DNA of 64,000 nucleotides from contig JAUJPP010000007.1 in the NCBI GenBank assembly GCA_030562195.1, positions 1,860,001 through 1,924,000 on the forward strand. The letters run 5' to 3'. The DNA comes from Nipponacmea schrenckii (taxonomy: Eukaryota > Mollusca > Gastropoda > Lottiidae). Position 1 is the stretch's first letter, and the number at the start of each line of letters is the position of its first letter. The notes under the pieces are model-generated. The model had not been told where the DNA came from, ran no database searches, and saw only the letters and a program-made list of their open reading frames with translations. Of the stretch, positions 1 through 64,000 are shown one piece after another. Both the position numbers and the translations under genes were made by a program.

Positions 1-1930
1 AACATTTCAAATATTTCGAAAAAAAAAACGAAATTAAACAATCGCTCTTCATAAAATTTGGCCAATGATCATATGTATACACGTGCTAAATTTCATCGAA
101 ATCGGTCAATCAACAGTGCCTGAATTAGGATTTGAAAAATTGTAAAAAAAAATTCAAAATGGCCTCCAATATGGCTGGTGCTTATTTTTTAAGGTCATAT
201 CGAATACTATTCAGAAGTAATTTACAAAGCAGTTTACACTTTCCACCTAGCTGTTATAGACCGGAAGTTACGTTACTACGTCATTTGAGGCCAAACCGTT
301 AGTTTATTTTTTTAGTCAAAGTTTTGTTAAAATTGGAATCAAATCGCCTTTCAACTGGTGAAGTTTAAAAATCCACCTTTTATATTAAGCGAGAAATCAA
401 GGTTTTGAATTTTTCCCCGATGACCCTTCAAATTTAAATTGCAAATCTTGGGTAGAGGATTTAACCGAATTGCATAAAACTGATATTTGTTAGTTGACAA
501 ATACTTTGAAGTTTTCATGTTTGAAAATCCGATCGAAATCGAAATCACAATAAAATTGCAAGAGCAAAAAAAAAAAAAACCCCTCAATTTCCGGTTCTCA
601 CTTCCGGTCGTAAATTTCATTTATACATATTGATTTATATTTTGTATCTGTTTAATAAGGGTGTAATTTTATTCAAAAATTTTTCGTAAATTTTAATTTT
701 ACATATTGATCTATATATTGTTTTTTAAGCTGTGAATTTGTACATTATTATTCTGTTTTGTCTTGAAGTTAAGTAGAACTAAAAAAAACAAATCGCTAAT
801 TTTCCATTTTCCAATCTAGAGTGCTTTTATCATCTGTCAACACCTGTCAATTATTCTTAACACAATATTTCTGAATTGTTAAAAAAATATTAACCATCCA
901 TGTCACACATCGTTGAAATGAGAAAAAGTCTGAAAGCTGAATATTACAACTATATTGATGTGGGATAAATTTATTGTATGTTAAAAATTTAGGTAAAAAT
1001 ATTACATAATAAGATTAATCCTTTTTGATGCCCACTAGAGGTGTGAAAAATTCTGTTGATGTTTTATAACACCTGTCAATCATCATTAGGGTTTATATCT
1101 TTCTAAATAAATTCATAAAACTTACATTTTGTTTTTAAATTTGAGCCAAATTATGATGATTTAAATTTTTATAGTAAACCACCCATGTCACATATCGTTC
1201 GAAAGGGAAAAACTTGTATATCCTCTTTCTGATAACCAAATTGATGTGGGATAAATACATTTGATTTGAGTGCTGGATTCAAAATTCTATACTTTCTTTA
1301 TTCAAAATATATTCATGCATTATTGACATATATCTTTTGTAACAGAATCCCAAGCTTATCGAAAAATGTTCAGAATTCAAATCCTGCATTTTTTAGAGAG
1401 TATGGTTTGGTCGTTTGAAGTTCCGGAAGTTGATATTCTTCACCCAATATGAGCATATCTATAGATAGCATAAGTCAAGGTTATTGTGTACTGAAAATGT
1501 CAAGGTCATTGAAGGTCAAGGTCACGAGATAGAGTTTTAAAATTTTCAAAAAATTGAAAAGTGTCTAAGAAGAGTTTAAATTCGAAATTCAAAATTCTGC
1601 CCCTATAACTTTTAGATAAAGTAAGAAAGCTTTGATGGAGGCCAAAATCATACGAATCGGATAAAAAATGGCGACATTATTAAAGTTTTGCTTCAATGTA
1701 TGACTACAAGATGACGGCTCATGTATCACTTCCGGTCAGGATATTTTCTGCTACATGGATTGTAATAATGCACAAAAGACAAAATATATCAATTTTGTCG
1801 ACATTTGAACTTACACCAGAAGTGGGTCGCTTTGCGAGGTTTTGAAAAACCGGAAGTGATAAAAAAAAATTAGTAACTTGATATTATTTGTATGGACAAA
1901 TTGTCTATATTCTGAGAATTTCAGATTGAT
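1..1930. other. gene-free repeat-rich DNA with a diverged duplication
   Basis: No exon recognised. Two diverged copies of one unit occur at about 820-1000 and 1050-1265, sharing CACCTGTCAAT, CCATGTCACA and TTGATGTGGGATAAA. Scattered ACTTCCGG/CCGGAAGT and GAAGGTCAAGGTCA words link it to the element family at 45-55 kb. Confidence 0.6.
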
Positions 1931-1933
1931 CCG

Positions 1934-3250
1934 AAAATAAGCAACAAAGTCAGAAATTTTTGTTCAAATTTTTTTTTGAAAAAAAAAAAATCAAAATTTA
2001 CAAAATTTCAAATGTATTAAATTCATCTTTTTACAATTAACATATTAAAGAAAATTTGAGATAAATCGGTCCAGAAATAAGTCATTCAGATTCGATGCAA
2101 AATTCTTGCTCTTTATGCAATATCTCATTTCCGTTTCAGCAAATATTTGGTTTTAGATATTCACTTGGTGGTATATTACTTCTTAGTAAAACTAGAAATA
2201 CTATTTCATTTTCTGTTTTTGCTGGAGGCAGATGACTTTTTTATTTGAATGTACAATATGTCAATATTTAATGAATTTCAGATCGATCCAATAATTAGCA
2301 AAAAAGTTGTAAATTTCAAATATTTTACCCAAAATGTTTGATAACAATTATTTTATCTGAAACATTTCAAAACTTTAATTTTTCAACTTCGTGAGATAAT
2401 TCTTATTATAATTAACAAACTTTGAACTAAATCGGCCTATAAATAGAGCTCTACAGACTTGATGCAAGTTTTTGCTCATTTGCAATAGCTCACTTCCGGA
2501 TAACCAAAAATTTCATGTTAGACATTCATTTTTGATTCCAGCCCATTTCACAACCTATTGTAGATTTTCGTGATGATCCAATGATTTTTCAACAAATTTT
2601 TTTCTATTAGCTGTAGGGTGCAACTCGTGCGCACTCTACAGGGAGCAAAATAAGCAACAAAGTCAGAAATTTTTGTTCAAATTTTTTTTTGAAAAAAAAA
2701 AATTCAAAATTTACAAAATTTCAAATGTATTAAATACATCTTTTTACAATTAACATATTAAAGAAAATTTGAGATAAATCGGTCCAAAAACAAGTCATCC
2801 AGATTCGATGCAAAATTCTTGCTCTTTATGCAATATCTCATTTCCGTTTCAGCAAATATTTGGTTTTAGATATTCACTTAAAACTAGAAATACTATTTCA
2901 TTTTCTGTTTTTGCTGGAGGCAGATGACTTTTTTATTTGAATGTACAATATGTCAATATTTAATGAATTTCAGATCGATCCAATAATTAGCAAAAAAGTT
3001 GTAAATTTCAAATATTTTACCCAAAATGTTTAATAACAATTATTTTATCTGAAACATTTCAAAACTTTAATTTTTCAACTTCGTGAGATAATTCTTATCA
3101 CAATTAACAAACTTTGAACTAAATCGGCCTATAAATAAGCTCTACAGACTTGATGCAAAATTTTTGCTCATTATGCAATAGCTCACTTCCGGATAACCAA
3201 AAATTTCATGTTAGACATTCATTTTTGATTCCAGCCCATTTCACAACCTA
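1934..3250. repeat. 0.7 kb tandem duplication of CCGGAAGT-type repeat
   Basis: The stretch beginning AAGCAACAAAGTCAGAAA near 1940 reappears near 2653, and both copies run to CCCATTTCACAACCTAT (about 2550 and 3250). The offset is about 710 and falls after a 22-base deletion in copy two near 2880. A short spacer (2555-2645) separates them. Few mismatches, so the duplication is recent relative to the underlying repeat. Confidence 0.85.
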
Positions 3251-3420
3251 TGGTCAAAACAGATTGATTGTATCACGATCATTTCATTCATATGTCTGAC
3301 AAAAAAAACTTTGCTTTCGATGACCTGTTTCGATGATGTTTATGTGATATCCCTACGCGACATTCCCATCTCCAATAGGCCTAACGAAAACATCGATATT
3401 GGGTTATAAAGAAAATCTCA

Positions 3421-3550
3421 AACTCGTCTTTCTTGATACCAAAAAATATTACCACTCGTCGATAAAAGTGTAAAACTCCGAGGCGCTGTCGAGGTTTTTT
3501 GCACTTTTATCGACTTGTGGTGATATTTTTGATATCAAGAAAGACTCGTT
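3421..3550. repeat. 130-base inverted repeat (MITE-like hairpin)
   Basis: Arms of about 58 bases, starting CTCGTCTTTCTTGATACC and ending GATATCAAGAAAGACTCG, meet around 3480. No ORF. Confidence 0.8.
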
Positions 3551-3598
3551 AGAGATTCACTATATACTCTATCATTTTCAGTTTAAGCTAGCGAGCTT

Positions 3599-3600
<2 letters not shown>

Positions 3601-3629
<29 letters not shown>
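3601..3629. repeat. poly(A) run
   Basis: About 28 consecutive A residues just upstream of the minus-strand SINE; nothing else is visible here. Confidence 0.9.
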
Positions 3630-3631
<2 letters not shown>

Positions 3632-3694
3632 AATCGATTGCCAATAAACTCTTTATTTAAAATGATTGAGAATAAGGCCCAATATACAAGGGAA

Positions 3695-4047
3695 ATGAAA
3701 ATGAAATGAATGGAGTTTTACGTCCTACTTTTCTGCACCTTATGTGCTAACGAAGACGGGCAACGCCATGCAGTGTGCTATGAGGAAAATTTGGCCAGGA
3801 CAGCGGCATTAGCCTGCTCTTTTTCGATTTCCAACTGTCGAGGTATCTTTAACGTTTAACGATCTCTGTTTATTGTCCCATCCGAACGACTAGACGCTTT
3901 TTCCATGTCAGTCCCTCCGACCTGCATCACTGACAAGGAAAACCGGGCTGAAAAATCCGAATGTTGATCTCGGCCTTTGCCGGGATTGAACCCGGGACCT
4001 TCAGGTTAGTGAGCAAACGTCTAACCCACTGAGCCACCACGGCTCCC
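3695..4047 (-). mobile_element. tRNA-derived SINE
   Basis: Read on the minus strand the element begins GGGGAGCCGTGGTGGCTCAG with an A-box-like TGGCTCAGTGG and a B-box GGTTCAATCCC, i.e. a tRNA-like head with polymerase III promoters. A body domain follows (CGGATTTTTCAGCCCGG to GGACAATAAAC) and a tail rich in ATTTCATTTCATT. Fragments of the same body recur at about 14530-14770 and 41630-41842, and of the tail at 38480-38530. The spurious minus-strand ORF here is not a gene. Confidence 0.8.
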
Positions 4048-4422
4048 CAATACACAAGATGGTCCTTTCTAACATTCAGCCCATTGGCAATAAAATGAAA
4101 AAAATCGAAACTAAGCCTATTCAATATTTCAATATTCAATTCCTCTGAAAATGCATATGTACATTTCAAGATCTATGGCCACACCAGATATATTCTATCA
4201 TGTTCAGCTTGAGCTGGCAAGAATCCCCCCTCCCCAAAAAAAAAACAATCAAAAAACAAATCATGGAATCCAGTGAAATGATTCTAAGTTATTATATATC
4301 TCAAATAAATGGAATTCTGGTTTATTTCCTCGTGTGTATATCGAATATTTGGAAGGAAATTACAACCTTTAGGATTTTAATTTAATCTTTCAAGCCACAA
4401 TAATATACAGTTGAGTGGAATA

Positions 4423-4779
4423 GTGGTCTAAGGGACGCAACTCTATCAAATACTAATAAATGTAAAGCCGCACTTGTTTTACCCCTAAGTTATAACTTGT
4501 GACAAATTTCAAGATCCTATCTATGTTCCTACTACCTAAATTTAGATAGATGTTAAATAATAAATAAACAGATTAAAAAGTACTAAAGTATTAACGGATC
4601 TAGAAAGTAAATGAAATCCGAAATCAATTTGACAACTTAAGCAATACCGTACAGTACGAGTTTTGGGGAAATATTAATGAATGACATATTGGAATGATAA
4701 GAGATCAAATAACTAATGCGATCTTTGTTGTCTGTAATTTCAAAAAATGAATTATAATGTGTTATGTCCCTTAGACCAC
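4423..4779. mobile_element. MITE with GTGGTCTAAGGGAC inverted ends
   Basis: 357 bases flanked by GTGGTCTAAGGGACGCAAC and its near-exact inverse (GTTATGTCCCTTAGACCAC). No coding capacity. A clear target duplication was not found. Confidence 0.75.
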
Positions 4780-4807
4780 GAATTAGTTTTATTCGACGTT
4801 TGTTTTC

Positions 4808-5140
4808 TTAAAGGGATAATTGGCGTAAGAATACACTCGCCCTTCGGCTTATATTTGTGTTTAATATTGACTATTAGTTAAATAAGTATGCATCCCACAC
4901 TTTACCAAATTTTAAAAAGCCACAATAAAAATATATTCGGAATTTAAAAAAAAGGGGAGCCAGCGACGATTCCATTCAGTTTGAGAAGGAAAGCGTCTGA
5001 TAAATTAACGTTAAAACATCATTGTGTAATTAGACAGTAGGGGTCAAGGACGCGTGAAAACCCACATGTTAGAGTTACTTCCCTTTATTCTTTTACAATT
5101 TGAAAATCGCTCGATGGAAGTATTAAGCTTTAAAGAACTA
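4808..5140. mobile_element. TTAA-flanked MITE, right-truncated copy
   Basis: Starts TTAAAGGGATAATTGGCGT and closely matches 11928-12235. Its right part is missing; similarity stops after GAAAATCGCT, just before the (TTA)n tract. Confidence 0.8.
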
Positions 5141-5150
5141 TGGTGCAAAC

Positions 5151-5206
5151 TTTTATTATTATTATTATTATTGTTATTGTTATTGTTATTGTTATTGTTA
5201 TTGTTA

Positions 5207-5295
<89 letters not shown>

Positions 5296-5416
5296 TATTC
5301 ATCATTTATTTATTATTCATCATTTATTTATTATTTATTTATTATTTTTTATTATTTTTTATTATTTATTATTATTTATTATTTATTATTATTTATTATT
5401 ATTATTTATTATTATA
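5151..5416. repeat. large (TTA)n / (TTG TTA)n microsatellite
   Basis: About 266 bases of TTA units with an inner block of alternating TTG/TTA and a degenerate TTTATT tail. Open frames of poly-Leu and poly-Ile here are artefacts of the repeat. Confidence 0.97.
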
Positions 5417-5602
5417 ATTGGACTGTTAGGTCTTCCATAATAACGGAGCAAAATTTGCCTTTCAATTGCCACCGCACACCAAAATCTGTTTATATATAAT
5501 ACGTATAAAAATATGCCTGACCTTCATTGATCATACAAATGTTTTATCTTGAGAACAGACATGATTTAAATAATGTTATTTAACACATGATCAAAATTTC
5601 AG

Positions 5603-5661
5603 AACTTGTGGGGTTAAATGCGACTGAAGGTGATGCAGCATGGATGGTGAGAATGAGAGAG
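5603..5661 (+). CDS. SLC23-like exon a (first visible)
   Basis: Follows a tttcag acceptor and ends before gtaaat. Reads (G)AA then [19 protein letters not shown], joining IQGN of the next exon. Phase 1 at its 5' end, so an upstream exon must exist. It corresponds to the extracellular segment just before the REIQG/REVQG motif of vertebrate SVCTs. Confidence 0.82.
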
Positions 5662-8600
5662 GTAAATATCATATCAAATAACATTGTACAACAGTTATTT
5701 ATAAATAAATAATTATAGTTTCATTATCAAATAAAAATTCAAGATTATCGTCGCTTCATTTTCGAGACAGCATAATTTCCCCCTTTCCGAAGAACGTGAA
5801 ATGGCTGATTGGAAATAGAAATTCAATCTGTTAAAGCAGACATATGGACTATATCAACTTAAGAATTCTGTACAATCTAAACCTGTATATTTTTAGATCC
5901 AGGGGAACCTGATACTAGCATCAGTAACTCAAGTATTGGTTGGTGGTACTGGCTTGATTGGTTTAATACTACCTTGGATTGGACCATTAACTATAGCACC
6001 GACTATAGCCCTGATAGGATTGTCATTAATTGAAGCTGTTATTCAGTTTTCACAGCTTCATTGGGGTATAGCTTTCTTGTAAGTTGCATTTTAATCTTCA
6101 TTCTTCAATTTCTATGTATCTTCGAGCCTCAGTGCCTCCAATGATATTCATGATAGAGCCTCCTCGGTATCAACCATACCTTATCCTCCGCTGTATAAGT
6201 CATATGTCAACTTCATAATAGAGCTTCAGTTCCTCCACTGTATCAGTCATATCTTACTATCATGATAGAGATTCAGTTCCTTCACTGTATCAGTCATATG
6301 TCACCTTCATGATAGAGCTTGAATTTCTCCACTGTATCAGTCATATTTTATCTTCATAATAGAGCTTCAGTTCTTCCACTTTATCAGTCATATGTCACCT
6401 TCATGATAGAGCTTGAATTTCTCCATTGTATCAGTCATATCTTATCTTCATGATATAGCTTGAATTCCTCCACTGTATCAGTCATATCTTATCTTCATGA
6501 TAGAGCTTGAATTCTTCACTGTAGCAGTCGTATCTTATCTTCATGATGGAGCTTGAATTTCTCCACTGTATCAGTCATATCTCACCTTCATGATAGAGCT
6601 ATGATAGAGCTTCAGTTTCGACACTGTATCAGTCATATCTCACCTTCATGATAGAGCTTGAATTCTTCCACTGTATCAGTCATATCTTATCTTCATGATA
6701 GAGCTTGAATTCCTACACTGTATCAGTCATATCTCACCTTCATGATAAGGCTTGAATCCCTCCACTGTATCAGTCATATCTCACCTTCATGATAGAGCTT
6801 GAATTCCTCCACTGTATCAGTCATATCTTACCCTCACGATAGAGCTTCAGTTCCTCCACTGTATCAGTTATGTATATATGTATATATAACTGAAACAGTT
6901 GATATATCTTCATGAATGGGCTTCAGCTCCTCCACTTTATCAACTACATCTGATCTCATAGAAGCATACACATATTCTTGTAGAACGTTGGGTTTGGTAC
7001 TCATATTTTGTCTGGTTTTGGAGAAAGTAGAAGTTCCGATGCCTGTCTATACTAGATATAAAGGTTGTCAGAAACAGAAGATTCGGATATTTCTTATAGC
7101 ACCTGTATGTAAGAATTATTCTATATAACTCGGCTTTAGATGAAAAAAACAAGTTTATTCAAACATACGCTGCATATTCAGCTTATATTCGTAGACAATA
7201 CTTTCAAGCAATTCCCTATATTTTATTTATTTAACAAATCTTTTTGCATGACAATGAATGATTTATACCAAATATTGTCTGCAAAAAGTGTGTACATTTG
7301 TCGTATATTTCCAGATTTTATATGCTATTGGAATAGCCTGGTTGATATGTTACATATTTACTGTCTCAGATGTTTTCAGTCCAAATACTCAAAATATGAC
7401 TAACTATGCTCGAACTGATACTCATCTACAAGTATTACAAGATGGACCATGGTTTTACTTTCCATATCCATGTAAATATGATTATGTGACTCTTTGTTTT
7501 AGATTGATTAGAACTGGGTCCATTACACTTAAATCAAGTGTTGCAGCGATCCAAAATCCCACAGACGTATTTTAACTACACAGCGTTTCACAAAACTATG
7601 TGAAGAACTAATCCCTTTTTGGACCGTTTCCATGTTAAATCTTGAAATTCAACCTTCTATGGCTTTTTTCAGAAATCTCATTAAAAACTTCGTTTCTGTA
7701 CAAAAATTCAATATACATGTGTATCATGACCACATGTAAATTTTAAACTAGTCAAAACGAAAGTAGACTACAACCTTTTTTCAAAATCCGCTGGACTGGA
7801 ACTGTATCCAAAACCACTTTAAAAAAATCTTAAAGGCAATATATTTTCAGACATCAAATTCCAAATTTAGACAAAAAATTAGTGAACAAGGGCATGGAAA
7901 AACCAAAAAGGGAGGAAGAAAGATGATTTTCAAAATAGCAGAGGCTAAATTGCATAAACTGTTGTAGAGTCCATTTATGTTACCATTTATAGTCTTAGAT
8001 AGTCGAGTTTTCGCTTTATGTAAAAAGAGATTATTGTCGCATATATGTTAATTATATAACATTAACATACGATTAGTTATGGTATCGAAAATTACTTCAT
8101 CTTTAATTCCTATTTGTTTCATTTGTTTTATTTTTTTTAATCAGTTCAATTTGGAAAGCCTACTATCAGTGGAGCTGGTTTTGTCGGCATGTTCGCAGCT
8201 GTGATAGCATCAATAATAGAATCTGTCGGTGATTATTATGCATCTGCACGTGTTTCACAAGTACCACCACCACCGGCACATGCAGTAAATAGAGGTATAT
8301 TAATAGAAGGTATCAGTAGTATAATATCTGGAATTCTTGGTGCTGGGCATGCAACAACATCGTACAGTAGCTGTATTGGTGCTATAGCTGTAACCGGGGT
8401 AGGCACAAACAAATTAACACTTTGCTTACTTAAAATGCTGATCCATGTCGCTTTCGCACTGAGCAACTCGCTGTGGGCTGATAAGATAAAATTCATTACA
8501 CCTGAGCAACATGTATCGTTCTGAATATTTCCCTTTCAAACTACCCTACATATTTTTTTTTTGTGTATAAATAGTATTTTATTCAGTGAATGAAAGGGAT

Positions 8601-11493
8601 CGGGGAAACAGGCTTATTGTAGCCTATTTCATCCCTCTCTGTACATGTAAATGAAATTACATGTATGAAAAGTACCGAATTACCGACCCGGCTTCATGGA
8701 ATGTTTTTATACGCCCACATGAAATGGGGTGCGTATATTGTCGTCACCCACGTCCGTCCGTTCGTCCGTCCGTTCGTAAACAATCTACAAGGTGCAATTC
8801 TTGACGGATTTAGATGAAAACTGATATTAGTGTTTATGATCACACAAGGATGAACCCTATTGAAAATCAGCGAAATCGGAAAAAATTTAGTATGAGCTCA
8901 TGCCCTTGTTCTTGAATAGCTCGTAAACACTCTACAGTGTGACAGTATGTTATAACGCAAAGATAAACCCTATTGAATATCGGCGAAATCGAAAAACATT
9001 GAGTATGAGTTATTGCCCTTGTTCTTTAAAACGCGTTCAATTTTAGCTTAAAATCACTATTGAGAGAACAATTCTTAATGGATTTTGGTGAAACTTGGCT
9101 TGAGTATTTGCTATCACCCAAGGATGAAGCCAATTGAAAACCAGTTAAATCGAAAAAATATCAGTTATTGCCCTTGTTTTTGAAAACGCGTTCCTATTGA
9201 CCGATTTTGACAAAACTTGTTGATATTGTTTAATATCGCCCAAGGATGAAACCCTTTAGGAAATAGAAAATATCGAAATATATTTAATACGAATTATTGC
9301 CCTTGTTCTATAAAATGTGTTCGATTTTTTCCTTGTAAACACTCTACAAGTCATAATTCTTGAGCAATTTTGACGTAACTTGGCAAGAGTATTTGTAATC
9401 ACCTAATGATAAACCCTATTGAAAATTGAACAATATTTAGTATTAGTTATTGCCCTTGTTTTTGAAAACGCGTCAGAATGTTTAGCTTGTTAACCCTCTA
9501 GAAGGCACGATGATTTACAGATTTACAATTATCACTCAAGGATAAACCCTATTGAAAACAAGAAATATCACATAATATTTGATTGTCCTTGTTCTTTCAA
9601 TTGATTTCGATTTTTGGCTCATAAACACCTTGCAAGTCACATTTCTTGACTGATTTTAACGGAACTTGGCATGAGTATGTGGAATCACCCAAGGATGAAC
9701 CCTAAATCAGATAAATCTTGAAATATGTAATATCAGTTATTGCTCTGTTTTTGAAAAAAAGCATCAGAATTTTAGCTCGTAATCACTTTAGAAGGCACAA
9801 TGCTTTACAGATTTTGACAGAACTTGCTGAAATTTTTAATAATCATTCAAGGATGAACCCTATCGAAAAGAATCACAAAATATTGAATATAAATAATTGC
9901 CCTTGTTTTTTAAAACGCGTACGGATTTTGATGAATTTTGTTGAAATTGTTTGTTATTACCTCAGAGTGAATCCTTTTAAAAATCAAAAATACTGAAAAT
10001 CTATCATGAGTTATTACCTTGTTATTAGGTATAATTCTTGACTGATTTTAAGGAAACTTAAGAATATTGTATATTTATCACCCTAGAAAAGAAGTATATG
10101 TATATTTTATTTTTTATTCAAAATCAATTCTGCCAGTGGGCGTATATTACCTTGTCTGGCAAACTATCTTTAGATGTAATACTGCGACAAATTTGTAAGC
10201 GTGAAAGAAGCTTTAGTTTTCATCTCATATTGATTTATCTTTTGAATTGATTATGCATGTTCCTCGCCCACCTAAAGAGGTTTTCTATCCTTTTAATGTG
10301 TATCGGTCTTTTAGTGACATTCGGTTTCCTCGTCCAATGCCTATGTTAGTTCTGTTGCAAGTTAGCTCTACTGCTAAAATATAAAACCTAATCAATTACC
10401 ATATATTACATTAAAGGTAGCAAGCAGACGAGTGTTTGTAACAGCTGGTGTGTTCTTAGTAATTCTGGGAGTTATTGGTAAAATAGGTGCTATAGTAACA
10501 CTAATACCAGAGCCAATCTTGGGAGGTCTAAGCGCAGTTCTTCTTGGATTGGTAATCTCAGTAGGTCTTTCGACGTTACAGTATGTCAATATGTCTTCTG
10601 CTCGTAACCTGACAATTTTGGCTACATCCTTCATGGTTGGACTTTGTTTACCACAATGGTTATCTACTCAGAAATCACCACTTGATACAGGTAACAGGAT
10701 TTTGTAACTTTGTCAATGATAAGAAAAGAAAAAAAAAAATCACTGGAAATTGGGGGCAGGACAAGAAAAAAAAAAAAGATTTTAGAGCGAGGGGGGGGGG
10801 GTCTTCTTAATGAAAGATATAATTGTACTATTCGTTTGGAAGTTCAATAACGAACACATAATTTTGGATAAATGTTTTAAAAAACATTTTACTGCTTTGT
10901 GGCACGAATCTAGGATGACCCAATCTTCAATCAATATAAACATCTAACTAAAACTAACTTTATTGAAAATCATATGATATTTGTCAGGTTCTGTTGAGTT
11001 AGACCAGGCTTTGACAGTGTTGCTGGGAACGGCATCGTTTGTTGGTGGTTTTATTGGATTTATTTTAGATAATATAGTACCTGGTACGTACAGTATACAT
11101 ATTTATTTATTTTTGTTGATAATAGACCTCATCCACCATGTCTTCCCTATGTGATGGTGGGATGTCTTTTTACAGCCTAACAATCACATAGTTGTTTTGT
11201 ACAGTGGATGACATTTAGAATTCTTTACTTAAGGTACAGACGAAGAGAGGGGCGTTACAAAATGGAGAAAACAAGAAGAAAGCATGCATTTTACAGATTC
11301 TCAACATGACACCTATGGCTTGCCCCTAGTAGGAAAGTATCTGGAAAAAATCAAATGTTGTTATTATGTTCCTTGTTCACCAACATATAAACCTAGGTTG
11401 AGAGGTAAATCATGCTGTTCAAAATCTACTGACAATGAAGATTATGTAAATGTAAATATTCATCAGGCTGTTAGAGAAAGTGAAGGACTATAA
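5603..11493 (+). CDS. SLC23 / nucleobase-ascorbate transporter gene, eight 3' coding exons (5'-partial)
   Basis: Predicted integral membrane transporter of the nucleobase-ascorbate (NAT/SLC23, Xan_ur_permease) family; vertebrate members are sodium-coupled ascorbate carriers of the plasma membrane. Exons: 5603-5661, 5897-6078, 6984-7104, 7315-7471, 8145-8398, 10417-10690, 10988-11083, 11234-11493, all with AG/GT borders and compatible phases, joining to about 467 residues plus a TAA stop. The product aligns end to end with SVCT1/2 from the segment before IQG to the PEERG-like tail (TDEERG). Family hallmarks seen: [43 protein letters not shown]-like SARNL. Roughly 150 N-terminal residues with the first membrane segments are missing; I found no matching exon in 1-5600. 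The signature motif is altered (see findings). Substrate (ascorbate, urate or nucleobase) cannot be told from sequence. Confidence 0.93.
5897..6078 (+). CDS. SLC23-like exon b
   Basis: Acceptor ttttag, donor gtaagt, ends in phase 2. Encodes [17 protein letters not shown] through [11 protein letters not shown] and ends near HWGIAF; this matches the SVCT region containing GPLTVTPT and SHWGI, spanning two membrane segments. Confidence 0.92.
6110..6905. repeat. 47-bp minisatellite in SLC23-like intron
   Basis: About sixteen imperfect copies of a 47-base unit containing CACTGTATCAGTCATATC and CTTCATGATAGAGCTTGAA, ending about 80 bases before the exon at 6984. Confidence 0.92.
6984..7104 (+). CDS. 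SLC23-like exon c
   Basis: Acceptor cttgtag, donor gtatgt. Encodes [20 protein letters not shown] then VYTRYKG and IRIFLIAP. I chose the gtatgt donor over the gtaaga four bases later because it keeps the residue count equal to the vertebrate protein. Confidence 0.88.
7315..7471 (+). CDS. SLC23-like exon d
   Basis: Acceptor ttccag, donor gtaaat, ends in phase 1. Encodes [20 protein letters not shown], then an ARTD motif and PWFYFPYP, matching the SVCT stretch ending WIRIPYPCQWG. Confidence 0.93.
7476..8140. other. SLC23-like intron with a diffuse repeat
   Basis: No exon. 7610-7900 resembles parts of 44830-44950 and 47700-47800 (shared CCATGTTAAATC and AGACATCAAATTC words), so it is an old copy of a dispersed repeat. 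Confidence 0.5.
8145..8398 (+). CDS. SLC23-like exon e (carries signature motif)
   Basis: Acceptor taatcag, donor gtaggc. Encodes [36 protein letters not shown] and the signature segment [11 protein letters not shown]. The acidic ESxGDYY motif that helps form the substrate site in the family is intact. Confidence 0.95.
8705..10172 (+). mobile_element. core-repeat element (pearl/HINE-like, non-autonomous)
   Basis: Begins TTTTTATACGCCCACATG followed by a hairpin partner (GGGGTGCGTAT), then a CCGT-rich microsatellite. About eight degenerate 150-170 bp core repeats follow (each with CAAGGATGAACCCTATTG and TTATTGCCCTTGTT), ending GTGGGCGTATATTACC and a CTTGTCTGGCAAA palindrome remnant. No protein is encoded; frames inside are shadows. 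The layout recalls the pearl and Helitron-like HINE elements of bivalves (memory, not searched). It sits in the intron 8399-10416. Confidence 0.75.
10417..10690 (+). CDS. SLC23-like exon f
   Basis: Acceptor ttaaag, donor gtaaca, ends in phase 1. Encodes [11 protein letters not shown], then [20 protein letters not shown] and [20 protein letters not shown]; continuous with SVCT from the SRRV motif through the IPDPILGG and GLSNLQ motifs. Confidence 0.95.
10988..11083 (+). CDS. SLC23-like exon g
   Basis: Acceptor tgtcag, donor gtacgt. Encodes [20 protein letters not shown] and FILDNIVPG, the last predicted membrane segment of the family with its conserved ILDN-(T/I)-VPG end. Confidence 0.93.
11234..11493 (+). 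CDS. SLC23-like exon h (C-terminal tail and stop)
   Basis: Acceptor cttaag. Starts [11 protein letters not shown], then a polar, Cys-containing cytoplasmic tail ([22 protein letters not shown]) ending ...RESEGL and TAA. It matches the SVCT tail order PEERG, YDFPIG, YIPICP. No AATAAA is evident in the next 150 bases. Confidence 0.92.
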
Positions 11494-11927
11494 GTTCACA
11501 TAATGTTTTATTGCATCCTAAAGTAAGAGAGATTATCTCTGATATTTGATTATCTAGTTTATAAACAATATTTTGCCATTAGTATAATAATAATAATACA
11601 TGTACTTTATTTGACAAAAAGAAAACAGTTTGCCAGAGACAAAATCTTGTTTGTTTCTTGCTCCTAAAAAAAATGGATCAACTAACACATGTAAGATTAG
11701 TCTATAATCAAATACGATATTAGTGCTCATCTTATAGTAAAATCATTATGTTTTCAAAGGTATTAAGGGTAACATTGTTTATGGTTTTGATTAATCCCTT
11801 AATATAATCATCGTTAATATTTTTAACAAATCATCTTCATCTGATTCAGCGTCTACAGTCGTGGCTTCTGAGTCTGACTCCTCTTCTGTTTTTTTTAAGA
11901 CTTCTTTCGAACAGCATTGTAAGATTC
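11494..11927. other. 3' flank of SLC23-like gene
   Basis: No gene recognised. On the minus strand 11825-11915 reads as an acidic peptide (EEESDSEATTVDAESDEDD); this could be a decayed exon or chance. Confidence 0.3.
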
Positions 11928-12401
11928 TTAAAGGGATAATATGCGTTAGAATACACTCGTCCTACGGCTTATATTTGTGTTTCATATTGACTATTAGTTA
12001 AATAAGTATGCATCCCACACTTTACCAAATTTTAAAAAGCCACAATAAAAATATATTCGGAATTTAAAAAAAAAGTGAGCCAGCGACGATTCCATTTAGT
12101 TTGAGAATAAAAGCGTCTGGTAAATCAACGCTAAAACATCATTGTGGAATTCAACAGTAGGGGTCAAGGACGCGTGAAAACCCACATGTTAGAGTTACTT
12201 CCCTTTTTATTTACACGATTTGAAAATCGCTTCATTGATGGCTCAAGCGTTTTATGATTAACTACTTTATGTTGGGGATTTATCGGATTTTAGAGGGATT
12301 TTGATGTATAGGTAAGTCCACTGATGGATATATACTGTTATTGTCCAAATTTGAGTGAACTTAAAATTTTATGTTCGTTCTAACGCCTATTATCCCTTTA
12401 A
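11928..12401. mobile_element. TTAA-flanked MITE, full copy
   Basis: 474 bases from TTAAAGGGATAATATGCGTT to its inverse ending CCTATTATCCCTTTAA. Terminal repeats of about 20 bases and TTAA at both ends suggest a piggyBac/Kolobok-type target duplication. No ORF. Relatives: 4808-5140, right-end relics at 15545-15577, 26487-26690 and 38090-38255. Confidence 0.85.
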
Positions 12402-12639
12402 ACAGGTGTTTTGAAAATATTATGTGTTTCCTATTGTAGTATAACTACCTAAGGTCTTTATAAACTGTGTAGAACAAAGAATTGTTTGAATATTATATGA
12501 AACAAGCAGATTGGATAATTGGACCCAGAATGGACATCTTTGTACCAATCTATAATGTTTATCTAGATCTCTGTAGTTTCATTACGTACCATCAAACTCC
12601 ACAAGGATAAACATGCTTAGACTGGCTAAATATAAATTG

Positions 12640-13560
12640 AAAGATAGCTTGCCAGGCATACGCCGAAACATCAACATTGTTAAATCATTTTTTCCTTTAA
12701 TTCATCAATTCGAATGCTCACACTCAGTTTGGTAAAAAAAAAATCAATTGAAAGTTGTATCTTCTCTTGCATTCACAAGAAAAATTCGACACGATTTTAC
12801 AAGGGCAATAACTAAAAACACATTCATCAAAATTGTCAAATCGACTTTTGACCGCCATCTTATTATTTCCGATGCTCAAACCAAGTTTCATCAAAAGCCA
12901 TTGAAAATGTCAGTTTATTGCTCCCCCAATACAATTTTGACATGATTTTACTAAGTCAAGGGTGATAACTCAAAATTGTCAAATTCGAACTTGACCACCG
13001 CCTCATCAATTCCGATGCTCAAACCCGTTTTCTAAGTCAAAGGGTAATAACTCAGATAAAAGTTCATTAAAAAATCTTCTATTTCTAAATCGAGCGCCAA
13101 TTCCAATTTTCATGTCAAGATTCATCAAAATACATTGAAAGTTGTAGCCACTATTGCACCGAAAATAAAAATTTTTTACAAACCGTACATCGAAAAAACG
13201 TCAAATTCGAAGTTAACTACAGTCTGAAATCCAATCCTCACGCATAGTTTCATCAAAATTTATTGAATAAAATAGCTTTCATTGCACCCGCAATACACTT
13301 TGACGAGATTTTATTCAGTCAAGTGCAAAAACTCAAAATCTTTTTATTTAAAAATCGACAAATTCAAACTTGACTACCGTCTTATCAATTCCAATACTCT
13401 TACCCAGTTTCATCAAATCCATCAAAAATTGTAGCAACCATAATGAAATTTTGACGTCAAGGGCAATAACTAGCAAACTGTTCATTGAAAAACCGTTAAA
13501 TTCAAACTTAACCGCCGTATTATCAATTCCAGAATATCTTGATACTGCAAAACAGCCTCA
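12640..13560 (-). mobile_element. core-repeat element, minus orientation, type 2 repeats
   Basis: Begins with AAAGATAGCTTGCCAGGCAT, the end seen in the other copies, then degenerate ~150 bp repeats with CAAGTTTCATCAAAA and CAAGGGCAATAACTC words. The opposite (GGAC)n end is not visible. Confidence 0.65.
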
Positions 13561-14093
13561 TCAATTACGTTTTGAACAGGACCATCTGAATGCCTTTTTT
13601 TAAAACCAGGATAGATAGATAGTCTAGAAGAGATAATATTATTATTATTTTCCGAAATTTACTACGTGTTCCAGAGGAAATTTTGTTTGCGAACAAGAAG
13701 TTTTCCCTAAAATAATTCTCAAATATAAAAGCAGAGGTCAAATTTCTTGACATCCTCTGACAAATGTACGAGGTCATGAACATTATATAAAAGCATATCG
13801 TTACTATATAAATTCCAAATTCTGAAACAAAAAGATTCACGTAGTTTATCATAGTAAGTCAAATAAGTTGTCAATCAAAAGGGAACTAAAAGACAATATA
13901 TAGGTACAATAGTTACACTAAACACATAAAATCTAATGGTAATTGACTTACCATTCTAATATCCAATTCAGTAAAGGTAGAGGTAGCTCATTTGGGCGTT
14001 TCATTGAACTGCAATGTGCACAAGTTCTTAAAAAGCATTTCATTACTTACCTTAATGGATACACTTCTCACATCCAAATGTATCACACTGTCA
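13561..14093. other. unassigned spacer
   Basis: AT-rich; no exon, RNA or recognisable element. Confidence 0.5.
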
Positions 14094-14157
14094 TGCATCC
14101 CACGCTTTATCAAATTTTAAAAAGCGACAACAGGCCCGTAGCCAGACGTAATTGTTC

Positions 14158-14175
14158 GGGGGGGGGGGGGGGGGG
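14158..14175. repeat. poly(G) run (18 G)
   Basis: Interrupts a fragment of the TTAA MITE (14094-14130 matches its interior). Similar G runs: 10791-10801, 15516-15529, 43603-43617. Confidence 0.95.
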
Positions 14176-14344
14176 CAAGTGATATATTCGGAGGGGCAGT
14201 AAAAAAAATAATAAATGAACTTACCAATAGAATTTAAATCACCCATGTACGTAAACCGTGTAGGATTATACACATTACATTCTGTAAAGCTCAACTAGCT
14301 TGCAAAACACCGATCGAAAGAATTAAACATTATTAAATTTAAAT

Positions 14345-14903
14345 TTGTCTTATTCAGTAAGCAGTCATTTAGGCACATTTTTTAAGAACACTTCATTTAG
14401 AAACAGTACTTTAGGCACACTTTATTTAGTCACACGGTCCGATAAGCACATGTCTTTTAGGCACAGTGTTATTTAGGCACAGCGATTTAGGCACTCCTTC
14501 AATTAAGCACACCTTCAATTAGGCATTTCGGATTTTTCAGCCCGGTTTCCCATTGTCAGTGATGGTCTGAGGGACTGACTTGGAAAAAACTTTTTTTTGG
14601 GGTGGCGTCCCTTATTTTGATTTTGTTCGGACATGCGTCCCTATCTTTTTTCAAATTCATCTACAGCAGAGATATATGAAGAGTCGATTAGTCAACAACC
14701 TTCAGTTGTCTCGTCGACAAAGATTAATGAAATAAAAATGTCTAGTCGTACGGATGGGACATAAACCGAGGCAACGTGAGCTACAGACTATGCCTCAATG
14801 AATGTGTGCCAAATTGACGGCGTGCCTAAATTACATATGCTTCTCTGTCCGTGTGCCTAAATGAAGTGTGTCTAAAGTACTGTGCCTAAATGACGGTGAA
14901 CCG
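14345..14903. mobile_element. GTGCCTAAATGA-arm composite with SINE body in the middle
   Basis: The left arm (14352-14526) is a run of degenerate TTTAGGCACA units; the right arm (14795-14903) holds the same word inverted (GTGCCTAAATGA). Between them lies the SINE body domain without its tRNA head (CGGATTTTTCAGCCCGG to GTACGGATGGGACATAAAC). The same arrangement recurs at 41455-43935. Confidence 0.75.
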
Positions 14904-15655
14904 CCTCATTCATACCCAGGTATGAAAGAATTTTACCAAACAAAATTACCATAATGGCAAGAGCTCCCATCTGTTTTATTCTTCAAAAATAATATATAAT
15001 TGTTGAATTAAATTCGTGATATATCTTAGACAAGAGTGGTGAAAAGTAAAATATTCACTGGAACTGTGGACCTGTTGACAGTTCCGAGTGTGGCACGGAA
15101 CGTTATCCCCAGCCTTTTTGGAACTATGAGCCTTAAGCCTTCAATCAAACTAGTGATTTGATTGCTTTGGGAACATATATGTATTGGGTATGTATAATAT
15201 AGGCCCTAAAATCGTTTCGTTTGGTCTCACTTCCTTTTTACCTAATTTACTTTGTATTGACCTTATTACCCCTAAAAACGAAACAATGGATATTGTTAAA
15301 TACTTACGAAATTATTATGTGTGCTAGGTCAACCTCTTTTATGATCACAATGAAAATTATATTGATTTATGACTTTTTTGCTGCTCAATGTCTATAAAGA
15401 TGGAAATCAAACTCAGGATTGACCCCTACTCTACACAGTTGTGCACTCGATGATTTCAGATTTTTAGTCATAGTGTGCAGTGATGATATGAGACGTTTTT
15501 TTGGCAATCTTTTTTGGGGGGGGGGGGGGTCAATCAACTTTTATGTTTCGTCTAACGCCTATTGTCCCTTTAAAACGTGGAAGAACATCAATATTTACCT
15601 GAATTTGTAGTAAATCAAGCATGAAAAATTATGGATTATCAGACATCTGATCTCT
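14904..15655. other. spacer with MITE right end
   Basis: 15516-15529 is a G run and 15545-15577 is the right end of the TTAA MITE (CTAACGCCTATTGTCCCTTT). Nothing else recognised. Confidence 0.5.
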
Positions 15656-15659
15656 CGAC

Positions 15660-16100
15660 TCAATAAAAAACTTCACCATAACATTTTTGGTGTTGTCAAC
15701 AAAGTTCTGGGATCTTCAGGAAATTGGGATGGCAAATACAGTAATGCTATGCTTTTGTGACCAATTCTTTAAGTGAAAATTAAGACCTTTATCACTGTCA
15801 TCAATATCAGAATCTGTTTGACTGCCAATTTATCTTCAGAATCTGAAAAATTATCTTTCATGACAGGAATGTTGTTGTTGTCTCTGTTTGAAGTACCCTT
15901 GAATTTGAAGAAGTATTACTAATACGACAACATCACCCTCATGATCTGCAATAGCATTAATAATGAACTTTGTAATTGTGAATTCAATTTTGAATCTGAC
16001 AATGAAAAATCAATGTTTTGCTGTCTATCTACATTCATAGAAAAATCATCATCCTATAAAGCTGGTTGAATTTCATATAAATGATTTTGAAGGGTTTCTG
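15660..16100 (-). pseudogene. possible transposon-related ORF relic
   Basis: Minus-strand frames, broken by stops and frameshifts, read LKNWSQKHSITVFAI and, in a neighbouring frame, FPEDPRTLLTTPKM. This recalls the L-R-x-W-A-x-x-x-N-I ... L-P-K-D-x-R-T-L-L-x-T-P pattern of multi-copy transposon-associated proteins. An acidic SDSED stretch lies upstream. Recognition is from memory and weak. Confidence 0.35.
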
Positions 16101-16667
16101 ATACAGCCGTTGGATGCAGTTACATAAACACTGTTAAGAACAAACTTGTCCTCGGGTCTAAGTCTAGATCTATCGCGATTAATATTTTTCATATGTTCTG
16201 AAACATTTGACCTTACATTCCTGTACATCTGCTAATAGGATTTTAGCCTATTTCTATCCCCGAAACTGGCATATGCCATCTCAAAAATGAATATACAATA
16301 TAGTAGTATTAGTAGCTTACCTATACTACGTCACTGTAACCTGAAAGTTGTGAGCCTACACTACACTGTACAAAATGGTCTTAGTATTTTTAATTCCAAT
16401 TTAGCAGAATGACGAAATAGAGATTCAATTAAGACATGCCATAAACTATCGAGCTCACACAAATATAAAAAATGAAACAAGAGCAGCACTATGCTTGGAA
16501 TTCGACAATATTATTTGCCCCATAGCTTTTTTTTATTTAAACAATATTTATTAAATAAAAGTTTACATATCAGTTACAATGATTACAAATTGATTGGATT
16601 CGGAAAAAAAAGGACAAGGCTTATGTTAATCCATCTCAATATAAAGCATGTACAAATATTAATACAA
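16100..16667. other. unassigned spacer
   Basis: No supported gene or element. Confidence 0.4.
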
Positions 16668-16771
16668 GAATAAATTTTAATAAGAAAAGAAAAAGAGAGA
16701 AAAAAGAGAACTGGGGGTTATGCAGCAGTTCTCTTTTCTCTCTCTTTTTCTTTTCTTATTAAAATTTATTC
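16668..16771. repeat. near-perfect hairpin with 46-base arms
   Basis: Left arm starts GAATAAATTTTAATAAGAAA, right arm is its inverse, with a 12-base loop (GGGGTTATGCAG). The arms appear identical, so it is either very recent or an assembly/cloning foldback. Confidence 0.93.
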
Positions 16772-17369
16772 TTTATTCTCATAGCTTTAAGGCCCTTTGT
16801 ATGTTAATGCTTTTAGCCCAGTGTTCTCTCAGCCTCTTTTAGTAAAAAGCTAACTGTGAAAATATAAAAATATTTTGTCTTTTGTGTTTCAAATTTGTAT
16901 TCTAAAATTGATAAAAAAAAAAGATAAACATTTTTGATGGTTAAAAATTACACAATCAGATAATGTATGGCTCACTGAAATCTGACCTCGGTGTGAAAAG
17001 TACCCTAAAAATTTCTTGTTTTATCAGACAGATCAAAAGTTTTATTACCATCTTTGTACTTCCCTCTTTTAACGCCTGTCAATCATGTTAATACTCATGG
17101 TCCTAAAGCAACGATATATATATGAACCTACCGTTGCTTTCACAATCCCAGATTCTCGTCATTATAGAGACAAAAAACCTCCCTTGGCAAACCATACGTC
17201 ATCCAATCTGTGATCTCCTAACATTAAAATTTGGACTTATTTGAAATGGTGGCCTCCATTGAATGATTGTTTTCATTAATTCAAAACAAGTTTTCTATCG
17301 AATATCTGAGCGAAAACCACAAAAGAGCATCGCAGGCACTTTTAGATAAAAAGAAATTTTTATTTGTAC

Positions 17370-18000
17370 CAAAACTGCAAGCGGTAAATCACTTTCTTAC
17401 GAATCTGTTCCGGTTGTTATGCCACAACCAGTTTGTGTGCTAGTAATCTGGAAGTTAAAGTTTGTCAACCAATAAAAGCATTGAAGGTCAAGGTCACTCA
17501 ATATAGACTTAAAGGAGATGAAAAAAAAACATTTAAATTCGAAAATAAGAATTCTGTTTCCAACAAGTTTTAGATAAAGTAACATTGTTTTAAAAGAAAC
17601 CAAAATCATACAAAGCGTATATAAATTAGCTTATGCCACTCTTATGTAACGACGCATGCGTGACTTTTTAATTTTCTTTTTTTTTTCTTACGTTATTCAA
17701 ATTATTTATTATTATGGATAATCTTTTTAGATTAATTTAATTTGTGAATTGCAACGGAAGTGTCGCCCTAGGTGATTTTGAGTAAACAGAAGTAACCACG
17801 CACAAACCGGAAGTAATTCAAACTTTCTTATAGGACATTTTTATTTGTTTTGGCATTCTCTCTATATCCTGTATGTTTCAAATCGATCCGATAATTAGTG
17901 CCCGAGTTGAAAACTTTGCAATTGTTTTCAATTTTTTTTTAAATTTCATCCAATAAATCTTACAAAGGAAGTTAAAAAGGAAACCCCAGGTAAATGGGTC
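17370..18000 (-). mobile_element. old copy of the CCGGAAGT / GGTCAAGGTCA family
   Basis: Contains GAAGGTCAAGGTCACT, a TTAGATAAAGTAAC motif and CCGGAAGT, in the same order as at 45-47 kb but strongly diverged. No gene. Confidence 0.5.
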
Positions 18001-18353
18001 CATAAATAAGTTTTACTCACGGTAAACTATATAAGTAATAGGGGTTGTCATCAATTCTTGGTAAAATGAAACACTAAAACCATTATCTAGAGAACTAAAG
18101 TGTTATATAATCAATTCATAAAATATTAGCATGCTTTCAGCTTATTGGCTTCTTATAACATACAACACAAGAAATGCCTAGAACATCGAAACTAGAGATA
18201 TTTTACTCAATGATACCAGGATGCATTTCTATACACATTCCCTAAATGCCAATAAACACTAATCGAGATTCCAACGAGGTTTTAAGCTGAAGATTGTCAC
18301 AAGAAATTCGAACCTTGACAAAGATCCATTTTCGTGTAATGATAAAATATAAC

Positions 18354-19480
18354 CTATTTGTCACCAAACTGTTTTACACAGAACAATGTAATAATATATG
18401 AACTATGGGCAAGACCAGAACAAGACAAAATTTCACAAAGCGTCATTATTTCATTGATTTCAGCTTCTAAATATGACCACCCAAGTAGACACAGGACCAT
18501 ATCTGAGTGGGTACGAATATGTAGTCCCTGAATCATTTTACCCACATATCGGTTCGCCATCCAGAAAGAATAACAAAAAACCTGTATCACTTTTCTGTTG
18601 GTGTGCAGATTCGAATATCTACTGTGACTTCCGACTTTAAACTGATTGATTGTGGTAGCCCTAATAGTCCGACAGGCAGACTTGGTTCTTTAAGTGCAAT
18701 TAAAGTTAAGAGTTCGGTGAAACACCAAAATGTTTTATTGATGTATTCAAGGGAAGAGCTGAATTGTAAAGCACATCAGTGTCAAATACTTTGTGACTTT
18801 TTGGTTTGAACTTAAAGTGCAGATACTATAGTGGATATAGCTGTATTGTTCGCAGATTCGTAGGAGAAGACCAGAAATAGAATCACTAGTTTAGCTGATA
18901 AGACACCGGCCTGTCTTCCAGAACAAAATTTCTTGATAAACCCTGAGGATTTGCTGCTAACTAAAAAGGCTACATGTAAATCACTATTGCGTTCGAGGTA
19001 GTGCCGAACGGTTTCTTGAATATTGAAGGAAGCGTGGATTGAAAGATCTTTTTGATATGTCATCTGCTGTACATTTGGAAAACTATTGACACAACTAAGA
19101 TTAACTAAACAATTTACTAATATGTTCTCAAACACTTTACCTATAGTAGGAGTGAGGGAACCACCACGTTTGTATATTGAAATAATTACGCTTTGTCTCC
19201 ATTCATTGGGAATAAGATAGTATGTGATGATTGAGTTGAATACATTCGCGAGATGTCAATAAAGTATCTGTCCATCATGTAATGATATGTTCGTAAAAGA
19301 TACCACGAGAATCAGCTGCTTTGTTTCTCTTTAACTCCTACGTATTGGTTCGACCTCAATGGATGATGTCAACAAATGTGGTTTGAACATGCTGGTAGAA
19401 TTCGTCATTTCTGAAGATCGATTCTCAAGCATCACTTATTAAATCACTACTGTGTCACAAAGTGGGTTCTGAAAATTGGT
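18354..19480 (-). pseudogene. non-LTR retrotransposon reverse-transcriptase relic
   Basis: Minus-strand frames, broken by stops and small deletions, read LKRNKAADSRGIFYEHII, LIPNEWRQSVIISIYKRGGS, TIGKVFENILVN, YQKDLSIHASFNIQETVRHY, HVAFLVSSKSSGF, GRQAGVLSAKLVILFL and later IQGLHIRTHSDMVLCLLGWS. These are typical LINE RT blocks (K-x-x-A-x-G-x-D-G, G-K-x-F-E-x-x-L, DSSKAFD-like, R-Q-G-G-V-L-S) and the C-terminal I-Q-G-L-x-x-R-T-x-S-D-M block. The FADD/YADD catalytic box is not seen. Confidence 0.7.
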
Positions 19481-19499
19481 CGTGTGGTCCCAGTCGTTA

Positions 19500-20130
19500 A
19501 ACAGACAATACGAGGTTATGATTTTATACCAACATTTATAACAAATTCCATATAAATACAAAATCCGTTACAAATATTAGACAACGCGACCCGGGGATAA
19601 GTGTACCATGTTTATTCAGTCTAAAAGCAGCTTCTCGGGTTAACTCCACCATGAACTGCTACAATCAGTTTTGTGCACATACACATGGAAATACCACACT
19701 GAAACACTAAGTTAGTAGATTTAGAATGCACTAAAACTAAATATTCAAGACCAGATGAGATGAGACAATCCATCGAAACAGGAACCAACACGTATCAAAA
19801 TTGTCAATAACATATTTACCAATACTTCTATAGCAGTGTCAATAACATTATTACCAATACGTTAACAAAACCTTCCCCAGAAAGTCTTACGAAGAATAGT
19901 CCAGTCGTCACGTCTATATAAACACTTCCGACAGATATTCAATATTCACTCATTTTATACCCACTCATGCACGTGCATTCCATTCCACGTGCATACAAAG
20001 ACTCACATATCCAGACTCTCAAGTAGCCTCTAGTTTCTATGTCGACAAATACAAATCAATACCAATATTAAATCTACTTTTATTAAACACATTTACAATA
20101 TTGTGACAGACTGCATCCAACGGGACCATT
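19500..20130. other. unassigned insertion-like stretch
   Basis: Interrupts the minus-strand LINE relic; no ORF, terminal repeats or family recognised. Confidence 0.35.
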
Positions 20131-20740
20131 TTGATCTTAGAATTTTTTAATAATGGTTCCAAAAAGTCGCTGATCAATGTCACACAGGAAGTGCTCAGTT
20201 TCGAATTCTGACTCAGATTGTCTTAGATGTTTACGGAAGATTGCTTTAATACACGTGTAATCTGAGTTATCGTACCAACGTCTGCCATCAGGGATCCATG
20301 CAAGTCGAGCTCGTATATCATGTAATGATTTCAGTATTGCTCACTAGTATGGTTTAATGTGTTTTAGGTATTTTTTCACAGAAAGTAGATTTCAGCAATT
20401 CAAATGTAACTGGATTCAATCTCCTATTGGGCACATAGGTTTTAAAAGTTCAATGCCCATAAGGAATTTGATACGGCAAACAATGTGTAGTCAATAGCTT
20501 AGCTTTAGTCAACGATACATGTGAGGGTTCATTTTTAATGGTATACACTTTAGTAGCGTTGATATCAACAGAGCATTCAGACAGGCGCATGGTCGGAAAT
20601 GTTTAACATTTTCATCATTTGGTAATATTTCTGAACCCAGTTCCAGAGGAATGAAGTCAATCGAACCAAAAATATGACCAATCATGGCTATTTGGACAGA
20701 TATATCTGAGGGAGAGTCAGAAAAACTAGGCACCAAACTT
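20130..20740 (-). pseudogene. possible upstream part of the LINE relic
   Basis: Minus frames read RARLAWIPDGRRWYDNSDYT and FRKHLRQSESEFETEHFLCD, resembling the linker between endonuclease and RT in LINEs; an open stretch of 75 codons lies at 20509-20736. Tentative. Confidence 0.35.
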
Positions 20741-21252
20741 GTTATTTTCTATTTATTTGGAAAGATGGATGTTTTTGTAGGTCAATCATACCATCATTAT
20801 CCCCCTACACCACTCATGTCACGCCTGTAGTTGATTCAAAGTTTTTTTCAAGAATTTCAATCGCTCAATCGCCATTTCAAATTGCGCGCATCCAAATTTT
20901 AGACGTTACTGCATTGGTCATAAAGTACAAGATGATGGTTTGTTTGTTTCTATCACCTGACCGTGTGACGTCGGAAATTTTTTAATGCGCACGCAGTTTG
21001 AAATGGCGACCGAGTGATTGAAATTCTTGAAAAAAAAACTTTTGACGCAACCAGAGGTGTGACATGGGTGGTGTAAGAGGATAATGATATGACTGAACTA
21101 TAAAAACATCCATCTTTCCAAATATATCGAGGTTTAGTGGGTTCAAGGTATGTAAATACGTTTAAAACCCCCGCACCCGCGTAGGTGCGGATAATATGTT
21201 TTTGGTGCCTAGTTTTTCTGACTCTTCCCCAGCTCTATCTGTCCAAATAGCT
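20690..21252. mobile_element. foldback element, copy 1
   Basis: Arms of about 250 bases: AGAGTCAGAAAAACTAGGCACC, GGAAAGATGGATGTTTTTGT and TTCAAGAATTTCAATC on the left recur inverted on the right, around a centre near 20940. The right arm holds an extra GTAGGTGCGG hairpin segment (21160-21200). No ORF. Relative at 30990-31500. Confidence 0.82.
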
Positions 21253-21567
21253 ATCAGAGGCTGGGAATAGAGTCACAAATTTCGGACTATCATGGATTTA
21301 GCTTGGTTTTTGTGAGACTTACATGTCGCTCCAGCAAATGGTTAAGAGCTTTCAATCGAAAGATTTATTTCACAGATGAAGTCACTAGCATCAACAACAG
21401 TTCCCTAATTTAAATGTGATTCAACAATATCATCCAGCTGAGAAATAGCTTGGCTCAAAGTAGCAATGCAATGCCACGGCAATTTCAGCGTTTCTCAGCG
21501 GCAAACTGCTTCCATGATGACCAAAGCTTATTGACCATACGTTCAGGCAACATTTTTAGAATGTAGG

Positions 21568-21955
21568 TAACATGGTCACAGGAAATTGGTCACCGGAAAT
21601 ATGGTCACAGTAATACGGGCACGTGGTATTTTGGTCACAGTAATACGGGCACATGGTACTTTGGTCACAGTAATACGGGCACAAGGTAATATGGTCACAG
21701 TAATACAGGCACAGGGTAATATGGTCACAGTAATACAAGCACAAGGTAATTTGGTCACAGAAATATGGGCACATGGTATTTTGGTCACAGTAATACGGGC
21801 ACAAGGTAATTTGGTCACAGTAATACGGGCACGTAGTATTTTGGTCACAGTAATACAGGCACGTGGTATTGTGGTCACAGTGATACGAGCACAGGTAATT
21901 TGGTCACAGTAATATGGCACTTGGTATTTTGGTTACTGTAATGAGGAATAAGGTA
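21568..21955. repeat. 30-bp minisatellite (TCACAGTAATACGGGCAC)
   Basis: About twelve copies of a 30-base unit, GGTCACAGTAATACRGGCAC plus ATGGTATTTT-type remainder. Open frames on both strands result from the period being a multiple of three and are not genes. Confidence 0.95.
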
Positions 21956-22589
21956 ATTCGGTCACAATATTGAGTTAACAAGGTCAAGATATTGTGCCGT
22001 TATGGAACTACCCTAATGCCCCCCACTCCACATATCTCGCGAATAGCTACAAATCGATAAATCTTAGGGTTAGAATCCGATTCGTAAGATTTGTAGTCGA
22101 TTCGGGGAATTTGTAGACAACCTTGAATTCTTTTTTATTTTTTACTTGCTTATATCTGTTTCATTGTGTCTCGTGGCAGATTCTTTAGCTGATAATGCCC
22201 ACTGCTAGCTGACTAGGCTGACAAAAAAAAATCAGCGGAATTCAGCGGCTACAACAAATTTCCTTAGTAACATTTATTTAAATATTAAAGTTATAATGCA
22301 TGATCATACATTATTCACACCAGGTATCATATACAAGGGTCAGTCCTATATACAAGTGAGTTTAGTTATCAGCTTAATAAATCCCCAATAATCGACTCAA
22401 AAAGGAAATGATTTATGAGAACCGATCAGGGACTATCCCCACTGTCGGGTTTATGCTCCTTCACTTTTTAAGATTTAAGTAATAACTGGTCAATATACGA
22501 TTTGAAGAACTGTATATACTAAAAATTATCACGTAGGCCTATATCGTATAATGAAGAAAAAATAACCACAAATCTGTAGAGTTTAGGTC

Positions 22590-24210
22590 CACCAACGCAT
22601 TTGACGAAAAAAAGGAGGTGGTCAGCTGCAAAAACTACGTAGTAAAATTGGGAGTTACTGACTACCACTGCCTACCATGGGGGAGGGGGCGGTTAAAAAT
22701 ACCCCCAAAATGTCTACATAGTTTGTGAATGATCCCTATTACACGCTACATAGAGGATCTGTCATGTAAATTATATGAATAAAAAGCGCACTGTTCGTTA
22801 GTAACGCTCAAGTTGGAATCTGACCCTTTTTTATGGAATAAAGCGCATGCGTTTAAAGAAGTTAGCCCATTGAATGCGGCTTATTGAATACGATTATTTG
22901 GGACACAAGAATTTCATTTTTTCCAAACTTTTTTTATCTGGAAAAAAGTCAAAGTACATCAGGAAAACACATTTCAAATGTTAAATTTTTATTTTTCATC
23001 ACCTAAAAAAACAAAATTCATAAATATTTAAGGCAATTTACCCGTTTTGCCCCCATGTAAATTTTTTGAAAAATTAAAATGCTTTTTGGAAAGTCAGAAA
23101 ATTTTTGAATTAACAAATTTTTTGGGTTTTGGGACGAGGCGTTTTTTAAGCTACAGAATGATGTTTACTGGAATTATTTAGTGTTTTATGTTTTTATTTT
23201 GGATTTAGCATCATGTTGATGTGTTTTGGGAGTATCTGAAACGAATTCGATCATTACTGCGTGAATGATAGCGATAATGTCTTCAATATTTATTATTTAT
23301 TGATATGATAATGATAATGCGATTGTTGTTTAAAGTCGTTGATCTGATTTTTGTTTGGAATAAGCAGTTTAAAAATTAGCTGAAGGGTTATTAAGAGAAA
23401 TTAGTAACAAAATATTAATTCCAAATTTTTTTAATTGGAAAATAAGTCTCAGTCTAAAATAAAGAATTTTTATTTTATTATATAAAAAATCAAGTTATTA
23501 TAAAATCTTGGCTTAATTAGTGATTATTTTGATACATGGTCTTGCCAAAATATTTTGATGTTTGCCTTTGTACAGTACAATTGTGTGGCGAATTTATGAA
23601 TTGCACATTTAATCGATTCGGTCGTTTTTAAAATCGATTTAATATGAATGTTTCGATGAATTTGTTGGTCGTCGCTACAACTTTGGTTTAGAATAGCTTA
23701 ATAGATTCCATTAGGTGATGGAGATGATCTATGGATTCAAGCGGATATCAACACGGGTTCGATCTTTAGATTTTTACTATTTCAAAATTATTACAAATTA
23801 ACGTATTATATATGAAGATATGGCCAATCTTATTATACAGTACGGGAGGTGGTCGGCTGCATAAACTAGTATAGAAATTGGCAGTTAGACACCACATGCG
23901 CTACATGACCTGTGAAATTATACCCCCAAAATTCACATAGATGTGTATTTTCACGCTAGCTTAGTGACTGGTCTAGTCAGTGTAAAATTATGGCCATGAT
24001 AAAAATGCCAATGTTGTTATAGTAACGCTAAGTTGGAATCTGACATTTTTTGATGGAATAAGGCATGGTTTAGAATTAGCCCATTGTGCGCTTCATTGAA
24101 ATCAAAATTGACACAAGAAATTATTTTATCAAATAAAGTCAATGGCATCAGGAAAACACATTTCAAATGGAAATTTTTATTAAAAGTCACTCATGTCATA
24201 ATATGAAAAT
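22590..24210. repeat. two diverged direct copies of a 0.4 kb repeat
   Basis: 22600-23000 and 23840-24200 share GGAGGTGGTC, AGTAACGCT-AAGTTGGAATCTGAC, GCCCATTG and CATCAGGAAAACACATTTCAAATG. The sequence between (23000-23840) is AT-rich with nothing recognised. Confidence 0.7.
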
Positions 24211-24433
24211 ATCTTACGGCTGATAGTCTGCCAATACTAATACAATATTAATTTGCAAAATCACAAATGCATGTATAATGGCGAGTAATTTGTTCAAATT
24301 CCAGCAATTGCTATTATACAATGCAAATATATAGTTCGGACTCTGAGGAAAATCAGTATTGATTTCAAGACAATTGATGATTTAAATACTGTTGATCTGG
24401 TTGTTTTAGTTTGTATCATTGTCTGACGAATGT

Positions 24434-24835
24434 CTATTTGATAACTCGGCCTTTGAGTTCAATAGTTGGCGTGAGATGATTCAGTATTCTAAACATTCGA
24501 TTCAAACACGTTATGATCATGGATAAGGTGAATTGGTCTGTAGATATGTTGTACTTAGTTTGCATTTGATTATCTGTCTGTGATTGGAACGATTTTATAA
24601 TCATTAAAGTCTTGTTGAAATCACTCAGTTTGACTTGATTTTCATCAATGAGTTTTATTGCATTAATTACTGCAAGTGACAGTGTTGTCTTAAGAGAACA
24701 GTACTCTAACTTCAAATCATTAATCTCCGAATGTAGTGAGATTAGTTTTTTTTTATGGCCGGTCAGTGGCTGTACAAAGTAAAGAATCTTATTATGAATT
24801 CCAATTTTATGATAAAAATCGAAGTTTTTAATCAA
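24434..24835 (-). CDS. unidentified 133-codon ORF
   Basis: Not recognised. Polar helical composition (ISLHSEINDLKLEYCSLKT, a possible short coiled coil), one ATG and TAA stop. Its first third lies inside the left arm of the foldback element at 24735, so it may be a chance or transposon-derived frame. Confidence 0.2.
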   Translation of the reverse strand: MIKNFDFYHKIGIHNKILYFVQPLTGHKKKLISLHSEINDLKLEYCSLKTTLSLAVINAIKLIDENQVKLSDFNKTLMIIKSFQSQTDNQMQTKYNISTDQFTLSMIITCLNRMFRILNHLTPTIELKGRVIK

Positions 24836-26135
24836 ACTCTTGGTTCTCTTTATTCATTGGAATGTAAGATTTTGAGATAAATATGGTGCCTATACCAGGA
24901 AATGTTTTGAAAAATGGCCATTTTTTGTACAGTCCACAGTGATGGTGGTGGGACAGATATTTTGATGGAATTAGCACATTTCCAACTACATGATTTCTTC
25001 AGGCCTTTGAAGATATCGAAAATTTCAATATAAAAGTATTTTCATGACAAGCTTAGTTACTGGCCAGTTCGAGACGAAGACTCGTCATGGCCTATCTTAG
25101 AAAAATAGCCAAGTTTTGAATAGTCCACTCTGATGGTGGTGGGCTATATGTTTTGATGGAATTGGCAGAATCCCAACCACATGGCGCCTTCAGACCTTTG
25201 AATATCCCCAAAATTCCAAAGAAATGGTATTTTCATGCCAAACTTAGTGACTGGTCAGTCAGTGATGAAGACTCTTCATGGCCAATTTATTAACAGTCCA
25301 CGGTGATGGTGGTCGGGCATAAATTTTGATGGAATTGGCAGAATCCCAACCACATGGCGCCTTCAGACCTGTGATTATCCCCCAAATTCCAAAGAAATGG
25401 TATTTTCATGCCAAGCTTAATGACTGGTCAGTCAGTGATGAAAACTCTTCATGGCCAATTGATAAAATATGGCCAATTTGTTATCAGTCCACGCTGATGG
25501 TGGTGGGGCATAAGTTTTGATGGAATTGGTAGAATCCCTACCACATGTGGTGCCTTCAGACCTATGAAAATCCAAAAAATTCCAATGAAATGGTATTTTC
25601 ATGCCAAATTTAGCGACTGGCCAGTCAGTGATGAAGACTCTTCATGGCAATTTTTTTGAAAAGTGACCTTCGTTTGAAAAGTCCACGCTGATGGTGGTGG
25701 GGAATAAATTTTGAATTGGCAGAATCCCAGCCAAATAGTGGCTTCTGACCTTTATACCCCACCACCATCAGCGTGGACTGTTAAAAATTGGCGACGAGCC
25801 ATAACAAGTCTTCATCTTTATCTGGCCAGTACCTAAACTTGGCATGAAAATACTATTATATTGGAATTTTAGATATATTCACACGTCTGAAGAAACCATG
25901 TGGTTGGGATTTTGCAAATTCCATCAAATTATCTGTCCCACCACCATCACTGTGGACTGTACAAAAATTGGCCATTTTGAAAAAATTTCATGGTATAGGC
26001 ACCATATTTATCTCAAAATCTCACATTCCAATGAATAAAGAAGAGTTTGATTAAAAACTTCGCTTTTTATCAAATTGGAATTCATAATAAGATTCTTTAC
26101 TTTGTACACAGCCACTGGCCGACCATAAAAATTGA
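24735..26135. mobile_element. 1.4 kb foldback element with inner tandem repeats
   Basis: Left arm (24740-25000) and right arm (25890-26130) are inverted copies, including GTACAAAGTAAAGAATC, GAGATAAATATGGTGCC and CCACAGTGATGGTGGTGGG. Between them are about four direct ~190-base repeats carrying the GATGGTGGTGGG and CAGTCAGTGATGAAGACTC words, plus one inverted unit. No gene. Confidence 0.85.
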
Positions 26136-26486
26136 CCAAATAAATAGGAACGAAGCCCTAACTCAAATTGAGCAGCGCCACTTGTCGTCATAATGATAAC
26201 GTTCTCATGAAATGCGAGAAATGTTTTTCAACATTTTGTTCGGTAAACTTCATTCGGCGTTATGAAGTGGGCAATATTAGTTCGGCTTTATCGTTAATTT
26301 GTTCAGTAATATTCTTTATTCGAATGATAAATTTTTAACAACAAATTATGAATTTAGTGAACGAATGTCAAATTAAGCGTACAAATGTTGATTTTACTTT
26401 ACTAATGTTTATCACCGAATTAAGCATGAAGAATGATTAATTATGGCAGGGATTGTCTTCCATATAGTTCACTGTCAAATCTACCT
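26136..26486. other. unassigned spacer
   Basis: No gene or element recognised. Confidence 0.4.
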
Positions 26487-26690
26487 TTAAAGGGATAGTG
26501 CCGACTGCGACTAAGGATGAACATAAAATTTTTACATTTTAAACTTGGCCAATAGAGCTCTATTCATCAGTAAATATACCTGTTGCCATAAATAATATAC
26601 TAATATAAATAAATATCAAAAAAGTAAGTAGTTATCAATAAAGATGCATCTGGTCAGTGAAAAATGCTTAATAAATCGATTAAGCAATTA
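26487..26690 (-). mobile_element. TTAA MITE right-end relic
   Basis: TTAAAGGGATAGTGCC start, then CATAAAATTT and GTAAGTAGTTATC words matching the inverse of the right half of 11928-12401. The opposite terminus is not found. Confidence 0.55.
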
Positions 26691-26905
26691 TAAAAAAATG
26701 ACTTTGTGAGTTTTGTGAGTTTTCCGGATTCTGTTAAATGAAGACACCTGGGAAGTTCACTGATGAATATGAATGATGGTTTCTTTTAGATTTTTCTTCA
26801 CTACTTAGGCCAACATCAATTGTTAATTTACTGTTGACACTCATTCGAGATATAACATTAAAATTCTCAATATTTCACCCTAATGTTACAAGTCGATTCT
26901 GTGCA

Positions 26906-27764
26906 TTTTTATACGCCCACATTATAATGTGGTCGTATATTGTCGTCACCCCTGTCCGTCCGTCCGTCCGTCCGTCCGTCCACAATTGCTTGTGAACGCA
27001 AAAGAGGCTACATTTTTTGTTGGATTTGAATGAAAATTGCTGTGATCGTTTATATTGATGAGATCTCGGACAAGTTCGAAATTGGCAATTTTTCGATGAA
27101 CGGTTTTTAAGTTATTGCACTTGACTTAGCAAAAACGCGTCAAAATTGGCTTGTGAACGCGATAGATACTAAAGTTTTCATCGGATTTAAATGAAACTAT
27201 CTGTGATCATTAATATTGATGAGATCTCGGACAAGTTCGAAATTGGCGATTTTTCGACGAATGGTTTTTGAGTTATTGCACTTGACTTAGCCAAAACACC
27301 TCAAAATTGGCTTGTGAGCGCGATAGAGATCACAATTTCCATTTGATTTGAATGAAATTTGGTGTTATCATTTATATTGATCTTGGACAAGTTTGATCGT
27401 GACTATTTTTGGGTGAACGCTTTTTGAGTTATTGGCCTTGACTAAGTCAAATTGCGTCGAAATAGACTTGTGAACACGATAGAGACAACATCCGATTGGA
27501 ATGAACTTTGGTGTGATCATTGAAGTTGATGTCATCTTGGTCAAGTTCGAAATTAACATTTTTGAGTTATTGCACTTGACTTAATCAAAACGCAGCTTGT
27601 GATTGCGATAGACAATACAGTTTTCATCTGATTCTAATGAAATGTGGTGTGAACATATTTTGACGAGAACATGGATTAGACCTAAATAATCTTAGAGTTT
27701 TTGCCTGTGTTAAAACAGAAAAAATATTTTAAAGTGGGCGTATCTTGCTAGGCAACCACTTGTT
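26906..27764 (+). mobile_element. core-repeat element, + orientation
   Basis: TTTTTATACGCCCACATT, hairpin partner, then (GTCC)n at about 26955-26980, four to five ~150 bp repeats with TTGAGTTATTGCACTTGACT, ending AAAGTGGGCGTATCTTGC. Confidence 0.82.
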
Positions 27765-28170
27765 TATCCTCGGAATCGATTAGATAAGCACTCAAAAATT
27801 TTTCGATATCAGCGAGCTTTGCAACTTGACTCGTGTAGGCCACCATCTTGTTAATTGTTAATCAGTGAATTGTATGGGTAAATAAATCTAGAGGCAGTGA
27901 AAAAGTTCCTATTTGTTAGCCCTAAAAGCTCTACTTCTTCATGACTTGGGATTGATTTCCTTTTCCTTAACCACATATTCGAGTGTTGCACCTTTAAAAA
28001 CGATGCTATTCGAAACATAGTTCATATCTATTTTGAGTGGGCGGGTGAAATCAGATGTGTTTATTTATTCTCTTAAAAATGATTTGGCTCGCCTACATTT
28101 TATATCGAATATTTTTCAGATGATATTATGTAGATTGTGATAGCTTTCACAGTTTCACGAACGTTGATCT
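27765..28170. other. unassigned spacer
   Basis: No gene or element recognised. Confidence 0.4.
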
Positions 28171-28177
28171 TTTATTA

Positions 28178-28640
28178 AAAATTGTATGCCGAAAATTTAA
28201 TTGGAGAAAACTGGTTGTTGCAATATTCTTACGGGATATAGAGAAATATTCAGGTGGCAGTTAAACGATGGTTTTGACTAGCTCCAGATTTATTTTGATC
28301 ATACTTTCATTCAGCTAGCTTACCATGTCTCAAGGTAGCGTTATGCTATTAAGCCCTATCAATCGTCAGTGTTCTTACACACACAGCTTCGCTGTACAGG
28401 GCTCCGCCCGCTCACACTCATTCAGGGCTCCGCCCACTCAAATTTATTATTACACAGGGCTCCGCCTTTTTGTCATTTCTATGTTTTACATTTCGTGTAG
28501 TTCCCTTATGCCAATATAAAATTTAAAATTTTATAATTGTGTTGTGTTATAAATTGAAAATTGTATGCCGAAAATTTAATTGGAGAAAACTGGTTGTTGC
28601 AATATTCTTACGGGATATAGAGAAATATTCAGGTGGCAGT
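28178..28640. repeat. 85-base direct repeat bracketing 290 bases
   Basis: AATTGTATGCCGAAAATTTA to TTCAGGTGGCAGT occurs at 28178-28262 and again at 28556-28640 with no visible mismatch. Between them GGGCTCCGCC recurs three times (28398-28468). Confidence 0.85.
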
Positions 28641-29209
28641 GGTGAACCACTAACGATCCGACATAGGCAAGATTACGACCCCGCATTGCAAGATAGATCG
28701 TCGGTATCTGACCCGACATAGGTCTTATGTCGAAAAATCGCTCATCTCTAGGCCTACACGCCGATATCTTCCCGATGTCAGTTCCAAGTCAGATAGAAAT
28801 TTGCACATCGGGGGGCAGTGAAAAAACCGCTATCGACCCGACGTCGGCAAGGTTTCGGTCCAAAGAACTAGAAGCCCAATATCTTAATACATTCATCTAT
28901 CCACTATCAAATACCGAGCGGTTCACGATTGTCATCCGATATGTACATTTCTATCACGAATTACGTCATATAACATAAAGGCATAATAGTTGAACGATAT
29001 TAAGCTGTATAGACACATGTCCAGCTGGGGTCAATAAAGTGTGAAACTGTGTATTTGTTCTTCAAACAGCCTTGGCGGGGAATTTATTTAGATGGATGTT
29101 AAACTTCAGCTATCATTGACAAACTTTGTTTGATTTGTTATATATGCCAAAAACACTATCCAAATTTTTTTTCAGTCCCCACACCAGTTAAATAACCCAT
29201 CTTGTCTTG
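28641..29209. other. unassigned, GC-richer spacer
   Basis: 28640-28980 has CCGACATAGG/CCGACGTCGG words twice and open frames of 60-83 codons without recognised similarity. No splice-supported exon. Confidence 0.35.
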
Positions 29210-30203
29210 TTAAGGGCAAGGTAAACCTCAGCCATTTTGAAATCTGCTGAAAATTTTGTCAAAATTTATTTCTAACCACGAAACGGGGTCCATGGATACA
29301 AATTTCCAAAACGGGCAGATGAACATCAAAATCAAAATTTGAGGAAGCAATTCCTTTAAACTTCAATGTGCACTTGATGACCCCAAATTTTCTGAGTCAA
29401 AATAGTACAAAATTTCAAATCACTAACTCCCATAGATAACGATAACGTCAAAACTGAACACTCTCAAACTTACTTGTACATATTCCCACATAATCCAACC
29501 GCAACAGTCGAAGCTTATTTTTTCAAAATACATTGAGATAGAAGCACAATTAAACAAAGTTATCAGCCATCCATAACACTGTAATCAAAATGGCGGATTC
29601 GCAAACAAAACAAACATGCCCCGATATGCAGAAACAACACAAGCGCAAGTTATTAAATTGACCTATTTACCTGAAAATGTGTGTTATTGCTCATTTGGTA
29701 TCAGAAGATTCTGATGCTGATGGCTGTTGATTTTTTAAATTGAAAATAAACATTAAAAATCAATGTTATTTCGTGCACACTCGGTTCAAACTCGTGTCAC
29801 CCTTCGTGTCGGTTTCACATGTACAAATACGCAATTGCAAGAAAAGAAAATTTCGATTATTGTTTTCGAAAATATGATGTATAATACCAAGAAAAAGAAA
29901 TAAAAGTCAACAGTAAAGATGAAACAATTAAAAACCAGTTGACTAAAAATAAATAAATCGTGAACTATATTTCCAGCGTATGTGGCTTTCTTGCTTTATG
30001 GGAGTTAGTGAAAACCTCAAATTTGGACATATATTTGCTAAGTTCATTTTACTAAACTTTTTTTTCAAATTTTTATTATCATTTATAGTGATTATTGGAC
30101 TTGTAGCACATATTGATACTTGTTATAGCTTGTTCACATAAACAGGGAACTTTTTAGAATGTGTCATGGTTTTGCCAAATTGCAAGGTTTACCTTGCCCT
30201 TAA
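29210..30203. mobile_element. 994-base TTAA-flanked inverted-repeat element
   Basis: Starts TTAAGGGCAAGGTAAACCT and ends with the exact inverse AGGTTTACCTTGCCCTTAA. The 19-base ends include TTAA, as expected for TTAA-targeting transposons. No ORF, so non-autonomous. Confidence 0.85.
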
Positions 30204-30801
30204 TCTCAGTATTCTACATCTACTTATAATATATTCCCAGTCCTCGAAAGCTACAGACTTCAGAAGACATAGGCTACTCATTGCATCGTCAGCTTTATTG
30301 CCAAACACACTGTGTTAACTAGGTTTTCATCTGGTTCCAGACATATTATTGACAGTCGCGATGTACTATCGATGTTGCATGTGCAACCTTGAAACTAGTT
30401 TAGTACGCCTCAATTTCAGAACGAGAAAAAGTCGGCTTATTGTGTTTACACTGAGTTTAAAGAGCTGACTGTAAAGCAAGCTTTCGTTGCGCCCCCATGA
30501 ATTGTCGATCACAAAACAAGGGGTTTCCGGTTTCTGCAATTTAAACAGAAACACACAACAGCTGGATAAAAGCCTAGTGAAAAACGCGCTTAATATTTAT
30601 TATATAATATGATGGTTTAATATATATAGGACATTTTCGGGCTACCTTAACGGCGACGATATTTACAACTCTCTAGAGAGTGAACACGTTCAGACCTCTA
30701 TCGCCTCTGCCTGTAGACCTCAAGTTGATGAAGTTAAATTTGAACAAGGAGTATGTTGTTGAAATTATGCAAGATATATTGTATATGATACAGGAATAAT
30801 T
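30204..30801. other. upstream region of TAPT1
   Basis: No element recognised. A TATATATAGG run lies near 30620; whether it serves as the TAPT1 promoter cannot be told. Confidence 0.35.
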
Positions 30802-30868
30802 ATGTCGAGCTCCATTAAAGAACCAAAGGGATCGAGCAAATATGTTGCACAAGGAAAAAGGAACGATG
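30802..30868 (+). CDS. TAPT1: TAPT1 exon 1 (proposed start)
   Basis: Proposed first coding exon: ATG opens MSSSIKEPKGSSKYVAQGKR then ND, donor gtatgt, phase 1, joining GCT (Ala) to the next exon. An in-frame TGA lies a short way upstream. It is much shorter than the vertebrate N-terminus, and no similarity supports it, only phase, ATG and donor. Confidence 0.6.
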
Positions 30869-33800
30869 GTATGTGGCTGGTTCGTTTTGTCATATCTTGT
30901 ATAATCGTTCTATTTATTCAATTGATACAACTACACAACTCAAGGAACAAATATAGCAATATTCCTTTATGAAGAATACGCTTTCATCAAGCAGAAAAAC
31001 AAGGCACCAAAAATTAGGATTTTCCTCACCTGGGTGCAAGGGTTTTAAACGTATTTACATAACTCAATCATCCAAACCTTTATTTTTTTAATAAAATAGA
31101 TGTTTTTGTAGTTCAATCATACCATCATTATCCTCCTATGTCCCTTTTGTCATGCCTATGGTTGCGTCAACCTTTTTTTTTTTAATAATTTCAATTTCTT
31201 AGCCTAGCCTTCAACATGCGCACATCAGAAATTGGAACGCTACCGGGTCATGAAATGAAAGTACAAGATCATGGTTCTTGTTTCTCTCACATGACTTTAT
31301 AATGTCGAATTTTTTAATTCTCATGCAATTTGAGATGGCGACTGAGTGATTGAAATTCTTGAAAAAACTTTGACGCAAACACAGGAATGAATGACATGAA
31401 TGGTGTAAGGGTATATTGATGGTATGATTGAGCTACAAAAATATCCATCTTTCCAAATATATGGAGTTTTAGTGGAACAAGGGAATAGAGTCAGCAAGTT
31501 TCAGACTAGTAGCAATGAGCATCAGGGTTGGTGGATTCAACCTAAATATATATGTAAAACTGGGTCTAGTATTTAGGAACCTAGCACACCATTCAACATT
31601 CACAATAACTGTCAGAGGATGGAATAAGGTCCCAATTCATGATAAAATCCCAAGAATATATATATTATTGAGAAGAAATTGAACCTTCCTTATAAATATA
31701 TTATATAATGTGAGTTTATTGTTTCAGCTGGTTTGTCAGTGTTAAAATATATAAGTTCTGAATTAACAAGAGGCTACAGGTTAGAAAGAGATGAATCCAA
31801 GTATGCTGAAAGAAGAGAAAGAGTTTATACTTTTATGAAGACACCAAGAGAGTATGAAAAGGTAAACACCGGCTTGTACTGTCCAACTAATCTATTTGAT
31901 GAGTTTTTAAATGATATTTTGATGTAAAAGTCCTTTGAAGTAGGTCCACATTTGTATCATTTCGTATTGCATCTTAAAAACTGTGAATGGATTTGGAACT
32001 TAAATTAGAACATAGCCTACATGGTTCAGAATTAAAATCTAATGTCTGGTTTCACCTTCATTACAATCTGCTAGAATTTTTTATGGGGTAATTAATTACA
32101 AAATTTTCAAATTTCAATCTTTATCAATTTATTACTTTGTAACTGTGATATTTGGTGATGTAATGGACAGGAGTGGTTGACATCCACTGCCTTGAAAATA
32201 ACTGAAGTTCAGTCAAATCTGTCAAAAATTTGTGATTATATTCGTGGTCTGTTTTAAGGAATGGAGGTATTTTCAAGTATTAATACACGACCTTATGTGA
32301 CATCCTGATACATCGATTTACATATTTAGAGACTTAATCGCATTATTTTGGCACGTAACAGACTAGAATACTTTTTGTTAAGAAAATTAAATTGGGCTCT
32401 TACTGCATTAATCTGCTTTTATCTTTACTCAATTTTTCAGTTCTGTGCCTATGGATTTTTCCAGTGTGTGGATGCATTCTTATTTCTCTTCACTTTTCTA
32501 CCATTGAGAATTCTAATGGCCCTGATACGCCTAGTTACTCAACCTTGTGGTTTATTTTCATCTGGGTATGTTTTTTATTCGGTATTTGTCTACTTCAGTT
32601 GTTATGTTTCTATGTGTTCAGTATAACAATTGTAATGTGATTGAATCAGAAGTTTGATATATTACTTTTATAATAAACATTTACATTGGTAACATCAAAA
32701 CAATTTATTTGAAGCTGCAACAGGCATAAATATATTTGGTGGAATTTAGAAAATTCAAGAACAAGAGGCTCTGCTCTTTGGCACAATAAATCATATTATA
32801 GTGATGTTGTCAGTCTGCATAAGATAGAACAGTAAAACAATAGTTTCATATGTATTCTAATTTGCTTTCTTACAGTTCTAGAAGATATTTGGAATCAGCT
32901 CAGATCTGTGATTTATTAAAGGGACTAGTATTTGTTTCGTGCTGTTTTATTGTTAATTATATTGATACATCAATGATGTACCATTTGGTGCGAGGACAAG
33001 CAGTGATTAAGCTATATGTTTTACACAATATGCTAGATGTAAGTTTCATCATTATATTTATAATTAATCCATGTGTCTATGATCTTGAATTTCAAGATTC
33101 TGAAAGAATGGAGATTTTATGATATTATCAGCAGTCACCCATTCTAAAGGTAACTATATTTGAGGTGTTACTTAATGTATATACCCACATGATATTAGGT
33201 GAGTATATTTGTGTTAGGGTGTATTGAGACGAGTCTCAATGAAAGCACTGGCCTAGGTCTTATCCATGTCTGTAAACTCTATAAGGGGTACAATTCTGCT
33301 CGATTTTTCTATGTTTATTAACACCCAAAGATAAATTTTTTAAATCCAACACTGACATTTAATTGATTAGCTATCTTTTTGTACATTGATATGATTGAAA
33401 AATTATTAATTTTAAAATAATTGATTTTATGTTATACTCTTAAGGTTGCAGATAAGCTTTTTTCTGGTTTTGGACAAGATATTTTAGATGCTATGTTTTG
33501 GACAGCCACAGAACCACGGGGCAGAAAGCGGGAACATGTTGGTACATTGCCCCATTTTCTTTTATCTATTATTTATGTTAGTATCCTTTTGAATGTACAA
33601 TATTTATGACCGTGTGCAAAGTCAGGTAGAACTATAGTTTTGATGATAATTAAAAGTTCAAAAAAATATTTTATTAGGGTGGACAAGATATTTGAGTTTG
33701 ATTTATATGAAGTTAGTTTTTATTTTAACTACTGAACTGAATTGCTAGGAATAAAACTAGTTATTTAACGCAGCTAATCTGGTACAAGTTTTGTTTTCCT

Positions 33801-36800
33801 TATCATTATTGTAGTATTACATACACTCATTATATTGTTTCAAGCAGCAGTTTTAAATGTGGCTTTCAACTCTCATAATAAAGCATTAATGACAATAATG
33901 ATGTCAAATAATGTAAGTACTAGCTTAATACCTATATAAGTTATCATTATTATTATTATTATTATATAGTATATATACACTGGAAATAGTAGTTGTATTA
34001 AACATATTAGCTTATTGTTAGGTTGGTTTTGATTTTTGTTGTTGACATCTTTGCATTAGAGTAAAAGCACCCTTAGCATCTTAATGAAATGAAGGTATTT
34101 GATGAGACTTCAAATAACAGACCCTGGTGGGCTTCTGTGTAGGTTTCTGGATCTTCAAAACCATCAAGATTTACATATAATTGTAGTTTGGACTTATTGA
34201 CAACATTTTGTTCTTATAGTTTGTAGAAATCAAAGGAAACCTTTTCAAAAGATTAGACAGAAATCATTTATTCCATATATCATGTGGTGATATAAAGGAA
34301 CGATTTCACTGGGCATTACTTTTGTCTATAGTGTTCATTAGAAATATGACAGAATTTTCATGGAACCCAGGTAAATACAAATTCAAATTCTATATCAATT
34401 TGCTGGCCAATTGGTCAATGTCCGATTGGTCAATGTCCGTCCGTCCATAATTGTTGTAGAGAGCTGGTTTCTTAGTAGATTTCAACGAAACTTGGTGTGA
34501 GTCTTTTTAATCACCCAAGGATGAACCCTATTGAAAATCAGACCAATTGAAAGATATGTTCAATGAGTTTTTACCCTTGTTCTTGAATTCTTTGTGGACA
34601 TGATACACAGCTGGTTTCTTGATTCATTTTGACTAAACTTGATGTGAGTCTTTGAGTATAGTATGAGTTATTACACTTGTTTTTGAAAACATGTCTGCGT
34701 TGTTCTTGAATTTTTTGTCGACAAGATAGAGAACTGGTTTCTGGACGGATTTTGACAAAACTTGATGTGTGTGTGTTTGTAATCAGTCAAGGAAAAACCC
34801 TATTAAAAATCAAACTAATCAAAAATATTTTGTATGAGTTATTGCCCTTGTTCTTGAAAACGTGTTTTATTTATTGTGGACACAATAGAGAGCTGGTTTA
34901 TGGATTTTGATGAAACTTGGTTTGAGTGTTTGTAAGAAAGAAAGGGTGAACCCTACTTAAAAATCCGACCAATGGAAAATTGTATGCATTTTGATGAAAC
35001 TTGGTATGAGTGTTCCTATTCACCTAAGGATGAATTTTAGTTAAAAAATCACAAAAGATTTTTAATTAACCCTTGGCAACCTTCCAGACAAATTGGCTGC
35101 TATTATAAATGTGGGCGTATTACAATGGCCATCCCTATTTGTGATTGCAAGAGCCAAATGTATATGAGGATACAATCCCTTTAAGTTTGAGGACCTGCTG
35201 TCACAAGTGTAATGTAAAGTTTATGTAGTATGTATGGACTCTGCTTTTTGTTATAGATCATGTTTGGGTCATATTACCAGATGCCTTATTAGTCTTTGTT
35301 GCTGAATTTGTTGTTGATTGGATTAAACATGCTTTTGTTACTAAGTTCAATAAAATACCATCAGAGGTAAGGATAAGTAAATTTCTTATTTTCTTTCAAG
35401 CATTGAATGTTTGAAAACTCTTCTTTAAATGGCTAATATAAATTTCCTATCCATCCTCAGTGCACCCGAAGACAAAGGATCTTTCAACAAAGGATCTAAT
35501 ATAGTGTCTGACACAAAAGGAAATGCAGAATAAGACCTGTTATTGGATTTATAAAACCAGGCCTTTCTTGATATTTGATGTCTTAGAATTACTGGAGATA
35601 TATGAAGCAAGATCTAGGGATCACCAAATACTGTTTATATTTATTGCAGGTTTATCAAGAATTCACCTATAACTTAGCTACTGATATGATTTCAAGTCGA
35701 CAGAAGTCTGTAAGTTGATCAATCAATCACCAAATAGTTAGAGATAAGGGCCAGTGATGTGACCCTACTAATAAAATTCATTGATGCCCTTCGATGCCAT
35801 GGACTTGAGTTGATGGATACAATCCATTTCCAAAGTGCGTCTGTGGTCTGTGGTTGTTCCCAGATCGGGATTCCTAGGTATTTAGGATAAAATCTTTGTG
35901 TGAGTGACCACGTAAATTAAAATATTTCCCGACGGGTTTTTCCCAACGTGATCTGATATCCGATAAGTGTTCAGTGATTCTCACAGTGAGACTTCTTTTA
36001 GTTTCTTCTGTATATTGTTTATTGCATGATTTGCAGGTAATGAGATGAATAAGATTGTTTGATTGGCAATCAATGTTTTGAACACTAGGGTACGATCTAT
36101 TGTGACCGAACTTGAAATCTCATTTTTGAGATTATTGCACAAATGTTATAATCCCTGGAGTGGCAATATAAGTTTGTCGCACCATGCAGCCTTGTTGGCT
36201 TGCTATTTGGGGATTTTTTGATTTTACGCTAGTGAGGATATCTCTTAATGTGGGGTTCTTTCTGAATCCAATGACTGGAGGGGAGCCGAAAATGTTCCGA
36301 CAAACGTGTGACGCTGACAGGATATGCCAATTTTGTTTGACATATTGGTCTAAATTAAGTGCAGTGGGACTGAGTTTTCTTCAGTGCATTAGCTGAAGAA
36401 TTGGGTTTGTAGATTGCATCTTGTGATCTTGCTGCTTAAATTCTGTCTGAGTCTGCAAGACGGTAGCAAAAGATCCAGTGAGTCCGACTTCGTGAAGTGG
36501 CGACTATTGGATCCTTGATCCTGACCGTGAGATGGCCCTGGAAAGCCAAAGCGCGGCCTTTTGCTAGGATAAGTATCCTCCACTCTCTCTAGAACAGTCG
36601 TTCTGGAACTGGATGTGGAAGCAGAGTCATTGAGCGAGATTTCGCTCAGTGATGGAGTGGAAGCCATTGACGCCGTAATCTAAGGAGTTAGATATAGGCA
36701 GTTAAAAAATTAAAGAGTTAAGGAATCTTTCTCTTTAGAGAATCCTTGTTTCACTCCGACACACGTTTCGTACAATTTGAACTCTTCAGGGAGACTGTTG

Positions 36801-38047
36801 CTACTGGGCTGCATTCCTTCTATTTATACCCTATGGTGGATGGAGGCGCTTCATGGAGGACCTCAGTGAAAGTGCTACTGTTGCTTGGTTGCCAAGACGT
36901 AATAACAAAATAGTTATGTTGACCATTATGGAACTAATATGAGTAGCAAGACTTTCTAGTACCTGTATTTGCTAGTGATAATCTAGAATTTGTTAATTCA
37001 CTTTGTACAATACGTCTATGATGTATATTTCCTGACCCGACTTGAAGTCAAGATTTTTTTTATCTAATCAACAAGAGGTTTACTTTTTTCAGGCATTTAC
37101 TGATCATTCTGATTTATTGTCCAGAAAAATGGGATTTACTCCAATACCATTGGGATGTTTATTGGTGAGAGTGTGTAGTAAATCCTTTAAAATTAGTGGC
37201 ATTTTAGGCATAGCTTTGTTAATCGTCCTTTACTGTTGGTAAGTATTCTATTTTCAATAATAAGTGACATTGATCCTCTTTTTAAATTCTTAAACACAGT
37301 TCTTTGGGTTTTTAACAAGAAGATTTCCTTAAAAACACGAAAAAGGACTTGTTTTAATTTTGATGCTGAAGTGTCTATAGTGTTTATATTGTGAAATGTA
37401 GCACAGGTTTATCCAGAAAATAAAAATCAAATTAGAAGCTTGGCAACTGGTGTAGTTATTACTTAAAATGTGTCTCCTTTTTTCGGTAATGAGCAAAATT
37501 ATCATTTATATATTTCAGTTTATTCACATCCAAAATATTAATCAGCATTGTCTTATTGGGTTATGGAACTAAATTATTGAGTGAAAATACAGATATGAAA
37601 GAAAAAAGTGACAACAGAGAAATAGACTCTCAAGTTATGACAACTAAAGATAAACCAATTGTTGAAACTAAAAATAATAAAACTGTTCATAAAACTCAAC
37701 ATGATGCACATAATGTAGGAGTTATAGATGTGGAACCACCAGGTCATTGTACAAACTTAAACAACAGTTCATCTAGTATGTCTGGACTTAAAGATATCAA
37801 GTTGGCTTCTGAAAACTCGCCAGAACTTACCAAATTTAGTGATGAAAGTCAACATAAGACTATGATCAAAGTGAGAAGTTTATCTGGTGATTTAAAACAT
37901 AGATTAAAGTTAAGTGAGAGATCTCGAAGTTTATCGGAGAGTAATACTGAACATGTTAAATATGAATTTAATTCTGATTATTATACCTGTCCAAGTCTAC
38001 CGGATTATCCTCCTAGTCATTTATCTGAAGATGGAAAATTCAGGTGA
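30802..38047 (+). CDS. TAPT1: TAPT1 orthologue, eleven coding exons
   Basis: Transmembrane anterior posterior transformation protein 1 family (relatives: yeast Emp65, plant POD1), a multi-pass ER/centrosome-associated protein linked to ciliogenesis and patterning in vertebrates. Exons: 30802-30868, 31728-31861, 32441-32565, 32876-33038, 33445-33580, 33815-33912, 34220-34370, 35257-35366, 35650-35709, 37093-37238, 37519-38047. All phases agree and give about 572 residues (human about 567). Hallmarks in order: ELTRGYRLERDESKYAERRE, CVDAFLFLFTFLPLR, SMMYHLVRGQAVIKLYVLHN, LFSGFGQDILDAMFWTATEP, NVAFNSHNKALMTIMMSNN, FVEIKGNLFKR, DIKERF, FSWNP, VKHAFVTKFN-like IKHAFVTKFN, SSRQK, RKMGFTPIPLG. The first, 22-residue exon is the least certain; the Ser-rich C-terminus is unusually long and polar. 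Introns hold several mobile elements. Confidence 0.95.
30990..31500. mobile_element. foldback element, copy 2, in TAPT1 intron 1
   Basis: Same family as 20690-21252: AAGGCACCAAAAATTAGG, GATGTTTTTGTAGTTCAATC and GAGTGATTGAAATTCTTGAA, with arms inverted about a centre near 31250. Confidence 0.75.
31728..31861 (+). CDS. TAPT1: TAPT1 exon 2
   Basis: Acceptor tttcag, donor gtaaac. Encodes GLSVLKYISSELTRGYRLER, DESKYAERRERVYTFMKTPR and EYEK; nearly colinear with the vertebrate ELTRGYFLEHDEAKYTERRERVY region, the cytosolic segment before the first membrane span. Confidence 0.97.
32441..32565 (+). CDS. TAPT1: TAPT1 exon 3
   Basis: Acceptor tttcag, donor gtatgt, ends in phase 2. Encodes FCAYGFFQCVDAFLFLFTFL then PLRILMALIRLVTQP, the first membrane hairpin with the conserved FTxLPLR. 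Confidence 0.95.
32876..33038 (+). CDS. TAPT1: TAPT1 exon 4
   Basis: Acceptor ttacag, donor gtaagt. Encodes AQICDLLKG, a membrane span, then SMMYHLVRGQAVIKLYVLHN and MLD. The HLxRGQxxIKLY block is the most conserved stretch of the family. Confidence 0.97.
33445..33580 (+). CDS. TAPT1: TAPT1 exon 5
   Basis: Acceptor cttaag, donor gtatcc (weak). Encodes VADKLFSGFGQDILDAMFWT, ATEPRGRKREHVG and PHFLLSIIYV. The donor was chosen because A plus TA restores an Ile that keeps register with the vertebrate YVFLH. Confidence 0.93.
33815..33912 (+). CDS. TAPT1: TAPT1 exon 6
   Basis: Acceptor ttgtag, donor gtaagt. Encodes LHTLIILFQAAVLNVAFNSH and NKALMTIMMSNN, matching the conserved LNVAFNSHNKSLLTIMMSNN of vertebrates. 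Confidence 0.97.
34220..34370 (+). CDS. TAPT1: TAPT1 exon 7
   Basis: Acceptor ttatag, donor gtaaat. Encodes FVEIKGNLFKRLDRNHLFHI, CGDIKERFHWALLLSIVFIR and MTEFSWNP, one membrane span flanked by the FVEIKG and SWNP motifs. Confidence 0.96.
34420..35126 (+). mobile_element. core-repeat element in TAPT1 intron 7
   Basis: Short GTCCGTCC start, then four ~170 bp repeats (GAGAGCTGGTTTCT, AAGGATGAACCC, TTATTGCCCTTG) and a GTGGGCGTATTAC end. The TATACGCCC terminus is lost. Confidence 0.72.
35257..35366 (+). CDS. TAPT1: TAPT1 exon 8
   Basis: Acceptor ttatag, donor gtaagg. Encodes HVWVILPDALLVFVAEFVVD and WIKHAFVTKFNKIPSE, the span and KHAFxTKFN motif of the family. Confidence 0.96.
35650..35709 (+). 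CDS. TAPT1: TAPT1 exon 9
   Basis: Sixty-base exon between ttgcag and gtaagt: VYQEFTYNLATDMISSRQKS. Matches vertebrate VYSEYRASLAFDLVSSRQKN. Confidence 0.93.
35740..36420 (-). pseudogene. Penelope-like element relic: C-terminal GIY-YIG region
   Basis: On the minus strand: FGSPPVIGFRKNPTLRDILT, then NNLIHLITCKSCNKQYTEET, KRSLTVRITEHLSDIRSRWE, KPVGKYFNLRGHSHKDFI and, after a frameshift, IPIWEQPQTTDALWKWI. The order (F-R-x-x-x-x-L-R-D block, Cys motif, then C-x-x-C-x-x-x-Y-x-x-E-T-x-R-x-L-x-x-R-x-x-E-H) is that of Penelope-like retroelement proteins with a GIY-YIG nuclease. Stops and frameshifts make it inactive, and the RT core is absent. It lies antisense in the TAPT1 intron between exons 9 and 10. 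Confidence 0.75.
36389..36667 (-). CDS. possible N-terminal ORF of the Penelope-like element
   Basis: Opens MASTPSLSEISLNDSASTSS, Ser/Arg-rich, 92 codons, stop where the C-terminal relic begins. Placed between the hammerhead motif and the GIY-YIG part, as a Penelope-like ORF start would be; no similarity recognised, and the RT seems deleted. Confidence 0.35.
   Translation of the reverse strand: MASTPSLSEISLNDSASTSSSRTTVLERVEDTYPSKRPRFGFPGPSHGQDQGSNSRHFTKSDSLDLLLPSCRLRQNLSSKITRCNLQTQFFS
36754..36793 (-). ncRNA. type I hammerhead ribozyme motif
   Basis: Minus strand, 5' to 3': CUCC, core CUGAAGAG, a stem-loop (GUUCAAAUUGUAC), GAAAC, loop GUGU, GUC, then GGAG. The catalytic boxes CUGANGA and GAAA, the G-C pair opening helix II, a two-pair helix III and the GUC cleavage triplet are all present; CUCC/GGAG closes helix I. 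Such minimal hammerheads with short helix III are established parts of Penelope-like elements, and the relic lies just downstream. Confidence 0.72.
37093..37238 (+). CDS. TAPT1: TAPT1 exon 10
   Basis: Acceptor tttcag, donor gtaagt. Encodes AFTDHSDLLSRKMGFTPIPL, GCLLVRVCSKSFKISG and a further span, matching YTDYSDSVARRMGFIPLPLAVLLIR-type sequence. The 1.4 kb intron before it contains the Penelope-like relic. Confidence 0.95.
37519..38047 (+). CDS. TAPT1: TAPT1 exon 11 (C-terminus and stop)
   Basis: Acceptor tttcag. Starts LFTSKILISIVLLGYGTKLL (vertebrate LISLKVLNSIVLLG), then about 155 polar, Ser/Lys-rich residues with no visible domain, ending ...SEDGKFR and TGA. The tail keeps an open frame at normal base composition and is probably disordered. 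Confidence 0.93.
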
Positions 38048-38089
38048 AGAACTGTAGATAACCAATCAATCATTGTACTGACTGTTAGT

Positions 38090-38255
38090 GTTAATCTTGG
38101 ACAATAACAGCATCAGTAAATAAACATGCTGCCATAAATAATATAAAAGAATCCTTATAATTTGATCAACCCAAAATAACTAAGTAATTATCCATAAAAA
38201 AGCAACTGATTATTGAAAAAGGCTTAATATCAGTACGCAGTATCACTTTAAAGGC
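38090..38255 (-). mobile_element. TTAA MITE right-end relic in TAPT1 3' flank
   Basis: CATCAGTAAATAAACATG, GCCATAAATAATATA and AAGTAATTATCC follow the same order as at 26560-26640. Confidence 0.5.
38119..38124 (+). promoter_or_regulatory. candidate TAPT1 poly(A) signal AATAAA
   Basis: AATAAA 72 bases after the TAPT1 stop. It lies inside sequence resembling the right end of the TTAA MITE family (compare 26487-26690), so the signal may be transposon-derived. Confidence 0.45.
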
Positions 38256-38259
38256 GGTT

Positions 38260-39340
38260 GAACGATTTTGGATTTATTGTCCTATAGTCAAAATAAATGT
38301 GTCAAATTTGCAATGTAAAAACATTCCCGATCGACTATCTACTATCCACAGTTGATTTTAGGTACTTCCAAGTATCTGCTTTTGACCTATCTTAACTTCT
38401 CTGTTGGTTAATTTTGTGAAGAGCTTTGGGCTTTGCTGTCCTGTTCACCTGTTGTTTACTGTCTGCCAATATCCATTCTGATTTGAAATGAAATGAATGG
38501 GGTTTTACGTCCTCCTCTTCTGCACACTGTTGGCGTTTTGAGGCCAATTACTGGCTTGTGGTTGTATAAAAAGAACAGCGTTGATGTCGCATCGTAGAAA
38601 TTATTTTTTTGTATTAGGGTGTAAAACCATCACCAGACTATTTCATGGAATCACTAGATGTTACATCACCTTGCCGACAAATCTGGCTCTACCCAGTTTT
38701 CTCCAGTCACATTCGGATGGGATTTCGAAACTGCTTTTAGCGTCAGACATACAATTTGATTTTCATGGGAGGTGTTATATACAAAGCTGAACCGTTGATG
38801 AGCTCATTAAGACATTGCCAGAATGATATTTTACAATGTCCATGTGTCCAACGAGGTAGCTACCAAAATTCTTTCGAGAGGTAAGGCTTTACCGTGACTG
38901 TATGAGGCTTGAAAATTTACCCTCTACTTCATTACATAGTAGGCTACGGACGTTATTTTGAATATGGTTTGATTAAACGCTTTTGTTACATGATAATATT
39001 TTATTGGTCAATAACACCTGGAGCTATCAGTGCACAGCAAGCTATTAATGTCAACAGATTATTGACGATGAACAACCCTGTAAAAAGTTGGATATAATGA
39101 ACAATTATTTAGAGAAAGACAAAATGTTTGTGTCCTGTTATCATCAGTTGTTACATTGACGTGTTTTAGTAATACATATCAAATGCTGGGAAAATAAAGC
39201 TTATATCGTCGGTGTTGGTCGTAGGTCGAAAATTTCTAATTAACTCGTTCAATTACATGAATATACACTTTGTGTAAAATTTGTGAGGGCTATCTTAAGT
39301 TAGGAAGTTATAAACAGGAAACAGGTGAGGTTTTCTCATA
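38260..39340. other. TAPT1 downstream spacer
   Basis: 38480-38530 is a SINE tail fragment (GAAATGAATGGGGTTTTACG). Short open frames at 38581-38790 and 38909-39097 are unrecognised. Nothing else seen. Confidence 0.4.
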
Positions 39341-39350
39341 AGTCGATTTG

Positions 39351-39850
39351 TTAAAAAATTTGTCCCAGAAAACGTCGTAAGTCGTCTATAATATTGGTTT
39401 GAACGATGTTGACGTCGTCTGAGAGTCTAGCGAGTTTAATGGCAATAAGGGGGCAGTTATATTCGAAACAAAAAAAATAGTCCAGACGTTTGTTACAAAT
39501 GAAACATCTCCAGTTCATTTTAATGCAGACGAGCCGGTTATCGTTAAAACATAACCGACACAAGGTATTCACACTCGCGGTTAATCGACAGGTTTTACCG
39601 AAGGCGCCAGCCATTTCTGTCTTTTACCGACCGATTGAGCCTTACACCGACAAGTTTAGTTCAATGATAGCACCATAACCGTCACAAGGATTTCACTTTT
39701 ATCGGTTTTATAACCAATCGGTTCAACGGACGCCTGCAGCCATTTCCACCGATTACGTGTTTTTTTCGACTGTTTCAGTTCACTTGTAACATTATGCCCG
39801 ACATGAGTTTTGTTTTCACTCTTCGTTTCACTGACCGTTACCCTCAAAGA
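39351..39850 (-). pseudogene. decayed, unrecognised coding-like region
   Basis: GC-richer minus-strand stretch. One frame reads RNRWKWLQASVEPIGYK and another, 150 bases on, KRQKWLAPSVKPV, suggesting an internally repeated protein. A downstream frame has paired cysteines (CRLCF ... CFIC). Interrupted by stops; function unknown. Confidence 0.25.
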
Positions 39851-39892
39851 TTTATAAACGATCGAACGAATGATTCTCCATTTTTTAGTCTA

Positions 39893-41290
39893 AAAAAGAT
39901 AGCTTGCTAGGAAAGGTAACATACGCCCACACATCAGCATAGTTAAATGATTTGTCCTTTGATTGATAGCATCTATATATACAAACAACCCCTTCTTCTA
40001 AGTCGTCAAATGTGAACTTGAACGCTGTCTTGTCAATTCCAAAACTTACAAGTTTCATCAAAATCCATTTAAAATTGTAGCTTCTATTGCACCGACAATA
40101 AAATTTTGAAGCGATTTTACTAAGTCAAGGGCAATAACTCAAAAAACGTTCATCAATATTGTCAAGTTTGAACTTGACAGGCGTCTTATCCATTCCAATG
40201 CTCACACCAAGTTTCATTAAATTCCATTGAAAATGTAGCTTCTTTTGCACCAACAATACAATTTTGACGCGGTTTTACAAAGTCATGGGCAATAAATAAA
40301 AAACCGTTCATCAAAATTGTCAAATTGGAACTTGACTGCCTCCCTTATCAATTCCAATATTCACACCAAGTTTTATTAAAATCAATTGAAAATTGTAGCT
40401 TTTATTGCGTCCACAATAAAATTTTGAGGTGATTTGACTAAATCAAGGGCAATAACTCGCAAACCATTCATCGAACAATTGTCATATTCGAACATAACTG
40501 GCAGTTTATAAATTTCAATGCTCACACCAAGTTTCATTAGAATCTATTGAAAATTTTAGCTTCTATTAACCCACAATAAAATTTTTACATGATTTTACTA
40601 AATCAAGGACAATAACTCGCAAATCATCCATAGAACAATTGTCATATTCGAACATAACTGGCGGCTTATACATTCCAATGCTCACACCAAGTTTCATTAG
40701 AATCCATTGATAATTGTAGCTACTATTGCACCGACAATAAAATTTTGATGCACTTTTACCAAGTCAAGGGCAATAACTCGAGAACAGTTTTTCAAAAAAA
40801 CGTCAAATTCGAACTTGACCGGTGTCTTATCAATTCAAATGCTCACACCAAGTTTCATCAAAATCCATTGAAAATTGCAGCTTCTATAGCACCCACAATA
40901 AAATTTGGATGTGATTTTACTAAGTCAAGGGCAATAACTCAGAAAACGATCATCGAAAAATGGTCACATTTGAATTTTACTGCGGCCTTATCAGTTCAAA
41001 TGCTCACGCAAAGTTTCAGCAAAATCCATTGAAACTTGTAGCACCCACAATAAAATTTTAACGCGATTTTACTCAGTCCAGAGCAATAACTCGCAAACTG
41101 TTCATAAAAAAAGGTCAAATTCAAACTTGTCCGCTTTGAACTTGACAGGCGTCTTATCAATTCAAATGCTCACACCAAGATTCTTCAAAATCCATTGAAA
41201 ATTGTAGATTTAATTGCACCCACAATCAAATTTTTACCTGATTCACTAAGTCAAGGGCAATCCCAAGATAAAAAAAGTCATCATTATATC
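39893..41290 (-). mobile_element. core-repeat element, minus orientation, type 2 repeats
   Basis: Starts AAAAGATAGCTTGCTAGG and GTAACATACGCCCAC; about nine ~150 bp repeats with CAAGTTTCATCAAAATCC, GCACCCACAATAAAATTT and AGTCAAGGGCAATAACTC. The distal end is missing. Confidence 0.8.
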
Positions 41291-41454
41291 TGAAAATATT
41301 TCGAATTTAGCAATTTACATTGATTATTTGATAAAAATAAATTTGTTTTATAAGGGTTAACTATTAACGATTTTGGGTCTTATGCGGACTCAATATTTGT
41401 AGTTGAAATATTCAAATTCGTAGATTATATTTCTCGACAATTAATTTATCAACG

Positions 41455-43935
41455 GTAAGCAGTCATTTAGGCACAGTACCTTAGGCACACGGTCTGATAA
41501 GCACGTGTCATTTAGGCACACTTTCAATTAGGCACACTAAAATTTGCCACACTGTTATTTAGGCACAGAGTCATTTAGACACAGTGATTTTGGCACACTT
41601 TCAATTAAGCACACCTTCAATTAGGCATTTGGATTTTTTCAGTCCGGTTTCCCCTTGTCAGTGAAACGGATCTGACGACTGACTTGGAAAAAGCGCTAGT
41701 CGTACGAATTGGACAATAAACGGAGGCAAAAACAGTAGACAAATGCCGCTGCCTTGCCAAATTTTCCCACATTGCGCACTGTATGGCGTTGTCCGTCTTC
41801 ATGTAAAAGAGTAGGACGTAAAACTCCATTAATTTCATTTCATTTTTATACGCCCACATGGAAATGTGGACGTATATTGCCGTCGCCCCTGTCCGTCCGT
41901 CCGTCCGTCGGTCCGTCCGTCGGTCCGTTCACATTTGTTGTATCCACGATAGAGGCTACAGTTTTTATCCGATCTTAATGAAACTTGGTATACATGTATA
42001 TATTGATAATATCTCGGTCAAGTTCGAAAATGGAAATTATCGCAAGAACGACGGTTTTTTAGTTATTGCACTTGACTTAGTAAAAACGCGTCAAATTTGG
42101 TTTGTATCCACAATAGAGGCTACAGTTTTTATCCGATCTTAATGAAACTTTGTATACATGTATATATTGATGATATCTGGGTCAAGTTCGAAAATAGAAA
42201 TAATCGCATGAGCGGTTTTTGAGTTATTGCCCTTGACTAAGTAAACACGCGTCAAATTTGGGTTGTATCCACAATAGAGGCTACAGTTTTTATCCGATCT
42301 TAATGAAACTTGGTATACATGTATATATTGATGATATCTCGGTCAAGTTCGAAAATAAAAATAATCGCATGAGCGTTTTTTGAGTTATTGCCCTTGACTT
42401 AGTAAAAACGTGTCAAATTTGGGTTGTATCCACAATAGAGGCTACAGTTTTTATCTGATCTTAATGAAACTTGGTATACATGTATATATTGATGATATCT
42501 GGGTCAAGTTCGAAAATAGAAATAATCGCATGAGCGGTTTTTGAGTTATTGCCCTTGACTTAGTAAAAACATGTCAAATTTGGGTTGTATCCACAATAGA
42601 GGCTACAGTTTTTATCCGATCTTAATGAAACTTGGTATACATGTATATATTAAGGATATCTCGATCAAGTTCGAAAATGGAAATTATTGCATGAACGGTT
42701 TTTGAGTTATTGCCCTTGACTTAGTAAAAACGCTTCAAATTCGGGTTGTATTCATAATAGAAGCTACAGTTTTTATCCGATCTTGATGAAACTTGGTGTA
42801 CATGTATATATTGATGATATCTCGGTCAAGTTCGAAAATGGAAATTATCGCATGAAAGGTTTTTGAGTTATTGCCCTTGACTTAGAAAAATCTTGTCAAA
42901 ATTTTAGTTTCGATAAAATAAATCCTCCAATTTTCAGAAGATGTTGATGAAACTTGGTGTGAGCATTGGAATTGATTAGGCCTCAGTCAAGTTTGAATTT
43001 GACAGTTTTTCAATGAATTGTTTTAAGTTATTGCCCTTGACTTAGTAAAATTGCGTCAAAATTCTATTGTGGTTGTGATTTTCAAGGGATTTTGATGGAA
43101 CTTGGTGTAAGCATCAGAATTGATAAGACATTAGTCAAGATTGAATTTCTGACTTTTTTTAACAAATGGTTTTTGGGTTATTGCCCTTGACTTAGTAAAA
43201 TTGCGTCAAAAATATTTGTGCTTGCAAAATAAGCTACAATTTTTTAATAGATTTGATGAAACTTGGTATGAGTATTGAAATAGATAAGATGGTGGTCAAG
43301 TTCTAATTTGACAATTTTCCATGAACAGTTTTTTAGTTTTTGCCCTTAACTTCAATATTAATTCAGTGAATGTTTTTTGAGTTATTGCTCTATTTATTTT
43401 TCAAATTCAATGCTGCCAGTGGGCGTATGTTACCTTGCCTGGCAAGCTATCTTTATGTTCATTCAAAGACACAGTACACCTTTAAGTATTTTAAAGTTTA
43501 AAGTTCGATACATGTAGTATCTGCCATCTTGGCAATTATGGCAGGACTAAAAGCAAATTATGAACAGTGGGGAAGGGCAAAGAAATTTCCAAATACGAAG
43601 TTGGGGGGGGGGGGGGGTGAATGACTCTTGACATCGATATGACTCCATACTTTTTGATATGCGTAGCAAAAAGGAGATGTGTCTGGTTATGTGTGTTTGC
43701 GTGCCTATTGAAAGTGTGCGGAAATGAATACTGGCCTAATTTAAGGTGCTTCGAAATAGATGTGTGGCTAAATGAATTTGTGCCAAATTGAAGGTGTACC
43801 TAATTGAAGGTGTGCCTAAATGACTGCTCAATTTTAGTGTGCCTAAAAAGAGTGTGCCTTAATGGGTATGTGCCTAATTGAAGGTTTACCTAAAGCAATG
43901 TGCCTAAATAACACCGTGCCTAAATGACATTGTCA
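41455..43935. mobile_element. GTGCCTAAATGA-arm composite, larger copy
   Basis: Left arm 41455-41628 (TTTAGGCACA units), then headless SINE body 41629-41842, then a nested core-repeat element (41843-43455), filler with a G run, and the right arm 43675-43935 made of GTGCCTAAATGA-type units. The arm/SINE junction (AATTAGGCATTT-GGATTTTTTCAG) is the same as at 14520. Confidence 0.7.
41843..43455 (+). mobile_element. core-repeat element with regular 162-bp units
   Basis: TTTTTATACGCCCACATGG, hairpin partner, (GTCC)n mixed with GTCG (41888-41930), six well-preserved ~162 bp repeats (GAGGCTACAGTTTTTATCC at about 41954, 42116, 42279, 42441, 42601, 42763). Three type 2-like units follow, then GTGGGCGTATGTTACC and palindrome CTTGCCTGGCAAG, AGCTATCTTT. 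The best-preserved whole copy. Confidence 0.88.
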
Positions 43936-44404
43936 CAATATTGTTTTGTCTTGTAATATTTTGTTTTATAGTGTTACTAGACATGGAAAGTCGCGACTAA
44001 GAAAGTGTCTAGTTATCAGTGACTACGCACGAGATTGAAAGCATGAGGATGAATGCACGTGCAGCGTGGATTGAAAGGCCAAACTTGGTGTGTAATAGAC
44101 AGTGGGTCGAGACGACGGCTAGGGGATCGGAGAAATAGATAATTTATCTAGATCGGAGAATTCTGACGGGTGATTTTATGAGACTATGTTCTCATCACCA
44201 TCTAACAATCTTTCACATCCTATGGTTCACAGATTGGCCCATGTACCTCTATCAATTCCAATAGTCTCATGGGAGTCACATCCCCAGCTTTTCAACTGAC
44301 CAGTTTTAATTAGAGCCCTATTGATGAGAACAAGGATTGACTCCCTCTTCAGTGCTTACAAAAGCTTGTAGAAATGTTACAATATGCTGCATGTTACAAT
44401 TTCA

Positions 44405-44585
44405 TGGGGCCATTTTGACTTTTCTCCAGGGGCCATTTTGACTTTTCTCCGGGGGCCATTTTGACCTAAAATTTGGTTGAAACCAAAGAGTAATTTTTGG
44501 GGCCATTTTGACTAGTGGGTCCATTTTGACTAGTAGGGCCATTTTGACTAGGGGCCATTTTGGTTTGGGACCATTTTGACCATAT
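44405..44585. repeat. GGGGCCATTTTGACT short-unit array
   Basis: Nine degenerate units of GGGGCCATTTTGACT spaced 14-50 bases. No gene; the minus-strand frame reading SQNGPTSQNGP is the repeat itself. Confidence 0.9.
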
Positions 44586-44994
44586 CCCCGCTGAGGCTGT
44601 TAAACTAAATTTTAATGAAAATATCTGTGAAAAATTGAGATTGCGCTCCATCCCTTCAATCAAGGAACTAAAATCTGGTCGGAAATAAAAGGTGAACCAT
44701 TTATTGAAAAAGCGAAAAATATAAATGGAAGTGTCATTTTGAGGACGTTTTGGTGAGGCGGGGTGCCGTGTTTTGATTTGGATGTTTCATTCCTTGTCTT
44801 TATATTATACTATGTGGACTCCAATTCATTTGCCGTATATTTCCATGTTAAATCACGAAATTCAACCTTAAATACCCTTTTCCAGAAATCTCGTTAAAAA
44901 CTTTCCAATATGTCACATGAAAGCCTTGCCAATACTTGGTTTCTGTACAAAATTTTAATATAGCATGACCATGAAAATTTTTAACAAAACCAAA

Positions 44995-46080
44995 TGAAAC
45001 TAGAACTGTGAACAGTACTGAGAGTGACAAACAACCCCTATGGGGCCACTTGATACAAGGTCACATGATATAGCCTTTTGAATTTTTAAACACTCAAAAC
45101 AAACTTTTTAACAACCATTATGAGCATATGTATGGACAGCTTAGGTCAAGTACATTATTTGACTTGAAAATTATTAAGGTAATTGAAGGTCAAGGTCACT
45201 TGATATAGCCTTTTGAATTTTTTTAAAAACTTAAACGGGTACAAAAAAATTGTTGTCGACCATTATAGGCCTATGTGTGGATAGCAAAGGTCAAGAACAT
45301 TCTACTTGTAAAAATTCAGGATCATTGAAGGTCAAGGTCATTTGATATAATTGTTGTCGATCATAATAGGCATATGTGTGGATAGCTTAGGTCAAGAACA
45401 TTCTACTTGAAAAAATTCAGGTTCATTGAAGGTCAAGGTCATTTGATTTGGCCTTTTGAATTTTCAAAAAAATTCAATCAGACATTAAAAAAATTGAAAT
45501 TTGAAAATCGAAATTCTGTTCCCAACAAGTTTAAGATAAAGTAACAAGGTTTCGAAAAACACTAAAATCGGACAAATCGGATAAAAATTAGCGGACTTAT
45601 TAAAACTTTGCTGAGTGTTACCGTTCTGTGATGACACATAAAGAAATTTTTTATTTTTTTTAAAGGGTTTAATTTTTATGTAAAAGGCTTTTGTACTGAT
45701 TTCTTACATACACCGGAAGCTGGGTGACACAACGCGGTTCTAAAAAACCGGAAGTTCTCACGCAAGAAACCGGAAGTGGTAGAAATTTTTTTATGATGCA
45801 GTTTTATTTCTATAGGCGACTTCTCTATATTCTGTCATTTTTAAAGCGATCGGATAGTTAGCAACAAAGTTATGCAATTATGCATATTATTATTATGCAA
45901 TTTCTAACTACTGATGCGTAAAAAATTGAGTTATATATATTCATTTTCTATTCCAGTACGTATCTTATCGTATTTTTCAAACCAAATTTCTATACCATTT
46001 TCGAGTTGGGCTATGGAGCTTCCCGAAAAAAAAAAAGTCTAATGAAAACAAAGAGTGGCAAATTTCTAATTTGCCACTCA
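44995..46080. mobile_element. CCGGAAGT / GAGTGGCAAA element, copy 1
   Basis: Begins AACTGTGAACAGTACTGAG and GAGTGACAAACAACC, contains repeats of GAAGGTCAAGGTCA and CCGGAAGT, and ends at a hairpin (GAGTGGCAAATTTCTAATTT then GCCACTC). No ORF of note. Confidence 0.75.
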
Positions 46081-46404
46081 ATTATTGTAATAGTCTACAT
46101 TTGTTTCTTTAAAATTAACTTTGCAATGACACAGTTATTGAACAAGGACAATTGAACAAAACAATGTTAGAAATTTGATGATCAGATAAGATTTTATAAT
46201 GTGATTACTGGAGAGTGATAACGTACGATAAGTTTTCATATAAGTCATAAAAGAAGTTGAATTTTACATTAAAAATAAATATGACCCAATAAAGTTGAAT
46301 AAAAATGCCAAGGCACTTCAAATGAATTAAAGAAAAATGGTAAATAATATTTTAATTTCTATCCACTCTATTTTGGATCAGTATTTCGTCATTGATTTAA
46401 AAAA

Positions 46405-47600
46405 GATACTAGAACTGTGAACAGTTCCGAGAGTGGCAAACAACCTCTATGGGTTAAAAAAATATACGCGAAGTTTTATTATGTAATATTGTCACACCAC
46501 AGTTTAAATTTAATTGCATATTAATGAGAAAGTTTTTAAGGTTCCATCATAAAAATATTTAAGGTCAGAATTGTCAATAATATTTATTTTTGTGAATAAA
46601 ACAAGAGGTTGAAATTTATCTACTATATCAAACATGTAGCTTGCAATTCCACTAAATCTAACGTCTTTTATGACGTCACTCACTGGGGCTCAACAGGAAG
46701 CTGCTATTGATATCTGTGCAGATTCCAGCAGGGTTCTAAAAAACCGGAAGCTCTCACGCAAAAACCGGAAGTGGTAGAATTTTTTTGATGCGATATTAAA
46801 ATTCATGGTCATTGAAGGTCAAGTTCATTTGATATAGACTTGTGAATTTTCAAAAAAATAAAACGGGTACCAAAAAAATTGTTGTCGATCATAATAGGCA
46901 TATGTGTGGATAGCTTAGGTCAAGAACATTCTACTTGAAAAAATTCAGGGTCATTGAAGGTCAAGGTCATTTGATTTGGCCTTTTAAAAATTCAATCGGG
47001 CATTCAAAAAATTTAAATTTGAAAATCAAAATTCTGTTCCCAACAAGTTTTAGATAAAGTAACAAGGTTTCGAAAAACACCAAAATCGGACAAATCGGAT
47101 AAAAATTAGCAGACTTATTAAAATTTTGCTGAATGTTACCGTTCTGTGATGACACATAAAGTATCACTTCCGGTTTGGATTTTTTATTCTAAAAGGGTTC
47201 TAATTATGCCTGATAGTATATATGTATAGCTTTTGTACTGATTTCTTACATACACCGGAAACCGGGTGACCCAACGCGGTTCTAAAAAACCGGAAGTTCT
47301 CAGGGAAGAACCGGAAGCGGTAGAAATTTTTTGATGATGCGGTTTTATTTCTATAGGCGACTTCTCTATATTCTGTAATTTTCAAAGCGATGCAATTATG
47401 GATATTATTATTATGCAATTACTAACTACTGACGCATAAAAAATTTAGTTTTATATATTCATTTTCTATTCCAGTACGTATCTTATCGTATTTTTCAAAC
47501 CAAATTTCTATACCATTTTTGAGATGGGCTAGGGAGTTTCCCGAAAAAAAAAAGTCTAATAAAAACAAAGAGTGGCAAATTTCTAATTTGCCACTCAACT
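46405..47600. mobile_element. CCGGAAGT / GAGTGGCAAA element, copy 2
   Basis: Same ends (GAACTGTGAACAGTTCCG; hairpin near 47570-47597). Nearly identical over its second half to 51000-51650 and 54100-54720. Confidence 0.8.
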
Positions 47601-48000
47601 TAACCACTAAATTTTATCAACATCCGCTTGACTGTCACTGCACACATAACCACTATATTTAGAAATAACCTTTGGCCAAATAAATTTCTCATTATCTCAG
47701 AAATTTTGAAAAAAAAATACAATTCCAGACATCAAATTTCAAATTTAGACCAAAAATTAGTCATTGGGGGAGAAAGAGGATTTCTAAAAATAGAACGGAG
47801 TAAATTCGTTATACAATCATAAGCATAGAATGTTTTCCTGGACTGAGCATAAAATGTTTTACTGGACTGAGCATAAAATGTTTTACCGGACTGAGTCCCT
47901 GGAGTGAGTGATGCGACTCTGTTGATGGATCCTCCGATTCCTGTGATTATATTATGTCTATTATAACATTTATTCATATTGAGAACACTTTCATAGAATT

Positions 48001-50166
48001 AAGATAGCTTGCCAGGCAAGGTAATATACGCCCACTGGCAGCATTTATTTCAAATAAAAACTTTTCAGTAAGGTTACAAAAGTGGAATGAAATATTCTAC
48101 CTTCCACCATATATTTTTTTCTAGGGTCTCTAGTTTCATTAAAAACTGTCAAGAATTGTACCTAACTCAACTCATTAAATATTTTTCGGTATTTTTATGA
48201 TTTGCAATAGGGTTCACCCTTAATAATATTTTGATATTTTTAATTCTTAATAAGGCTCATTCTTGGTTGATATTAAACAATTTCAGCGAGTTTTGTCAAA
48301 AATGAATGTTTAGAGTGTTCACAAGCCAAAAGTTGAAAGCGATTTTGAAAACAGGCCCAAAAACTGACACTAAATATTTTTCGATTTATCTGATTTTCAA
48401 TAGGGTTTATCCTTGTGAGAAAACAAATACTAAAGCCAAGCTTCATCAAAATCCATTCAAAATTGTTCTTTCTAGAGTGTTTACGAGTTAAATTGAACGC
48501 GTTTTCAAAAACAAGGGCAATAACTTGTACTAAATATTTTTCGATTTTCAATAGAGTTCATCCTTGGGAGACAACAAATACTCCAGCCAAGTTACATCAA
48601 AATCCATTAAAAATTGTTCTTTCTAGAGTGTTTACAAGCTAAAATTGAACGCGTTTTCAAGAACAAGGGCTATAACTGACACTAAATATATTTCTATTTA
48701 TTTGATTTATAATAGAGTTCATCCTTGGGTAAAAACAAATACTCAAGCCAAAGTTAATCAAAATCCATTAAGAATAGTTCTTTCTAGAGTGTTTACAAGC
48801 TAAAATTGAATGCGTTTTCAAGAACAGGGGCAGTAACTCATACTAAAAAATTTTTCGATTTCGCTTTTCAATAGGGTTCATCCTTGAGTTATAACACACT
48901 CTCACACCAAGTTTCATCGAAATCCATCAAGAATTGTGCCATGTAGAGTGTTTACGAGACAAAAATCGAACGCGTTTAAAAGAACAAGGGCAATAATTCA
49001 TATTAGATATATTTTGATAATTTTAATTTTCAATTAGGCTCATCCCTTGCGATATCCAACAATTTCAGTGAGTTTTGTCGACATTGGTCATGAATTGTAC
49101 CTTCTAGAGTATTTATTAAAAAGTTAAACCTGTTTTCAAACACAAGGGTAATAACTGACACTAAATATATTTCGATTCATTTGATTTTCAACAAGGTTCA
49201 TCCTTGGGTAAAAACAAATACTCAAGCCAAGTTATATCAATATCCATTAAGAATTGTTCTTTCTAGAGTGCTTACAAGCTAAAATTGAACGCGTTTTCAA
49301 ACACAAGGGCAATAACTGATACTAAATATTTTTCGATTTAACTGAATTTCAATAGGGTTCATCCTTAGGTGATTACAAATACTCATGCCAAGTTATGTCA
49401 AAATCGCTCAAGAATTGTGACTTGTAGAGTGTTTACAAGGCAAAAATCCAACACATTTTATAGAACAAACGCAATAATTCCTATTAAATATATTTCGATA
49501 TGTGCTATTTTCAAAAGGGTTCATTCTTGGGTGATATTAAACAATTTCAGCAAGTTTCGTCAAAATCGGTCAATAACTGTGCTTTGTAGAGTGTTTACAA
49601 GCTAAAAATTGAACGCGTTTTCAAAAACAAGGGCAATAACTGATATTAATTTTTTTTCGATTTGACTGGTTTTCAATAGGCTTCATCCTTGGGTGATAAC
49701 AAATACTCAGGCCAAGTTTCATTAAAATCCATTAAAAATTGTTCTCTCAAGAATGTTTACAAGCTAAAATTGAACGCGTTTTCAAGAACAAGGGCAATAA
49801 CTCATACTAAATGTTTTTCGATTTCGCTGATTTTCGATAGGGTTTATCCTTGAGTTATAACATACTCTCACACCAAGTTTCATCAAAATCGGTCAAGAAT
49901 TGCACGTTGTAGAGTGTTTACGAGCCATTCAAGAACAAGGGCACGAACTCATACTAATTTTTTTCCGATTTCGCTGATTTTCAATAGGGTTCATCCTTGC
50001 GTGATCATAAACACTCATATTAAGTTTCATCTAAATCCGTCAAGAATTACACCGTGTAGAGTGTTTACGAGCAATTGTGGACGGACGGACGGACGGACGG
50101 ACGGACGGACGGACGGATGTGGGTGACGACAATATACGCCCCCCATTTCATGTGGGCGTATAAAAA
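48001..50166 (-). mobile_element. core-repeat element, minus orientation, 2.2 kb, both ends present
   Basis: Starts AAGATAGCTTGCCAGGCAAG and GTAATATACGCCCACTGG; about twelve ~165 bp repeats (AATAGGGTTCATCCTTGGG, TAGAGTGTTTACAAGC), (GGAC)n at 50079-50116, then GTGGGTGACGACAATATACG and the TGTGGGCGTATAAAAA end. Longest copy in the window. Confidence 0.88.
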
Positions 50167-50562
50167 TGTGTATTTGCTATATTATAACAGAAATATACGT
50201 GTACAGTAAATGAGTGATTAATCCCTTCCCTATTATTGCAAATTGAATTCTTGTTAACCGCTTTTCTTTTGCCAAGTTCTCGTGTGTTAATATATTTATT
50301 CAGATTCTCACATCTCATTATATGGCCAAGTTAATTAGCATAAGACTATAGGTATTATTTTTATAATTACATAGGGTTAAAATAATTTGTATATTTATTA
50401 TGGGTTGCATTATCAATTCGTTATAAGCAAATATTGCATTTCTGAACCTCTGGTTCAGTTCAGGTTTTAGACTTATATTAAACTTTTATTACAAATATTG
50501 AATCGTATTCAATATATTTGTACTAAAGATATCCTGAACCAAAACACCAATAGCAAAAAAAA

Positions 50563-51650
50563 CTAGAACTGTGAACAGTACTGAGAGTGGCAAACAACCC
50601 TTATGGGGCCACTTGATACAAGGTCACATGATATAGCCTTTTTTAAACACTCAAAACAAACTTTTTAACAACCATTATAAGCATATGTATGAACAGCTTA
50701 GGTCAAGTACATTATTTGACTTGAAAATTATTAAGGTAATTGAAGGTCAAGGTCCCTTGATATAGCCTTTTGAATTTTTTTAAAAACTAAAACGGGTACA
50801 AAAAAAATTGTTGTTGACCATTATAGGCCTATGTGTGGATAGCAAAGGTCAAGAACATTCTACCTGTAAAAATTCAGGGTCATGGAAGGTCAAGGTCATT
50901 TGATATAATTGTTGTCGATGTAATAGGCATATGTGTGGATAGCTTAGGTCAAGAACACCCTACTTGAAAAAATTCAGGGTCATTGAAGGTCAAGGTCATT
51001 GTATTTGGCCTTTTGAATTTTCAAAAAAATTCAATCGGGCATTAAAAAAATTTAAATTTGAAAATCAAAATTCTGTTCCCAACAAGTTTTAGATAAAGTA
51101 ACAAGGTTTCGAAAAACACCAAAATCGGACAAATCGGATAAAAATTAGGGAACTTATTAAAATTTTGCTGAATGTTACCGTTCTGTGATGACACATAAAG
51201 TATCACTTCCGGTTTGGATTTTTTATTCTAAAAGGGTTCTAATTATGCCTGATAGTATATATGTATAGCTTTTGTACTGATTTCTTACATACACCGGAAG
51301 CTTGGTGACCCAACGCGGTTCTAAAAAACCGGAAGTTCTCACGCAAGAACCGGAAGTGGTAAAAAAAAATTTATGATGCGGTTTTTTTTCTATAGGCGAC
51401 TTCTCTATATTCTGTAATTTTCAAAGCGATCGGATAATTAGCAACAAAGTTATGCAATTATTCAATTATTATTATGCAATTACTAACTACTGATGCGTAA
51501 AAATTGTAGTTTTATATATTCATTTTCTATTCCAGTACGTATCTTATCGTATTTTTCAAACCAAATGTCTATACCATTTGCGAGTTGGGCTTGGGAGCTT
51601 CCCGAAAAAAAAAAAGTCTAATGAAAATAATTTCTAATTTGCCACTCAAA
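50563..51650. mobile_element. CCGGAAGT / GAGTGGCAAA element, copy 3
   Basis: Same family and ends as 44995-46080; its 3' half is nearly identical to 54100-54700. Confidence 0.8.
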
Positions 51651-51816
51651 AAAAAAACGTTATTTTATGACCACCGCCCAAATTCACACCCCTAGACATA
51701 CTAGAAGAGTGCCCGGAGGTTACATAACGTTAGATTAGTTCCTATTCCTGTTATATGTTGTAAATTTTAGATTAGTTCCTGTTCCTGTGATGTGTTCTTG
51801 TTGTGTGTTATAAACA

Positions 51817-52011
51817 ATGGACTACTTCCTGTTGCTGAGTGTGTTAGACAATACCGGAGTTAATGGCGGAATACTTCAACCAATCAACTACCGCGTCGTT
51901 ATAATTGTTGGGACACTGCTTTGTACTATAATTGTTATAACATACGTATATAATTTAGTAGTTCTTTTATTGACTTATGTACATCAGGACAAGTTAGCCT
52001 CAACTTTGTGA
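51817..52011 (+). CDS. small hydrophobic ORF, copy 1 (64 codons)
   Basis: MDYFLLLSVLDNTGVNGGIL, then one long hydrophobic stretch (about residues 27-56, VVIIVGTLLCTIIVITYV and LVVLLLTYV), ending DKLASTL and TGA. Base composition is less AT-biased than the flanks. Not recognised; could be a first exon or chance. Confidence 0.3.
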   Translation: MDYFLLLSVLDNTGVNGGILQPINYRVVIIVGTLLCTIIVITYVYNLVVLLLTYVHQDKLASTL

Positions 52012-52031
52012 CAGGAATCAGCTTATCTGAC

Positions 52032-52108
52032 CATGTGCCTAAATTAAATGTGCCTAAAGCACTCTCTAAATGAGGTGTGCTTAAAATCTGTGCCTAAGTG
52101 ACCGTGAA
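52032..52108. repeat. GTGCCTAAATGA units after the small ORF (copy 1; copy 2 at 55102-55178)
   Basis: Four to five degenerate GTGCCTAAATGA units ending GTGACCGTGAACC, as in the right arm at 14903 (GACGGTGAACC). Confidence 0.75.
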
Positions 52109-52127
52109 CCTTTTTCAATACCTCCTT

Positions 52128-52625
52128 AAAAGATAGCTTGCCAGGCAAGGTAATATACGCCCATTGGCAGCATTTATTTCAAATAAAAAACTTTTCAGTA
52201 AGGTAACAATTGATCTTTGAATGGCATTTAGTAACCGGATATGATATAAACAATCACACGATATATGGATATAACGATGACTTTAATAAAACATAACAGA
52301 CGACGTTTCAATAAGTATTCTCTTATCGTCTTCAGGCCAAGTAGAGAAGCCACTAAATTAGAACAATGCAACTTGAGAATAATCTACTATACAAACATTA
52401 ATAAACACCTTAATTAAGGTAACAATTAGTGGAATGAAATATTCAACCTTCCACCATATATTTTTTTTCTAGGGTCTCTAGTTTCATTAAAAACTGTCAA
52501 GAATTGTACCTAATAACAACTCATTAAATATTTTTCGGTATTTTTATGATTTGCAATAGAGTTCACCCTCAATAATATTTTGATATTTTGAATTCTTAAT
52601 AAGGCTCATCCTTGGTTGATATTAA
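52128..52625 (-). mobile_element. core-repeat element cut by the gap
   Basis: AAAAGATAGCTTGCCAGGCA, ATACGCCCATTGG, then a 180-base inserted block (52210-52415) with GACGACGTTTCAATAAG, and resuming core repeat up to the N gap. Confidence 0.7.
52215..52415 (-). mobile_element. possible Penelope-like 3' fragment (second copy 55275-55525)
   Basis: Minus strand reads CCTGAAGACGATAAG, a 7-bp stem, then TGAAACGTCGTC, recalling the GAAG-stem-GAAACG signature of Penelope-like termini. The copy at 55275 has a further 45 bases inside. Confidence 0.4.
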
Positions 52626-53125
52626 NNNNNNNNNNNNNNNNNNNNNNNNNNNNNNNNNNNNNNNNNNNNNNNNNNNNNNNNNNNNNNNNNNNNNNNNNNN
52701 NNNNNNNNNNNNNNNNNNNNNNNNNNNNNNNNNNNNNNNNNNNNNNNNNNNNNNNNNNNNNNNNNNNNNNNNNNNNNNNNNNNNNNNNNNNNNNNNNNNN
52801 NNNNNNNNNNNNNNNNNNNNNNNNNNNNNNNNNNNNNNNNNNNNNNNNNNNNNNNNNNNNNNNNNNNNNNNNNNNNNNNNNNNNNNNNNNNNNNNNNNNN
52901 NNNNNNNNNNNNNNNNNNNNNNNNNNNNNNNNNNNNNNNNNNNNNNNNNNNNNNNNNNNNNNNNNNNNNNNNNNNNNNNNNNNNNNNNNNNNNNNNNNNN
53001 NNNNNNNNNNNNNNNNNNNNNNNNNNNNNNNNNNNNNNNNNNNNNNNNNNNNNNNNNNNNNNNNNNNNNNNNNNNNNNNNNNNNNNNNNNNNNNNNNNNN
53101 NNNNNNNNNNNNNNNNNNNNNNNNN
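52626..53125. other. assembly gap (500 N)
   Basis: Exactly 500 N, a placeholder of unknown true size. It lies between two copies of a duplicated block. Confidence 1.
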
Positions 53126-54720
53126 TAATCCCGAAAAAAAAAAATTTTTTTTGAAAACAAAGAGTTTAATTTTTAATTTGCCACTCAATTATTGTAATAG
53201 TCTACATTTGTTTTTTTAAAAATTTAAACTTTGCAATGACACAGTTATTGAACAAGGAAAATTTGAACAAAACAATGTTAGAAATTTGATGATCAGATAA
53301 GATTTTATAATGTGATTACTGGAGAGTGATAACGTACGATAAGTTTTTATATAAGTCATAAAAGAAGTTGAATTTTACATTAAAAATAAATATGACCCAA
53401 TAAAGTTGAATAAAAATGCCAAGGCACTTCTAATGAATTAAAGAAAAATGGTAAATAATATTTTAATTTCTATCCACTCTATTTTGGATCAGTATTTCGT
53501 CATTGATTTAAAAAAGATACTAGAACTGTGAACAGTTCCGAGAGTGGCAAACAACCTCTATGGGTTAAAAAAATATACGCGAAGTTTTATTATGTAATAT
53601 TGTTACACCACAGTTTAAATTTAATTGCATATTAATGAGAAAGTTTTTAAGGTTCCATCATAAAAATATTTAAGGTCAGAATTGTCAATAATATTTATTT
53701 TTGTGAATAAAACAAGAGGTTGAATTTATCTACTATATCAAACATGTAGCTTGCAATTCCACTAAATCTAACGTCTTTTATGACGTCACCGACTGGGGCT
53801 CAACAGGAAGCTGCTATTGATATCTGTGCAGGGTTCTAAAAAACCGGAAGCTCTCACGCAAAAACCGGAAGTGGTAGAATTTTTATGATGCGATATCAAA
53901 ATTCATGGTCATTGAAGGTCAAGGTCATTTGATATAGACTTGTGAATTTTCAAAAAAATAAAACGGGTACCAAAAAAAGTTGTCGATCATAATAGGCATA
54001 TGTGTGGATAGCTTAGGTCAAGAACATTCTACTTGAAAAAATTCAGGGTCATTGAAGGTCAAGGTCATTTGATTTGGCCTTTTGAATTTTCAAAAAAATT
54101 CAATCGGGCATTCAAAAAATTTAAATTTGAAAATCAAAATTCTGTTCCCAACAAGTTTTAGATAAAGTAACAAGGTTTCGAAAAACACCAAAATCGGATA
54201 AAAATTAGGGAACTTATTAAAATTTTGCTGAATGTTACCGTTCTGTGATGACACATAAAGTATCACTTCCGGTTTGGATTTTTTATTCTAAAAGGGTTCT
54301 AATTATGCCTGATAGTATATATGTATAGCTTTTGTACTGATTTCTTACATACACCGGAAGCTTGGTGACCCAACGCGGTTCTAAAAAACCGGAAGTTTTC
54401 ACGCAAGAACCGGAAGTGGTAAACAAAATTTTATGATGCGGTTTTATTTCTATAGGCGACTTCTCTATATCCTGTAATTTTCAAAGCGATCGGATAATTA
54501 GCAACAAAGTTATGCAATTATTCAATTATTATTATGCAATTACTAACTACTGATGCGTAAAAATTGTAGTTATATATATTCATTTTCTATTCCAGTACGT
54601 ATCTTATCGTATTTTTCAAAACAAATGTCTATACCATTTGCGAGTTGGGCTAGGGAGCTTCCCGAAAAAAAAAAGTCTAATGAAAACAAAGAGTGGCAAA
54701 TTTCTAATTTGCCACTCAAA
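53126..54720. mobile_element. CCGGAAGT / GAGTGGCAAA element, copy 4 (hybrid)
   Basis: 53180-54100 follows the sequence at 46080-47000, whereas from about 54205 on it follows 51150-51650. See the hybrid-duplication finding. Confidence 0.75.
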
Positions 54721-54886
54721 AAAAAAACGTTATTTTATGACCACCGCCCAAATTCACACCCCTAGACATACTAGAAGAGTGCCCGGAGGTTACATAACGT
54801 TAGATTAGTTCTTATTCCTGTTATATGTTGTAAATTTTAGATTAGTTCCTGTTCCTGTGATGTGTTCTTGTTGTGTGTTATAAACA

Positions 54887-55081
54887 ATGGACTACTTCCT
54901 GTTGTTGAGTGTGTTAAACAATACCGGACCTAATGGCGGAATACTTCAACCAATCAACTACCGCGTCGTTATAATTGTTGGGACACTGCTTTGTACTATA
55001 ATTGTTATAACATACGTAAATAATTTAGTAGTTCTTTTATTGACTTATGTACATCAGGACAAGTTAGCCTCAACTTTGTGA
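54887..55081 (+). CDS. small hydrophobic ORF, copy 2 (64 codons)
   Basis: Duplicate of 51817-52011 offset by 3070 bases. Differences give Asp to Asn, Val to Pro and Tyr to Asn plus one silent change, so no sign of purifying selection between the copies. Confidence 0.3.
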   Translation: MDYFLLLSVLNNTGPNGGILQPINYRVVIIVGTLLCTIIVITYVNNLVVLLLTYVHQDKLASTL

Positions 55082-55197
55082 CAGGAATCAGCTTATCTGA
55101 CCATGTGCCTAAATAAAATGTGCCTAAAGCACTCTCTAAATGAGGTGTGCTTAAAATCTGTGCCTAAGTGACCGTGAACCTTTTTCAATACCTCCTT

Positions 55198-56594
55198 AAA
55201 AGATAGCTTGCCAGGTAATATACGCCCATTGGCAGCATTTATTTCAAATAAAAAACTTTTCAGTAAGGTAACAATTGATCTTTGAATGGCATTTAGTAAC
55301 CGGATATGATATAAACAATCACACGATATATGGATATAACGATGACTTTAATAAAACATAACAGACGACGTTTCAATAAGTATTCTCTTATCGTCTTCAG
55401 GCCAATTTTTGAGGGTGTAATACAATTCAACCAAATAAATATAAAAAAGTAGAGAAGCCACTAAATTAGAACAATGCAACTTGAGAATAATCTACTATAC
55501 AAACATTAATAAACACCTTAATTAAGGTAACAATTAGTGGAATGAAATATTCAACCTTCCACCATATATTTTTTTTCTAGGGTCTCTAGTTTCATTAAAA
55601 ACTGTCAAGAATTGTACCTAATAACAACTCATTAAATATTTTTCGGTATTTTTATGATTTGCAATAGAGTTCACCCTTAATAATATTTTGATATTTTGAA
55701 TTCTTAATAAGGCTCATCCTTGGTTGATATTAAACAATTTCAGCGAGTTTTGTCAAAAATGAATGTTTAGAGTGTTCACATGCCAAAAGTTGAAAGCGTT
55801 GAAAACAGGGGCAATAACTGACACAAAATATTTTTCGATTTATCTGATTTTCAATAAGGTTCATCCTTGGGTGAAAACAAATATTAAAGCCAAGTTTTAT
55901 CAAAATCCATTCAAAATTGTTCTTTCTAGAGTGTTTACAAGCTCAAATCGAAAGTTTTTTCAAGAACAAGGGAAATAACTTGTACTAAATATTTTTCGAT
56001 TTTCTATAGGGTTCATCCTTGGGAGAAAACAAATACTAAAGCCAAGTTTCATCAAAATCTATTAAAAATTGTTCTTTCTAGAGTGTTTACAAGCTCAAAT
56101 CGAAAGTTTTTTCAAGAACAAGGGAAATAACTTGTACTAAATATTTTTCGATTATCTGATTTTCAATAGGGTTCATCCTTGGGTGAAAACAAATACTCAA
56201 ACCAAGTTTCATCAAAATCCATTCAAAATTGTTCTTTCTAGAGTGTTTACAAGCTAAAATTGAACACTTTTTCAAGAACAAGGGCAATAACTTGTACTAA
56301 ATATTTTTCGATTTACTTGATTTTCAATAGGGTTCATCCGTGGGTGAAAACAAATACTCAAACCAAGTTTCATCAAAATCCATCAACAATTGTTCTTTCT
56401 AGAGTGTTTACAAGCTAAGATTGAACACGTTTCCAGGAACAAGGGCAAGAACTCATACTAGATATTTTTCGATTTCGCTGATCTTTAATAGGGTTCATCC
56501 TTGCGTGATCATCAACACTCATATCAAGTTTCATCAAAATCCGTTAAGAATTGCCCGCTCTAGAGTGTTTACGAGCAATTGTGGACCGACGGAC
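55198..56594 (-). mobile_element. core-repeat element, minus orientation, fused to LINE
   Basis: AGATAGCTTGCCAGGTAATA start, Penelope-like block, about seven ~165 bp repeats, then GACCGACGGACGGAC running straight into LINE sequence at about 56595 in place of the normal end. Confidence 0.78.
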
Positions 56595-57554
56595 GGACAA
56601 GCCAGGAACGGCAATGAATGAGGTACCAACGTTGTGACGCTCGTGATCTTTCGTGCGCTAAAAGTCCATCTTAGACTACGGTTCAGGCATTCATGACCGC
56701 TAGACAAATGCTCCTGTATAAGTTAGATGTCAACGGAGTCTCCACATAACCCAGATGATAGTTCGATGGGATCAACATCCCATTGAGCATCATAAGAATA
56801 AGCAATCTTGGAGTCAAAAGACACTCTCACACCAAGTTTCATCAAAATCGGTCAAGAATTGTTCCATGTAGAGTGTTTAAAAGACAAAAATCAAACACGT
56901 TTTAAGGAACAAGGCCAATAACTCATACCAAATATTTTTCGATTTCGCTGATTTTCAATAGGGTTCATCCTTGAGTTATAACACACTCTCACACCAAGTC
57001 TCATCAAAATCCGTGAAGAATTGCACAGTGTAGAGTGTTTACGAGCCATTCAAGAACAAGGGCAAGAACTCATACTAAATTTTTTCAGATTTCGCTGATT
57101 TTCAATAGGGTTCATCCTTGCGTGATCATCAACACTCATATCAAGTTTCATCAAAATCCGTTAAGAATTGCCCGCTCTAGAGTGTTTACGAGCAATTGTG
57201 GACCGACGGACGGACAAGCCAGGAACGGCAATGAATGAGGTACCAACGTTGTGACGCTCGTGATCTTTCGTGCGCTAAAAGTCCATCTTAGACTACGGTT
57301 CATGCATTCATGACCGCTAGACAAATGCTCCTGTATAAGTTAGATGTCAACGGAGTCTCCACATAACCCAGATGATAGTTCGATGGGATCTACGTCCCAT
57401 TGGGCAGCATAAGAATAAGCAAGCAATTGCCCAACAACTGCTCAGTGTACACAGATATGCTCGCTATCCTTTTTGCGATACAATGTTCCGCAGGCCACTT
57501 TCACTCAAACTAGGTAGTACTAAGAGACTCGCTAAGTAGTCTGACAGTGGATGA
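56595..57554 (+). pseudogene. LINE relic, left part, with 617-bp tandem duplication
   Basis: AAGCCAGGAACGGCAATGAA occurs at 56599 and 57216. Frames read KSILDYGSGIHDR (the R-S-x-L-D-Y-G block that follows LINE RT) and, in the second copy, LSVHRYARYPFCDTMFRRPL. The duplicated unit also includes a piece of core-repeat element (56830-57210). Broken off by the inverted-repeat element at 57555. Confidence 0.6.
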
Positions 57555-59908
57555 TAGTCAGGAGGAATATCCTGAAATTTTGAATGTAAGGTGGGAGTAC
57601 AGACTGGATTGATATAGGTTAGTAGATGTCAAGGCATCTATTTTCCAGAGGGTGTGCAAAATTTCAGCCATTTGCATTTTTGTACATCCAAGATAGCCAC
57701 CATCAACTTCAATAATACTGAATTAGCTATAACTTCCTTAATATTTGGGCTATGCAGTTCAATGTGGGATCTATACCTAGGTTTGTGGGGGCGAGAAATC
57801 ACATGGAAGGGATATCTTCCTAAATGCAAAAATCAAATAAAGCTACCTAAACTAGGTCCAGGATGCAAAAAAATATCCGAAACCAAATTTTAAAGAACTT
57901 TTACTATAGAACATTATATTTTTCAGAGGTTTTACTAAAGACCATTATATTTTAAATATGTTTTACAGTATAAATACTAAACCACAGAGTAATTCAACAT
58001 TCGGTATTGAGTCGGTACTGCTGTAATGGCCTAATTCAAGTCATCATCTTGATCTGTGTCATCTGACAAATCTTCATTTTCCTCTAATTATTTTCATTTC
58101 GTGTTAGTGGATTTCTGCAGGCGTCGCCACCTTCACACAGACAGAACATGGTACATCCTATCTTAGAACAGGTACACACAGACACCCTGATGTCTTACTT
58201 TTACAGTGGATTAACTGCAGTATGTCTGCTGGAGCATATAGTGTATCAGGTGGTACAGTTCGTGGCATGAGAATACCCTGGTGATCAAGATCCATTTTTG
58301 GCGGTTCCTCTTGCAGTGCAGCTTTCCATACAGCGACCTGTTGATGGCATCTTTGGATATTTTAAACGAAAGCCTCATTGGTAGGTGGCAGGGAGCAAAG
58401 TTTTACGGATGTTGCACCACTCTTCCCAGTTTTCAAACGCCACATTTTTATTCCGCATTCTGTCATTGATGTGCATGACTCTGTTGCCTTCCCATATGCA
58501 GCACACATAAATTTTGTTGCCTGAGCTTCAACCAATGTCATATCCGATTTTTCATCACCAATACTTGAAAGTGAATGGCTTCACTGGATGCCTTGCCAAT
58601 ACCATGCAATGAAGCTACAGTATCTGCACCAGAAATCCCATGTATTGCCAACAGATCATCTGCAAATATAAGGGCGACGTTAGCAGTTTGCAGTGCTATG
58701 TAGACAAAATGCTTAAAACTTTCAACATACACATTAAGTTTATCTGAGGGCTAGGTGATGTTCCATAGAAGTGCAGAGCATCATAAATCACTGTATCCGG
58801 GATGGGACAGCTACGTTCAGCAATAACCACCTGTTATTTCAGTTTCAGGTTTGATTTCGACTTAGCAATTTTCATTTCGCCATCTGGGTTGAACACGGAT
58901 GGTGGATATGCTGCCAACTCACATGCCAAGACATCGTCAAATTTTATTTCACGGGACCTCGCAAGAAGGTCAATAAGACGTGCATAAATAAGTTCCAGGT
59001 CATAAACACGGTGGTCACACACTAACACATGCTTTTTCTTAGCATCCATTGTGACTACCACCTTGCCCAAAGATCCGTTAAAAAAATTATGGCCAGCCAG
59101 CTTTGAAATCATTCAATTCCCCGCTGTCCAAGGTTGACAGCTTTGTCTGCATTGACATCAGGGTGAGCAAGTTGTCCTGTAACAATATTAATCAGTGCAC
59201 CATCAGGGTGAGAATCGGCATCAAAGGGTTTGATGCAGACTTCAAGGGTGTTCTGTATGCCCTGGCGATCAGCACAATTTTGTAGTTCTGCTATGGCTTG
59301 CTCGAGCATCAAGCTTTTTTATGAGTTGATTGAAAGTGGTAACCTCCTCTGTCTGCACAACACCACGAAGTAACTCTTCTACTATCATTCTGAAGTCACG
59401 GGAATTTTGAGGTTATTTCTTTCCGCTCTCACAAGAGACAAGCTTTTTTTTTTATTGCAGTCTGTATAGTATCAGGATCTGCAGGAGGTCGGTTAATAAG
59501 TAGCAGAAAGACAACTTCAGTCTGCAATTCAGGAAACATTCCCGCTTCACGACACAGTTTAGTGCTATACCATTATATTCAGGGCATTTCGGCTGGGAAA
59601 CTATGTCCCGAAAAAAAGCAAGGTCATTTTCTTGTGCTCTACGAACCACGATAGCTTGGGTAGCTAAAAATATAAACTGATTAATCATCCCCAAAAAACA
59701 TGGGTATAGAGCCCAAATACTAACGTAGTTATGACTGTTTTAGTATTATTGTGATCGATGGCGGCCATCTTGGATTTACAAAAATGCCAATGTCTGAAAT
59801 TTTGCACACCCTCCGGAAATTACATGCCTAGACACCTAGTAACATATATCGATCCAGAACAAAAGTCTGTACTACTTTTCCACCCTATCTGACATTTCCT
59901 CCTGACTA
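57555..59908 (-). mobile_element. inverted-repeat DNA-transposon-like element carrying an orphan ORF family
   Basis: 2354 bases. Left end 57555-57754 and right end 59703-59908 are inverted copies of about 200 bases (roughly 70% identical by eye), sharing TAGTCAGGAGGAA, GGAGGGTGTGCAAAATTTCAG and GCATTTTTGTA-ATCCAAGAT. Both ends are flanked by TGA (57552-57554 and 59909-59911), a possible 3-base target duplication. The interior is a decayed minus-strand ORF (58031-59694). It splits a LINE whose RNase H region resumes at 59912. The nuclease-like ORF suggests comparison with Academ-type elements, described as encoding XPG-like nucleases; that link is memory only. Confidence 0.75.
58031..59694 (-). 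pseudogene. decayed member of an uncharacterised multi-copy ORF family (PIN/XPG-like segment)
   Basis: Minus strand, several frames: QAIVVRRAQENDLAFFRDIV and QPKCPEYNG; KLCREAGMFPELQTEVVF and INRPPADPDTIQTAIK; FRMIVEELLRG; IKPFDADSHPDGALINIVTG; VYDLELIYARLIDLLARSRE, DDVLACELAAYPPSVFNPDG; YVESFKHFVYIALQTANVAL; DLLAIHGISGADTVASLHGI; SLPPTNEAFVLNIQRCH; a Cys-rich CTMFCLCEGGDACRNPLT; and an acidic end NEDLSDDTDQDDDLN with stop at 58031. This order matches uncharacterised multi-copy proteins I recall from cnidarians, molluscs, echinoderms and fish. Frameshifts throughout, and a deletion joins ANVALIF directly to LLAIHG, removing the probable catalytic core. Confidence 0.72.
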
Positions 59909-59911
59909 TGA

Positions 59912-60298
59912 TTAGATGAAATCAGCCAAGCGTGGTGCTTTGTACATAGTCAAGGCAAATCAATCGAGTTGGCATGTTTTCCGTCTCCTGTCGACATACA
60001 AGGGAACGAAATTGCATGATCACTAAAGGCATTAGATCGACATGTGAAGCAACTTTCATATAGATGCTGACTCATTCTGCTTCCGATTAAACGATAGAAT
60101 CAGTGGTGCTTTTACACAACCCCGATCGGCAGATCTGTCGATCGGTTGGCCTTCTGAGAATGATGGGTAAGGTATGAAACCACAGATACGAACTAAAGCT
60201 ATGTTCTTGTGGTGAAGCTGGCACCGCCGAGCATCTGTTAATTCACTGTGGGCAACTAAGGCATCGATATATTGAAAAAAAGTTAAGCCGTCGGAATG
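59912..60298 (+). pseudogene. LINE relic, right part: RNase H and C-terminal Cys motif
   Basis: SQAWCFVHSQGKSIELA-type reading, then FPSPVDIQGNEIA (RNase H W-I-P-S-H-V-G-I-x-G-N-E-x-A-D block) and TKLCSCGEAGTAEHLLIHCG (C-x-C-G-x-x-x-T-x-x-H-L-L-x-x-C block that ends many LINE ORF2 proteins). Stops interrupt it. It ends abruptly at the 28S junction without a 3' UTR. Confidence 0.68.
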
Positions 60299-60997
60299 TC
60301 AAGGACCGTCGAGTCGTAGCCGAACAGGCCCCCGCTGGAGCCGGCTTTGCGGATAAAGTTGATTGCTCTCGCTCCCTATCTCCGGCAGAACCGCTTCCAG
60401 GGTCAGCGAGCGCACCTCAAAAAGAAAAGTTAACTCTTCTCGACTCTCCCGACGGTGTATCCGACCTTCTTTGCGTCGCCGCTTGTGCTCCGCCTTCGGG
60501 TACGGGAATCCTAACCCGTTTCCCTTTCGGCCCGTGCATTGAGTGAGACAATTTAACATGAAAGAAAAAGAACGTCCCGCTTCTCCCAGGCCTTAGGACC
60601 GACTAACCCGCGGCCGATCGAAGGAGCAACGCGGAACCCTTCTCCACTTCGGCCTTCGAGGTTCTCGCTCGAATATTTGCTACTACCACCAAGATCGGCA
60701 CCCGCTTCGTCTCCTACTCGTCTCGGCTTCGGTCAGTCTCTACCGACAGGCCGGAAGATATTGCCGAGACGGCCGGGTGTAGGCTGCACGCTACAGCGCC
60801 ATCCATTTTCAGGGCCCACCAATTCGGCAGGTGAGTTGTTACACACTCCTTGGCGGGTACCGACTTCCATGGTCACCGTCCTGCTGTCTTTACCGATGGA
60901 CGCCTTTTGTGGGTTCTGCTGAGCGTGACGATCGGGCGCCTTAACCCGGCGTTTGGTTCATCCCACAGCGCCAGTTCTTCTTACTAAAAGTGGCCCA
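60299..60997 (-). rRNA. partial 28S (large-subunit) rRNA fragment
   Basis: The minus strand reads as metazoan 28S: GGGCCACTTTT, AAGAACTGGCGCTGTGGGAT, GCCGGGTTAAGGCGCCCG, GTGTGTAACAACTCACCTGC, CTGAAAATGGATGGCGCTG, TTGGTGGTAGTAGCAAATAT, GAAGTGGAGAAGGGTTCC, ending TCGACGGTCCTTGA. About 700 bases of an internal section, truncated on both sides, with some expansion segments shortened; local GC is far above the surroundings. A dispersed pseudogene copy, not part of an rDNA unit. Protein frames here are shadows. Confidence 0.93.
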
Positions 60998-62356
60998 TTC
61001 AGTATGAGTTATTACCCTTGAATGGCTCGTAAACACTCTACAATGTGCAATTCTTGACCGATTTTGATGAAAATTGGTGTGAAAGTGTGTTATAAGTCAA
61101 CCCTATTGAAAATCAGTGAAATCGAAAAATATTTGAGTTATTGCCCTTGTTCTTGAAAACGTGTTCAATTTTAGCTTGTAAACACTCTAGAAAGAACAAT
61201 TCTTAATGGATTTTGATGGAACTTGGCTGGAGTATTTGTTCTTACACAAGGATTAACCCTATTGAAAATCAAATAAATCGAAATATATTTAGTGTTAGTT
61301 ATTGCCATTGTTTTTTAAAACGCGTTCAACTTTTTGGCTTATAAACACTCTGGAAGACACAATTCATGACCAATTTTGACAAAACTCGCTGAACTTGCTT
61401 GATACCACCCAGGGATGAGCCCTATTGAAAATTAAAAATATCAAAATATATCTAATATGAATTATTGCACTTGTTCTTTAAAACGTGTTTGAATTTTAGC
61501 TTGTAAACACTCTTGAAAGAACAATTCTTAATGGATTTTGATGGAACTTGGCTGGAGTATTTGTTCTTACACAAGGATTAACCCTATTGAAAATCAAATA
61601 AATCGAAATATATTTAGTGTTAGTTATTGCCATTGTTTTTTAAAACGCGTTCAACTTTTTGGCTTATAAACACTCTGGAAGACACAATTCATGACCAATT
61701 TTGACAAAACTCGCTGAACTTGTTTGATACCACCCAGGGATGAGCCCTATTGAAAATTAAAAATATCAAAATATATCTAATATGAATTATTGCACATGTT
61801 CTTTAAAACGTGTTTGAATTTAATCTCGTAAACACTCTACATGTAACAATTCTTGACGGTTGATGAAACTTGCTGCGAGAATGTGTTATAACTCAAGGAT
61901 GAACCCAATTGAAAATCAGAGAAATCGAAAAATATTTAGTACGAATATATTCTTGTTCTTGAAAACGTGTTCAAACACCATTTTTTTTTAACCCTATTGA
62001 AAATCAGATAAATATTTAGTGTCAGTTATTGCCCTTGTTTTTGAAAATACTTTCAACTTTTGGGTTGTAAACTCTACACATTCATTTTTTGACAAAATTC
62101 ACTGAAATTGTACATATCACCCAAGGATGAGCCCTATTAAAAATATCAAAATATAATAAAGGGTGAACCCTATTGCAAATCATAAAAAATACCGAAAAAT
62201 ATTAAATGCGTTGTCATTGTACAATTCTTGACAAATTATAATGAAACTAGACAACCTAGGAAAAAAGTCTATGACGGAAGTTTGAATATTTCATTCCGCT
62301 ATTTTATTCATAATCAATGCTGGGCGTATATTACCTTGACTGGCAAGCCATCTTTA
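60998..62356 (+). mobile_element. core-repeat element, + orientation, 5'-truncated
   Basis: Starts inside a core repeat directly at the 28S junction. About eight ~165 bp units follow; two consecutive two-unit blocks (61150-61490 and 61500-61820) are almost identical, a recent ~345 bp duplication. Ends GGGCGTATATTACCTTGACT and CATCTTTA. Confidence 0.82.
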
Positions 62357-62399
62357 AAAACAATAGTTATCACAACGAATTTAATAGTTCATCCGACAT

Positions 62400-62830
62400 T
62401 TACATGAATCAATCTCAGTATATTACAAAAGGAACAGGGCAATAACTCATAGTAAATAATCTTCAATTGGTTTGATTTTCAATGTGGTTTATCCCTGAGT
62501 GAATACAAACACTCACGCCAAATTTCATTATAAAACAGCTCTCTTTCGTGTCTCATAGAATTTAAGAACAAAGGCAGACGCGTTTTCTAGAACAAGGGCA
62601 ATTCATATTAAATACTTTTGTTGGTCTAATTTTCAATAGGATTCATCCTTGGGTTATATTGAACGCTCAAACCAGGTTTCGGCAAAATCCATCAAGAAAC
62701 CAGCTCTCAATCGTATCCACAAAGAATTCAAAAACAAGGGCAAAAACTCATAGTAATTTTTTTTTGTTTGGTATGATTTTCAATAGGGTTTATCTTTGAG
62801 TGATAACAATCACTCACACCAAATGAAATA
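62400..62830 (-). mobile_element. core-repeat element fragment, minus orientation
   Basis: Three ~160 bp units (AACAGGGCAATAACTCATA, TTCAATAGG, CACACCAAAT) with GAGCTGGTTTC-type word inverted, the subtype seen at 34420. Confidence 0.65.
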
Positions 62831-63560
62831 AAACATTAGATATCATATTTTGATTTAGAAAGTCACAATTAATTCTGAAATGTAATTGGCAAAATTTCTT
62901 GAGCAGTAACAGGATTTATCACTACAGATGTACTAGAACTATATATCACACTATCGTCCATAGGATTATATTTCACAAGTAATCCTCATCTTGTTCAGCC
63001 TACTATTGTGAAATTTTTATATGTTTGAAAAGATATCAAAGTCAAGGTTGGCCAGATTCAAGGTTGGTTGACTCGAGTCAAGGCTGGTTGGTTTAATTTT
63101 TAGTGAAAATAATCGATATCTAAATACCAACTGACTGGTGTTGTGCGTTAATTGTTTTGTATAATCGGTTGATAGCAGCCACATTTATTTAATAAATAAT
63201 ACAGCGGATTGTTGTAAACTTTGCGGTCCAAAGGCGGATAAACAATCTCAATATTTTCTTTAATAAAAAATTTCAGTCAAGTTACAGCATGGAAGCTTGA
63301 AATAGGAAAGAGAATGAAATTCATTCTGAAAATTTTAATATCAAACCCTAATTCAATTAGGAATTATTTTGAGTTTACATATCAAATAAAATTTTAAAGA
63401 TAACTTTTAAACATGCACGGATTTGCCGTTATCGCAAATAGAATATATGGGCTCCGGAGTTACCTAGCAATAGTGTGAAGTAGAATTGCCCTTTTAATTA
63501 TTCTTTGGGGAATTTAATTTCTCTCTAATTTCATCCTTTAATTCATCGTGCTATCTGCAA
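62831..63560. other. unassigned spacer
   Basis: No gene or element recognised; a short GTCAAGGTTGG direct repeat occurs three times near 63043-63090. Confidence 0.4.
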
Positions 63561-63697
63561 TTGTGATACTTTTCGGCTAGAGAAAACAAACTGACAATTA
63601 TATTGCAATTTGGGCGATCTTTTGTTTAAAATACAACAGATCGCCCAAATTGCAATTTAATTGTCAGTTTGTTTTCTCTAGCCGAAAAGTATCACAA
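63561..63697. repeat. 137-base hairpin with ~58-base arms
   Basis: TTGTGATACTTTTCGGCTAG on the left, its inverse on the right, and GGGCGATCT / AGATCGCCC around a 17-base loop. One or two mismatches only. MITE-like snapback or foldback artefact. Confidence 0.93.
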
Positions 63698-64000
63698 TAT
63701 TTTCGATTTCTAATAACCGCAAGTCATATTTCTAAGTTAAATTAATTAATAATAAAGTTATTACAACAGCTTTAAAAAAATAAAACAATGAATGATATTG
63801 AAAGAAAGAGTTGTTTTTTTACTGGGTCATCCAATATTATATGGGTTGATATTGATCACACAGCTCCACACACAACACTGTATAGAGCATGTCTTATCAC
63901 AATGTATTATCAGAATATTTGGATTCACTGTAATATATTTGATATTATTGTTAACACATTTAATACTATATTCATTAGCCAAATCTGACAAAACTATAGG
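63698..64000. other. window end, unassigned
   Basis: An open frame 63788-63988 (66 codons) is unrecognised and AT-rich. It could be part of an exon running past the window but nothing supports that. Confidence 0.3.

Follow-up and report, generated by a model that had tools for sequence, protein, structure and literature searches.

Does the decayed open reading frame (ORF) lying between inverted repeats in this part of the Nipponacmea schrenckii genome belong to a DNA transposon and, if so, to which kind? The stretch analyzed (hereafter the window) comprises 64,000 nucleotides, positions 1,860,001-1,924,000 of contig C7, in a genome of 399 Mb and 1,093 contigs. A preliminary description had placed the ORF at 58031-59694, between inverted repeats of about 200 bases, and both statements are borne out. 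The two arms align over ~200 nt, with a 148-nt core that is 83% complementary, and their longest exact inverted match is 20 nt, versus a maximum of 13 nt in 200 random pairs of similar dinucleotide make-up. The window contains exactly two occurrences of the terminal sequence TAGTCAGGAGGAA, one per end and on opposite strands (57555-57567, plus; 59896-59908, minus; shuffle mean 0.00, n = 100). Homology to the protein family extends over 58087-59694; its start lies 16 nt from the right arm. Two other genome matches to TAGTCAGGAGGAA (L003 and L004) were rejected as terminal inverted repeat (TIR) ends, their identical surroundings looking coding; the reversed pattern, searched as a control, had one match.

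A target-site duplication (TSD) of TGA had also been suggested. TGA is indeed found at both ends, but the same letters can also be read as a 5-bp duplication because ATGAT is nearly symmetrical; the element would then be one base shorter per end, with AGTC ends. The probability of a chance duplication is 0.017 (3 bp) or 0.001 (5 bp) by composition, and 0.022 or 0.0019, respectively, by random window positions. We favor the 3-bp duplication with TAG ends (table 1), on the evidence of copies elsewhere in the same genome.

Table 1. Features of the window element and other two-ended copies in the genome.
Feature	Position	Strand	Description	TSD
Whole element	57555..59908	− (coding direction)	2,354 bp; inverted ends, collinear protein remains	present
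Left TSD	57552..57554		5-bp reading: ATGAT, 57551-57555	TGA
Left TIR	57555..57751	+	at 3' end of coding direction	
XPG-like domain end (SGADTV motif) and Cys-rich C-terminus	58087..58669	−	P0084 ~1253-1461	
Linker and start of XPG-like domain	58664..59303	−	P0084 ~868-1080; frameshifted	
Protein remains	59275..59427	−	P0084 ~670-718	
Remains upstream of second putative DDE aspartate	59453..59694	−	P0084 ~516-587	
Right TIR	59710..59908	−	at 5' end of coding direction	
Right TSD	59909..59911		5-bp reading: ATGAT, 59908-59912	TGA
C5 copy (L037)			1,467-aa open frame, 1544-5944 (−); arms 88.7% identical over 310 columns; ends TAGGCTAGTAAA	TTG
C12 copy (L038)			same terminus family as C5; longest open frame 1,095 aa	TTA
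C10 copy (L036, L040)	33.3 Mb			TTA
C13 copy (L021, L042)	14.2 Mb		both ends; flanks ATA and ATC	no exact TSD
C7 copy (L018)	32.86 Mb		ends TAGTCTAGTCAATC; 3,355 bp	TAA
C3 copy (L044)	25.27 Mb		103-nt arms, 86%; ends TAGTCTGG; ~4.25 kb; ends and TSD read by eye	ATA
C10 copy (L007, L019, L048, L049)	31.75 Mb		112-column arms, 74%; ends TAGTCGGGGAGCCA/TAGTCCGGAAGCCA; 5,414 bp	TAA

The protein remains, read on the minus strand from 59694 to 58087, are collinear with P0084, a family member of 1,477 aa that served as the mapping reference (P0093 and P0056 were used where P0084 did not align). Four segments of P0084 are missing from the window copy: residues 1-515, which include the first putative DDE aspartates (D433/D436); ~588-669, with the second, D607; ~719-867, with the putative DDE glutamate E810; and ~1081-1252, with most of the nuclease acids (D1081 to D1212). 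Two of the XPG-like acidic positions are retained, the others being missing. Because these gaps remove the putative DDE residues and the nuclease acids, the window element is inert; it has the appearance of a decayed or non-autonomous derivative. Pfam searches of five window fragments returned no family. Other, weak matches to the family within the window, for example at 40.9 kb, look like chance and were set aside.

Searching the genome with P0084 yielded 49 matching stretches, several per copy, and both sides were read for 14 copies, window included. Eight copies have both ends, two have one end only (on C8, L014 and L041; on C9, L033 and L043), and four lack convincing arms. Exact 3-bp duplications flank seven of the eight two-ended insertions (six of seven when the window is excluded); for the C10 copy at 31.75 Mb, the ends come from a scan that required TAG ends and reported 3-bp repeats. 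The termini form five families, window included, all of which start with TAG(T/G)C. A 2-base TA duplication was considered and discarded, the flanking TGA, TTG, TTA, TAA, and ATA repeats being better explained as 3-bp TSDs next to TAG ends. The four longest copies measure 5.1-5.4 kb; those on C7 and C3 are shorter. The seven insertions found in addition to that of the window, in which inverted ends surround the family's coding region, support the earlier proposal that this ORF family constitutes the coding portion of a mobile element. On C3 (G000:C3), family matches at 17.39-25.27 Mb recur at 47.02-54.90 Mb with equal scores and at exactly +29,626,336 bases, which suggests that the assembly contains a duplicated stretch or has joined haplotypes.

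Taken alone, the window would be compatible with another origin, namely an unrelated TIR element devoid of any ORF whose ends had captured a host or orphan gene, since the right arm of the window element was not seen elsewhere in the genome: a search with that arm returned this locus alone, through its own two arms (a search of this kind cannot establish rarity), and none of the other loci fetched matches either arm. Inverted repeats unique to this locus, an outcome that the preliminary description had listed as adverse to a transposon, were thus nearly found in the search made with the right arm. Four other TIR families of the same genome nonetheless enclose the same protein family, and one of them is present as copies that are 98.7-99.1% identical, coding region included, which makes capture extremely improbable. 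These identities are those of the C12, C10, and C8 copies to the coding DNA of C5, the C13 and C9 copies being 96.9% and 96.1% identical to it, respectively; such high values speak for recent movement of C5-like copies. The C5 protein still has the DDE candidates, and its nuclease acids are retained with substitutions (HEEAD to EGDAD, and one aspartate to glutamate). With 24% identity to P0084 along its length and these altered acids, C5 represents a distantly related lineage within the family and is no sister of the window copy.

Intact family members without inverted ends had been named as the second adverse outcome. The C5 copy, with its open frame, has ends; the candidates are L039, L045, L046, and L047, all coding copies for which no convincing inverted arms were seen within the DNA read. 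In L046, only short, chance-like pairs were found and rejected, including one matching at 10 of 15 positions and flanked by TTG on both sides. L039 (G000:C13:1290300-1297500), a distant relative, has a 1,394-aa open frame in which the DDE candidates are kept and the Cys-rich tail is absent, and it may possibly be a domesticated copy. It is the locus that would suit a domesticated or immobile gene family whose TIRs are incidental; yet this would apply at most to the L039 lineage, the other copies carrying TIRs and TSDs, and we consider it very hard to credit for the family.

The family itself is large. The window read-through matched 43 proteins, a longer relative 44 including itself (among the 7,999 candidates sharing most words, which were scored), and the region of P0056 before the nuclease half 191, with 120 of these listed (among 7,993 candidates chosen likewise). 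Proteins of at least 1,400 aa make up 45 of the 194 collected; each of these 45 matches the window element. Entries from animal genomes and metagenomes are labeled hypothetical or left unnamed, and the sources named in the matches, the sea spider Nymphon striatum, the gastropod Nucella lapillus, and the fishes Aldrovandia affinis and Epinephelus coioides, fit the distribution in many invertebrates and fish described previously. Two Nymphon gene models (P0017 and P0021) fuse family remains with a PF03564 domain, and two proteins filed under bacterial metagenome-assembled genomes (P0057 and P0179; Sedimenticola and Bacteroidota) probably reflect animal contamination of the bins. Outside the own genome, no related DNA was found in viral contigs (searched with protein patterns and a TIR pattern), genome contigs, phages, or plasmids. 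No Pfam model reached its cut-off among the family members scanned. DUF6589 (PF20231) matched at the same place in the middle region of 17 of 39 members (best E-value 1.7e-4), with none of the scores shown reaching the curated 27-bit cut-off (the highest, 25.1, in P0119, for which DUF6589 also appears in the precomputed domain column), and 5_3_exonuc_N matched the nuclease half weakly in 1 of 39 (E-value 0.02). Our literature search retrieved no paper joining DUF6589 with transposition.

Structure prediction and fold search gave the nuclease half an Exo1/FEN1/XPG fold, placing the predicted model in the FEN1/XPG superfamily, and the XPG-type acidic positions, which we equate with those of FEN1 by motif, are conserved across the family. 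The PIN/XPG-like fold anticipated earlier is therefore supported in its XPG-like form. The family differs from the known Exo1/FEN1/XPG 5' nucleases in being only 16% identical to Exo1 in alignment and in carrying the domain inside a transposon protein; PDB sequence searches gave no match with P0084 and A8, and one irrelevant weak match with P0010. In the N-terminal half, D433/D436, D607, and E810 are conserved, and within the whole-protein model the order of strands and helices resembles that of RNase H; fold searches with this long model were filled by XPG-type folds and so bear on the nuclease half, saying nothing of the DDE half. The idea that the ORF encodes a transposase with an XPG-like fold stands for the XPG-like half, but the catalytic transposase center is more probably the DDE-like N-terminal half.

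These features recall AcademX, reportedly a lineage of the Academ superfamily described by Kapitonov and Jurka in 2010 and by Kojima in 2020. The AcademX nuclease is of XPG type, and AcademH is expected to share the transposase half. In the window and the seven further insertions, TIRs surround the coding region, the family encodes a predicted nuclease, and exact 3-bp duplications flank seven of these eight insertions; PMC10045372 ties AcademX to a nuclease and duplications of 3 or 4 bp, and AcademH to a helicase and duplications of 9 or 10 bp. Because nuclease and short duplications correspond to that published description, we infer the Academ name from them; as described there, AcademX shows no difference from our elements, whereas AcademH differs in both respects. 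The 5-bp reading of the window duplication would not fit AcademX. Academ is listed among DDD/E superfamilies (PMC9587614) and in Repbase (PMC4455052), passages of PMC10799480 deal with helicase-bearing elements, and passage searches of PMC12730594 and PMC10380557 gave nothing on Academ transposons. In molluscs, mainly bivalves, Academ consensus sequences have a mean length of 5,565 bp according to an extract of PMC10294476, close to our four longest copies.

We therefore consider it very probable that the window element is an Academ transposon (class II, cut-and-paste) of the AcademX type, now dead and internally deleted, whose full-length relatives measure ~5.1-5.4 kb and whose intact members encode one protein of ~1,470 aa with N-terminal Cys/His (zinc-type) motifs, a DDE/RNase-H-like half, an Exo1/FEN1/XPG-like half, and a Cys-rich C-terminus. 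No empty site was found, which counts against this explanation, as do the unmatched right arm, the four coding copies lacking convincing TIRs, and the C13 insertion without an exact TSD. A distinct, non-Academ superfamily that likewise fuses an XPG-like nuclease with a DDE transposase and makes 3-bp duplications is an improbable alternative. It draws on the likeness to Academ being one of description, not of protein alignment with a reference, and on the sparse Pfam signal (DUF6589 and a single 5_3_exonuc_N match); against it stand the published pairing of nuclease and 3- or 4-bp TSDs in AcademX and the mollusc consensus length. Should this alternative apply, which we doubt, the fused flap-type nuclease would make the second-strand cut and help to set the 3-bp stagger, in a superfamily so far filed as an orphan family. 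The AcademX reading makes the novelty modest, since the kind of element is probably not new and most likely falls within the known Academ superfamily. In such an element, the zinc motifs and the Cys-rich tail would bind the TIRs, the DDE center would cleave the ends and join them, with a stagger of 3 bp, to the target DNA, which would account for the 3-bp duplications, and the flap-nuclease domain might process the second strand by removing or cutting 5' strands where ends have been excised or joined. Recently moved copies, one of them with an open frame, could serve to test what a flap nuclease does as part of a transposase. Moreover, because this large family of hypothetical or unnamed proteins is transposon-encoded, gene models including it should be masked.

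The surroundings of the element do not sustain the view that it interrupts a LINE: the RNase H-like decayed stretch was recognized by eye only, and Pfam searches of the flanks gave nothing relevant. In our own reading, the flanks are off frame when joined, and no second copy of them was seen within the window. About 320 bases from the right end of the element, a large subunit rRNA fragment (60229-61207, minus strand; Rfam RF02543, 426 bits, model positions 665-1888 of 3401) is probably a pseudogene piece. A run of exactly 500 N (52626-53125) marks an assembly gap. Tandem arrays with units of ~147-163 bases and multiples occupy 26984-27490, 40049-41261, 41937-43352, 48311-50076, 55804-56576, 56907-57197, and 61099-61975; their consensus sequences are partly similar, and they look like related repeat modules dispersed through the window.
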